From: Phycisphaerae bacterium
GTDB taxonomy: Bacteria; Planctomycetota; Phycisphaerae; Phycisphaerales; SM1A02
Direction of reading: 5' to 3'
Length of the DNA stretch: 47,331 bases
NCBI GenBank assembly: GCA_016873275.1
Contig: VGXO01000019.1
Location: 1 to 47,331 of the forward strand
Part shown: positions 1 to 47,331 of the stretch, in pieces
Numbering within the stretch: the first letter of the stretch is position 1
Layout of the letters: each line of letters opens with the position of its first letter
Program-made: the position numbers and the translations under genes
The notes under the pieces: generated by a model
Told to the model about the DNA's origin: nothing
The model's input: the letters and a program-made list of their open reading frames with translations, nothing else
Databases searched by the model: none

Positions 1-3
1 CGA

Positions 4-1551
<1,548 letters not shown>

Positions 1552-2703
1552 TCAGCGAGTCGGTCGCCCGAACTCCGCCGCCAGCGTCTCGGAGGGGATG
1601 CCGCGGACGTCGATCTTCGGGTCCGGCGCGTGACGGGGCGGGACCTCGAGCGTGCCCGGGATGCTCCCGAGGATCGCGAGCGCCGTCGGCAGTTCGGCCG
1701 ACCACCAAAGGCTCTCGCCCCAGGTGATCCCTTCCGGTCGTGCCGACGCGGCGACCTCGCCGAACGCCCGCAGGCGGCTCGGCTGCCAGACGACGAGGTT
1801 CCGGACGAGGCGGACCATGCGCGGCGAGGCCCCGTCGGGCAGGCGGACCGCGACCTCTGGATCGACCATGGTCGAACGCTCGATGAGCACGCCGGTCGGC
1901 GAGCGGATCTCCAGGCCGATCGCGGGACGATCGAGCAGCAGGTCGCGGATGACCACGCCCAGCGGCGACGGCGACGGCGACGCCGGGGCCGCGGCGTCCT
2001 CCACCGTCTCGACTCCATCGAGCTCGACCCCGACGGGAACCCCGCGGATCACCGCATCCTCGACGCGCACGCCCTCGAGGCGCCCGGCGAGGCGGATGCC
2101 CACGCCGTTTCGGCGACCGCTCATCGCGAGGAGCTCGAGCTGCCGAACGTCGGCGTCGCGGACGTCGCGGAGGTCGATCGCTGCGTCCGACCAGCCATCG
2201 ATCCGCACGCCCTGCACCCGAAGGTCGGAGACGCCTTCGGCGTCGATCCCATCCGCCTGATCGTCCGGACCGAGACGCGCGAGCAGGACCGATCGGAGCG
2301 AGAGCGACTCTCCGCCGCGGAGGCGGATGCCCGCGACGGTGGGACCGATCACGACGAGCGACTCGACCCGCACGTGGCGGCAGTCGAGGAGCTCGAGTCC
2401 GACCTCGCCGCCGACGATGATGCCCGCCTGTCCGCCGGCGCCGTCGGCACTCGAAGCCTCGAAGCGGAGGACGATCGGCGCCTCGGGCGTTCCCTGCACC
2501 GCTCGCCAGACCGCCGGGCGGTGGATCCCCGGCGCGAGGCGGACGACGGATCCCGGGGGCAGCGACGAGCCGTCGCGGTCCCATGAATCTCCCGGCATGA
2601 CGACGATCGAGGGCGCTGCCGCCGCGGACTTCGCGCCGACCTGCGGATCCTGCGGGAACGCCGCGACGATCGCCGCGGCGACGAGGAGCGGGATCATGGT
2701 CAT
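1552..2703 (-). CDS. Exported right-handed parallel beta-helix protein
   Basis: A 383-aa protein with a short hydrophobic N-terminus (IPLLVAAAIVAAF) that looks like a signal peptide ending near residue 15-20. It is followed by regularly spaced short strands of the kind seen in pectate-lyase-like beta-helices, for example VGLELLDCRHVRVESLVVIG, then AGIRLRGGESLSLRSVLL, then SDLRVQGVRIDG. Such proteins usually act on, or bind, polysaccharides outside the cytoplasm. I see no catalytic signature that fixes a substrate, so it may be only a structural repeat protein. Its ATG overlaps the stop of the mannose-6-phosphate isomerase gene (ATGA), which implies translational coupling. The start follows from that overlap and the signal peptide. 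Confidence 0.75.
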   Translation of the reverse strand: MTMIPLLVAAAIVAAFPQDPQVGAKSAAAAPSIVVMPGDSWDRDGSSLPPGSVVRLAPGIHRPAVWRAVQGTPEAPIVLRFEASSADGAGGQAGIIVGGEVGLELLDCRHVRVESLVVIGPTVAGIRLRGGESLSLRSVLLARLGPDDQADGIDAEGVSDLRVQGVRIDGWSDAAIDLRDVRDADVRQLELLAMSGRRNGVGIRLAGRLEGVRVEDAVIRGVPVGVELDGVETVEDAAAPASPSPSPLGVVIRDLLLDRPAIGLEIRSPTGVLIERSTMVDPEVAVRLPDGASPRMVRLVRNLVVWQPSRLRAFGEVAASARPEGITWGESLWWSAELPTALAILGSIPGTLEVPPRHAPDPKIDVRGIPSETLAAEFGRPTR

Positions 2704-3743
2704 GGAGTCGCCATCCGACGAGGCGCCGCGAGCTCGACGCGCAACCAGCGGCTCGCAGTCGGGAAGGTCGCCCGCGAGGGAACGCCGACCGCGGGGAAGA
2801 GGACCGTGGAGATCGCCGCGAGGCGGCGTGCCTCTCCACCTGCCCGGGGAGCGATCGAGGCGCCGCCCTCGAGGATCATCCACGCCACGGCGCTCCCGTT
2901 CGTCACGACGTCGAGCGACCGACCGGAGGTCGCCTCGATCAGCTCGATCGTGAACCGCTCGCCGCGGTGGAGGAGCCAGGTCCGGAAGCCATGCGCCTCG
3001 AGCGGGGCGAGGCGGCTCGTCCGCACGATCGCCGGGAGGTCCGCGGCGGAGGTTCCCTCGACGGCGTCCGCCGCCTCGGCTCGATGCAGAGGTCGAGCCG
3101 GGTCGTCTCGCCCCCAGTCGTGCACCCGGAAGGTGGTGTCGCTCGGGGTCTGGACCTCGGCGACGAGCAGACCGCCGCCGAGGGCATGGCAGGTTCCGCT
3201 CGGGAGCCAGATGAAGTCGCCGCGAGCAACCGGCTCCGCGACGAGCTCCTCGTGCAGTCGGTCGGCACGGACGAGCTCCGCGATCGTCCTTCGATCGAGG
3301 GGACGGCGGAAGCCCCGGTAGACGACCGCTCCCGGCGTCGCATCCATCACGAACCAGCCCTCGTGCTTCACCGCCGTCGTCGGATGGATCGCCGCGTAGG
3401 CGGGGCGCGGATGCGCCTGGACCGAGAGCGGGGAGGCGGCGTCGAGGTACTTGAGGAGGAGGGGGAATCGCCCATCCGCCGGGAGGGTGCCGGTGCCGAG
3501 GACGTCCTCGGCGGAGCGCTCCATCAGCTCGCGCAGGGTGCTGGCTCCCGCCGCGCCGGCGTCCGTCGCGCTCACCGCACCGAACATGCCGCCCGGAAGG
3601 TCCGCGAGCTCCCACGACTCGCCGAAGGGACCCTCGCCAGGCTCCCGTCGCGCGCTGGGACGCATGATCTCGAGGCGGCTCCCTCCCCACGTCCTCCGGC
3701 GCAGGCTCGGCACGAGGACGATCGGAGGGAGTGGCGCGGGCAC
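2700..3743 (-). CDS. manA: Mannose-6-phosphate isomerase, type I (short form)
   Basis: Interconverts mannose-6-phosphate and fructose-6-phosphate, feeding GDP-mannose and surface sugars; zinc enzyme of the cupin type. The 347-aa product fits the short Bacillus-like class. Visible are the N-terminal RRTWGGSRL (usual IWGG), SVQAHP (107-112), KHEGWFVMD with the likely metal-binding Glu128, SGTCHALGGG with His186, and RVHDWGR (206-212). The start chosen is GTG at 3743, because the product then begins a few residues before the conserved VPSLRRRTWGG; the frame stays open far upstream inside the dehydratase gene but without homology. The stop overlaps the next gene's ATG. Confidence 0.88.
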   Translation of the reverse strand: MPAPLPPIVLVPSLRRRTWGGSRLEIMRPSARREPGEGPFGESWELADLPGGMFGAVSATDAGAAGASTLRELMERSAEDVLGTGTLPADGRFPLLLKYLDAASPLSVQAHPRPAYAAIHPTTAVKHEGWFVMDATPGAVVYRGFRRPLDRRTIAELVRADRLHEELVAEPVARGDFIWLPSGTCHALGGGLLVAEVQTPSDTTFRVHDWGRDDPARPLHRAEAADAVEGTSAADLPAIVRTSRLAPLEAHGFRTWLLHRGERFTIELIEATSGRSLDVVTNGSAVAWMILEGGASIAPRAGGEARRLAAISTVLFPAVGVPSRATFPTASRWLRVELAAPRRMATP

Positions 3744-3763
3744 GCGTGGAGGTCCGTCGGGCG

Positions 3764-4237
3764 TCAGAAGGTCATGCCGGTGATGGTCGTCTCCATCACC
3801 AGCTTCTTGTTCACCACGCCCTGGAAGGCGGAGATGAAGCGCCGACGACCGCACTCGATCTCCCTGCAGAGGATCAGGAAGGTGTCGCCGGGCAGGACTT
3901 GCCCGCGGAAGACCGTGTCCGTGCAGCGGGTGAAGCCCACGAACGGAAGGTTCGGCACCTTGGTTCGATAGAGGTAGCTTCCGAGCTGGGCGCACGCCTC
4001 GATCATGAGCACGCCCGGCATCAAGGGACGTCCCGGCACGTGATAGGGCACCCAGAACTCGTCGTGCCGGACCTGCTTGATGCCCAAGCCCATCGTGATC
4101 GGGTTGTCATGCCAGACCACCGAGTCCAACTGCCGCATCGGACCGCCCTGCGGATTGACCCGGGCGACGGCGGCCTCGTCGGCCATCCGCTGCGAGTAGT
4201 CGATCGAGTCGAGGTCGAAGAAGAACTCGGAAGCCAT
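3764..4237 (-). CDS. FabZ-like 3-hydroxyacyl-ACP dehydratase (hotdog fold)
   Basis: A 157-aa hotdog protein predicted to dehydrate 3-hydroxyacyl-ACP to trans-2-enoyl-ACP in fatty acid synthesis. The core YHVPGRPLMPGVLMIEACAQLG (from residue 65) matches the FabZ HFPG-x-P-x-MPGVL-x-IEA motif. His66 and Glu80 are 14 residues apart, exactly as the catalytic pair of E. coli FabZ. It differs from ordinary FabZ in the residues before the His (NDEFWV-like region HDEFWVPYH instead of EPFFQGH) and has about 25 extra N-terminal residues. It could act on an unusual hydroxyacyl chain. It sits between the Hc1-like gene and manA on the same strand; no fatty-acid genes adjoin it. Confidence 0.82.
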   Translation of the reverse strand: MASEFFFDLDSIDYSQRMADEAAVARVNPQGGPMRQLDSVVWHDNPITMGLGIKQVRHDEFWVPYHVPGRPLMPGVLMIEACAQLGSYLYRTKVPNLPFVGFTRCTDTVFRGQVLPGDTFLILCREIECGRRRFISAFQGVVNKKLVMETTITGMTF

Positions 4238-4340
4238 CGGAGGAAGCGATCCACGCGACGCAGGGTCGCGTCGAAGGCGGCGTCACGGAGCGGTTGACCA
4301 CGCACCGACGCGGACGACGATTGGAGGGAGGAGGCGACGG

Positions 4341-4526
4341 TCAGGCCGGCGGGGCGTCACGCACCTCGATGATCGAGGTCCGGATCTCCTGCGCGGCGTT
4401 CTTCACGTCCTGCATCGCCTTGCGGGCGCGGGTGCCGGCAGCCTTGTTGCCGCCCGCCGCCTTCTGGATGTCCGCCTCGGCCTCCTGCACGAGCTTGACC
4501 AACTTCTGGTACGCCTCGATCAGCAT
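4341..4526 (-). CDS. Histone H1-like (Hc1-type) small basic protein
   Basis: A 61-aa protein, almost entirely predicted alpha-helical. Its pattern (YQKLVKLVQEAEADIQKA, then GGNKAAGTRARKAM, then QDVKNAAQEIR) resembles the histone H1-like Hc1 family known from chlamydiae and also found in planctomycetes and Bacteroidota. In chlamydiae Hc1 compacts DNA in the infectious form. This version keeps only the helical N-terminal half; the Lys/Ala-rich DNA-binding tail of chlamydial Hc1 is absent and the C-terminus (VRDAPPA) is short, so its DNA-binding role is unproven. A perfect AAGGAG (4538-4533) lies 6 nt before the ATG, among the best ribosome binding sites in this part of the window, suggesting abundant synthesis. 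Confidence 0.75.
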   Translation of the reverse strand: MLIEAYQKLVKLVQEAEADIQKAAGGNKAAGTRARKAMQDVKNAAQEIRTSIIEVRDAPPA

Positions 4527-4670
4527 GGGTCGCTCCTTGGGACGAGATCGCTCGGTCCGGACGCCGCCGCCCGGTCCACCTGTCGCCGAAACCCTACCGC
4601 GCCGAGGCGGGAAGTGCCTCCCGACCCCGAGGCCCGTCGGAGGCTCGTTCGGGCGAGCCGGAACCGGGGG

Positions 4671-5237
4671 CTACTCCCGGCGGACCTGCTTGGCGAGCTC
4701 AAGGCATGCCCTGAAGGCGTCGTGTCGGGCGTCCCCGAGCAGCTCGTACATCGCCGACATGACCCCGGTCGCGATGGCGCCCGCCGCCTCCATGCGCCGC
4801 AGCGCGACCGGGATCTGAGGGTCGCTCGAGGCACCAACCGCGTCGGTCACGAGCCACGGGACGAAGCCAGCCCCGAGCAGGTCGAGCGTGGTCTGGAGGA
4901 TGCAGACGTGCGCCTCGCAGCCGCAGACGAGGACGTTGCGACGCCCGGATCGATCGAGGAATGCCCGCACCGGATCGACTAGCCCGCTGAAGCGGGTCTT
5001 CTCGACGCGGAGGGCGGCGCCCGCGAGCCTCGACCGGAGCGGCTCGACGGTCGGACCGAGCCCCTTCACGTATTGCTCCGTCAGCACGACCGGCATCGAG
5101 AGGACGCCCGCGAGCTCGACGAGGAGCCCGGCGTGGTGCACCACCATCTCGGCGCGGGTGATGGTCGGCATCAGCCGCTCCTGCAGATCGACCACGAGGA
5201 GCAGCGTGTCGTCGGGACGGAGGCGGGGGATCGGCAT
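4671..5237 (-). CDS. Isochorismatase-family cysteine hydrolase
   Basis: A 188-aa cytosolic hydrolase of the isochorismatase-like superfamily. The catalytic triad is visible: Asp17 in VVDLQERL, Lys80 in RVEKTRFSG and Cys112 in GCEAHVCILQT. These enzymes hydrolyse amides or related bonds. Length and the CEAHVC motif are closest to the YcaC-like branch, whose physiological substrates are mostly unknown, so no substrate is given. The start at MPIPRL is preceded by GAAGG at good spacing; longer upstream reading has no homology. It lies 34 nt after purB on the same strand, but I see no pathway link. Confidence 0.87.
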   Translation of the reverse strand: MPIPRLRPDDTLLLVVDLQERLMPTITRAEMVVHHAGLLVELAGVLSMPVVLTEQYVKGLGPTVEPLRSRLAGAALRVEKTRFSGLVDPVRAFLDRSGRRNVLVCGCEAHVCILQTTLDLLGAGFVPWLVTDAVGASSDPQIPVALRRMEAAGAIATGVMSAMYELLGDARHDAFRACLELAKQVRRE

Positions 5238-5271
5238 CTCGGAACCTTCGGCGGCAGAGGGCAGCGGGGCG

Positions 5272-6744
5272 TCAGACTCGGAGCACCGGACGCTCGGCGA
5301 GCGTCGCGGCGTGACGGGTCCGGATCGGCTCGACGACCTCGCGGAGGAATCGGTCCACTTGCGACGGGGCGAGCCCGACGAAGTCGCGGGCGTCGAGCGT
5401 GACGTCGATCCCGCGGAACGCCGGCTCACGGGCGAGCCGCTCGAGGAGGTCGTTCACGCCCCGCTCGCGGAGCGACGCCTGCGCCTCGCGGCTCTGGCGT
5501 CGGATCACCTCGTGCGCCTCCTGGCGGTCGGCGCCGCGCGAGGTTGCCATCATCAAGAGGGGCTCCGTGGCGAGGAAGGGCAGCTCCTCCGCGAGGCGGC
5601 GGCGGATCGCGGACTCGTGCACCTCGAGACCTTCGGCGACGTTCGCGAGGAGGTCGAGCGCGCCATCAAGGGCGAGGAACGCCTCCGGGATCATGAGCCG
5701 CCGGATCGAGGAGTCGTCGAGCGACCGCTCGAGCCACTGCGTCGAGGCGGTCTGAAGCGCCGAGGCGTGCAGTCCCTGCACGAAGCGGGCGAGACCGCAG
5801 GATCGCTCGCAGCGCATCGGATTCCGCTTGTACGCCATCGCCGAGGAGCCGACCTGCTCCGCCTCGATCGGCTCGGAGAGCTCGCCGAGCCCGGCAAGCA
5901 GGCGCACGTCGGTCGCGAACTTGTGGATCGCCGCCGCGGCGATCGCGAGCGCCCCGAGGATCCGGGCGTCCTGCAGCCGCGGCATCGTCTGCCCGACCAC
6001 GCTCCAGCAGCCGGTCGCCTCGAAGCCAAGGCGACGCGCGAAGGACTGCTCGAGCGCCTCGACCTTGGCGGCGTCGCCGCGGAAGAGCTCGAGGTAGGAC
6101 GCCTGGGTGCCGGTCGCGCCGCGCAGTCCCTTGAGGCGAAGCTCGGCGAGCGACCGCTCCACCTCCCCGAGGGCGATGACGAGGTCCTGCGTCCAGGTGC
6201 ACGCCCGCTTGCCCACCGTCGTCGGCTGCGCCGACTGGAAGTGGGTGAAGCCGCAGGTCGGGAGGTCGCGGTGGCGCGCCGCGAAGGTCGCGAGGCGGTC
6301 GATGCCGCGGGCGAGCTTCGCCGCGACGAGCCCGAGCGCCTGCCGCACCTGCAGCACCTCGGCGTTGCAGACGACGTCCTGGCTGGTCATCCCGAGGTGG
6401 ATCACGCCCTTCGCGCTCGGCGCCGCCTCCCCGAAGGCAAGCACGTGCGCCATCACGTCGTGGCGGATCCGGGTCTCGTGCCGCGCGGCGGCGGCGAAGT
6501 CGATCGCGTCCACCTTCGCCCGCATCTCCGCGATCGCCGCCTCGGGAATCGGCAGACCGAGCTCGCGCTCGCCCTCGGCGACCGCCAGCCAGATCCGACG
6601 CCACAGTCCGAACCGGACCTGATCGGACCAGAGCCGCCGCATCGCGGCGGAGGCGTTGCGGGTCTCGAGCGGCGAGACGTAGCCGGCGTGCGGTCCGCCA
6701 TCGCTCGAGCCGGTCGCCGGCAGCACGGAATCGGGGTGGTTCAT
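5272..6744 (-). CDS. purB: Adenylosuccinate lyase
   Basis: Removes fumarate from SAICAR and from adenylosuccinate in purine synthesis. The 490-aa product has the fumarase/aspartase-superfamily signature GSSAMAYKRNPM (299-310), MTSQD (119-123) and the catalytic His168 in FTHFQSAQPTT. SSAMAYKRNPMRCERSCGL and LDDSSIRRLMIPEAFL resemble the animal-type ADSL branch rather than the short bacterial PurB of Bacillus. The ATG at 6744 is the first after an N-terminus rich in Gly and Ser. A TAGCAT box on the minus strand lies only 10 nt before the start (6760-6755), so the leader may be very short. Confidence 0.95.
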   Translation of the reverse strand: MNHPDSVLPATGSSDGGPHAGYVSPLETRNASAAMRRLWSDQVRFGLWRRIWLAVAEGERELGLPIPEAAIAEMRAKVDAIDFAAAARHETRIRHDVMAHVLAFGEAAPSAKGVIHLGMTSQDVVCNAEVLQVRQALGLVAAKLARGIDRLATFAARHRDLPTCGFTHFQSAQPTTVGKRACTWTQDLVIALGEVERSLAELRLKGLRGATGTQASYLELFRGDAAKVEALEQSFARRLGFEATGCWSVVGQTMPRLQDARILGALAIAAAAIHKFATDVRLLAGLGELSEPIEAEQVGSSAMAYKRNPMRCERSCGLARFVQGLHASALQTASTQWLERSLDDSSIRRLMIPEAFLALDGALDLLANVAEGLEVHESAIRRRLAEELPFLATEPLLMMATSRGADRQEAHEVIRRQSREAQASLRERGVNDLLERLAREPAFRGIDVTLDARDFVGLAPSQVDRFLREVVEPIRTRHAATLAERPVLRV

Positions 6745-6785
6745 GGGCGTCGCGATGCTACCCGCACGACCCCGGCGTTCCCGGC

Positions 6786-7538
6786 TCAGGGCAGGGGACG
6801 TCGACCGATCCTCGGCTCGGTGCCGGCGAGCAGCCGGGCGACGTTCGTTCGGTGCCGAAGGAGCACGAGGAGCGCGATCAGGGTGGTCACGAAGAGGAGC
6901 GGCGGCGCGGCGCGCGGCGGCCAGAAGTCCACGTCGAAGGATTGGATCAGGATCACCGCCGGCGGCACGAACGCGGCGACGACGCTCGCGAGCGAGACGT
7001 ACCTCGAGATGGCGATGAGGATCACCCAACCGAGCAGGGCGCCGAGCATCGGGAGCGTCAGGAGCGGCCACATCGCCGCCATCGAGCCGAAGCCGGTCGC
7101 GACGCCCTTGCCGCCCTTGAAGCCAAGCCATGGGCAGAAGACGTGTCCGAGGATCGCCGCCGCCGCCACGGTCACCCAGGCCGTGGTCGGACCCGCCGCA
7201 GCGTCGGCGAGGGGAATGCCCCAGAGGTCCGCCCAGAGCCCGAACCCGAGCACGGGCAGGGCGCCCTTGAGCGCGTCGAGCACGAAGCAGGCGATGCCCC
7301 ATGGTCGACCGAGGGCGCGACCGAGGTTCGTCGCGCCGATGTTCCCGGAGCCGACCGAGCGAAGGTCGATGCCATGGAGCCGACCGATGAGCAGACCGAA
7401 CGGCACGCTGCCGCAGAGGAACGAGGCGATGAGGACGCCCGCGAGCACGAACGGGTCGAAGGACCATTCGATCGCGCCCACGAAGGGTTCGACCCGTGGA
7501 TCCGGCGCCGAGGCGAGAAGGAGCAGGGCGTCAGGCAC
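6786..7538 (-). CDS. plsY: Acyl-phosphate:glycerol-3-phosphate acyltransferase PlsY
   Basis: Integral membrane enzyme that transfers an acyl chain from acyl-phosphate to glycerol-3-phosphate, the first step of phospholipid synthesis (with PlsX, not in this window). The 250-aa product has several hydrophobic segments and the three family motifs: GSGNIGATN (63-71), KGGKGVATG (141-149), and a C-terminal LRHRTNVARLLAGTEPR. It is slightly longer than most PlsY because of about 30 extra N-terminal residues and an insertion around VDFWPPRA. A downstream start nearer SFDPFVLAGVL is possible. It sits between the HAD membrane protein and purB. Confidence 0.95.
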   Translation of the reverse strand: MPDALLLLASAPDPRVEPFVGAIEWSFDPFVLAGVLIASFLCGSVPFGLLIGRLHGIDLRSVGSGNIGATNLGRALGRPWGIACFVLDALKGALPVLGFGLWADLWGIPLADAAAGPTTAWVTVAAAAILGHVFCPWLGFKGGKGVATGFGSMAAMWPLLTLPMLGALLGWVILIAISRYVSLASVVAAFVPPAVILIQSFDVDFWPPRAAPPLLFVTTLIALLVLLRHRTNVARLLAGTEPRIGRRPLP

Positions 7539-7577
7539 CGCGTGAGGTCCTTCCGGAGCGAGGCGGCGTGGCGAGGT

Positions 7578-8618
7578 TCATCGTCGGTCGAGGAGGAGGA
7601 CCACGATCGCGGTCAGCTGCAGCACGACCGCGCCGAGGAACCATCGAAGGAAGACCTGCGGGTCGCCGCCCTGCACGATCCCCATCACCACCGCAAGCAT
7701 CACCGCCAACTGGATCGCGATCGCGACCACCTTGCCGCCGGTGAGGTCCCGCTCGCTCGCCCGGAGCCGGCGAAGCTCCTCGACGAGGTCCTCGAGCGCC
7801 GGCTTCAGCGGGCTCTCGATCGATCGAAGCGCCGGGTCATGCTCGCCATCGCGTGCGCGGGATCGAGCGGGCGACTCGCCTCGCGGCTCGGGTGGCACGT
7901 CAGGCGTCGCGGCTCCACCCGGCGGGGCGATCGGTCGCGTCCGCGCCATGGCGAGGCGCTCGGAACCCGCCGTCGCGGTCGCCGTGATCGGCGTCGGGAT
8001 CGCGACCGAGGCGTCCGTCGAGCTCGTCAGCACCTCGACGACGGGGGGCTCCGACGGTCCGACCGCGGCTCGGCTCCCGTCATGGGCGACCGCCTCGAGC
8101 GCCGCGAGCAGCGACTCCGGACTTGCCTCGTGGCGTCCCCGCGCGAGCTCGGTCGCCGCCCGGGATGGATCGCCGATCGAGGCGACCCTGCATCCCGCGG
8201 CGCTCGCGAGGGCGAGGTCCTCCGGGCGAGCGGCGACCACCCAGCTCGCCGCGAGGTCGAGGTCGAGGTCCTCCGCGGCCTGCAGCAGCATGCCCGGTCG
8301 CGGCTTCCGCCAGGGGTGATCGCGCCGATAGGGCTCGAGCGTCGCGTCGGGATCGAAGGGGCACCAGTAGAAGCGATCGACGACCGCGTCGCCGGCGGCG
8401 CTCGCAAGCGCCGCGGCGAGGAGCTGGTCCCGCTCCTGCACGCTCGACTCGACGAGCTCGCCTTGGGCGACCCGCGGCTCGTTGGTCGCGACGACCACCG
8501 CAAAGCCGCGGCGGCGGAGCTCGAGGAGCCGCCGCGCGATCTCCGCCAGCGCCTTCGGGGAGGCATCCTCGCGAAGCACGAGGTCACGACGGTCGAGGAA
8601 GAGGGCGGCGCGGGGCAT
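7578..8618 (-). CDS. Degenerate GmhB-like HAD-domain protein with two C-terminal membrane helices
   Basis: A 346-aa protein in three parts. Residues 1-150 align by eye with histidinol-phosphate/heptose-bisphosphate (GmhB-type) HAD phosphatases: FLDRRDLVL at motif I, VVVATNEPRVAQGEL at motif II, WRKPRPGMLLQAAEDLDLDL at motif III. Key residues are changed: the second Asp of motif I (DxD) is Arg11, and the motif IV VGD is VAA with Ala130, so phosphatase activity is doubtful. The usual Cys/His zinc loop is reduced to one Cys (86). Residues about 150-290 are a Pro/Ala/Thr-rich linker. Residues 296-315 and 324-344 are two strongly hydrophobic helices. It is likely a membrane-tethered pseudophosphatase or binding protein; the function is unknown. 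Confidence 0.8.
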   Translation of the reverse strand: MPRAALFLDRRDLVLREDASPKALAEIARRLLELRRRGFAVVVATNEPRVAQGELVESSVQERDQLLAAALASAAGDAVVDRFYWCPFDPDATLEPYRRDHPWRKPRPGMLLQAAEDLDLDLAASWVVAARPEDLALASAAGCRVASIGDPSRAATELARGRHEASPESLLAALEAVAHDGSRAAVGPSEPPVVEVLTSSTDASVAIPTPITATATAGSERLAMARTRPIAPPGGAATPDVPPEPRGESPARSRARDGEHDPALRSIESPLKPALEDLVEELRRLRASERDLTGGKVVAIAIQLAVMLAVVMGIVQGGDPQVFLRWFLGAVVLQLTAIVVLLLDRR

Positions 8619-8640
8619 GGAAGAGCGGGGGTCGAGGGAA

Positions 8641-9789
8641 CTAGCAGACCGGCGACGCGGGGCGGTCGCCGGCGGGAATCTCGATGGAGGCGCCGAAGCT
8701 CGTGCCCACGGCGCGGGCGGCGTCGACGAGCGGATCGCCGAGCGGCACGGTTCGCTGGCGGTCCGCCGCGGCGACGAGGTCGACCTCCGTGAAGCAGTGC
8801 CGCTGCCTGACGATCAGGCGGTTGCGGGCGCCCTGCATGAGCGCGGTCACCGCCCAGAACCCGAAGTTCGTGGCGAGGACGCGGTCCGCGGCGATGGGAC
8901 CGCCGCCCCGCTGGACGTGCCCGAGCACGGTGACGCGGGTCTCGAGCCCGGTCCGCGCCCCGATCTCGTGCGCCACCACCGCCCCGATGCCGCCGAGGCG
9001 GATCGGATCGGCGCTCGAGAGGTCGACCTTCGCGACCACCTGCTCGCCATCGCGGGGGCGGGCACCCTCCGCGACGACGACGATCGCGAAGCCCGGACCA
9101 AACCGCCGGCGGGCGTCGATGAACTCGGCGATCGCGTCCCACTGGAAGGGGACCTCCGGCATCAGGATCACGTCGGAGCCGCTCGCGACGCCCGCGGTGA
9201 GGGCGATCCAGCCGGCGTTGCGGCCCATGACCTCGCAGACCATCACGCGATGGTGGCTCTCCGCGGTCGAGTGCAGCTTGTCGATGGCGTCGGTCGCGGT
9301 GGCGACGGCGGTGAGGAAGCCGATCGAGATCTCGCTGCCGACGAGGTCGTTGTCGATCGTCTTGGGGATCCCGATGATGTTGAGCCCGCGCTCGACGAGC
9401 CGCGATGCGCCGCTCATCGTGCCGTCGCCGCCGATGACCACGAGGGCGTCGAGCTTCGCCCGCTCGACCGTCTCGACGCAGCGATGGCGGAGGTCCTCGT
9501 GACGAGGCTTGCCCTCCGGGTCGAGCCCGACGAACTGGCGTGCCGGGTTCGCCCGGTTGTTGCTGCCGAGCATGGTGCCGCCGCGGGCAAGGATGCCGGA
9601 GGCGTCGCGGGCGGTGAGCGGGCGGGTCCGTCCCTCGATGAGACCCTGGAAGCCATCCTCGATGCCGACGACCTCGAGCCCGTAGCGAAAGATCGCCGTC
9701 TTGACGACGGCGCGGATGGTCGCGTTGAGACCGGGGCAATCGCCGCCCGCGGTCAGCACGCCGATGCGTCGGATCGGTGGGTGCGCCAT
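8641..9789 (-). CDS. pfkA: 6-phosphofructokinase (PfkA family)
   Basis: Phosphorylates fructose-6-phosphate in glycolysis. The 382-aa product has GGDCPGLN (15-22), GGDGT (120-124), PKTIDND (142-148) with the catalytic Asp, MGRNAGWIAL and GHVQRGG. The Gly in GGDGT is the residue associated with ATP use, whereas the Lys in PKTIDND is the one commonly seen in PPi-dependent enzymes, a mix found in the group III PFKs. ATP is the likelier donor but this is not settled. The start at MAHPPIRRIGVL is chosen because homology begins there; the open frame upstream runs into the divergent lysS promoter. It is the first gene of the minus-strand string. Confidence 0.93.
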   Translation of the reverse strand: MAHPPIRRIGVLTAGGDCPGLNATIRAVVKTAIFRYGLEVVGIEDGFQGLIEGRTRPLTARDASGILARGGTMLGSNNRANPARQFVGLDPEGKPRHEDLRHRCVETVERAKLDALVVIGGDGTMSGASRLVERGLNIIGIPKTIDNDLVGSEISIGFLTAVATATDAIDKLHSTAESHHRVMVCEVMGRNAGWIALTAGVASGSDVILMPEVPFQWDAIAEFIDARRRFGPGFAIVVVAEGARPRDGEQVVAKVDLSSADPIRLGGIGAVVAHEIGARTGLETRVTVLGHVQRGGGPIAADRVLATNFGFWAVTALMQGARNRLIVRQRHCFTEVDLVAAADRQRTVPLGDPLVDAARAVGTSFGASIEIPAGDRPASPVC

Positions 9790-9825
9790 GGAGGTCTCGG
9801 GTCCGAGGTGACCGCGGTCGAAGGG

Positions 9826-9831
9826 TACCAT
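9826..9831 (+). promoter_or_regulatory. Candidate -10 element for lysS
   Basis: TACCAT in the context GGGTACCATCGCCGC lies 25 nt before the lysS ATG in the 67-nt gap shared with the divergent pfkA. No good -35 hexamer was found. The same GGTAnnnTCGCCGC pattern recurs before other genes of this window. A start near 9838 would give a leader of about 19 nt containing AAGGA. Confidence 0.3.
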
Positions 9832-9856
9832 CGCCGCTCGAAGGACCTCCACGCCG

Positions 9857-11458
9857 ATGTCGACCCCCGCGCCGCACGAGACGCCCGATCCCGCACCCTC
9901 CGCCCACGATCTCGTGGAGGCGAGGCGGGAGAAGCTCCGGCAGTTCCGGGCCGCGGGTCTTGATCCCTACGGTCGCCGCGTCGAGGGTCTGCTCCAGCTC
10001 GCCGACGCGCGGGCGATGTTCGATCCCACGCACCAGGCGGCGGCGGACGCGGGAACCTCGCCGGATCCGCGGCGGCGCGTGGTCGTCGCCGGTCGGGTCA
10101 TGCAGCACCGCGACCTCGGCAAGCTCGTCTTCCTGAGCCTCCGCGACGCGTCGGGCGACCTGCAGGCGACGATCTCGAAGACCGTCGCGGGCGAGGCGGT
10201 CTTCGACCTCGCGAAGCGGCTCGACTACGGCGACCTCGTCGTCGCCGCGGGACCGATCGGGGCGACCAAGCGCGGCGAGGTCTGCGTGTGGGTCGATCGG
10301 CTCGAGCTCGCGAGCAAGAGCCTCGCGCCCCCGCCCGAGAAGTGGCACGGCCTCGTGGACGCGGAGCTGCGGTCGCGTCGGCGGTACGTCGACCTCCACG
10401 CGAATCCCGACAGCATGAAGGTCTTCACCGCGCGGAGCCGGATCGTCGCGCGGATCCGGAGGTTCATGGAGGCGAGGGGCTTCCTCGAGGTCGAGACGCC
10501 GATGATGCAGCCGATCGCCGGCGGCGCCGCGGCGCGACCCTTCGTCACGCACCACAACGCCCTCGACCTGCCGCTGTTCATGCGGGTCGCGCCGGAGCTC
10601 TACCTCAAGCGGCTCCTCGTCGGCGGGATGCCGAAGGTCTTCGAGATCAACCGCAACTTCCGCAACGAGGGCGTCGACCGCAGCCACAACCCCGAGTTCA
10701 CCGCGATGGAGGCGTACGAGGCGTTCGGCGACTACGGGACGATGCTCGAGCTCACCGAGTCGCTGATCCACGAGCTCGCCGTCGCCGCCGCCGAGGAGCG
10801 GCGCGGCGAGGCAGGCGTGGTCGAGGGCGACGGCTCCCGCGGTCCGGTGCTGCCCTTCGGCGACCTCGCCATGGACTACGCCAAGCCCTTCGTCCGCGTC
10901 TCGTACGAGGAGCTCTTCCGTCGCGCCGTCGGCGTCCCGTGCACCGACGCCGCCGCGGTGCGCGAGCGGGCCCGCGCCCTTCGGATCGACGAGGCGTCCA
11001 TGGAGGACTGGCTCGTCGTCAACGAGGTCTTCGAGCGCGTCGCCGAGCCGACGATCGATCCGACGCGTCCCACCTTCGTCCTCGACTATCCGAGCGCGAT
11101 CTCGCCGCTCACGCGACCCCGCCGCGATCGCCCGGAGCTCGCCGAGCGCTGGGACGTCTTCATCGGCGGCATGGAGGTCGGTCCCGCGTACACCGAGCTC
11201 AACGATCCGGACGTCCAGCTCGAGCGCTTCCAGGCGCAGCTCCGCGGGGGCAACGACGAGGAGCGCACCTTCCGGAGCCTCGACGACGACTTCATCGAGG
11301 CGCTTCGGGTCGGCATGCCGCCGGCGGGCGGACTCGGTCTCGGCATCGACCGGATCGTGATGCTGCTGACCAACCGGCTGAACGTCCGCGACGTGATCCT
11401 CTTCCCGCTGCTCCGACCGGCGGGGCATGCCGCCGCCGAGCCGCCCGCGGACGGCTGA
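9857..11458 (+). CDS. lysS: Lysyl-tRNA synthetase, class II
   Basis: Attaches lysine to tRNA-Lys. The 533-aa product has an N-terminal OB-fold anticodon-binding domain (about residues 75-155, VVVAGRVMQHRDLGKLVFLSLRD) and a class II catalytic domain with motif 2 FEINRNFRNEG (262-272), the RSHNPEFTAMEAY segment, and motif 3 GGLGLGIDRIVML near residue 505. The Pro-rich first 18 residues are dispensable-looking. AAGGA lies 11 nt before the ATG. The transglutaminase-like gene begins 2 nt after the stop, so the two are in one transcript. Confidence 0.97.
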   Translation: MSTPAPHETPDPAPSAHDLVEARREKLRQFRAAGLDPYGRRVEGLLQLADARAMFDPTHQAAADAGTSPDPRRRVVVAGRVMQHRDLGKLVFLSLRDASGDLQATISKTVAGEAVFDLAKRLDYGDLVVAAGPIGATKRGEVCVWVDRLELASKSLAPPPEKWHGLVDAELRSRRRYVDLHANPDSMKVFTARSRIVARIRRFMEARGFLEVETPMMQPIAGGAAARPFVTHHNALDLPLFMRVAPELYLKRLLVGGMPKVFEINRNFRNEGVDRSHNPEFTAMEAYEAFGDYGTMLELTESLIHELAVAAAEERRGEAGVVEGDGSRGPVLPFGDLAMDYAKPFVRVSYEELFRRAVGVPCTDAAAVRERARALRIDEASMEDWLVVNEVFERVAEPTIDPTRPTFVLDYPSAISPLTRPRRDRPELAERWDVFIGGMEVGPAYTELNDPDVQLERFQAQLRGGNDEERTFRSLDDDFIEALRVGMPPAGGLGLGIDRIVMLLTNRLNVRDVILFPLLRPAGHAAAEPPADG

Positions 11459-11459
11459 G

Positions 11460-13031
11460 ATGACGACGTCGGCGCCGATCGACCTGGCTCTGGCGGAAGA
11501 AGCTCCCCGGCGGCGTCGCGTCGCGCGGTGGATCGGCGCCTCGCTCGCCGTCGTGATCGGGGCGATCTCGGCGATCGAGGCGATCGCGTCGACCGGCGAC
11601 TGGCGGAGCGTCCGAGATCACCAGTACCTCGTCTCCCTCGATGGCGCCGACTGCGGTCGCATGCGGCGCCAGCGCGAGACCGATGGCGGGCGGAACCGCC
11701 TGCGCGAGACGACCTCGCTCCGCGTCCTTCGGGACGGCACGCCGATCGAGATCGAGATCGAGCTGGAGATGACCGAGACCATCGCGGGCGAGCCGCTCGA
11801 GGTCCGGCGTCGCTTGACCACCAACGGGGCGCCCTCGGTGGTCACCTGGACCTTCGAGCCGGACCGCGTCGAGGTCGTGACCGAGCAGGCGGGTCGCCGC
11901 GCCGTCGATCGGGCATCCCTGCCGCCGCGGGGCGCCGATCGCCCTTGGCTCACGCCGCTGCAGGCGGAGGAGTTCCTCGCGGCGAGGCGCGCCGCGGGCG
12001 CGTCGAAGGTCGAGTGGTCGATGCTCTCCTTCGAGCGGGGGCTCGAGGTGGTGGACGCCGTGGCGACCCGCGTCGAGGACGGCACCTTCCGCTGGCAGGG
12101 GCGGGCGATCCCGGTCGCGCGATGGGAGGTCCGCACGAGCGGCGATCCGCTCGCGGGAACGGAGTCGTGGAGCGAGGACGGACGGCTGGTCGAGGCGATC
12201 GTCCGCACCGGACTCGGCGACCTTCGCATGCGCCTCGTCGAGCCGGAGGTCGCGGCGACCTGGCGATCCGGACCGGCGCCCGACGTCCTTCGGAGCACCG
12301 CCGTGCCGCTCGAGGGACGGCTTCCTCGGGGGAGGATCGCGACGCTTCGCATCAGCCTCGACGAAGGCGAGCTTCCGGCGCTCCCGCGGACCGCGAGCCA
12401 GCAGGTCCTCGCGTCGGAAGCGCGGTCCGCCACCCTTCGGGTCGGCGAGCTCGTGCAGCCTCGGTGGCGGGACGAGGAGCCGCCGCCGGCGATGCTCGCC
12501 TCCACCAGCCTCGCCGACCTCAAGGATCCTGCGCTCGTCGAGCTCGCGAGGGACGCGGGAGGACGAGGCGGTCCGCCCGCGGTGCGTGCCGAGCGCCTGC
12601 GGCGGTTCGTCCGCGGCTACATCCGCGAGGTCGACCTCGAGAGCGCCCTCGCCAGCGCGAGCGAGATCGTCCGATCCCGTCGCGGCGACTGCTCCGAGCA
12701 CGCGGTGCTCCTCGCGGCGCTCCTCCGCCTCGACGGGATTCCCGCCCGCATGGCGGTGGGGCTCGTGCATGCCGATCGCTTTGCCGGGAAGGAGAACGTC
12801 TTCGCGTGGCATGCCTGGACGCAGGCGTGGATCGACGGACGCTGGATCGACCTCGACGCGACCCTCGCCCGGACCCACGAGCGACCGCACGTCATGACCT
12901 CGAGCTCCGACCTCTCGTCGGGACCCTTCGATCCGGCGTGGTCGGCGGTGCTGCCGCTGATGGGCGCGGTGCGGATCGCGGTCGTGGAGCAGGTCGAGCC
13001 GCCCTCGCCCGAGGCGGGAGACTCCCGGTGA
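11460..13031 (+). CDS. Membrane-anchored transglutaminase-like protein
   Basis: A 523-aa protein with one N-terminal hydrophobic helix (about residues 25-44, WIGASLAVVIGAISAIEAIA) and an extracytoplasmic remainder. Residues 60-330 are a beta-rich region of unknown role. The C-terminal part is a transglutaminase-like domain with the Cys-His-Asp triad visible: Cys411 in RRGDCSEHAVLLAALLR, His451 in FAWHAWTQAWIDG and Asp466 in RWIDLDAT. Bacterial members act as proteases or amidases, or are exported proteins of unknown substrate. The start is fixed by the 1-nt gap after the lysS stop. Its TGA overlaps the GTG start of nnrD (GTGA). Confidence 0.85.
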   Translation: MTTSAPIDLALAEEAPRRRRVARWIGASLAVVIGAISAIEAIASTGDWRSVRDHQYLVSLDGADCGRMRRQRETDGGRNRLRETTSLRVLRDGTPIEIEIELEMTETIAGEPLEVRRRLTTNGAPSVVTWTFEPDRVEVVTEQAGRRAVDRASLPPRGADRPWLTPLQAEEFLAARRAAGASKVEWSMLSFERGLEVVDAVATRVEDGTFRWQGRAIPVARWEVRTSGDPLAGTESWSEDGRLVEAIVRTGLGDLRMRLVEPEVAATWRSGPAPDVLRSTAVPLEGRLPRGRIATLRISLDEGELPALPRTASQQVLASEARSATLRVGELVQPRWRDEEPPPAMLASTSLADLKDPALVELARDAGGRGGPPAVRAERLRRFVRGYIREVDLESALASASEIVRSRRGDCSEHAVLLAALLRLDGIPARMAVGLVHADRFAGKENVFAWHAWTQAWIDGRWIDLDATLARTHERPHVMTSSSDLSSGPFDPAWSAVLPLMGAVRIAVVEQVEPPSPEAGDSR

Positions 13032-13939
13032 GGACCCCGCCGATCCCACCTCGCCCCGCCGATGGTCACAAGGGCACCTTCGGCACGGTGCTCGTCGTCG
13101 GCGGCTCCTCCGGCGGGCGGGTCATGGTCGGCGGTCCGGTGCTGGCGGGGCTCGCGGCGCTTCGCGCTGGCGCCGGACTCTGCGAGCTCGCGATGCCGGA
13201 GTCGCTGCTTCCCGCCGCGCTCGGCGTCGCGCCGAGCACGACGGGCGTGCCGCTCCGCGAGCTCGGCGGGCGACTCGACGCCGAGTCGGCGATCGCCTCG
13301 CTCGAGGCGGCGCTCGAGCGAGCGACGGTCGTCGCGGTCGGTCCCGGCTGGGGCGGCGGCGAGGAGGTCGAGGAGCTCCTCGTCGCGATCCTCGAGAGGA
13401 CGCGTTCGCTCGGCAGGGCGCTGGTCCTCGATGCCGACGGACTCAACGCCCTCGCCCGCCTCGGCGGATCGATGCATCTCCCCCCGCACGCGATCCTGAC
13501 GCCGCACCCGGGCGAGTTCCGCCGGCTTGCCGACGCGCGAGGGCTCGCGTCGCTCGACCCGATCTCGCCAGCGACCCGAGCCGACGCGGCGAGGACGATC
13601 TCCCGCGCGCTCGGGGCGGTCGTCGTGCTCAAGGGGCACCGCACGGTCATCGCGGATGGCGATCGAGTCGAGGTGGACGAGGTCGGGGGCTCGATCCTCG
13701 CGACCGGCGGGAGCGGCGACGTCCTGACCGGCGTCGTCGCGGGTCTCTGGAGCCAGTGGATCGCGGGGGGCGCCGAGACCGGCGCGCGGCGATTCGAGTC
13801 GGCGTGCGCGGCGGTGCTCGTGCACGCGACGGCGGGCGACCGTTGGGCGCGAGGTCGCGCCGAGCGAGGGCTCCTCGCGACCGATCTCCTCGCGGAGATT
13901 CCCGCGGCGATCGGCGAGGTCGCCGCGGCGTCCCGGTAG
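13028..13939 (+). CDS. nnrD: ADP-dependent NAD(P)H-hydrate dehydratase
   Basis: Repairs the damaged, hydrated form of NADH and NADPH in an ADP- or ATP-dependent dehydration. The 303-aa ribokinase-like product has HKGTFGTVLVVGGS (14-27), DADGLN (135-140), TPHPGEF (158-164), LKGHRT (201-206) and the anion-hole/catalytic ATGGSGDVL (225-233, Asp231). It is the dehydratase half only; the epimerase domain (NnrE) that is fused to it in many bacteria is absent and not seen nearby. The start is GTG, embedded in the upstream gene's stop codon (GTGA), implying coupled translation. Confidence 0.92.
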   Translation: MRTPPIPPRPADGHKGTFGTVLVVGGSSGGRVMVGGPVLAGLAALRAGAGLCELAMPESLLPAALGVAPSTTGVPLRELGGRLDAESAIASLEAALERATVVAVGPGWGGGEEVEELLVAILERTRSLGRALVLDADGLNALARLGGSMHLPPHAILTPHPGEFRRLADARGLASLDPISPATRADAARTISRALGAVVVLKGHRTVIADGDRVEVDEVGGSILATGGSGDVLTGVVAGLWSQWIAGGAETGARRFESACAAVLVHATAGDRWARGRAERGLLATDLLAEIPAAIGEVAAASR

Positions 13940-13972
13940 ACTCGCCGCCTCGCCACGCAGGGAATTCGTCCG

Positions 13973-14968
13973 ATGACCTCGATGCCCCACGCCTTCATCC
14001 GCGACCTCGGCGACGTCGGGTACGTGGAGGGCGTCTACTCGCTCGTGAACCCGCAGATCGGGACCACCCGGCAGGGCAAGCCGTTCCTGAAGTGCCTGCT
14101 CCGCGACGCGAGCGGCGAGATCGCCGCCCGCAAGTGGACCTTCGAGGAGTCGGCGCTCGCGGCGCTGACCTCGGCGGGCTTCGCCTTCGTCCGCGGCAAC
14201 GTGCAGCGGTACCAGAACCAGCGGCAGCTGATCGTCGAGCAGATCGAGCCGACCGAGGTCTCCGACGAGCAGATCCTCGATCTTCTCCCGACCACCAAGC
14301 ACGACATCCCCGCGATGTTCGCGGAGCTCTCGACGATCCTCGGCTCGCTGCGGCATCCGGGTATGAAGGCGCTGATGCAGGAGTTCCTCGCGAACGAGTC
14401 GCTCATGGAGCGGTTCCGCCGAGCCCCCGCGGCGACCTCGCTGCACCATGCCTACATCGGCGGACTCCTCGAGCACACGCTGCAGCTCGTGAAGGTCGCG
14501 GACTCGATCCTGCCGCTCTATCCGGGGCTGAACCGGGACATCGTGATCGCGGGACTGTTCCTGCATGACCTCGGGAAGACGATGGAGCTCTCCTGGGACC
14601 GCGGGTTCTCCTACACCGCGGAGGGCAACCTGCTCGGGCACACCGTCCAAGGGCTCCTCGTGCTGCGGTCGCTCGCCGGGAAGGTGCGCGCCGCCGGGCA
14701 CGATCTCCCGGCGCCGGCGCTCCTCGTCCTGCAGCACATCGTCCTGAGCCACCACGGGCAGCTCGAGTTCGGGGCGACCAAGATCCCCGCGACGCCGGAG
14801 GCGATCTTCGTGCATCACCTCGACAACCTCGACGCGAAGACCCACATCGCGCTGGCGCAGTGCGATCGGGCGTCGATCGAGGGCGGGATCGAGCCGGGGC
14901 TCGAGTTCACCGAACGGATCTGGTCGCTCGACACTCGGCTCTACCGACCGGATCCGCTTCAGGGCTGA
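13973..14968 (+). CDS. YhaM-type OB-fold plus HD-domain 3'-5' exoribonuclease
   Basis: A 331-aa protein with an OB-fold (about residues 15-95, VYSLVNPQIGTTRQGKPFLKC and following) and an HD phosphohydrolase domain: LHHAYIGGLLEHTL (157-170), FLHDLGK (196-202, the His-Asp pair), and IVLSHHG further on. This architecture is that of Bacillus YhaM, a metal-dependent 3'-5' exonuclease of RNA and single-stranded DNA. A TAGACT box overlaps the nnrD stop at 13937 and may give a separate promoter. Starts at 13973 or 13982 are both possible. Its last 10 nt overlap the 3' end of the convergent gene. Confidence 0.88.
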   Translation: MTSMPHAFIRDLGDVGYVEGVYSLVNPQIGTTRQGKPFLKCLLRDASGEIAARKWTFEESALAALTSAGFAFVRGNVQRYQNQRQLIVEQIEPTEVSDEQILDLLPTTKHDIPAMFAELSTILGSLRHPGMKALMQEFLANESLMERFRRAPAATSLHHAYIGGLLEHTLQLVKVADSILPLYPGLNRDIVIAGLFLHDLGKTMELSWDRGFSYTAEGNLLGHTVQGLLVLRSLAGKVRAAGHDLPAPALLVLQHIVLSHHGQLEFGATKIPATPEAIFVHHLDNLDAKTHIALAQCDRASIEGGIEPGLEFTERIWSLDTRLYRPDPLQG

Positions 14969-16347
14969 CGCCGAGAGACCGCCTCCGAGACCGCCGAGGC
15001 GCACGCCTCCGCGAGCGAGTCGATCGCCGAGGGCTCGTGGAGCGGGAACGCCCAGTCGCGGCGGGCGGCGATCTGGGCAGATCGGGTCGCCTCGCGAGGT
15101 TCGGGCACCGAACGGTCCCGCCGCTCGCGGTCGATCGCCTCGTGCATCGCGAGGTACGCGCGGCGCCGAGCCGGCGATCGCCGCGGTGCCCCGTCGATCC
15201 GCGCGAGGCAGGACCGCTTGGTCTCGCTCGGCGAGCCGTCGATCGCGGCGAAGGGATCGTGCCAGCGGCGGCGCGATGGGACCACGTTGCCCTCGCCTCC
15301 TTCGGCTTCGCCAAGCGGAAGCCGAAGGTCCGCGGTCACGAGCGAGATCGGCGCGAGCCTCGCCCCGAGCCACGACTCGAACCAGCGCTCGGTCACGCGG
15401 TCGTACCGCCAGCCGCCGCGACCGTGGATGAAGTGGTCGACGACGAGGCGTACGAGACCCGTCAAGAGCAGTCCGCGGGGCGCAAGGAGAGACGGCACCG
15501 CGAGCGCCTCGGCGCGGAGGAGCCCGCGTCGAGCGGAGGGCGTCGCCGCGCGGTCGAGGATCACCCGTTCGCGAGGGCGACTCGCCGAGATCCTCCAGAG
15601 CGGTGCCTCGACGCGAGCCTCGTCGATCGCGAGCGGTCGCGCGGCCCGCGGATCGAGGGCGAGGGCGGCGTTGAAGGAGCCCGCGGCGGCGGCGGGATCG
15701 TCGGCGATCGCGTCGAGGAGCGCGAGCCCGATCGGCGTCGCGAGGATGGTGCTCGCGCGGATCGGCTCACGGCGGGGGATCCACGCGGCGGCGAGGTCCG
15801 CGATCGCCCCGCTCACCTGCGAGGCGGCGTCTCCCGCGTCGGCGTGGGTGGTGATCGCGGCGAGGACCTCGCCCGCCCCTCGCACCACGCTCGGAAGGCA
15901 GTCCCGGAGATCCGCGTCGCGGCGGGCGATCACGCTCGGGCGCCGACCCGTCGGCGCGTCGCGGTGCGGCTCGTCGAAGGGAATCGAGGCGACCTCGAGC
16001 GCCGAGGCGTCTCGTCCCCGCGGCAGGAGGAGCGGACCGATCGGATGGACGTCCTGATCGACGAGCAGGCGGATCTCGGTGCCGCCGGCCGTCTCGGCGA
16101 GGCGCGAGCTCGCGAGGTACTTCGCCAGGATTCCCGGATGCCAGAGGGTCGCCTGATGTCCGGTGGCGACGAGCGGACCGAAGGGATCGTCTCCACGCGG
16201 AGCCAGGAACTCCGCTCTCGCCTCGGCGACCGCCCTCCGGATCGCCGAAGGCGCCTGCGCGAGCCGGACCGCAATCTCGTCGCCGCGAGCGGGCGATGCG
16301 AGTCCGTCCGTGGTGAGCAGGGAACCTCCGGGCATGTCGGAGATCAT
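14959..16347 (-). CDS. Unrecognised TGHQ-motif protein, possibly distant to BshC
   Basis: A 462-aa soluble protein that I cannot assign to a characterised family. The N-terminal ATGHQATLWHPGILAKYL (61-78) recalls the TGQQ motif of the bacillithiol-synthesis protein BshC, and FIHGRGGWRYDRVT (306-319) followed by a TADLRLPL-type strand also looks like a conserved block. I recall similar unannotated proteins in planctomycetes but cannot verify this. No signal peptide or membrane helix is present. Starts at 16347 or at the second Met (16335) are both possible. It lies 37 nt after the GT2 gene on the same strand and overlaps the convergent nuclease gene by 10 nt. Confidence 0.6.
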   Translation of the reverse strand: MISDMPGGSLLTTDGLASPARGDEIAVRLAQAPSAIRRAVAEARAEFLAPRGDDPFGPLVATGHQATLWHPGILAKYLASSRLAETAGGTEIRLLVDQDVHPIGPLLLPRGRDASALEVASIPFDEPHRDAPTGRRPSVIARRDADLRDCLPSVVRGAGEVLAAITTHADAGDAASQVSGAIADLAAAWIPRREPIRASTILATPIGLALLDAIADDPAAAAGSFNAALALDPRAARPLAIDEARVEAPLWRISASRPRERVILDRAATPSARRGLLRAEALAVPSLLAPRGLLLTGLVRLVVDHFIHGRGGWRYDRVTERWFESWLGARLAPISLVTADLRLPLGEAEGGEGNVVPSRRRWHDPFAAIDGSPSETKRSCLARIDGAPRRSPARRRAYLAMHEAIDRERRDRSVPEPREATRSAQIAARRDWAFPLHEPSAIDSLAEACASAVSEAVSRRQP

Positions 16348-16384
16348 CGCCCGAGGCGGGATCGAATGATCAGGACTGGGTCGC

Positions 16385-17218
16385 TCAGGACTCGCTCGGG
16401 GAGTCGGCGCGGACGATGCCGGTCAGGATCGCGGTGCCGTAGCGGGAGGTGCGCCGACCGGAGATCCCGAGCCCCTGCAGCGCCGTCGGCGGCAGCAGCT
16501 CGCGGCAGCGAAGGAGCTCGCGGGCGAGCGTCGCCTGGTAGATCCTGCGGCGGGTGCGAGGATCATCGAGCGGTCCGCCAAAGGATCGGGAGGGGTCGTT
16601 GTAGATGAGCCTCACCGGGATCTCGCGGACGCGGAGACCCGCCGCCGCCGCCTGCACCCAGAACTGCATGGGGAAGTCGTATCCGTCGACGTCGAGGCGC
16701 AGCCGGCGGCACGCCGCGATCCGGTACGCCTTGAAGCCGCAGAAGGAGTCGGTGAGGCTCCAGCCAAGCCGCAGGTTGATCTCCGCGGTGAGCTCGGCGT
16801 TGATCGAGCGGCGATCGGGCGGGGGCGCGTCGTCGCGGTGGTCGGCGACGAGGTATCGGCTTCCGCTGATCACGTCGGCGGGATGCGAGCCGTCGTCCGC
16901 CTGCTCGATCGCGCGGACGAACTCGGGAATCGCGTCCGGCTCGTGCTGCTCGTCGCAGTCCATCACGATCAGCCACTCATGCTCGTCCATCGCGGCCGCG
17001 CGGATCATCTCCCGCATCGATCGTCCGTAGCCGCGGTTCTCGCGGTGGCGGATGACCTCGACGGGATGCTCGGCAAGGAGCGCCGGCGTCCGGTCCGTGG
17101 ACCCATCGTCCACCACCAGGATGTCGCGGGCATGGCGACGCACCCTCGCGAGGACCCTCGTGAGGTGCTTCTCCTCGTTGAAGACCGGGATGCCCAGCAG
17201 GATGCGGCTTCGGTCCAC
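16385..17218 (-). CDS. GT2 family glycosyltransferase, dolichol-phosphate-mannose-synthase-like
   Basis: A 277-aa GT-A fold enzyme. Visible motifs are ILLGIPVFNEEKHL (6-19), VVDDGSTD (35-42), MDCDEQHEP (86-94, metal-binding DxD equivalent), SGSRY and the later DSFCGFKAYR. This pattern fits transferases that put a sugar on a polyprenyl-phosphate or similar acceptor. No C-terminal membrane helices are present, so it is cytosolic or peripheral. I prefer the GTG at 17218, which has GGAG 6 nt upstream and begins just before the conserved strand; a GTG at 17269 would add 17 residues without a ribosome binding site. The donor and acceptor are unknown. Confidence 0.85.
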   Translation of the reverse strand: MDRSRILLGIPVFNEEKHLTRVLARVRRHARDILVVDDGSTDRTPALLAEHPVEVIRHRENRGYGRSMREMIRAAAMDEHEWLIVMDCDEQHEPDAIPEFVRAIEQADDGSHPADVISGSRYLVADHRDDAPPPDRRSINAELTAEINLRLGWSLTDSFCGFKAYRIAACRRLRLDVDGYDFPMQFWVQAAAAGLRVREIPVRLIYNDPSRSFGGPLDDPRTRRRIYQATLARELLRCRELLPPTALQGLGISGRRTSRYGTAILTGIVRADSPSES

Positions 17219-17290
17219 GGCGTGCTCCGGGGCGGACTTCGTGGGGCGTCCGAAACCTTCGTGGACCACGCGACGCGGGTTTCGGAAGCG

Positions 17291-18775
17291 TCAGATCTCG
17301 GGAAGCCGCTTCCGCTGCCAGAGCCGCCGAAGATCCTCCGGATCGATCGGCGTCGTCACCGTACCGTCGAGATCGCGCCGCTCCAACAGTCGTCCTTCCG
17401 AATCGAACCGCTGGATCGTGGGCTGGGGATCGTCGGGATGCAGCAGGGTCCGCACCTCGAATCCTCCGGGCGGATCCGAGAGCGGCACGATCTGCTCGAC
17501 GCGACGCGGCACCTCGCCGAGCCGGCGGTCGTAGGCGCGCCACGCGAACTCGCCGCCTGCGGAGGCGAGCGGCGCGAGCAACGGACCGAGCAGGGCGAGC
17601 TCCGCTTGGGTCGCGTAGGGCTCGTCGGGCAGCGGGAACCGTCGAGGCTCCCGCGACATCGACTCGCGGTTCGCGATGATCACCTCGAGCACCGAGCGAG
17701 GCTGGGCGGGCGTGGGACGCGCACGCAGACCGGTCTCCGCGTTGGTCGGCTCGGCGCGGCTCCCTCGGATCGTCTGCCGCAGCGACCACGCCTCGCTCGT
17801 CCGATCGAGCGAGGTCCACGCCCGAAGCGAGAGATCCAGCATCTCGCGCGAGGTCCCCGCGGCGGTCTCGGGCGGAAGCATGCGTCCCTCGATCACGACG
17901 AGCAGACCTTCCTCGCGCTCGGAGTCGCGGAGACCGGCAGGATCGCGCGAGCCATCCACGAGTCCCTGCGGCGCGATGGTCGCCCGCACGGCGAGGCATC
18001 CGACCTCTCGCGCCGGCTCCTCGCCGACGGCGGGGCGATGCAGGCGATACCAGCGGACCTCGCCATCGGCGAGCTCGCGCAGGCGATCCTCGCGGAACGA
18101 CGCCTCACGACGCCGACCGGCATCGAGAAGCGAACGCTCGAAGGTTCGCTGCTGCTCGCCGTCCTGCACCCGCATGGTGCCGAGCAGCGCCTCGACCTCG
18201 GCGCGGGACGCCTCGAAGGACTGCGGGGTCATCGCGATGCTCGCGGCGACGTACTCGCCGGAATCGCGGGGCACGACGAGGTAGCCGAGGATCCCGGTGG
18301 GGGCAGGCGGCGTGCCCTCGGCGGCGTCGGGCTCCGTCGTGCCGAGCGAACGCTCGAGCAGCAGGAAGTGCCCCTCGCGATCCGCGGTCGCGAAGGGGCG
18401 ATTGACGCGGATGGTGAAGGTGACGCCGGCGTCGCGGAGCGACTGCAGGTAGTCGATCACCTCGTCGATCGCCTCTCGGGGCTGATCGGTCGCCGTCGCT
18501 CCTCGAAAGGGCTCGATCGCGATGGTCCACGGCGGCGACTCGATCGGGCGGGAAAGAAACGCCCGCGGAACGCCGTCCTCGCGGACCCGCACGACCGAGG
18601 CGACGCCGGGGGGGACCTCCACGGAGACGCCGAGGGTGCGGAACTCGACGCGGGGTCCGATGGCGGAGGAGGGCGGATCGGCAGCGAGACCACGATCCCC
18701 CGAGACCACCGACGCCAGAAGGGCAAGGACCGCGGTGGCTCCGAGGATGCTGCGGCGGGGCTCGGGGTGCTTCAT
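17291..18775 (-). CDS. Secreted protein of unknown function
   Basis: A 494-aa protein with a clear signal peptide: basic MKHPEPRRS, the hydrophobic stretch ILGATAVLALLASVVSG, and a likely cleavage near residue 30. The mature part is an alternating alpha/beta protein without a motif I recognise. Residues about 95-200 (GATATDQPREAIDEVIDYLQSL and following) might be a compact lipoprotein-like alpha/beta domain. The C-terminal WQRKRLPEI is short and basic. The start is fixed by the signal peptide. A TACGAT box at 18837-18832 on the minus strand may be its -10 element. It is transcribed away from the ribosomal block. Confidence 0.7.
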   Translation of the reverse strand: MKHPEPRRSILGATAVLALLASVVSGDRGLAADPPSSAIGPRVEFRTLGVSVEVPPGVASVVRVREDGVPRAFLSRPIESPPWTIAIEPFRGATATDQPREAIDEVIDYLQSLRDAGVTFTIRVNRPFATADREGHFLLLERSLGTTEPDAAEGTPPAPTGILGYLVVPRDSGEYVAASIAMTPQSFEASRAEVEALLGTMRVQDGEQQRTFERSLLDAGRRREASFREDRLRELADGEVRWYRLHRPAVGEEPAREVGCLAVRATIAPQGLVDGSRDPAGLRDSEREEGLLVVIEGRMLPPETAAGTSREMLDLSLRAWTSLDRTSEAWSLRQTIRGSRAEPTNAETGLRARPTPAQPRSVLEVIIANRESMSREPRRFPLPDEPYATQAELALLGPLLAPLASAGGEFAWRAYDRRLGEVPRRVEQIVPLSDPPGGFEVRTLLHPDDPQPTIQRFDSEGRLLERRDLDGTVTTPIDPEDLRRLWQRKRLPEI

Positions 18776-18831
18776 GGCGGGTCTCGACGCGGGTCCGGAG
18801 GGACTTCCTCCTGAGGGGGTCCGCGGCGGCG

Positions 18832-18837
18832 ATCGTA
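18832..18837 (-). promoter_or_regulatory. Candidate -10 element of the secreted-protein gene
   Basis: On the minus strand, TACGAT in the context CCCTACGATCGCCGC lies about 57 nt before the ATG. It belongs to the recurring TAnnnT-plus-CGCCGC pattern. There is no clear -35 box. Confidence 0.25.
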
Positions 18838-18910
18838 GGGGCAGGGTCGCCCGGACCGGCGCCGGCGGCGGTCCGGGGTCAGTGCGGCGCGACCGCATCG
18901 ACGTAAGGGA

Positions 18911-18938
18911 TTGACAGCGGGTCGCTTCCCCCTACACT
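18911..18938 (+). promoter_or_regulatory. Promoter of the ribosomal protein block
   Basis: TTGACA (18911-18916, perfect consensus -35) is followed after 16 nt by TACACT (18933-18938, four of six matches to TATAAT). Transcription should start near 18945. This is the best sigma70-type promoter on the plus strand of the window and stands before the longest operon. The 404-nt gap 18776-19179 otherwise contains the roughly 235-nt rpsJ leader and no gene. Confidence 0.7.
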
Positions 18939-19032
18939 GCCCGGTTCGCGCCGAGTCGTGGCGGTGCGGGTCGGCGTCGGCGGGTGACCCATGGCGGGGT
19001 CGCTCGACATCCACCGAGTCGATGGCGTGTCG

Positions 19033-19054
19033 GCGGCGGAGCCGGTTCCGCCGC
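19033..19054 (+). promoter_or_regulatory. rpsJ leader hairpin 1
   Basis: GCGGCGGA (19033-19040) and TCCGCCGC (19047-19054) form a perfect 8-bp stem around GCCGGT. It lies in the long 5' leader of the S10 operon. In E. coli the S10 leader is the target of L4 autoregulation; whether this one is regulatory is inference, and GC-rich DNA yields such stems by chance more often. Confidence 0.4.
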
Positions 19055-19063
19055 GTGGTGGTT

Positions 19064-19100
19064 CACTCGTCGGATCGCGTGGCGTTCCGACGATCGAGTG
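19064..19100 (+). promoter_or_regulatory. rpsJ leader hairpin 2 with an alternative pairing
   Basis: TCGTCGGA (19067-19074) pairs perfectly with TCCGACGA (19086-19093) across an 11-nt loop. Alternatively CACTCG (19064-19069) pairs with CGAGTG (19095-19100) while TCGGA/TCCGA stays paired. Two mutually exclusive registers could form a switch. No test of function is possible here. Confidence 0.35.
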
Positions 19101-19179
19101 CAGGCAGCGACTCCGAGTTCCCTTCTCCGACGACGCAGAACATGAGCATGACGACGACGAGCGTGCGAGGTGGCGAGCG

Positions 19180-19488
19180 ATGAGCGGTGGCAAGATCCGA
19201 ATCCGCATGGAGGCGTACGACCACCAGGCGCTCGATGCCTCGGCGCGGGAGATCGTCGACCACGCGAAGCGGACCGGCGCCCGCGTCGCGGGACCGATTC
19301 CGCTGCCCACCCGGCGCGAGATCTACACCGTCAACCGTTCGCCGTTCATCGACAAGAAGTCCCGTGAGCAGTTCGAGATCCGGACCCACAAGCGGATCAT
19401 CGACATCAGCGAACCGAACCACCGGACCGTCGAGGCGCTGAACCGCCTCGTGGTCCCGGCGGGCGTGTTCGTGAAGATCAAGGCCTGA
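19180..19488 (+). CDS. rpsJ: 30S ribosomal protein S10
   Basis: Component of the 30S head and, with NusB, a transcription antitermination factor. The 102-aa product has the usual length and the blocks [33 protein letters not shown] and [18 protein letters not shown] lies 9 nt before the ATG at 19180. The frame continues open upstream to 18991, but those 63 residues have no homology and would start inside the leader, so I exclude them. First gene of the S10 segment. Confidence 0.97.
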
Positions 19489-19520
19489 GCCGTTCGAGGC
19501 GTCCTTCCGCGAGAGATCCC

Positions 19521-20207
19521 ATGCCCGTCGGTCTGATCGGTCGCAAGCTCGGCATCACCCGCTCCTTCACGCCGGAGGGGAAGAACATCCCCGTGACCGT
19601 CGTCGAGTGCGGTCCGTGCGTCGTCACCCAGGTGAAGACCACGGAGTCCGACGGCTACGCCGCGGTGCAGGTCGCCTATGGCGAGCGGCCCGCCCGCCGC
19701 TCGACCCGCGCGATGATCTCGCACGACGCGAAGGCCGGCACTGCCCCCAAGCGGACGCACCGCGAGTTCCGCTGCGCCGACGACGCGGAGGCGAACGGCT
19801 TCTCGCTCGGTCAGGTGCTGACGGTCGAGGCGCTCTCGGGTCTCAAGTTCGTCGACGTCGTCGGAACGTCGAAGGGCAAGGGCTTCGCCGGAGTCATGAA
19901 GCGGCACAACTTCACGGGTCTCTCCGCCTCGCACGGCGTCGAGCGGAAGCACCGCTCCGCCGGCAGCATCGGCAGCCATGCGACCGACCGTGGTCATGGC
20001 GCGAAGATCAAGAAGGGCAAGCGGATGGCCGGTCAGCTCGGCAACGCCCGCGTCACCCTCCGCAGCATCGACGTGGTCGGGCTCATGCCCGACCGCAATC
20101 TCGTGCTCCTCAAGGGCCCGATCCCGGGTCCGATCGGAGCCACCGTGGTCGTCCGAGCCGCGACGCGGCTCTACAAGCGAAAGGCTCGCGTCCAGGCGGC
20201 GGGTTGA
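19521..20207 (+). CDS. rplC: 50S ribosomal protein L3
   Basis: Binds 23S rRNA domain VI and reaches the peptidyl transferase centre. The 228-aa product begins with [13 protein letters not shown] and carries the L3 signature [13 protein letters not shown] (121-133) followed by SHG. In the loop near the catalytic centre GSIG is followed by Ser152 rather than the Gln that is methylated in E. coli. A 157-nt gap follows before rplD, the longest in the S10 segment. Confidence 0.97.
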
Positions 20208-20333
20208 CCGCCTGGAGGATCGGACAGGCCCGCGGCGCCGCCTCGGGAACCAGCCGATCGCGACAACCCCCCGAACCGAGTCCGAGCCTGCCCCCGACCT
20301 GACGTGAATGGTCGGCGGAGGCGAGGGCGTCAC

Positions 20334-20350
20334 GGTCCGCCACGCGGACC
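20334..20350 (+). promoter_or_regulatory. Hairpin directly before the rplD ribosome binding site
   Basis: GGTCCGC (20334-20340) and GCGGACC (20344-20350) make a perfect 7-bp stem with a CAC loop, ending 4 nt before the GAGG that serves rplD. It sits in the 157-nt rplC-rplD gap, which otherwise contains no gene I can support. Possible translational control of L4, the S10 autoregulator in E. coli; this is inference. Confidence 0.4.
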
Positions 20351-20364
20351 TCACGAGGCACCCC

Positions 20365-21030
20365 ATGATCGAGCTTCCGATCTACAACCGAGATGGCCGT
20401 CAGGTGGACGTCATGTCCATCGACGAGTCGACGCTGGGCGGCGAAGTCCGCTTCGCGCTGCTCAAGCAGGCGTACGTCGTCACCCACGGCAACCAGCGCC
20501 AGGGATCCTCCCGCACCCGCAACCGCGGTCGCGTCGAGGGCTCCACCCGCAAGCTCTACAAGCAGAAGGGCACCGGCAACGCCCGCGCCGGCACCGTCCG
20601 CACCAACCTCCGCAAGGGTGGTGGCGTGGCGTTCGCCAAGGTTCGCGGTCGCGAGGCGTTCCGGACCTCGCTCACCAAGAAGATGCGGCGGCTCGCCAAC
20701 CGCAACGCCCTCCTCGCCAAGCTCGTCGATGGCGAGGTGAAGTGCTTCGACCAGCTCTCCTTCACCGCGCCGAGGACCAAGGAGTTCGCGGCGGTCCTCG
20801 GGGCGGTCGGCATCGACCGCACCTGCCTCGTCGCCCTCGCGAAGGAGAACCTCAACGGCTTCCGCTCGGCGCGGAACCTCGAGGGAGTGAACTGCTCGCG
20901 GATCGACCAGCTCAACGCGTTCGACCTGCTGAATCACCGCTTCCTCGTGACGGACCGCTCGAGCCTCGAGTCGTTCCTCTCCGGGGCGTGCTTCGCCGGA
21001 TCGACCGCCTCCGCGGAGGATGCCCGATGA
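20365..21030 (+). CDS. rplD: 50S ribosomal protein L4
   Basis: Binds early-assembling 23S rRNA and lines the exit tunnel; in E. coli it also represses the S10 operon. The 221-aa product has [10 protein letters not shown] at the start and the rRNA-binding loop region [18 protein letters not shown] then [12 protein letters not shown]. The chosen ATG (20365) has GAGG 7 nt upstream; an in-frame ATG at 20308 would add 19 residues unlike L4. The stop overlaps the rplW start (ATGA). Confidence 0.96.
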
Positions 21031-21302
21031 TCGCCACCGACGTCATCCGACGACCCCTCGTCACCGAGAAGACGAGCGGAGCCTCCGGCGAGAACCGCCA
21101 TGCGTTCGAGGTCGACCTCCGCGCCACCAAGACCGACATCCGCAAGGCGGTCGAGGCGATCTACAAGGTGCGGGTCCTGAAGGTCGCCACGCAGATCCGC
21201 AAGGGGCGCCACCGTCGCCTCCGCTACGGGCTCATCCGCATGCCCGACGTGAAGCACGCGATCGTGCGGATCCACCCCGAGGACCGCATCGAGCTCTTCT
21301 GA
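21027..21302 (+). CDS. rplW: 50S ribosomal protein L23
   Basis: Sits at the tunnel exit and docks trigger factor, SRP and the Sec channel. The 91-aa product has VIRRPLVTEKT (7-17), the FEVDLRATKTDIRKAVEAIY block and VRVLKV. GGAGG lies 8 nt before the ATG, inside the end of rplD, with which it shares an ATGA overlap. Confidence 0.96.
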   Translation: MIATDVIRRPLVTEKTSGASGENRHAFEVDLRATKTDIRKAVEAIYKVRVLKVATQIRKGRHRRLRYGLIRMPDVKHAIVRIHPEDRIELF

Positions 21303-21324
21303 GCCCCCGCGCCGAGATCGACCC

Positions 21325-22179
21325 ATGACCATCCGCATCTACAAGCCCGTCACCAATGGACGCCGCAACGCGTCGGTGAACCTCAACACCGAGGTGACCA
21401 AGCGCTCGCCGGAGAAGTCGCTCCTCGCGCCGCTGCACGGCACCGGTGCCCGCAACTCGCAGGGCAAGCGGACCGTGCGGGGGCAGAGCGGCGGTCACAA
21501 GCGCCGCTACCGCAAGATCGACTTCCGCCGCTCGAAGGACGACATGGCGGCGAAGGTGATCGGGATCGAGTACGACCCGAACCGCTCCTGCCACATCGCG
21601 CTCGTCGAGTACGCCGACGGCGAGCGCCGCTACGTGATCGCCCCGAAGGACCTCCGCGACGGCGAGCAGATCATGAGCTCGTCGGGGGCGATCGAGCCCA
21701 AGGCCGGCAACTGCATGCCGCTCAAGTTCATCCCGACCGGTCTCTCCGTGCACAACGTGGAGATGGTCCCGGGCGCCGGCGGTCGGCTCTGCCGCTCGGC
21801 GGGACTCGGGGCACGGCTCACCAACCGCGAGGGCCTGTGGGCGACGCTTGTCCTTCCCTCCGGCGAGATCCGGCAGGTGTCGGTCGACTGCCGCGCGACG
21901 ATCGGCGTGGTCGGCAACGCGGACCACGCGAACGTCAAGATCGGCAAGGCGGGTCGCAACCGCTGGCTCGGTCGTCGTCCGGTCACCCGCGGCGTCGCGA
22001 TGAGCCACCACCAGCATCCGCATGGCGGCGGCGAAGGTCGCTCGAAGGGCGGTCAGGAGCCCTCGAACGCCTCCGGCACGCAGTCCAAGGGCGGCCGCAC
22101 GCGTCGTCGCGGGAAGTCGAGCGACCACCGCATCCTCCGCCGTCGCCGCTCGGTGCGGTACGGCCAGCTGACCATCTGA
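21325..22179 (+). CDS. rplB: 50S ribosomal protein L2
   Basis: Needed for subunit joining and peptidyl transferase activity. The 284-aa product has GRRNASVNL at the start, [18 protein letters not shown], and the C-terminal loop with HPHGGGEGR. In that loop the nearly universal [14 protein letters not shown] reads [14 protein letters not shown]: residues 227-230 are Ser-His-His-Gln where Asn-Pro-Val-Asp is usual. The His equivalent to E. coli His229 is kept (His231). The C-terminal extension is rich in Lys, Arg and Gly as normal. Confidence 0.97.
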
Positions 22180-22231
22180 TCGCCTCCCTCCCCGTCCTCC
22201 CCGCAGGCTTCACCACGACCGAGACCAGACC

Positions 22232-22513
22232 ATGAGTCGATCGACGAAGAAGGGACCCCATGTCGACGAGAAGCTCTTCCGCAAGGTGGAGCGGATGATG
22301 GAGACCGGGCGGCGGAGCCCCATCCGGACGTGGTCGCGCGACTGCACGATCGTGCCGGAGTTCGTGGGCGCGACCTTCCAGGTCCACAACGGCCGCACGT
22401 TCGTCGAGGTCTTCTGCACCGAGGACATGGTCGGGCACAAGCTCGGCGAGTTCAGCCCGACGCGGCTCTTCCGCGGTCACACGAACAAGAAGGAGGGCCT
22501 CGTCGCGGACTGA
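22232..22513 (+). CDS. rpsS: 30S ribosomal protein S19
   Basis: Binds 16S rRNA in the head with S13. The 93-aa product has [29 protein letters not shown] and the signature [18 protein letters not shown]. The ATG is the family start. The gap to rplB is 52 nt. Confidence 0.97.
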
Positions 22514-22546
22514 CCGAGCATTGGCTCGTCCCCGGAGGCACATCCC

Positions 22547-22879
22547 ATGGCGTACGTCGCACGACATCGATTCGCCCGCATCGCTCCGCAGAAGGCACGC
22601 CTCGTGGCGGACCAGATCCGCGGCACCGCGGTGGACCGGGCGCTCGCCACCCTCGAGCTCTCGAAGCGCCGCGGCGGGTGGTACCTCCGCGCGGTGCTGC
22701 GGAGCGCCATCGCCAACGCCGAGGAGAAGTCCGCCGACGTCGGTCGGCTGGTCGTCACCGAGGTGCGGATCGACGAGGGACCGACCATCAAGCGCTTCCA
22801 GCCCAAGGACCGCGGGCGGGCGCATCCGATCCGCAAGCGCACGAGCCACATCCTCGTCGCGGTGGAGGAGCGGAACTGA
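22547..22879 (+). CDS. rplV: 50S ribosomal protein L22
   Basis: Contacts all 23S domains and its beta-hairpin lines the exit tunnel. The 110-aa product shows RFARIAPQKARLVADQIRG, NAEEKSADV and the hairpin region IKRFQPKDRGRAHPIRKRTSHI. GGAGG lies upstream at normal spacing. Usual length and position. Confidence 0.97.
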   Translation: MAYVARHRFARIAPQKARLVADQIRGTAVDRALATLELSKRRGGWYLRAVLRSAIANAEEKSADVGRLVVTEVRIDEGPTIKRFQPKDRGRAHPIRKRTSHILVAVEERN

Positions 22880-22907
22880 CCGCCTCGGCGGCCGGAGCCA
22901 CACGATC

Positions 22908-23609
22908 ATGGGACAGAAGACGCATCCGTTCGGCTTCCGCGTGGGCATCACCGAGGCGCATCGCTCCCGGTGGTTCGCCCCCAAGGCGCTCTTCGGCGAG
23001 CTGCTCGTCGAGGACTACCGCATCCGCCAGTACATCGACAAGCGGCTCAACCGCACGCCTCCCTTCGCGGCGGTCTCCGACATCCACATCGAGCGGACCC
23101 GCGAGGAGCTGACCGTCATCATCAAGACGGCACGACCCGGTCAGATCGTCGGTCGGCAGGGCTCGGAGATCGAGCGTCTCACCGCCGACCTCCAGGCGCT
23201 CACCGGTCGCAAGGTGTCGATCCGCATCATCGAGATCAAGAATCCCGAGATCGACGCCCGCCTCATCGCGGAGACCGTCGGCGACCAGCTCCGCAAGCGG
23301 GCGAACTACCGCCGCCTGCTCAAGCAGCGGTGCGAGTCGGCGATCCAGAACGGCGCGAAGGGCGTGCGGATCCAGGTGTCCGGTCGCCTCGGCGGCGCCG
23401 AGATGTCGCGGGTCTTCGCCCAGCGGCTCGGCTCGATCCCGCTCTCCACGCTGCAGGCGAACGTCGACTACGCCTGCATCCACAGCTTCACCACCTACGG
23501 CGCCCTCGGCGTCAAGGTCTGGATCTTCAAGGGCATGTACGGCGAGAAGGAGGACGACTACACCTCCACCGCCGCCGGCGGACGGGCCCGCGCCCGCGGT
23601 CGCCGCTGA
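22908..23609 (+). CDS. rpsC: 30S ribosomal protein S3
   Basis: Forms part of the mRNA entry channel. The 233-aa product begins [13 protein letters not shown] and has the KH domain with the GxxG loop [13 protein letters not shown], and the C-terminal RLGGAEMSR and [22 protein letters not shown] blocks. It ends in a short [10 protein letters not shown] tail. The start is fixed by the conserved MGQK. Confidence 0.97.
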
Positions 23610-23672
23610 TCGATCCATCCCCGGAGTCCCCCTGGTCCATCCGCCCGTCGCAGCGTCTGCAGGAACCTCGTC

Positions 23673-24092
23673 ATGAACATGATGCCCAAGCGAATCAAGT
23701 ACCGGAAGCAGCAGCGAGGTCGCCTGCGCGGGAACGCCACGCGGGGCAACTACGTCGCCTTCGGGGAGTTCGGCCTGCAGTCGCTCGAGACGCACTGGCT
23801 GAGCGCCCGCCAGATCGACGCCGGGCGAATCGCCGCCCAGCACTTCCTGCGGCGTCAGGGCAAGGTGTTCATCCGCGTGTTCCCCGACAAGCCGATCTCG
23901 AAGAAGCCGCTCGAGACCCGCATGGGCACCGGCAAGGCGGAGACCGAGTACTGGGCCGCCCGCATCAAGCCCGGCACGGTCCTCTTCGAGGTCGCCGGCG
24001 TCCCCGAGGACATCGCCCGCCAGGCGATGGCCCGCGTCGCCCACAAGATGCCGGTCCGCTGCCGCTTCGTCGGCCGGCGCATCACCGTCTGA
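23673..24092 (+). CDS. rplP: 50S ribosomal protein L16
   Basis: Organises tRNA positioning at the A site. The 139-aa product begins [16 protein letters not shown] and has [19 protein letters not shown], which includes the Arg that is hydroxylated in E. coli L16. AGGA lies 8 nt before the preferred ATG at 23673, but the Met at 23679 or 23682 could also be used. Confidence 0.97.
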
Positions 24093-24143
24093 GCCGAGTC
24101 GTCGTCCCCCGAGCCACCGACCACCTTCGCCGCGAGTCCCGCC

Positions 24144-24347
24144 ATGACCCCCCAGGAAGTCCGCAAGCTGTCCGACGAGGAGATCTCGGTGGAGACCGAT
24201 CGCCTCCGCCGGAAGCTGCTCGAGCTCCGCACGCAACGGGTGACCGACAAGGTCGCCGACACCTCGCAGTTCCGGAAGACCCGCCAGGACATCGCCCGGC
24301 TCCTCACCGAGTCGACCCGTCGGCGGAAGGAGATGAGCGCCCGATGA
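24144..24347 (+). CDS. rpmC: 50S ribosomal protein L29
   Basis: Small two-helix protein at the tunnel exit. The 67-aa product has the pattern [28 protein letters not shown] and [13 protein letters not shown]. The stop overlaps the rpsQ start as ATGA. Confidence 0.95.
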
Positions 24348-24649
24348 ACGCCCGCAAGCCGCTGGTGGTGCCCCCCAAGAGCCCCCGCAAGATCGGCATC
24401 GTCGAGAGCGACCTCCGCGACAAGACGCGGACGGTGGTGATCGCCCGCTCGCTGCGGCATCCCAAGTACGGCAAGTTCATGCGTCGGCGGACCACCCTCC
24501 AGGTCCACGACGAGACGAACGAGAGCAAGCGGGGCGACCGCGTGGAGGTGGCGGAGTGCCGGCCGATCTCCCGCACCAAGCGCTGGACCCTCGTGCGGGT
24601 CGTCGAGCGCGGCGTCGCCCCGATCGCCACGGAGGTCGTGTCCGCCTGA
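24344..24649 (+). CDS. rpsQ: 30S ribosomal protein S17
   Basis: Primary 16S binding protein of the OB-fold type. The 101-aa product has [37 protein letters not shown] and [25 protein letters not shown]. About 15 N-terminal residues ([15 protein letters not shown]) precede the usual start of homology. Start fixed by the ATGA overlap with rpmC; last gene of the S10 segment. Confidence 0.96.
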
Positions 24650-24665
24650 GTCCCATTGGTCCCGA

Positions 24666-24685
24666 GCCGCGGTCGCGACCGCGGC
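24666..24685 (+). promoter_or_regulatory. Perfect 20-bp palindrome at the rpsQ-rplN junction
   Basis: The 20-bp sequence GCCGCGGTCGCGACCGCGGC reads the same on both strands and would form an RNA hairpin of 8 bp with a CGCG loop. It lies in the 55-nt gap where the S10 operon ends and the spc operon begins in E. coli. No T-run follows, so it is not a standard terminator; processing site, pausing site or protein-binding site are alternatives. Confidence 0.5.
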
Positions 24686-24704
24686 GGACCCGGAGTGCCC
24701 GTCG

Positions 24705-25091
24705 ATGATCCAGAAGGAATCCAGGCTCGAGGTCGCGGACAACAGCGGCGCCAAGATCGCGATGGTGATCGGCGTGCTGGGATCCTCCACCCAGCGGGGC
24801 GACTTCACCCGCCTCAGCATGGGCGTGGGCGACCGCGTCGTGTGCACCGTCAAGAAGGCCTTGCCGCACGCGGACATCAAGGCGGGCGACAAGGTGCAGG
24901 CGGTGATCGTCCGCACCAAGTACCCCACCCGGCGCGACGACGGCTCCTACGTCCGCTTCGACTCGAACGCGTGCGTGCTGGTGGACAAGGATGGCAATCC
25001 CCGCGGCACCCGGATCTTCGGCGCCGTCGCCCGCGAGCTCCGCGAGCGGAACTTCATGAAGATCGTCTCGCTCGCCACGGAGGTCGTCTGA
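24705..25091 (+). CDS. rplN: 50S ribosomal protein L14
   Basis: Lies at the subunit interface and binds the silencing factor RsfS. The 128-aa product begins [18 protein letters not shown] and has the signature region [18 protein letters not shown]. It is slightly longer than the usual 122 aa because of a few inserted residues around SSTQRGD. GGAG is 10 nt before the ATG. Confidence 0.97.
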
Positions 25092-25092
25092 C

Positions 25093-25428
25093 ATGCCTCG
25101 CCACATCCGCAAGGGCGATCAAGTGATCGTCACCGCCGGCAACCAGAAGGGCACCGTCGGGGAGGTCCTGCAGATCGACGACGAGCAGGGCACCTGCCTC
25201 GTGAAGGGCGTGAACGTCCGCGCCCGGCGGCTTCGCCCCAACGCCAATCGACCGCAGGGCACCACCGTCCGCACCGAGTTCCCCATCCACATGAGCAACG
25301 TGAGCCCGGTCGTCGACGGCAAGCCGTCGCGGGTCCGCTTCGAGGTCCGTCCGGACGGCTCGAAGGTCCGCGTCGCCGTGCGCGGCGGTCAGGTGCTGCA
25401 CCAGCTCCGCGGTGCCCGCCAAGGCTGA
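25093..25428 (+). CDS. rplX: 50S ribosomal protein L24
   Basis: Assembly initiator near the tunnel exit, KOW motif protein. The 111-aa product has [23 protein letters not shown] (KOW) and [14 protein letters not shown], and IHMSNVSPV. It begins one base after the rplN stop, so ribosomes can carry over. Confidence 0.96.
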
Positions 25429-25457
25429 ACCGCTCCTCCCGAATCAGGGTCTCGACC

Positions 25458-26054
25458 ATGGTCGCCACCAAGAACCTTCCCCGACTCCAGAAGCTCTACC
25501 GCGAGGTCGTCGCGCCCCGCACGATGGAGAAGTTCGCCCTCGCGAACGCCCATCAGTGCCCGCGCCTCGTCAAGATCGTCGTCAACTGCGGCGTCGGTCG
25601 CTTCCTCGAGAACCAGAAGCTCAAGCCCGAGTTCCGCGACACCGTGATCTCGACGCTCTCGACGATCACCGGGCAGCGGCCGGTGATGATCCTGACCAAG
25701 CACGCCGTCGCGAACTTCAAGGTCCGCGAGGGCGCGCCCTCCGCGTTCATGGTCACCATCCGCCGAGAGCGGATGTGGAGCTTCCTCGATCGGCTCATCA
25801 ACCTCGCGGTGCCCCGCATCAAGGACTTCCGCGGTCTGGCGAAGGACGCCTTCGACCAGGGCGGCTCCTACTCGATGGGGCTCACCGAGCAGGCGGTGTG
25901 GCCGGAGATCAACATGGCGAACGTGCAGCACAGCCATGGCATGAACATCAACCTCGTCTTCGAGCAGAGCAACCCCGAGATGAGCCGCTTCGTCCTCGCC
26001 GAGCTCGGACTGCCGTTCGTCCGCGAGGAGGAGGGCGGTCGCCGGATCCGCTGA
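25458..26054 (+). CDS. rplE: 50S ribosomal protein L5
   Basis: Binds 5S rRNA and contacts the P-site tRNA. The 198-aa product has [40 protein letters not shown] and [22 protein letters not shown]. It is about 15 residues longer than usual at the C-terminus ([10 protein letters not shown]). A 94-nt C-rich gap follows before rpsN. Confidence 0.97.
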
Positions 26055-26119
26055 TCCGCCGGCCCGACGACGTCCCCAACCCCCGACCCAGTCCCCACGC
26101 ACCCACCCCGATCGATCCA

Positions 26120-26141
26120 GACCCGCCCGAGACCCGCCCGA
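26120..26141 (+). repeat. 11-bp tandem repeat upstream of rpsN
   Basis: GACCCGCCCGA occurs twice in direct tandem (26120-26130 and 26131-26141), ending 7 nt before the rpsN ATG. The whole 94-nt gap 26055-26148 is C-rich, unstructured and lacks a Shine-Dalgarno sequence. Confidence 0.7.
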
Positions 26142-26148
26142 GACCCTT

Positions 26149-26334
26149 ATGGCCAGCAAGAGCGACTTCGCCAGAATGAAGAGGACTCCGAAGTTCTCCA
26201 CCCGCACGCAGGTCCGCTGCGAGATCACCGGTCGCAAGCGGGGGGTGTACCGGAAGTTCCGAGTGAGCCGGATCATGCTGCGGGAGCTGGCGCTCCAAGG
26301 CATGGTGCCGGGCATGCGCAAGGCGAGTTGGTGA
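26149..26334 (+). CDS. rpsN: 30S ribosomal protein S14, short zinc-free form
   Basis: Binds the 16S 3' major domain. The 61-aa length, [16 protein letters not shown] start and GMRKASW end are those of the short Z-type S14. Of the four zinc Cys (positions 24, 27, 40, 43) only Cys24 remains; the others are Thr27, Ser40 and Met43. This is a C-minus short form that needs no zinc. There is no Shine-Dalgarno sequence before the ATG. Confidence 0.95.
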
Positions 26335-26377
26335 TTCCGAGCCCGAGCACGGGAACCGAACGAGAAGGCACGCGTCC

Positions 26378-26770
26378 ATGAACGATCTGACCGCCGACAT
26401 GCTGACCCGGATCCGCAACGCGGTGCGCAACCGCGAGCGGACGGTGATGTGCATCGCCAACAAGCTGAACGCCGGCGTCGCCGCCGTGCTCGTCGAGGAG
26501 GGATACCTCGAGGGCGTCGAGCGGGTCGACGACGGTCGTCAGGGTCTGCTCCGCCTGAAGCTGAAGTACGGCAGCCGCGGCGAGCAGGCGATCAACGTGA
26601 TCGAGCGGGTCTCCCGCGGCGGTCGCCGGGTCTATCGGGGGGTCGAGGAGCTGCCGCGACCGCTGCAGGGACTCGGCATCGCCATCGTCTCCACCAGCCA
26701 CGGCGTGATGAGCGACCGCCGCTGCCGCGTCGAGAAGCTGGGCGGAGAGGTCGTCGCCACCGTCTATTGA
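26378..26770 (+). CDS. rpsH: 30S ribosomal protein S8
   Basis: Central-domain primary binder; autoregulates the spc operon in E. coli. The 130-aa product has DLTADMLTRIRNAVR, the later VEELPRPLQGLGIAIVSTSHGVMSDRRCR signature in parts (STSHGVM) and GGEVVATVY at the end, all typical. Length normal. Confidence 0.97.
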   Translation: MNDLTADMLTRIRNAVRNRERTVMCIANKLNAGVAAVLVEEGYLEGVERVDDGRQGLLRLKLKYGSRGEQAINVIERVSRGGRRVYRGVEELPRPLQGLGIAIVSTSHGVMSDRRCRVEKLGGEVVATVY

Positions 26771-26807
26771 TCGTCCTCGTCCCGCGGGACGTCCGCGGAG
26801 GAGCGTC

Positions 26808-27365
26808 ATGAGCCGCATCGGAAAGAAGCCAATCTCAGTGCCCGCCGGCGTGAAGGTCGCCATCGACCCCGCGCGGAGCTCGATCCGCGTCGAGGGTCCG
26901 AAGGGCAAGCTCGAACGGGCGCTTCGTCCGGAGGTCCGGGTCGCCTGGAGCGAGTCGGAGAAGTCCATCGCCTGCTCGATCGACCCCGCGTCGATCGAGG
27001 ATCCGCAGATGCGGGCGTACTGGGGACTCACCCGGGCGCTCATCGCGAGCATGGTCAAGGGCGTCTCCGCCGGCTTCGAGAAGAAGCTCGAGATCGTGGG
27101 CGTCGGCTGGAACGCCAAGATGCAGGGGATGAACCTCGTCCTCAACGTCGGCTACGCGGATCCGGTGACCATGCCGATCCCGGCGGGCGTGAAGGTCGAG
27201 GTCGCCGGCGCGATCGTCACGGTGAGCGGCCCCGACGCGCAGTCGGTCGGTCAGTTCGCCGCGGCGATGCGCTCGAAGCGGAAGCCCGAGCCCTACAAGG
27301 GCAAGGGCGTGAAGTACGTCGACGAGGTCATCGCCCGCAAGCAGGGCAAGGCGTTCGGCGCCTAA
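26808..27365 (+). CDS. rplF: 50S ribosomal protein L6
   Basis: Sits near the sarcin-ricin loop and the L7/L12 stalk base. The 185-aa product begins [17 protein letters not shown], has [19 protein letters not shown] and the C-terminal [12 protein letters not shown] signature. GGAG precedes the ATG. Length normal. Confidence 0.97.
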
Positions 27366-27382
27366 GTCGGAGCGCGAGATCC

Positions 27383-27748
27383 ATGAACCGTCAAGCCGTC
27401 AAGATCGTCCGCCGCAGCCGCCGCCGCATCCGGATCCGGAAGCGGGTCGTGGGCATGCCGTCGCGACCCCGCCTCTCGGTGTTCCGCTCGTTGAGCCACA
27501 TCTACGCGCAGATCATCGACGACCTGTCCGGTCACACCCTCGCCGCCGCCTCGAGCCGCGACGAGGGCGTCGCGAAGACCGCGGGCGCCGGGAAGACCGG
27601 GGTCGCCAAGGCCGTCGGCGCGGCGCTCGCCCGCAAGGCGACCGGCGCCGGCATCGCCGAGGTCGCCTTCGACCGCAATGGCTACCGCTATCACGGGCGC
27701 GTCAAGGCGCTCGCCGAGGGCGCCCGCGAGGGCGGCCTGAAGTTCTGA
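27383..27748 (+). CDS. rplR: 50S ribosomal protein L18
   Basis: 5S rRNA binding protein. The 121-aa product has [33 protein letters not shown], and [22 protein letters not shown] at the end. Length normal. Confidence 0.96.
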
Positions 27749-27792
27749 GTCCCGAGGCACGATCCGCCGCATCCTGAGGCGAACTTCCAGTC

Positions 27793-28488
27793 ATGGCTGA
27801 ACTGCTCGACGAATCCTCCTCCATCGAGTCCGTCACCGTCGGCATCAACCGAACCTCCTCCACGGTGAAGGGCGGTCGCCGCTTCAGCTTCAGCGCGCTC
27901 GTGGTGGTCGGCGACCGCCGCGGTCGCGTGGGGCTCGGCTACCAGAAGGCGAACCAGGTGCCGCAGGCGATCGAGAAGTCGCAGAAGGAAGCCAAGCGGA
28001 AGATGCGGGGCTTCTCGATGCAGGGGCAGACCATCCCGCACGAGGTCGAGGGCCGCTTCGGCGCGTGCGGCGTCCGCCTGCTTCCGGCGTCGCCGGGCAC
28101 CGGCGTCACCGCCGGCAGCGCGGTCCGCGCGGTGCTCGAGATGCTCGGCGTGAAGGACTGCCTCACCAAGTGCTACGGCAGCTCCAACAGCGTCAACCTC
28201 GTGAAGGCGACCATGCACGCGCTCTCCAAGCTCCGCCGCCGCGACGAGATCGAGGCGCTCCGCGGGGTCGTCCTCGGCGAGAGCCAGGTGGAGTCGATGG
28301 TGCGGCGCGGCATGTCCTTCATGCCGGTCTCGAGCGGCAGCGAGCGGGCCGCGGCGCCGGTCAACACTGTGGGCGACGACCGCCGAGGTCGTGGTCCCCG
28401 CCGTGGTGGTCCGGGCGGCGGCGGTCGCCGTGGTCCGCGTGGCGGCGGGGATTCGGCGGCGGGCGGTTCCGCCGGCGGGAGCGCGTGA
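27793..28488 (+). CDS. rpsE: 30S ribosomal protein S5 with an Arg/Gly-rich tail
   Basis: Decoding-fidelity protein near the mRNA entry. The 231-aa product has the double-stranded-RNA-binding fold (GGRRFSFSALVVVGD, RGRVGLGYQKANQ) and the S5 domain (SPGTGVTAGSAVRAVLEMLGV). Normal S5 is about 165-175 aa; here residues about 190-231 form a disordered tail rich in Arg and Gly ending in Gly/Ser/Ala. An L30 gene is missing after it. Confidence 0.96.
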   Translation: MAELLDESSSIESVTVGINRTSSTVKGGRRFSFSALVVVGDRRGRVGLGYQKANQVPQAIEKSQKEAKRKMRGFSMQGQTIPHEVEGRFGACGVRLLPASPGTGVTAGSAVRAVLEMLGVKDCLTKCYGSSNSVNLVKATMHALSKLRRRDEIEALRGVVLGESQVESMVRRGMSFMPVSSGSERAAAPVNTVGDDRRGRGPRRGGPGGGGRRGPRGGGDSAAGGSAGGSA

Positions 28489-28496
28489 TCGGAGCT

Positions 28497-28512
28497 GACG
28501 GCGTGCGCCGTC
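28497..28512 (+). promoter_or_regulatory. Hairpin before the rplO ribosome binding site
   Basis: GACGGC (28497-28502) and GCCGTC (28507-28512) form a 6-bp stem with a GTGC loop, abutting the GAGAGG that serves rplO. It occupies the 40-nt gap where rpmD (L30) lies in most bacteria. Function unknown; may be incidental. Confidence 0.3.
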
Positions 28513-28528
28513 GAGAGGACCTCGAACC

Positions 28529-28999
28529 ATGATGATCCATGACATCACCGCACGGGTTGGTCGAGCGAAGACCCGCAAGCGCGTCGGTCGCGGCGAGGCG
28601 AGCGGTCTCGGCGGCACCTCGGGACGCGGTCACAAGGGCGCCAAGAGCCGCTCCGGCTACAGCCGCCGACCGAGCTACGAGGGCGGTCAGAAGCCCTTCG
28701 CGCAGCGCTTCCCGAAGCGCGGCTTCAGCAACGCCAAGTTCCGCCGCGAGTTCCACGTGGTGAACCTGAAGCTGCTCGAGGAGCGCTTCCCGTCCGGCGC
28801 CGAGGTCGACGCCGCGGCGCTCGTCGCGGCGGGAGTGATCCGCGACGCGTCGCTGCCGGTCAAGGTCCTCGGCGAGGGCGAGCTCACCAAGAAGCTCAAG
28901 GTCGTCGCCGCGCGGTTCTCCGCGACCGCCAAGAGCCGCATCGAGGCGGCGGGCGGCTCGGCGGTGGTGGCGGACGGTTCGGACTCCAAGAAGGGCTGA
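28529..28999 (+). CDS. rplO: 50S ribosomal protein L15
   Basis: Late-assembly protein of the 50S subunit. The 156-aa product has KTRKRVGRGEASGLGGTSGRGHKG, the GYSRRPSYEGGQKPFAQRFPKRGF stretch, and a C-terminal KSRIEAAGGSAVV. Starts at 28529 or 28532 are both possible; GAGG lies upstream. Next gene is secY, 14 nt on. Confidence 0.96.
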   Translation: MMIHDITARVGRAKTRKRVGRGEASGLGGTSGRGHKGAKSRSGYSRRPSYEGGQKPFAQRFPKRGFSNAKFRREFHVVNLKLLEERFPSGAEVDAAALVAAGVIRDASLPVKVLGEGELTKKLKVVAARFSATAKSRIEAAGGSAVVADGSDSKKG

Positions 29000-29013
29000 G
29001 ACCGCAACCACCC

Positions 29014-30423
29014 ATGCTGCAGGCCTTCCTCAACATCTTCCGGATCCCCGACCTGCGGAACAGGGTGCTCTTCACCCTGGGGATGATCGCCATCTACCGC
29101 ATCGGGTTCTGGATCCCCCTCGTGGGCGTCGATCAGAGCGCCCTCGTCGAGGCGGCGAAGTCCGCGGCGCGGGAGGAGACCGGCTTCGGTCGCCTCCTGC
29201 AGTTCGCATCGATCTTCTCCGGCGGCAGCCTGCAGCAGTCGACGATCTTCGGTCTCGGCATCATGCCGTACATCACCGCCTCGATCATCTTCCAGCTGCT
29301 GCAGACGGTGGTGCCGTCGCTGCAGGAGCTGAAGAAGGAGGGGGCGAGCGGCCAGCAGAAGATCACCGAGTGGACCCGCTACGCGACGGTCGGGCTCTGC
29401 TTCGTGCAGGGCGCGATGTGGCTGGGCTTCCTCCGCACGCAGGGACTCATCGCCCCGGAGTTCGCGACCGGCACGAGCCTGGTGATCTTCTACATCGCGG
29501 GCATCGCGGCGCTCACCGCGGGCAGCGTGTTCCTGATGTGGCTCGGCGAGCAGATCGACAAGTACGGGATCGGCAACGGCGTCTCGCTGATCCTCACCGC
29601 GGGCATCCTCTCGCAGCTCCCGCAGGCGATCAGCTGGGTGGCGGAGAACTTCTCGGCGAGCCAGACCCAGGACACCGCCCAGATCGGCATCCTCGGCGTC
29701 TTCTTCCTCACCGCGGCGTTCCTCTTCGTGACCGCGGGCGCCATCCTGATCACCGTCGCGCAGCGCCGCATCCCGATCCAGGCCGCCAAGCAGACCCGCG
29801 GACGCAAGGTCTTCGGGGGTCAGCGGCACTACCTGCCGCTCCGCATCAACCACGCGGGCGTGATGCCGATCATCTTCGCGAGCAGCCTGATGATCTTCCC
29901 CTCCACGATCTTCGGATGGATGGCGACGCGGGCGGGGCAGTCGGGCGACGTGGGCTGGTGGGCATCGACCTGCAACTGGCTCGCGGACAACTTCCAGATC
30001 GGCGCCTATCCCTACCTCGTCCTCGAGGTGCTGATGATCTACTTCTTCAGCTACTTCTGGACCACCGTGCAGTTCAGCCCGGAGGAGATGTCGAAGCAGC
30101 TCCGCGACAACGGCAGCTTCATCCCGGGGCTCCGCCCGGGTCCGCGTACCGCCGAGTACCTCGAGACGGTCATGGAGCGGATCACCTTCGTCGGCGCCGG
30201 GTTCCTCTCGGTGATCGCGGTGATCCCGACGATGGTCGCCGACAAGATGAACATCCCGTTCTTCGTGTCGAGCTTCCTTGGCGGCACCGGGCTCCTCATC
30301 GTGGTGAGCGTCGGGCTCGACCTCATCCAGCGGATCGAGGCGAACCTCCTCATGCGGAACTACTCCGGCTTCCTGAGCGGTCAGGACGGACGGGGACCGC
30401 GCATCCGGTCGTCGCGTGGATGA
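29014..30423 (+). CDS. secY: Protein translocase subunit SecY
   Basis: Forms the membrane channel for Sec export and membrane insertion. The 469-aa product shows ten hydrophobic segments, the early GFWIPLVGVD plug-side region, FGLGIMPYITASIIFQLL, IDKYGIGNGVSLIL and the cytoplasmic loop RGRKVFGGQRHYLPLRINHAGVMPIIFASS. It is about 30 residues longer than E. coli SecY, partly between the late helices (SGDVGWWASTCNW). The map gene overlaps its last codons. Confidence 0.97.
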   Translation: MLQAFLNIFRIPDLRNRVLFTLGMIAIYRIGFWIPLVGVDQSALVEAAKSAAREETGFGRLLQFASIFSGGSLQQSTIFGLGIMPYITASIIFQLLQTVVPSLQELKKEGASGQQKITEWTRYATVGLCFVQGAMWLGFLRTQGLIAPEFATGTSLVIFYIAGIAALTAGSVFLMWLGEQIDKYGIGNGVSLILTAGILSQLPQAISWVAENFSASQTQDTAQIGILGVFFLTAAFLFVTAGAILITVAQRRIPIQAAKQTRGRKVFGGQRHYLPLRINHAGVMPIIFASSLMIFPSTIFGWMATRAGQSGDVGWWASTCNWLADNFQIGAYPYLVLEVLMIYFFSYFWTTVQFSPEEMSKQLRDNGSFIPGLRPGPRTAEYLETVMERITFVGAGFLSVIAVIPTMVADKMNIPFFVSSFLGGTGLLIVVSVGLDLIQRIEANLLMRNYSGFLSGQDGRGPRIRSSRG

Positions 30424-31330
30424 CCTGTCGATGATCCTCCGCACCGCCGAGCCCCTCAGGTCGATCGTGGGACGTGCCCGTCCCTGCCGCCGCACGCCGG
30501 CGGAGGTCGTCGCCATCGCGGCGGCGGGAGAGGTCGTCGCCGACGCGCTCGAGGTGGCATCCGGCGCGGCCGTGCCGGGCGTCTCCACCGCCGAGCTCGC
30601 GCGGCTCGTCGCCGAGGTCCTCGAGCGATGCGGCGCCGAGGCGATCCTCCGCGAGCAGGTGACCGAGCAGGGCGAGGGATTCCCCGCGTGCTGCTGCACG
30701 AGCGTCAACGAGGTCGCGATCCACGGCGTGCCGGGCGAGCGGTCCCTCGTCGATGGCGACCTCCTCTCGATCGACGTCGCCTGCCGGCTCGAGGGCTGGT
30801 GCGCGGACGCCGCGACGACGGTGGGGGTGGGACGGCTCGACCCGAGCCGCCGCCGGCTGCTCGAGGTCGGGCGCGGCGTGCTCGCGGCGGCGATCGGAGC
30901 AGTCGTGCCCGGTCGGCGCTGGAGCGAGGTCGCGTCGATCATGCAGGACCGTGCCGAGCGGTCGGGCTTCGCGTGCCTCGCCGGGTTCTGCGGCCACGGC
31001 ATCGGTCGCTCCCTCCATGAGCTGCCCGCGGTGCCCTCGCTCGTCTCGGCGCGGCTCCTCGACCACGAGGACTTCACGCTCGTTCCGGGCATGGTCTTCA
31101 CCATCGAGCCGGTCGTGGTGCTGCAGTCCGCGGCGCCGCGCGATGGTCGGTTCGCCCGTGGGGTGGGCGCCCGCCCGAGCGGCGATGGCTGGGGCATCGA
31201 GGTCGCCTCGGGCAGTCCCTCCTGTCACTTCGAGCACACCGTGGCAGTGACCCCCACCGGCGCGGTGGTGCTCTCCAAGCCGGGAGCCGCGACCGCCGTC
31301 GCGACCCTCGCCGCGAGGAGGACCGCATGA
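30416..31330 (+). CDS. map: Methionine aminopeptidase, type I
   Basis: Removes the initiator Met from new proteins. The 304-aa product carries all five metal ligands: Asp120, Asp131, His194, Glu231 and Glu273, plus [13 protein letters not shown] with His103. It has about 25 extra N-terminal residues and an insertion of about 25 residues between Glu231 and Glu273 ([20 protein letters not shown]). The GTG at 30416 overlaps the secY stop by 8 nt; an ATG at 30431 is the alternative. Unusually adk is not between secY and map. Confidence 0.95.
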
Positions 31331-31542
31331 CCAAGGAGGAGAAGATCACCCTCGAGGCCGAGGTGACCGAGGCGCTTCCCGACGCGATGTTCCGCGTGAA
31401 GCTGCCCAACAACCAGCAGATCCTCGCCTACGTGAGCGGTAAGATGAGGAAGTTCTTCATCCGGATCGTTCCGGGCGATCGGGTGACCGTCGAGCTCAGC
31501 CCGTACGACATGACCAAGGGGCGGATCATCGTCCGCCACTGA
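31327..31542 (+). CDS. infA: Translation initiation factor IF-1
   Basis: Binds the 30S A site during initiation. The 71-aa OB-fold product has [43 protein letters not shown] and KGRIIVRH, all standard. Its ATG overlaps the map stop (ATGA). Confidence 0.97.
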
Positions 31543-31595
31543 TCCGTGCATCGTTCCACGCAGCACGCCGCCGCGAGGCGGCGAGGAGTCCAGCC

Positions 31596-31712
31596 GTGAA
31601 GGTCCGCAGCAGCATCAAGCGACGCACCCTCGATTGCCAGGTGGTGATCCGCAAGGGCAAGCGATTCGTGATCAACAAGAAGAACCCCCGCCTCAAGCAG
31701 CGGCAGGGTTGA
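31596..31712 (+). CDS. rpmJ: 50S ribosomal protein L36, zinc-free form
   Basis: A 38-aa protein with [10 protein letters not shown] at the start and NPRLKQRQG at the end, clearly L36. It starts with GTG, with GGAG 8 nt upstream. Normal L36 holds zinc with three Cys and one His; here only one Cys (position 14) remains, while the other ligand positions are Thr11, Asn27 and Leu33. It lies between infA and rpsM as usual. The C-minus type matches the zinc-free S14 of the same cluster. Confidence 0.95.
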
Positions 31713-31734
31713 GTCCGTCCCGAGGAGCGTTTTC

Positions 31735-32112
31735 ATGCCCCGCATCGCCGGCGTCGACATCCCCGAGAAGAAGAAGATCCTGTACTCGCTGCAGTACATC
31801 CACGGCATCGGTCCGAAGTTCGCCGCGGACATCCTTGCCCAGACCGGGATCGACAAGGACCGGCGGGCGGGCGACCTGAACGACCAGGAGCTCAGCTCGA
31901 TCAACGCGGTGATCGACACCGGCTTCGTCGTCGAGGGCGCCCTGCGCCGCCAGGTCCAGCAGGACATCCAGCGGCTCAAGGACATCCGCGCCTATCGCGG
32001 CGACCGGCATCGTCGCGGGCTTCCGGTGCGCGGTCAGCGGACCCGCACCAACGCCCGCACCCGCAAGGGACGCAAGAAGACCGTCGCCGGCAAGAAGGGC
32101 GTGAAGGGCTGA
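31735..32112 (+). CDS. rpsM: 30S ribosomal protein S13
   Basis: Head protein that contacts the P-site tRNA and L5. The 125-aa product has [43 protein letters not shown] and [27 protein letters not shown] lies 8 nt before the ATG. First gene of the alpha segment together with rpmJ. Confidence 0.97.
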
Positions 32113-32136
32113 TCCCGCGGCACGAGGAGCTGATCC

Positions 32137-32511
32137 ATGTCGAGCAAGAAGAAGGTCCGGAAGAACGTGCTGAAGGGAATCGCCCACGTGAAGGCGACCT
32201 ACAACAACACCCTCGTCACCATCACCGACGTGAACGGCGAGACGCTCTGCTGGGACTCCGCGGGCACCGCGGGGTTCAAGGGCGCCCGCAAGAGCACGCC
32301 CTTCGCCGCGACCCGCGCCAGCGAGCGCGTCGCCGGCAAGGCGAAGCGGTTCGGGATGCGCGAGGTCGAGGTCCGGGTCCGCGGTGCGGGTCCGGGTCGC
32401 GAGTCCGCGGTGACGGGACTCCAGGCGAACGGGCTCAAGGTCACCGCCATCGAGGATCACACCCCCATCCCGTTCAACGGGTGCCGCAGCCCCAAGAAGC
32501 GGCGAGTCTGA
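32137..32511 (+). CDS. rpsK: 30S ribosomal protein S11
   Basis: Platform protein near the mRNA exit. The 124-aa product has [34 protein letters not shown] and [15 protein letters not shown]. Normally rpsD (S4) follows, but here it is absent and a 115-nt gap leads to rpoA. Confidence 0.97.
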
Positions 32512-32626
32512 CGTTCACTTCGCCTGCGACGCAGCAGGACGCCCGCGACGCCGGCAGGTCGCGAGTTCGTCCGAACGGTCGCAGGTCCTCCCCCCCAGGG
32601 TCCTGCCGGAACGAGAGAGGTCACTC

Positions 32627-33643
32627 ATGCACGTCCGTTGGCGCGGTCTCGAGCTTCCCGCGAAGGTCGAGGCGGATCCCAAGACCCTGTCCCCCACGTT
32701 CGGTCGCTTCATCGCGGAGCCCTTCGAGCGCGGCTTCGGCACCACCGTCGGCAACGGCCTGCGGCGGATCCTGCTGTCGAGCCTCGAGGGCGCGGCGATC
32801 ACCGGCATCCGGATCCAGGGCGTCGAGCACGAGTTCTCGTCGATCCCCGGGATCTACGAGGACGTCACCGACATCATCCTGAACATCAAGGGACTCATCG
32901 TGAGCATGGACTCCGACGAGCCCCGCCGCATGAAGCTCGCCGCGGAGGGACCGGGCGAGGTGACCGCCGAGCTCGTCGAGGCGGATCCCTCGATCGTGAT
33001 CCATAACCGCGAGAAGGTCATCGCGACCCTCACCGAGCCGGTCGACTTCATCGCCGAGTTCACCGTCGAGCGAGGTCGCGGCTACCGCCCGGCATCCGAC
33101 CGCAAGAACCAGGAGGATCAGGTCATCGGGGAGATCCCCATCGACGCGATCTTCTCGCCCGTGCAGCGGGTGCGGTTCCGCGTCGAGGACACCCGCGTCG
33201 GTCAGCGCACCAACTACGACCGCCTCGTGCTCGACATCTGGACCAACGGCACCGTCCGCCCGGAGATGGCGCTCGTCGAGGCCGCGAAGATCCTCCGCAA
33301 GCACCTGAATCCCTTCGTGCAGGCGGACCAGATCGGGAGCCTCACCGTCGCCCCGGAGGTCGTCGCCAAGGGCGCGCTCGATGCCGAGGTCATTCGTCGG
33401 CTCAACATGCCGGTCGGACAGCTCAACCTCTCCGTCCGCGCTGCGAACTGCCTCGAGAGCGCCCGCATCCGCACCGTCGCGGAGCTCGTCCCCAAGCAGG
33501 AGGAGGAGCTCCTCTCGATCCGCAGCTTCGGCAAGACGAGCCTCCGCGAGGTGAAGCGGAAGCTCGAGGAGCTCAACTTCGTCCTCGGCAGCCCGCTGCC
33601 CGAGGGATTCGTGGCCGAGGAGCCGCGTCGTCTGTCGTCCTGA
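32627..33643 (+). CDS. rpoA: RNA polymerase subunit alpha
   Basis: Assembles RNA polymerase and contacts activators and UP elements. The 338-aa product has the N-terminal dimerisation domain (FGRFIAEPFERGFGTTVGNGLRRILLSSLEGAAIT) and the C-terminal HhH domain (VRAANCLESARIRTVAELV, IRSFGKTSLREVKRKL). GAGG lies 8 nt before the ATG at 32627. A 115-nt leader region with weak 5-bp stems precedes it; I see no gene there. Confidence 0.97.
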   Translation: MHVRWRGLELPAKVEADPKTLSPTFGRFIAEPFERGFGTTVGNGLRRILLSSLEGAAITGIRIQGVEHEFSSIPGIYEDVTDIILNIKGLIVSMDSDEPRRMKLAAEGPGEVTAELVEADPSIVIHNREKVIATLTEPVDFIAEFTVERGRGYRPASDRKNQEDQVIGEIPIDAIFSPVQRVRFRVEDTRVGQRTNYDRLVLDIWTNGTVRPEMALVEAAKILRKHLNPFVQADQIGSLTVAPEVVAKGALDAEVIRRLNMPVGQLNLSVRAANCLESARIRTVAELVPKQEEELLSIRSFGKTSLREVKRKLEELNFVLGSPLPEGFVAEEPRRLSS

Positions 33644-33680
33644 CCGTCCGACCCGGCCCATCGGCCGAGGAGTTCGTCCC

Positions 33681-34286
33681 ATGCGTCATCGAGTCGCCGG
33701 AAAGCAGCTCAACGTCCAAAGCAACCATCGGCGGGCCATGCTCCGCAACCTCGCCGCCGGGCTCTTCGAGCACGGTCGGATCGAGACCACGATGGCGAAG
33801 GCGAAGGCGGTCCAGCCCTTCGTCGAGCGGTTGATCACCATCGCCCTGAAGGGGAACCTCGCGGCGCGTCGCCGCCTCGTCTCGCGGCTCACCGACCGCA
33901 AGGTCTTCGCCTGGGTCGCGGATCCGAACGTCCCCGACGATCGGAAGACGAGTTCCTACTTCGAGCTGCCGTCGGCGAGCGACGTGAAGTTCAACCGCTA
34001 CGGCGAGCTGAAGAAGTCGCCCCGCCTCGTGCAGCACCTCCTGACCCGGGTCGCCCCGATGTTCCGCGACCGCAAGGGCGGCTACACCCGCATCGTGAAG
34101 CTCGGCACCCATCGCTTCGGCGACGGCACCGACCTCGTGATGCTCGAACTCGTCGGCAAGGAGGAGGGACCCCAGATCGGCGGCGGCGGGACCTCCCGAC
34201 GCCGGACGATCGCCAAGGGTCGGACCGCCTACGCGGCGAAGGTCCTCGCGGCACGCGGCAAGGCGGAGGCGCCCTCCGCGGGCTGA
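33681..34286 (+). CDS. rplQ: 50S ribosomal protein L17, enlarged
   Basis: Lies at the tunnel exit. The N-terminal part MRHRVAGKQLNVQSNHRRAM and the segment FRDRKGGYTRIVKLGTHRFGD are typical. The 201-aa length exceeds the usual 115-130: about 35 residues are inserted around positions 72-108 (WVADPNVPDDRKTSSYFELP) and about 40 are added at the C-terminus (GGGGTSRRRTIAKG and after). Last gene of the block. Confidence 0.96.
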   Translation: MRHRVAGKQLNVQSNHRRAMLRNLAAGLFEHGRIETTMAKAKAVQPFVERLITIALKGNLAARRRLVSRLTDRKVFAWVADPNVPDDRKTSSYFELPSASDVKFNRYGELKKSPRLVQHLLTRVAPMFRDRKGGYTRIVKLGTHRFGDGTDLVMLELVGKEEGPQIGGGGTSRRRTIAKGRTAYAAKVLAARGKAEAPSAG

Positions 34287-34312
34287 GCCGTCGGTCCAGC
34301 ATCGCCTTTCTT

Positions 34313-34351
34313 CGGCGGCGGAGCCTTCGGGCCCCGCCGCCGTTCGTTCTT
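34313..34351 (+). terminator. Rho-independent terminator of the ribosomal block
   Basis: CGGCGGCGGAGCC (34313-34325) pairs with GGCCCCGCCGCCG (34330-34342) with one A-C mismatch, closed by the very stable C(UUCG)G tetraloop and followed by TTCGTTCTT. It begins 27 nt after the rplQ stop and is the strongest terminator I see in the window. Confidence 0.85.
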
Positions 34352-34356
34352 GACCA

Positions 34357-34375
34357 AGGGTCGCGCCCCGACCCT
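34357..34375 (+). terminator. Second hairpin behind the main terminator
   Basis: AGGGTCG (34357-34363) and CGACCCT (34369-34375) make a perfect 7-bp stem with loop CGCCC, 15 nt after the first hairpin. It could be a back-up terminator or protect RNA ends. No T-run follows. Confidence 0.4.
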
Positions 34376-34452
34376 CGCTCTTCGCCGAACCCGACCTCGC
34401 CTCGGACCGATACACCCCGGAGATCGGATCCTCCGCCCCCAGGGAGCCACCC

Positions 34453-35043
34453 GTGAACAAGACAAGCTGCACCACCGCCCGGCAGTACCTCGACGGGCTC
34501 GCCTCGCTTCTCGGACGCCTCGATGCCGCCGCGATCGACCGGTTGACCGAGATGGTGCATCAGCGGTGGGAGGTGGACAAGCAGGTCCTCGTCATCGGAA
34601 ACGGCGGGAGCGCCTCGACCGCCTCGCACTACGTCACCGACCTCGTCAAGACCGCCTCGGTGCCGGGCACGCGGCGGCTTCGATCGTTGAGCCTCAGCGA
34701 CAACCCGGGACTCACCACCGCGATCGGCAACGACATCGCCTACGAGGACACCTTCCTCTTCCCGCTCGAGGCGTACGGTCGCGACGGCGACCTCCTCATC
34801 GCGATCAGCGGCTCCGGGAACTCGCCGAACATCGTCAAGGCAGTCCGCTTCGCGAAGGAGCATGGGATCGAGGTCGCGGCGCTCACCGGCTTCGACGGCG
34901 GGGCGATCGGTCGCATGGCGGACCTCCACGTGAACGTGCCCAGCGACAACTACGGGCTCGTCGAGGACCTGCACCTCTCGATCGGGCACATGATCGGTCA
35001 GGGGCTCCGGGCGCGGATCGCCCGCTCGCACGTCCGGGCGTGA
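34453..35043 (+). CDS. GmhA-like SIS-domain phosphosugar isomerase
   Basis: A 196-aa SIS protein of the phosphoheptose isomerase type, which converts sedoheptulose-7-phosphate to glycero-manno-heptose-7-phosphate. Visible are GNGGSASTASHY (49-60), LSDNPGLTTAIGND (81-94), ISGSGNSPNIVKA (118-130) and VEDLHLSIGHMI with Glu171, His174 and His179 in the area of the catalytic His. The residue equal to the catalytic Glu of E. coli GmhA appears to be Asp63. A related role on another sugar phosphate is possible. The start is GTG with GGGAG 7 nt upstream. It heads a unit with two glycosyltransferases. Confidence 0.85.
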   Translation: MNKTSCTTARQYLDGLASLLGRLDAAAIDRLTEMVHQRWEVDKQVLVIGNGGSASTASHYVTDLVKTASVPGTRRLRSLSLSDNPGLTTAIGNDIAYEDTFLFPLEAYGRDGDLLIAISGSGNSPNIVKAVRFAKEHGIEVAALTGFDGGAIGRMADLHVNVPSDNYGLVEDLHLSIGHMIGQGLRARIARSHVRA

Positions 35044-35060
35044 CCGCGAGGAGGAACGCC

Positions 35061-36059
35061 GTGCCCATCGCAGACCGAGCCGGACGCCGCATCGTCGTCG
35101 TCACGCCCGCCCGCAACGAGACGGAGTTCGCCCGCCGCACCCTCGACAGCATGGTCGCGCAGACGCTGCGCCCCGCGAAGTGGGTGATCGTCGACGATGG
35201 CTCGACCGACGAGACCCCCGCGATCCTCGCGGAGTACGCCGCCAAGCATCCATGGATCGAGGTGGTGACGCGACGCGACCGCGGCGTGCGGAGCGTCGGT
35301 CCGGGCGTCATCGAGGCGTTCTACGCCGGGCTCGACCGGTGCAACCTCGACGAGTTCGACTACGTCTGCAAGCTCGACCTCGACCTCGACCTGCCTCCCG
35401 GATACTTCGAGGGGCTCGTCGCCGCGATGGATGCCGACCCTCGACTCGGCACCTGCAGCGGCAAGGCGTGGTACCCCGATCCGGCGTCGGGGGAGCTCGT
35501 GATGGAGCTGATCGGCGACGAGATGTCGGTCGGCGCGAGCAAGTTCTTCCGCATGACCTGCTTCCGGCAGATCGGCGGCTTCGCCCGGCAGGTGATGTGG
35601 GACGGCATCGACTGCCACCGCTGCCGCATGCTCGGCTGGAAGGTGCGGAGCTTCCGGGACGAGTCGCTGCGCTTCCTCCACCTGCGACCGATGGGCTCGA
35701 GCCATCGTGGCATCCTGCACGGTCGGGCCCGGCACGGACATGGGCAGTACCTCATGGGCACCAGCCCGGTCTACATGCTCGTGAGCGTCGGCTACCGCCT
35801 CTTCAGCCCGCCCTTCGTCGTCGGCGGTCTGGCGACGCTCTGGGGCTATCTCGCGGCGTGCGCGACCCGACCGCATCGGACGGTGGACGGAGAGTTCCGC
35901 CGCTTCCTCCGCCGCTACCAGTGGATGGCGCTGCGTCGCGGCAAGCTCAAGGCGGCGGAGGCGATCGAGGCGGAGATGGCGTCCCGTTGGGACGTGCGGC
36001 GACCGAACCTTCCGGCGCACGCGGCGCCGCGACCGGCGTCGCTCGCGACCTCTGGATGA
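35061..36059 (+). CDS. GT2 family glycosyltransferase
   Basis: A 332-aa GT-A enzyme, with VVVTPARNETEF (12-23), VIVDDGSTDET (42-52), KLDLDLDLPPGYF (104-116, metal-binding DxD region) and FRQIGGFARQVMWDGID (168-184). Residues about 238-268 are hydrophobic (VYMLVSVGYRLFSPPFVVGG and on) and may be a membrane hairpin. The donor and acceptor are unknown. The GTG start has AGGAGG 7-8 nt upstream. It is 17 nt after the isomerase and its stop overlaps the next gene (ATGA). Confidence 0.87.
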   Translation: MPIADRAGRRIVVVTPARNETEFARRTLDSMVAQTLRPAKWVIVDDGSTDETPAILAEYAAKHPWIEVVTRRDRGVRSVGPGVIEAFYAGLDRCNLDEFDYVCKLDLDLDLPPGYFEGLVAAMDADPRLGTCSGKAWYPDPASGELVMELIGDEMSVGASKFFRMTCFRQIGGFARQVMWDGIDCHRCRMLGWKVRSFRDESLRFLHLRPMGSSHRGILHGRARHGHGQYLMGTSPVYMLVSVGYRLFSPPFVVGGLATLWGYLAACATRPHRTVDGEFRRFLRRYQWMALRRGKLKAAEAIEAEMASRWDVRRPNLPAHAAPRPASLATSG

Positions 36060-36901
36060 ACGCGGCACCCGCCATGACCGCCTTCGCGCCCACCGCCGCC
36101 GGAGCTCGACGCGTGCCGGAGATCCTCCTCGAGGGGATCCGACTGGCGGTGATCGACGAGCGGGCGACGGTCCGCGCGGTGATCGACGCGCTCGAGGATC
36201 GCCGCGGCGGGCGGCTCGTGACCTGCAACCTCGACATCCTTCGGCAGGCGAGGAAGGACCGCTCGATCCGTGACCTCATCGAGTCGGCGGACCTGCGGGT
36301 CGCCGACGGCATGCCGCTCCTCTGGGCAGCGAAGGTGCAGGGCACCCCGCTGCCGGAGCGGGTCTGCGGCTCCAACCTGATCCACTCGCTGCCCGCGGCG
36401 GCCGCCGCGGCCGGGCGATCGATCTACCTCCTCGGCGGCGACCCGGGCACCGCGGACTCCGCGGCGGCGGCGCTCGTGAAGGCGAGCCCGGCGCTGCGGA
36501 TCGTCGGCACCCACTGCCCGCCCTTCGGCTTCGAGTCGAACGCGGAGGAGATGCGCCGCATCGAGTCGCGGATCGAGTCCTGCGGCGCGGACATCGTCCT
36601 CGTCGCGCTCGGATTCCCCAAGCAGGAACGCCTCATCGAGCGACTGCGCCCGCGGCGCCCGGACGCCTGGTGGATCGGGGTCGGCATCAGCTTCAGCTTC
36701 GCCTCGGGGGCGGTGCGCCGTGCGCCTCGATGGATGCAGGCGCTCGGGCTCGAGTGGGTGCATCGGACGCTGCAGGAGCCCCGGCGCCTCTTCAAGCGCT
36801 ACGTCGTGCACGACATTCCCTACGGGCTTGCGCTCCTCTGGCGCTCCTGGCGGCGGCGCGGGCGCGCGGAGGCGACCCGGTACACTCCGCCGCATGCGTG
36901 A
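36056..36901 (+). CDS. WecG/TagA/CpsF family glycosyltransferase
   Basis: A 281-aa GT26 enzyme. Members transfer a UDP-linked sugar such as ManNAc or its uronic acid to a lipid-linked sugar in surface-polymer synthesis. Visible are VTCNLDILRQARKD (55-68), VADGMPLLW (82-90), ERVCGSN (101-107) and ALGFPKQERLIERLRP (184-199). The ATG at 36056 overlaps the upstream stop; an ATG at 36074 is also possible. The last 8 nt overlap the pheS start. Together with the GT2 and GmhA-like genes it suggests a small envelope-glycan module. Confidence 0.9.
   Translation: MNAAPAMTAFAPTAAGARRVPEILLEGIRLAVIDERATVRAVIDALEDRRGGRLVTCNLDILRQARKDRSIRDLIESADLRVADGMPLLWAAKVQGTPLPERVCGSNLIHSLPAAAAAAGRSIYLLGGDPGTADSAAAALVKASPALRIVGTHCPPFGFESNAEEMRRIESRIESCGADIVLVALGFPKQERLIERLRPRRPDAWWIGVGISFSFASGAVRRAPRWMQALGLEWVHRTLQEPRRLFKRYVVHDIPYGLALLWRSWRRRGRAEATRYTPPHA
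36881..36886 (+). promoter_or_regulatory. Candidate -10 element of pheS inside wecG-like gene
   Basis: TACACT in the context CGGTACACTCCGCCGC ends 7 nt before the pheS ATG, identical to the -10 of the ribosomal block. If active, the transcript would be leaderless. There is no -35 match at 16-18 nt. Confidence 0.3.
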
Positions 36902-37889
36902 GTCGATCGACGCGTACGAGCGGGAGGCGCTCGCCGAGCTCGAGACCTGCGGGGACGCCGCGGCGCTCGAGACCTGGCGCATCGCCCACCTCGGGACGAA
37001 GGGCCGCCTCCGCGGTCTGATGCCGCTCGTGAAGGACGCGCCGCCCGCCGAGCGACCGCTGTTCGGGCAGCGCCTGAACGCCCTCAAGGAGCGGCTCGAG
37101 TCGGCGTTCGCCGCCCGCCGCGACGCGGTGGGAAGCCGTCGTCCGCGACCGCGTGGTCTCGACCTCACCGAGCCCGGGCTCGACCTCGCTCCGGGTCGCC
37201 GTCACGTGCTGACCGCGACGATCGACCGGATCGTCGAGGTCTTCGGGCGCATGGGCTTCGAGGTCGCCGACGGACCGGAGATCGAGGACGAGTGGCACAA
37301 CTTCACCGCCCTCAACATCCCGCCCGGGCATCCGGCGCGAGATCCCAACGACAACTTCTTCCTCGGCGGTCAGGCGGCGGGTCGGCTGCTGCTCCGCACC
37401 CAGACCTCGACGGTCCAGATTCGGGCGATGGAGGCGCGGCGTCCGCCGCTGCGGGTCGTGGCGGTGGGACGGGTGTATCGCCCCGACGACCACGACGCGA
37501 CCCACTACAGCATGTTCCATCAGGTGGAGGGGCTCGCGGTCGACCGCGACCTGTCGATGGCGGACCTCAAGGGCACGCTGCTCGGCTTCGCCCGGGCGTT
37601 CTTCGGACCCGAGGCCGAGGTGCGCATGCGACCGTCCTTCTTCCCGTTCACCGAGCCCTCCGCGGAGGTCGACATGCGGATGCCCGTGAAGGGCACCTGG
37701 CAGTGGGTCGAGATCGGCGGATGCGGCATGGTCGATCCGGCGGTCTTCGAGGCGGTGGGCGTGAATCCAGACGAGTGGCGCGGCTTCGCGTTCGGTCTCG
37801 GCATCGAGCGCGTCACCATGCGCCGCCACGGGCTTGGCGACATCCGCCGGCTCTTCGAGAACGACGCGCGATTCCTGCGGCAGTTCTGA
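36894..37889 (+). CDS. pheS: Phenylalanyl-tRNA synthetase subunit alpha
   Basis: Catalytic subunit of the alpha2-beta2 enzyme that charges tRNA-Phe. The 331-aa product has an N-terminal coiled region (residues 1-85), then FEVADGPEIEDEWHNFTALNIP, motif 2 YRPDDHDATHYSMFHQVEGL, FFPFTEPSAEVDM and motif 3 GFAFGLGIERVTM. The pheT gene that usually follows is not here; the next gene is convergent argJ, 77 nt away. The ATG overlaps the upstream gene by 8 nt. Confidence 0.97.
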   Translation: MRESIDAYEREALAELETCGDAAALETWRIAHLGTKGRLRGLMPLVKDAPPAERPLFGQRLNALKERLESAFAARRDAVGSRRPRPRGLDLTEPGLDLAPGRRHVLTATIDRIVEVFGRMGFEVADGPEIEDEWHNFTALNIPPGHPARDPNDNFFLGGQAAGRLLLRTQTSTVQIRAMEARRPPLRVVAVGRVYRPDDHDATHYSMFHQVEGLAVDRDLSMADLKGTLLGFARAFFGPEAEVRMRPSFFPFTEPSAEVDMRMPVKGTWQWVEIGGCGMVDPAVFEAVGVNPDEWRGFAFGLGIERVTMRRHGLGDIRRLFENDARFLRQF

Positions 37890-37966
37890 GGCGAGGGAGT
37901 GCCCGTCCCGCCGTCTCGTCGAGGCCCGCCTGCCGCGATCCTCGAACCTCCCCCCGGACGCGACGA

Positions 37967-39202
<1,236 letters not shown>

Positions 39203-39225
39203 GGAGACTCTCCTCCTCGACGGCG

Positions 39226-41109
39226 TCACCCGCGGGAGTTCGCGACGGCGACGTCGTGGACGAGGGCGATCTCGTCGCACTCCTCCCGCTTCGGGCATCC
39301 TGCGCAGTCCTTCAGGACCTTCTCCGGAAGGCTGTTCACGCTCACCTGGCGGAACCCTGCCTTCTCGAAGAACCTCGGGGCGCGGGTGAGGACGAAGACC
39401 TTGGGGATGTGGAGCTGTCCGGCGAGCTGGAGGAAGTAGCGCACGAGACCCTGCCCCACGCCCTTGCCATGGTGATCGGGATGGACGCCGAGCGAGCGGA
39501 TCTCCGCGAGCTGCGGGGTGTAGATCCAGAGCGCCGCGCAGCCCACGACCTTGCCGTCCACCACCGCGACGCCGAAGTCGAGGATCGCCTTCATGATGTC
39601 CTCGCGGCTGCGGGGCAGGTTCTCGCCGTGCCGCGACCAGTGATCGACGAGCCAGCTGATCGCGTCGAGGTCGTCGGCGCGCGCCTGGCGGAACTCGACC
39701 TCGCCGGCGGCGAGGTCGGCGACCGCCCGCTCGCGCAGCATCCGCCGCACCCGCGCGATCGCGTCCTCGACGGCGCTGACCGCGGTGCCGCCCTCGACGG
39801 ATCGCTTGCGGAGGGTCGCGTCGACGGTGAGCTGGGCGTAGACGTCGGGGTTCGCCTTCGGTGCCTGCTGCCGGATGATCTCAAGCGGAAGCTCCTCGAG
39901 CGAGCGGTCCTGCTCGATCGCGGTGCGGACGAGCCGACCCACCTGATGGTGCGCCTCGCGGAAGGGGACGCCGAGGCGGACGAGGTAGTCCGCGAGGTCG
40001 GTGGCGTTGGTGTAGCCCTCCGCCGCCATCTGCAGGGCGCGGTCGCGGTCGATCGCGAGCCCGGAGAGCATCGGCGGCAGGACCCGCAGGCAGAGGCTCA
40101 ACTGGCGCATCGCGTCGAAGAGCGGCTCCTTGTCCTCCTGCAGGTCCTTGTTGTAGGCGAGCGGCAGCGCCTTGATCGTGACCAGCAGGCTCACGAGGTT
40201 GCCGACCTGCCGCCCGGTCTTGCCGCGGATCAGCTCGCAGGCGTCGGGGTTCTTCTTCTGCGGCATCAGGCTCGAGCCGCTGGTGAAGGCGTCCGGCAGC
40301 TCGACCAGCGCCGCCTCGCTCGTCGAGTAGAAGATGAGGTCCTCCGCGAGCCGCGAGAGGTGGATCGCGCCGAGGGCGCACGCCGCGAGGGTCTCGACCA
40401 CGAAGTCGCGGTCGCTGACCGCGTCGAGCGAGTTCCCCGTCGGCGTTCGGAACCCGAGGTCCTTCGCGAGCGCCGCGCGGTCGATCGGGTACGCCGTCCC
40501 CGCGAGGGCGCCCGATCCGAGCGGAGAGACCCGCACCCGCTTCAGGGCGTCGGTCAGTCGCTCGGCGTCGCGCCGCAGCATCTCGACGTAGGCGAGGCAC
40601 CAGTGCGCGAAGAGGATCGGCTGGGCGTGCTGGAGGTGGGTGTAGCCCGGGAAGGCGGTGTTCTTCTCCCGCTCGGCGAGGTCGACCAGCGCCGTGATCA
40701 CCGCCTTGATCTCCGCCTGGCGAGCGCGGATCTGCCGGGCGGTCCACAGGCGGAGGTCGGTCGCGACCTGGTCGTTGCGGCTGCGTCCGGTGTGCAGCTT
40801 CTTGCCGAGCTCGCCCACCCGATCGATGAGCTGCCGCTCGACCCACGAGTGGACGTCCTCGTCCGCCGCCTCGGCGACGGCGGAGGGATCCGCCTGCCAC
40901 GCCGCGAGGATCTCGCCGAGGGCGATCTCGATCTCGCGCTGCTCCGCGGCGGAGAGGACGCCCGCCCGCGCGAGCGCCTTGCTCCAGGCGACGCTTCCCT
41001 CGACGTCCTCCCGGACGAGGCGGCGGTCGAAGGGCAGGCTGTCGTTGAACTCGCGGAAGAGCGAGTCGGTCGCGCCCTCGAGGCGACCAGCCCAGATCGC
41101 CCCGCTCAT
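39226..41109 (-). CDS. argH: Argininosuccinate lyase fused to a GNAT N-acetylglutamate synthase-like domain
   Basis: A 627-aa fusion. Residues 1-465 are argininosuccinate lyase, which splits argininosuccinate to arginine and fumarate: KLHTGRSRNDQ (104-114), YTHLQHAQP (156-164) and the signature GSSLMPQKKNPD (278-289). Residues about 470-627 are a GNAT acetyltransferase with the acetyl-CoA loop VHPDHHGKGVGQGL (542-555), FFEKAGF and a CxxC...C set (Cys602, 605, 611), like the short ArgA domain. An ArgH-ArgA fusion (argHA) is known from some marine gammaproteobacteria. Its ATG overlaps the argG stop (ATGA). Confidence 0.93.
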   Translation of the reverse strand: MSGAIWAGRLEGATDSLFREFNDSLPFDRRLVREDVEGSVAWSKALARAGVLSAAEQREIEIALGEILAAWQADPSAVAEAADEDVHSWVERQLIDRVGELGKKLHTGRSRNDQVATDLRLWTARQIRARQAEIKAVITALVDLAEREKNTAFPGYTHLQHAQPILFAHWCLAYVEMLRRDAERLTDALKRVRVSPLGSGALAGTAYPIDRAALAKDLGFRTPTGNSLDAVSDRDFVVETLAACALGAIHLSRLAEDLIFYSTSEAALVELPDAFTSGSSLMPQKKNPDACELIRGKTGRQVGNLVSLLVTIKALPLAYNKDLQEDKEPLFDAMRQLSLCLRVLPPMLSGLAIDRDRALQMAAEGYTNATDLADYLVRLGVPFREAHHQVGRLVRTAIEQDRSLEELPLEIIRQQAPKANPDVYAQLTVDATLRKRSVEGGTAVSAVEDAIARVRRMLRERAVADLAAGEVEFRQARADDLDAISWLVDHWSRHGENLPRSREDIMKAILDFGVAVVDGKVVGCAALWIYTPQLAEIRSLGVHPDHHGKGVGQGLVRYFLQLAGQLHIPKVFVLTRAPRFFEKAGFRQVSVNSLPEKVLKDCAGCPKREECDEIALVHDVAVANSRG

Positions 41110-42431
41110 CGTCCGGGGACCTTGGTGGGAGTAGGAGTGCGGGCGCCCTCCGCGCGGCGGCCGGCGGCGAGCCTCGCCGCGTCGGACTTCGCCTTCGCGG
41201 CGTCGCGGCTCAGCCCGAGCAGCGCCCGGATCCGCATCGGCAGGCTGAAGAGGCGGATGAAGCCCTCGCTGTGCTTGTGGTCGTAGACCTCGTCCTCGCC
41301 GAAGGTGGCGAAGCCGTGGTGGAAGAGGCTGTTCGGGGAGCGCCGCCTCGCCGCCTCGGCGCGACCCTTGTAGCAGCGGACCGCGACCTCGCCGTCCATG
41401 ACGCGGGCGATCGACTCGAAGCTCGCCCACATCGCCTCGCGCATCGGGCTGAACCAGGTGCCGTTGTAGATGACCTTCGCGAAGTCGAGGGCGAGCCGCT
41501 CGCGGAAGTGGAGCGTCTCGCGGTCGAGGACCAGCTGCTCGAGCCCGCGGAGCGCCTCCATCAGGATGGTGCCGCCGGGGGTCTCGTAGACGCCGCGGCT
41601 CTTCATGCCGACGAGGCGGTTCTCGCAGATGTCCACGCGTCCGACGCCGTGCCGCGCGCCGATCGCGTTGAGCTCGGTGAGGAGCTCGACCGCGCCGAGC
41701 GCCTTGCCGTCGACGGCGATCGGGACCCCTGACTTGAACTGCACCACGACGTCCTCGGCGCGGTCCGGCGCGTCCTTCGGATTCGCGGTGATCATCCAGA
41801 CGTCGTCCGGCGGCGCGTTCCACGGATCCTCGAGCTCGCCGCCCTCGTGGCTGATGTGCCAGATGTTCGCGTCGCGGCTGTAGATCTTCTCGGCGCTCGC
41901 GGTGGTGGGGATGCCGCGGGTCTTGAGATAGGCGAGCATCGCCTCGCGGCTGCGGAGGTCCCAGATCCGCCATGGGCTGATCACCCGCAGGTGCGGGGCG
42001 ATCGCCGCGTAGGTGCTCTCGAAGCGGACCTGGTCGTTCCCCTTGCCGGTGCAGCCGTGGCAGAGGGCATCGCTCCCGGTCGCGAGCGCGACCTCGACCT
42101 GCGCCCGCGCGATGATCGGGCGGGCGATCGAGGTGCCCATCAGGTAGCGGTTCTCGTAGACCGCGCCCGCGATCGCCATCGGGAAGGCGAACTCCTTGAG
42201 GAACGCCTCCTTGAGGTCGACCACGATGCAGTCGGAGGCGCCGCTCGTGGTCGCCTTCTCCTCGATGCCGACGAGCTCGCGGGCTCCTTGCCCCACGTCG
42301 GCGACGCAGGCGATGACCTCGCAGCCGTAGGTCTCGCGGAGCCAAGGAATGATGCAGGAGGTGTCGAGACCTCCGGAATAGGCGACGCAGACCTTCTTGG
42401 GGGCTGGCGTGGGGGCGGGGGTGGTGCTCAT
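41106..42431 (-). CDS. argG: Argininosuccinate synthase
   Basis: Joins citrulline and aspartate with ATP. The 441-aa product has the P-loop-like AYSGGLDTS (17-25), the GKGNDQVRFE block and ANIWHISHEGGELEDPW. It ends in a 40-residue Arg/Ala/Thr-rich tail (AGRRAEGARTPTPTKVPGR), longer than in the usual 400-aa enzyme. Its ATG overlaps the argF stop and its stop overlaps the argH start. Confidence 0.97.
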   Translation of the reverse strand: MSTTPAPTPAPKKVCVAYSGGLDTSCIIPWLRETYGCEVIACVADVGQGARELVGIEEKATTSGASDCIVVDLKEAFLKEFAFPMAIAGAVYENRYLMGTSIARPIIARAQVEVALATGSDALCHGCTGKGNDQVRFESTYAAIAPHLRVISPWRIWDLRSREAMLAYLKTRGIPTTASAEKIYSRDANIWHISHEGGELEDPWNAPPDDVWMITANPKDAPDRAEDVVVQFKSGVPIAVDGKALGAVELLTELNAIGARHGVGRVDICENRLVGMKSRGVYETPGGTILMEALRGLEQLVLDRETLHFRERLALDFAKVIYNGTWFSPMREAMWASFESIARVMDGEVAVRCYKGRAEAARRRSPNSLFHHGFATFGEDEVYDHKHSEGFIRLFSLPMRIRALLGLSRDAAKAKSDAARLAAGRRAEGARTPTPTKVPGR

Positions 42432-43456
42432 GAGTCTCTCGTGGTCTCGGAGGCGGTGCGGGACCCGGCAAGATCGCGCCGTCGCCGCATCTTGACCTCG
42501 ATCCGTGGAGGAAGCGAGAGCAGCCGACGGAGCAGGGCATTCTGGGCGTGGAGGCGGTTCTCCGCCTGGTCGAAGACGACCGAGGCGGGGGAGTCGATCA
42601 CCTCGTCGAGGACCTCCTCGCCGCGGTGCGCCGGGAGGCAGTGCATGAAGAGCGCGGACGGTCCGGCGATCTCCATCGCCCTCGCATCGACGCGGTAGGG
42701 CTCGAGCGCCTGGCGCTTCGCCGCGGAGTCCGGCTCGCCCATCGAGATCCAGGCGTCGGCGTAGACCGCATCGACGCCGGCGATCGACTCGATCGAGTCG
42801 CTGCAGGCGACCTCGCCTCCCGAGCGGGCGGCGAGGCTGCGGCACTCCGCGAGGATCTGGGGGTCCGGCCGGCAGGAGGGAGGCGTGACGGCGAGGAACG
42901 AGCTGCCGAGGATCGCCGCGGTCTCCATGAGCGACTGGCAGACGTTGTTGCCGTCGCCGACGAAGGCGAGGCGGAGCGTCGAGGGATCCCGACCCTGCTC
43001 GATCAAGGTCATGAAGTCGGCGAGCGCCTGGCAGGGGTGGAACTTCTCGGAGAGGGCGTTGATCACCGGCACGCGCGACCACGCCGCGAGCGCCTCGAGC
43101 GTCGCGTGCTCGTGCACCCGCCCGACGATCGCGTCGCACCACCGCTCGAGGTTGCGGGCGTAGTCGGCGATCGACTCGCGGCGCCCGAGCCGCTCCTCGC
43201 GGTGGTCGAGGTAGACCGCCGTGCCGCCGAGGCGGCTCATCCCGATCTCGAAGCTGACGCGGGTGCGGAGCGAGGGCTTCTCGAAGAGCATCACGAGCGA
43301 GCGTCCGCGCAGCGACTCGGACGCCGATCGCGGATCCTGCTTGATCGCGGCGGCGTCGGCGAGGACCTCGCGGATCGCCTCGGCGCCGAGGTCGGTCGCC
43401 CGCAGCACGTGGGTCGCCGCGCCGGGCCGGCGGGGGGTGGCGGAGGGAGTCGTCAT
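42428..43456 (-). CDS. argF: Ornithine carbamoyltransferase
   Basis: Makes citrulline from ornithine and carbamoyl phosphate. The 342-aa product has the carbamoyl-phosphate loop EKPSLRTRVSFE (59-70), HPCQALAD (140-147), the ornithine-binding region YADAWISMGE and FMHCLPAHRGEEV. SMG and HCLPA favour ornithine over the acetylated substrate. The C-terminus has an extra Arg-rich 20 residues. Start and stop both form ATGA overlaps. Confidence 0.95.
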   Translation of the reverse strand: MTTPSATPRRPGAATHVLRATDLGAEAIREVLADAAAIKQDPRSASESLRGRSLVMLFEKPSLRTRVSFEIGMSRLGGTAVYLDHREERLGRRESIADYARNLERWCDAIVGRVHEHATLEALAAWSRVPVINALSEKFHPCQALADFMTLIEQGRDPSTLRLAFVGDGNNVCQSLMETAAILGSSFLAVTPPSCRPDPQILAECRSLAARSGGEVACSDSIESIAGVDAVYADAWISMGEPDSAAKRQALEPYRVDARAMEIAGPSALFMHCLPAHRGEEVLDEVIDSPASVVFDQAENRLHAQNALLRRLLSLPPRIEVKMRRRRDLAGSRTASETTRDS

Positions 43457-44307
43457 CGAGAGGTCGCCGCCGTGGCGGGCGAGGTCGAGCGGATGGTGAC
43501 GCGGGTTCCGCCCATCGCCGCGCCGCCGGCGGCGAGGGCGAGCAGCGGTGCCGCATCCGACCAGGAGGCGATCCGCACCGGAACCCCGGCGACCCGCGCT
43601 GCGGCGAGCGCGCCCCGCACCTTCGCGATCATCCCGCCCGAGATCCAGCCCCCCTCGATCCCGCGCGTCGCGGTCGGCTCGTCGATCGACGCGAGGATCG
43701 CCCCGTCCGCGCCTCGGACGCCCGCCACGTCGGTCAGCAGCACCAGCTCGCGGGCGCGGAGGATGCGGGCGAGACCGGCGGCGGCATCGTCGGCGTTGAC
43801 GTTGAGGAGGTCGCCCTTCGGATCGATCCCGATCGAGCTCACGCAGGGGAGGAACCCCTCGCGGAGGAGCACCTCGAGCAGGCGACCTCGACCGCCCTTC
43901 ACCATGCCCACGCGACCGGGATCGAAGTCGAACGCGTCGGTGACCGCGCACTCCGCCAGCCCGCCGTCGCCGAGGCAGAGCCCGACCGCGGGGAGACCCA
44001 TCGCGAGGAGGTGACCGACGAGCCGCTTGTTCACCGAGCCCGCGAGCACGCCGGCGATCGGATCCATCTGCGCGGGCGGGGTGAGGCGGATCCCCTCGCG
44101 GCGGACCGTCTCGTGCCCGAGGGCGGCGAGCAGCCGATCGACGGCGCCGCCGCCGCCGTGGACGAGGACCACGCCGCCCGCGCGGTCGCGGTGCAGGCGG
44201 GCGAGCGCGTCGAAGAGCGGTCGCTCCCGCGCGGGGTCGTCGAGGAGCGCTCCTCCGACCTTCACGACGATCGGCGATGCAGGCTCGGTGGTCAGGAGGT
44301 CCGGCAT
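43453..44307 (-). CDS. argB: Acetylglutamate kinase
   Basis: Phosphorylates N-acetylglutamate. The 284-aa amino-acid-kinase-fold product has IVVKVGGALLDD, VLVHGGGGAVDRLL, SVNKRLVG, LLNVNADDAAAGLARIL and LLTDVAGVRG. The ATG at 44307 has GGGAGG 4-5 nt upstream inside argC and overlaps argC by 16 nt. Feedback sensitivity to arginine cannot be judged by eye. Confidence 0.95.
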   Translation of the reverse strand: MPDLLTTEPASPIVVKVGGALLDDPARERPLFDALARLHRDRAGGVVLVHGGGGAVDRLLAALGHETVRREGIRLTPPAQMDPIAGVLAGSVNKRLVGHLLAMGLPAVGLCLGDGGLAECAVTDAFDFDPGRVGMVKGGRGRLLEVLLREGFLPCVSSIGIDPKGDLLNVNADDAAAGLARILRARELVLLTDVAGVRGADGAILASIDEPTATRGIEGGWISGGMIAKVRGALAAARVAGVPVRIASWSDAAPLLALAAGGAAMGGTRVTIRSTSPATAATSR

Positions 44308-45347
44308 GCGACCTCCCGCTCGCCCTCGGCGAGCAGTCCCTCGACGAGCGGAAGCCCGAAGCGGAGGTTGAGGCACTGCACCGCCTGACCGGCGGCGCCC
44401 TTCACGAGGTTGTCGATCGCGCTCGAGATCACCGCGTGCGGTCGCCGCGGGTGCACGGAGAGACCCACGTCGCAGAAGTTCGTCCGCTCGACGTCCCGCA
44501 CCGACGGCCAGCGACCGCTCGGGAGAAGCCGCACGAACGGGCAGTCGGCGTACGCCGCGGCGAGGGTCTCGCGCATCTCGCGCTCGGTGGTGCCGTCGCG
44601 GAGCGAGAGGTGGATCGTCGAGAGGATCCCACGGTCGTACGCGCCGAGATGCGGGACGAAGATCACCTCGGCGCCGCCGTGGACCGCCATCTCCGGCTCG
44701 TGCCGGTGGCTCATCACGCCGTACGCCTGGAGGCTCACCTCGGAGAAGACCGTGCGCGGCGAGGGCGTCCGCCCCGCGCCGCTCGTGCCGCTCGTCGCGT
44801 CGACGATCACGGGCGCACGGGGGTCGAGGAGCCCCGCGTCGGCGAGCGGGCGAAGCGGGAGGATCACCGAGGTCGGATAGCAGCCCGGCACCGCGATCAG
44901 GTCGGAGGCGGCGATCGCCTCGGCGTTGAGCTCGGCGAGCCCGTACGCCGCCCGGGCGAGGAGGTCGGGATGCGCGTGGGCGAAGCCGTAGTGGCTCGGG
45001 TACTGCTGCGGATCGGGCAGGCGGAACGCCGCGGAGAGGTCGAGCACGACCACGCCCGCCGCGAGGAGCCGCGGCGCGAGCTCATGGCTCGCCTCGTGCG
45101 GCGTCGCGAGGAAGACCGCGTCCGGTCGGGTGGCGAGGATCGCCTCGACGCTCGCCGCCTCGATGCGACCGGCAAGGCGACCTCGCAGGCGCGGATGCAG
45201 GTCCTCGATCGCCGCCGGCTCCTCGCCGCGGCGTCCGGACCCGAAGAGCCCGACGATCTCCGCCTGACGGTGCCCGCAGAGGATCGCGGCGATCTCGCCT
45301 CCGGCGTAGCCGGTGGCGCCGACGATGGAGACGCGTGGCATGATCAT
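44292..45347 (-). CDS. argC: N-acetyl-gamma-glutamyl-phosphate reductase
   Basis: Reduces N-acetylglutamyl phosphate with NADPH. The 351-aa product has the dinucleotide loop IVGATGYAGGE (8-18), the nucleophile Cys156 in AVPGCYPTS, the ATSGTSGAGR turn and HRHEPEM. AGGAGG lies 4 nt before the ATG at 45347 and 10 nt before the one at 45341; either may be used (MIMPRV or MPRV). It follows argR after 52 nt. Confidence 0.96.
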   Translation of the reverse strand: MIMPRVSIVGATGYAGGEIAAILCGHRQAEIVGLFGSGRRGEEPAAIEDLHPRLRGRLAGRIEAASVEAILATRPDAVFLATPHEASHELAPRLLAAGVVVLDLSAAFRLPDPQQYPSHYGFAHAHPDLLARAAYGLAELNAEAIAASDLIAVPGCYPTSVILPLRPLADAGLLDPRAPVIVDATSGTSGAGRTPSPRTVFSEVSLQAYGVMSHRHEPEMAVHGGAEVIFVPHLGAYDRGILSTIHLSLRDGTTEREMRETLAAAYADCPFVRLLPSGRWPSVRDVERTNFCDVGLSVHPRRPHAVISSAIDNLVKGAAGQAVQCLNLRFGLPLVEGLLAEGEREVACRTS

Positions 45348-45399
45348 CGATCCTCCTGTGGCGGGCGTTCGGATGGAGCCATGACGCCCGCGGGCGACC

Positions 45400-45858
45400 T
45401 CAGTTCGAGGGGAGTTGGGCGAGCGCCCGGACTCGACGGAGCAGGCGCTCCGCGGTCGAGGCGGAGTTCGCCGCGACGAACACCGTGTCGTCGCCGGCGA
45501 TGGTGCCGAGCATGCCGGGCAGGCGGGCGCGGTCGAGCTCGACCGCGAGCGCGTTGCCGTGCCCGGGCGGAGTGCGCAGCACCACCACGGTGCCGCCCCG
45601 CGCGGCGCCGACGAGCTCCCGGCGGAGCGCGACGGCAAGACCCTGCTCGCCGCCTGGCGCGACGCTGGTCGGGTCGGGGGCGCGATAGCCGACGGCGCTC
45701 TTGAGGATCCCAAGCTCGGCGAGGTCCCGCGAGAGGGTCGCCTGCGTGCAGGGCAGACCTTCCGCGAGCAGCGCGTCGCGCAGCGACTCCTGCCGGCGGA
45801 AGCTGCGGCTCGAGATCAGGCGGAGGATCGCCGACTGTCGGCGGGTCTTCGCGGGCAT
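45400..45858 (-). CDS. argR: Arginine repressor
   Basis: Hexameric, arginine-dependent repressor of arginine synthesis. The 152-aa product has a winged-helix DNA-binding N-terminus with TQATLSRDLAELGI (38-51) and a C-terminal arginine-binding domain with VVLRTPPGHGNALAVELD (92-109) and GTIAGDDTVFV (118-128, Asp123-Asp124). It is the first gene of the arginine operon. There is no ribosome binding site; the promoter ends 6 nt before the ATG, so the message is probably leaderless. Confidence 0.95.
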   Translation of the reverse strand: MPAKTRRQSAILRLISSRSFRRQESLRDALLAEGLPCTQATLSRDLAELGILKSAVGYRAPDPTSVAPGGEQGLAVALRRELVGAARGGTVVVLRTPPGHGNALAVELDRARLPGMLGTIAGDDTVFVAANSASTAERLLRRVRALAQLPSN

Positions 45859-45864
45859 CGCGGA

Positions 45865-45892
45865 AATATACGAGCGACCGAATAAATATCAA
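45865..45892 (-). promoter_or_regulatory. argR promoter with overlapping ARG-box-like site
   Basis: On the minus strand TTGATA (45892-45887) and TATATT (45870-45865) are separated by 16 nt; each matches five of six consensus bases. The +1 falls on or beside the A of the argR ATG (45858). Over the -35 lies GAATAAATATC (plus strand 45880-45890), a GAAT...ATC pattern like an ArgR half-site pair; a weaker GAAATATAC lies 18 bp away. These A/T-rich islands stand out in GC-rich DNA. Confidence 0.65.
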
Positions 45893-45897
45893 ACTCG

Positions 45898-45925
45898 GGG
45901 CGCGACGCGCCGGGCGCGACGCGCG
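45898..45925. repeat. 14-bp GC-only tandem repeat between infC and argR
   Basis: GGGCGCGACGCGCC (45898-45911) is repeated at 45912-45925 with one change at the last base. Each unit can form a GGCGC-GAC-GCGCC hairpin. On the minus strand it lies after infC and before the argR promoter, so it could slow or end infC transcription; no T-run of note follows. Confidence 0.6.
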
Positions 45926-45964
45926 GACCGCGTGGCGCACGGCGGACGGGGGGATGCGGGGATC

Positions 45965-46726
45965 TCAGCCGGACGCGTCGGCGCCGATGATCGGCGGGAT
46001 CTGGAGCCGCTCGCCGCTCGCGGGCAGCGGGGAGGCGTCGCTCGCGACCGGCACTCGCCGCGGCGGGGGCGCCGTCGGCGCGGGCTCCGGCGCATCGTCG
46101 CGGGAGGTCGCCTCGCCGGCGGGCGCGGCGGGTCTCGATGCCGCCTCCTTGCGCTTGAACGCCTCGACCTTGGTGCGGTCCGGCACCATGATCATGCTGA
46201 TCCGTCGGCCGTTGAGGCGCGGCGGGACCTCGACCTTGGCGAGGTCGGCGAGGCGGTCGATGATCTCCTTCATGCGGATGTCGCCGCGGTCCTTGTGCGC
46301 CATCTCGCGGGCGCCGCGGAAGTTCTGGACGATCTGCACCCGGTGCCCCTCGATCAGGAATCGGCGGGCCTGGCTGACGCGGATCTCGACGTCGTGCGGA
46401 TCGATCTTCATCGATCGCCCGAGCCGGACCTCCTTCATCTCCGAGACCTTGCTCTTCGCGCGCCCGGCGCGGTCCTTCTTCGACTGCTCGTAGCGGAACT
46501 TGCCGTAGTCCATGATCCGGACCACCGGCGGCCGCACGTCGGCGGCGATCTCCACGAGGTCAAGACCGAGCTCGGCGGCGCGGCGCCGCGCCTCGTCGGT
46601 GTCCACGACCCCGACCATCTCCCCGTTCTCGTCGATCAATCGGATGGGGGTGATGCGGATCCGGTCGTTGATCCGCGGACCGCTCATGGGCGCATCGCTG
46701 CGCGGCGGACGTCTCATCTGCGTGAT
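45965..46726 (-). CDS. infC: Translation initiation factor IF-3
   Basis: Prevents subunit joining and checks the start codon. Homology begins at GPRINDRIRI; then VRLIDENGE-like IRLIDENGEMVGVV, RPPVVRIMDYGKFRYEQSKK, and the C-domain KEVRLGRSMKIDPHDVEIRVSQ and FRGREM-like FRGAREMAH. A 60-residue Ala/Pro-rich tail follows residue 190. I choose an ATC start at 46726, as GAAGGGA lies 8 nt upstream and infC genes are known for AUU or AUC starts. ATGs at 46792, 46717 and 46687 are in frame but lack a ribosome binding site. It is not followed by rpmI and rplT. Confidence 0.93.
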   Translation of the reverse strand: MTQMRRPPRSDAPMSGPRINDRIRITPIRLIDENGEMVGVVDTDEARRRAAELGLDLVEIAADVRPPVVRIMDYGKFRYEQSKKDRAGRAKSKVSEMKEVRLGRSMKIDPHDVEIRVSQARRFLIEGHRVQIVQNFRGAREMAHKDRGDIRMKEIIDRLADLAKVEVPPRLNGRRISMIMVPDRTKVEAFKRKEAASRPAAPAGEATSRDDAPEPAPTAPPPRRVPVASDASPLPASGERLQIPPIIGADASG

Positions 46727-46804
46727 GGGCTGGTTCCCTTCATTCGCCGGAGGATTCGGGGGCTCACGCGGTCGCTCCGGCGGCGGACGCATGAAGTGGC
46801 TGGC

Positions 46805-46822
46805 GGGCGTCCATGGACGCCC
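46805..46822. promoter_or_regulatory. Perfect 18-bp palindrome in the infC leader
   Basis: GGGCGTCCATGGACGCCC reads the same on both strands. It lies 79 nt before the proposed infC ATC start and 13 nt before the first in-frame ATG (46792). It may be an operator or an RNA hairpin. The stretch 46793-47186 otherwise holds the candidate infC promoter and a terminator and no gene that I can support. Confidence 0.5.
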
Positions 46823-47041
46823 CCGCGACGAGCGACGCAGCGGTCGGCGAGGCGATCACCGCGGGCATGGCATGGTGGAACGCGAACGAGCCCCCCGGGC
46901 GACCTCCGAGCACGACGCCGCGCGGACTGCGTGGGCAGGGCGGCAGATGAGGTCGTGGTGCATGAGGAGGTGGTTCGGGTCGAGATCGAACGCGAGGATC
47001 AGAAGCACAGGCGGCGGCGACTGATCGACCGCCGCTTCACG

Positions 47042-47070
47042 ACGATACTTCCGGTTCCGGACGCGGGCAA
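47042..47070 (-). promoter_or_regulatory. Candidate infC promoter
   Basis: On the minus strand TTGCCC (47070-47065) and TATCGT (47047-47042) are 17 nt apart, each matching four of six consensus bases. It would give a leader of about 310 nt to the ATC start. It directly follows the terminator of the upstream gene. Confidence 0.35.
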
Positions 47071-47094
47071 ACGAAAACCACCCCTTCGAGGCGG
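47068..47094 (-). terminator. Terminator after the GT41-like gene
   Basis: On the minus strand CCGCCT (47094-47089) pairs with GGGTGG (47083-47078), with two G-T pairs and loop CGAAG, and TTTTCGTTTG follows. It lies about 92 nt after the stop of the gene at the edge. Short stem but a proper T-tract, rare in this DNA. Confidence 0.5.
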
Positions 47095-47186
47095 CGAGGT
47101 CGAGCCGGAGTCCGGTCTCGCCTCGACCGGGAGATCCGGCATGGTCGCCATGCTCGACCGCGCGAGATCACCGCCCCCCTCGCCGC

Positions 47187-47331
47187 TCATGACCCGCAGC
47201 GCCGCCTCCACGCCTCGCGGAGCGCCGCGTGCAGGCGGGACGCCCATCGGGCGCCGTCGAGAAGCGGCGACGTCCGCAGCCGCTCGCGGAGTCCGGCGCG
47301 GAGCGGCGCGAGCCTCGCCCGATCGGCGGCG
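47187..47331 (-). CDS. C-terminus of a GT41 (SPINDLY/OGT-like) O-GlcNAc transferase, partial
   Basis: Only the last 47 codons are in the window. They read RARLAPLRAGLRERL, then RTSPLLDGARWASRL, then HAALREAWRRRC, which matches the C-terminal end of SPINDLY/OGT-type glycosyltransferases (R...SPL-D...F...LE-A-YR-MWRRW). Such proteins carry N-terminal TPR repeats and transfer sugars to protein Ser/Thr. The catalytic part lies beyond the right edge, so the call rests on a short signature. Confidence 0.6.
   Translation of the reverse strand, partial: AADRARLAPLRAGLRERLRTSPLLDGARWASRLHAALREAWRRRCGS

Follow-up and report, generated by a model that had tools for sequence, protein, structure and literature searches.

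A predicted GmhB-type pseudoenzyme with a membrane tail, specific to one lineage of Phycisphaerales

Introduction

Why would a bacterium maintain a phosphatase-like protein that has lost the acids needed for catalysis? The question is raised by an open reading frame at positions 7578-8618, on the reverse strand, of a 47,331-nucleotide stretch of Phycisphaerae DNA (the window). From the letters alone, an initial annotation proposed that it encodes a membrane-tethered pseudo-phosphatase of the GmhB type, which could bind a phosphosugar and signal instead of catalyzing. GmhB is D-glycero-D-manno-heptose-1,7-bisphosphate 7-phosphatase. Here, we ask what this protein descends from, when it changed, and whether it is still maintained.

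Results

A GmhB-like HAD domain joined to a predicted membrane hairpin

The frame starts with ATG and runs for 346 codons without an internal stop. A promoter and terminator scan at the locus found neither. Profile and PDB matches, alignments and an AlphaFold2 model together describe a HAD domain, a linker and a C-terminal membrane hairpin. The Pfam Hydrolase_like profile matches above its cut-off (2e-06). Among NCBIfam profiles, residues 25-164 match the GmhB/HisB-N group, including NF006506 (4.9e-18; 65.3 bits against a curated cut-off of 178) and TIGR00213 (5.7e-16; 58.7 against 149.6), with all 11 matches falling below their curated cut-offs. The top PDB sequence match is E. coli GmhB (3l8e, 1.5e-18), and the predicted structure aligns with another E. 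coli GmhB entry, 2gmw, over 163 residues (VIA-align Z 19.9, rmsd 2.8). Profile, PDB and fold matches therefore agree on a GmhB-type HAD domain, as first annotated.

In the model, this domain spans residues 1-184 (8067-8618, reverse strand), mostly with pLDDT of 90 or more. The linker that follows (residues 185-270; 7809-8066, reverse strand) is of low confidence, with pLDDT below 50 at residues 184-229, and within the window's genus its identity is the lowest among the regions compared. Three C-terminal helices are then predicted at 271-289, 294-315 and 320-345, and both the first helix and the hairpin formed by the other two are modelled confidently. The hairpin (7584-7739, reverse strand) is also apparent from hydropathy. 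Thus, AlphaFold2 predicts the long linker and the two membrane helices that had been read from the sequence, while a Pfam search with the tail gave no match near the cut-off.

Loss of catalytic residues in the window's genus

The HAD motif definitions used here agree with those in PMC8204981. Instead of the DxD of motif I, which is DRD in intact orthologues, the window protein has D9-R10-R11 (8586-8594, reverse strand), and R11 aligns with the second Asp of the motif in a PDB sequence alignment with 2o2x. At motif IV, GDxxxD, it has A129-A130 (8229-8234, reverse strand) where intact orthologues have GD; the pair aligns with the Gly-Asp of E. coli GmhB, and D134 is kept. The Ser/Thr of motif II (T45) and the Lys of motif III (K105) are present. 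These alignments bear out the replacement of the motif I Asp by Arg11 and of the motif IV Asp by Ala130 noted at the outset. In E. coli GmhB, we take the aligned acids to be the general acid/base and a magnesium ligand. We infer that the window protein is unable to hydrolyze phosphomonoesters.

Both acids are absent in all three members of the window's genus, with R, no Asp and H at position 11, and A, G and G at position 130. In one member, L002, no Asp follows D-R and the aligner opened a gap there. Because both other genomes lack both acids and their replacements partly differ, the loss in the window protein goes beyond chance, and its reading as a pseudo-phosphatase gains from this recurrence. 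Sequencing error is unlikely, as three separate assemblies show the losses. In an alignment of 30 proteins, DRD and GD occur in 27 of 27 from outside the genus and in none of the three from inside.

A wider set of 158 distinct homologues has Asp at position 9 in 156, at 11 in 154 and at 130 in 148, while the motif II Ser/Thr and Lys105 occur in every one. L002 is the homologue that lacks Asp9 as a gap; it shows D9 in the 30-protein alignment. The initial annotation hinged on whether orthologues keep the two acids, and the answer is divided: 145 homologues outside the window's genus keep them, whereas all of its members have lost both, which marks the loss as lineage-specific.

Single replacements also occur elsewhere among the 158. 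Asn takes the place of the motif IV Asp in L052, L079, L082, L095, L097 and L110, with DxD kept, and L086 has Ala at the nucleophile D9 with the other acids kept. The only double loss besides the three genus members is L040 (PBAS01000083.1, Phycisphaeraceae SP4387; match at 8770-9816), which has DRE and GS and has no GT9 gene directly downstream. It is apparently a second loss, independent of that in the window's genus.

The changes extend beyond the two acids. Thirty-eight columns are conserved at 93% or more in the 145 intact homologues, and 11 of these are altered in each genus member with a residue at that position: D11, T13, G19, Q47, G49, R52, H89, G129, D130, R133 and G138 (L002 is gapped at D11, T13 and G19). 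Ten of the 11 sit at motif I, the flap, the motif II loop, H89 or motif IV. Another 18 columns are unchanged in all three members (L34, G38, N46, V50, G53, V60, C86, P87, P90, H101, R104, K105, P106, G109, M110, A114, W126 and D134), and nine are mixed or gapped. Some replacements, E47, A129 and A138, are shared within the genus. The flap is deleted or altered there, which, together with the changes at Q47, G49, R52 and H89, speaks against an unchanged substrate pocket.

The zinc loop, first described as lost from this protein, is indeed absent, but the absence is older. None of the 30 aligned proteins, intact ones included, has the E. coli-type ligands CxH...CxC, and so their absence is not specific to the window protein. 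Of the 145 intact homologues, 137 keep C86, 143 keep H89 and 141 keep H101, and this near-invariance makes a variant metal site possible in them. In the three genus members H89 is replaced by D, T and S, suggesting that such a site may have been lost there.

The membrane tail predates the catalytic loss

Relatives of the protein are widespread in the group. An initial scan of genome contigs with the single window protein as query returned none. Matches at E<=0.001 were found in 52 of 61 related genomes and in 135 of 181 genomes of the same family (its own genome counted), some of them being other HADs or pieces at contig edges. The best 80 of 546 named candidates are labelled mostly as Phycisphaerales, Phycisphaerae or Planctomycetota metagenome-assembled genomes, with a few others.

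By a crude hydropathy scan, 88 of the 158 homologues have two C-terminal membrane segments, 21 have one, 48 none and one has three. For the intact orthologue L014, a linker and hairpin are predicted as in the window protein. Since the tail is present in many intact orthologues, it was not gained in the window's genus, contrary to the initial annotation: the tail is the older feature and the catalytic loss the younger. Neither the tail nor the missing E. coli-type zinc loop is a special feature of this protein, both states being common to intact orthologues. We also considered a free-standing tail and rejected it. A search with the tail gave 37 matches in 36 of 61 genomes, 34 of them at the HAD's own place; the exceptions lie at a contig edge (G005), on a different contig from the HAD match (G049), or are weak and partial (G027).

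A conserved locus identifies the protein as an orthologue

Pfam and NCBIfam matches agree with the first assignment of the neighbors. Upstream lies pfkA (8641-9852, reverse strand, with a mechanically set start), whose stop is separated from the pseudo-GmhB frame by 22 bases, and 39 bases beyond that frame comes plsY (6786-7538, reverse strand). Synteny supports both, as it does purB beyond plsY (5272-6747, reverse strand; TIGR00928 5.4e-107, above cut-off) and the divergent lysS (9857-11458, forward strand; Pfam). The order lysS, divergent from pfkA-HAD-(gene)-plsY-purB, is conserved widely among homologues. Within 5 kb of the HAD, on either strand, plsY was found in 85 of 158 loci and pfkA in 80. 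Many of the 158 are too short to show neighbors, and some of the pfkA matches are weak (about 85-106 bits), lie on the opposite strand and are probably another gene.

The additional gene encodes a GT9 glycosyltransferase (PF01075), which we take to be a heptosyltransferase. It lies directly downstream of the HAD in 93 of the 129 loci that offer 1.5 kb to inspect. The 36 loci lacking it comprise 13 from the genus g60, the three of the window's genus, L040, two paralogue loci and a remainder of 17, among which 12 resemble one another in sequence.

From its conserved position between pfkA and plsY, we conclude that the window protein is the orthologue, and it carries the homologous C-terminal hairpin as well. 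In a tree of the HAD domain, the window's genus is monophyletic (1.0) but placed deep, with weak support, apart from its species-tree neighbors, and orthology consequently rests on synteny. Its branches are among the longest of the 158 (ranks 1, 2 and 9), and the deep placement is probably long-branch attraction. Synteny likewise argues against a paralogue, and the second copies in genomes G000 and G001 are intact and lie elsewhere.

Those second HADs, of GmhB type, stand beside a nucleotidyltransferase, with a GHMP kinase as well in G001. Sugar-nucleotide clusters that combine an intact GmhB-like HAD with a nucleotidyltransferase occur at L191 (4963-8574), which also has a GHMP kinase, and at L192 (6689-8634). 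In G002, searches for a second HAD and for GmhA found no match. Within the window, a GmhA-like SIS protein is encoded at 34453-35043 on the forward strand, adjoining a glycosyltransferase-like frame and shortly preceded by a frame that resembles rplQ. The set of second HAD, nucleotidyltransferase, GHMP kinase and GmhA-like SIS protein resembles the alpha-heptose (GDP) route, and the old phosphatase may accordingly not be needed there.

The ADP-heptose route is apparently absent from the window's genus

We asked how the HAD gene co-occurs with other genes of the route. Because every genome of the family falls short of the curated cut-offs of TIGR02198 and TIGR00441, we set our own thresholds: E<=1e-40 with TIGR02198 for HldE and E<=1e-25 with TIGR00441 for GmhA. 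Across 178 family genomes outside the window's genus, 108 have both HAD and HldE, 24 only the HAD, 10 only HldE and 36 neither (Fisher p=3.7e-13, not corrected for shared ancestry). The corresponding counts for GmhA are 98, 34, 7 and 39 (p=2e-12). Hence 60 genomes lack HldE, 36 without a HAD match and 24 with one. Sixteen of these 24 are the genus g60 (G114-G129) and eight are others, so the link between the HAD and the heptose route is not exact. None of the 16 g60 genomes has HldE at E<=1e-40, and none of three tested has GT9; the HAD residues are intact in the g60 copies seen (for example, L154 and L194).

In the window's genus, none of the three members has HldE at E<=1e-40 or GT9. Their HldE-profile matches are weak (2.1e-5, 1.7e-12 and 2.6e-4), and two of the three have a weaker GmhA-like match (2.0e-31 and 2.5e-31). 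Absences in fragmented assemblies may reflect gaps, with completeness stated as 96-100%. Loss of lipid A does not explain the pattern: LpxC is present in all three members and in 27 of 27 chosen genomes. GT9 was found in 14 of 27 chosen genomes searched for it; 13 of these 14 have HldE, and all 13 without GT9 also lack HldE. No HisN match above cut-off was found in 61 genomes, an uninformative result.

In other lineages the gene is apparently absent altogether. At 12 plsY loci read in HAD-less genomes, 10 of them with both pfkA and plsY visible, no HAD was found at E<1e-3. Two g19 loci have a short frame between pfkA and plsY (L212, 2849-3103, and L215, 5200-5460, both on the reverse strand) that weakly resembles, at 10-12 bits, the half of the HAD containing motif IV and may be what is left of it. 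On a midpoint-rooted species tree from 51 concatenated loci, the losses fall on several branches, with g26 beside g27 (0.96) and one genome within g55 (1.0). The window's genus is placed beside g61 with weak support (0.77), and g60 beside g17 (1.0).

The protein appears to remain under purifying selection

Within the window's genus, the neighboring proteins are 74-78% identical, the HAD match 55-61% and the tail 55-62%. Seven intact pairs whose neighbors are 71-74% identical keep 66-85% in the HAD. Rough dN/dS values, with dS near saturation, are 0.30-0.39 for the HAD match in the window's genus (0.34-0.41 for residues 1-180) and 0.06-0.18 for the HAD of nine intact pairs; two more pairs gave no estimate. 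For the tail, the values are 0.32-0.37 in the genus versus 0.10-0.77 in four intact pairs. Because the HAD value lies near that of the tail and below 1, constraint on the HAD fell to the level of the tail but did not vanish. We simulated neutral evolution 2000 times per pair for two pairs, calibrated on third positions and with an assumed base composition; 99.5% of the runs acquired a stop, and identity averaged 16-18%, compared with the 46-50% seen. The window protein thus looks to be under purifying selection, and its retention is well supported.

Discussion

Several explanations can be offered for such a protein. It could be a relic in slow decay after loss of the pathway, whose position between pfkA and plsY is all that has preserved it so far. 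A HAD dN/dS roughly two- to sixfold that seen in intact pairs would fit, as would replacements that partly differ from species to species and the absence of the gene from all 12 plsY loci read in HAD-less genomes. Yet the three full-length frames are open in species whose neighboring proteins have already diverged to 74-78% identity, which a simulation free of selection almost never reproduces. dN/dS is well below 1 in HAD and tail alike, and some replacements are shared. We therefore consider a relic unlikely.

The ligand sensor envisaged at the outset, in which T45, K105 and R104 would let the dead pocket hold a phosphorylated metabolite and signal its presence at the membrane, draws on the retention of D9, T/S45, N46, R104 and K105 in all three members, the T/S exchange aside. 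Tether and linker would suit signal transfer, and the products of neighboring genes handle phosphorylated metabolites. We nevertheless regard it as rather improbable: the flap and the pocket positions Q47, G49, R52 and H89 have not survived intact, and the residues that remain may play a part in the fold as well. Least convincing, and in our view quite improbable, is an active enzyme of changed chemistry, with D9 as nucleophile and metal ligands migrated or absent. Retention of D9, K105 and D134 in all three members would fit it, but such an enzyme would have to do without the general acid/base and without the metal ligand of motif IV, for which no conserved replacement appears at 11 or 130.

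We lean, with some reserve, toward a pseudoenzyme descended from the tethered GmhB of Phycisphaerales and retained at the membrane as a scaffold or regulator without catalysis. Homology, orthology by synteny, the pattern of residue loss, pathway co-loss and purifying selection are established computationally, and at the sequence level catalytic residues have been lost from a maintained protein. With these residues and apparently the pathway gone and the protein preserved, a job without catalysis is probable. Changes in the pocket flap and loop make a scaffold or regulatory subunit likelier than a sensor. The weaker constraint on the HAD relative to intact pairs and the long branches weigh against this reading, as slow decay would look alike.

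The intact orthologue would be the order's GmhB, with g60 as an unexplained exception. Under the pseudoenzyme reading, the ADP-heptose route, with HldE and the GT9 enzymes, would have been lost in the window's genus and constraint on the active site would then have relaxed. Changes would subsequently have reached the Asp that serves as general acid/base, that of motif IV, the flap and a number of residues in the pocket, with selection still maintaining a folded HAD domain and its membrane hairpin. The HAD domain would face the cytoplasm, and the protein would serve at the inner membrane as a scaffold or a regulatory subunit without catalysis. Its partner is probably an enzyme of the envelope with which the tethered GmhB was already in contact.

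A bolder and more doubtful conjecture gives the tethered Phycisphaerales GmhB an additional inner-membrane role that does not depend on catalysis and that two lineages without the heptose route would expose. In g60 the enzyme would be kept intact. In the window's genus only the scaffold would be kept, freed of catalytic constraint and specialized as a membrane scaffold or a sensor serving the synthesis of lipid A or of phospholipids.

The history of this apparent lineage-specific GmhB-type pseudoenzyme is fairly clear. It offers a natural experiment in the passage from enzyme to pseudoenzyme, in which the pathway went first and catalysis afterwards while the locus stayed the same. Relatives that have no such gene, rather than a catalytically dead one, supply the contrast. 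A non-catalytic membrane function of a core LPS-sugar enzyme thereby becomes testable. In the literature covered, which includes few subscription papers, we found no GmhB pseudoenzyme and nothing on Phycisphaerales together with GmhB or heptosyltransferase, which is weak evidence of novelty.

Among known systems, GmhB (3l8e and 2gmw from E. coli, 3l8h from B. bronchiseptica) gives the best match in sequence and fold. Intact orthologues keep its DxD, Lys and GDxxxD and often adjoin GT9 genes. The window protein differs from it in lacking the second Asp of motif I, the motif IV Asp and the E. coli-type zinc ligands, and in having the linker and membrane hairpin. The HAD-like phosphatase mll2559 of Mesorhizobium loti (2o2x; VIA Z 17.5 against the window model) has CxxH...DHPxRKPxPGM without CxC, as intact orthologues do. 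Its catalytic Asp residues are kept in the PDB alignment, however, and the solved chain of 218 residues has no tail. The nearest functional analogy is fungal Tim50, described as a membrane-anchored HAD protein with an imperfect DxDx(T/V), no phosphatase activity and the role of a receptor subunit (PMC8346121). Tim50 differs in belonging to a eukaryotic CTD-phosphatase-like branch, in its N-in C-out topology and in serving mitochondrial protein import, and we claim no homology beyond the HAD fold. What the two would have in common is a HAD domain held at a membrane for something other than catalysis.
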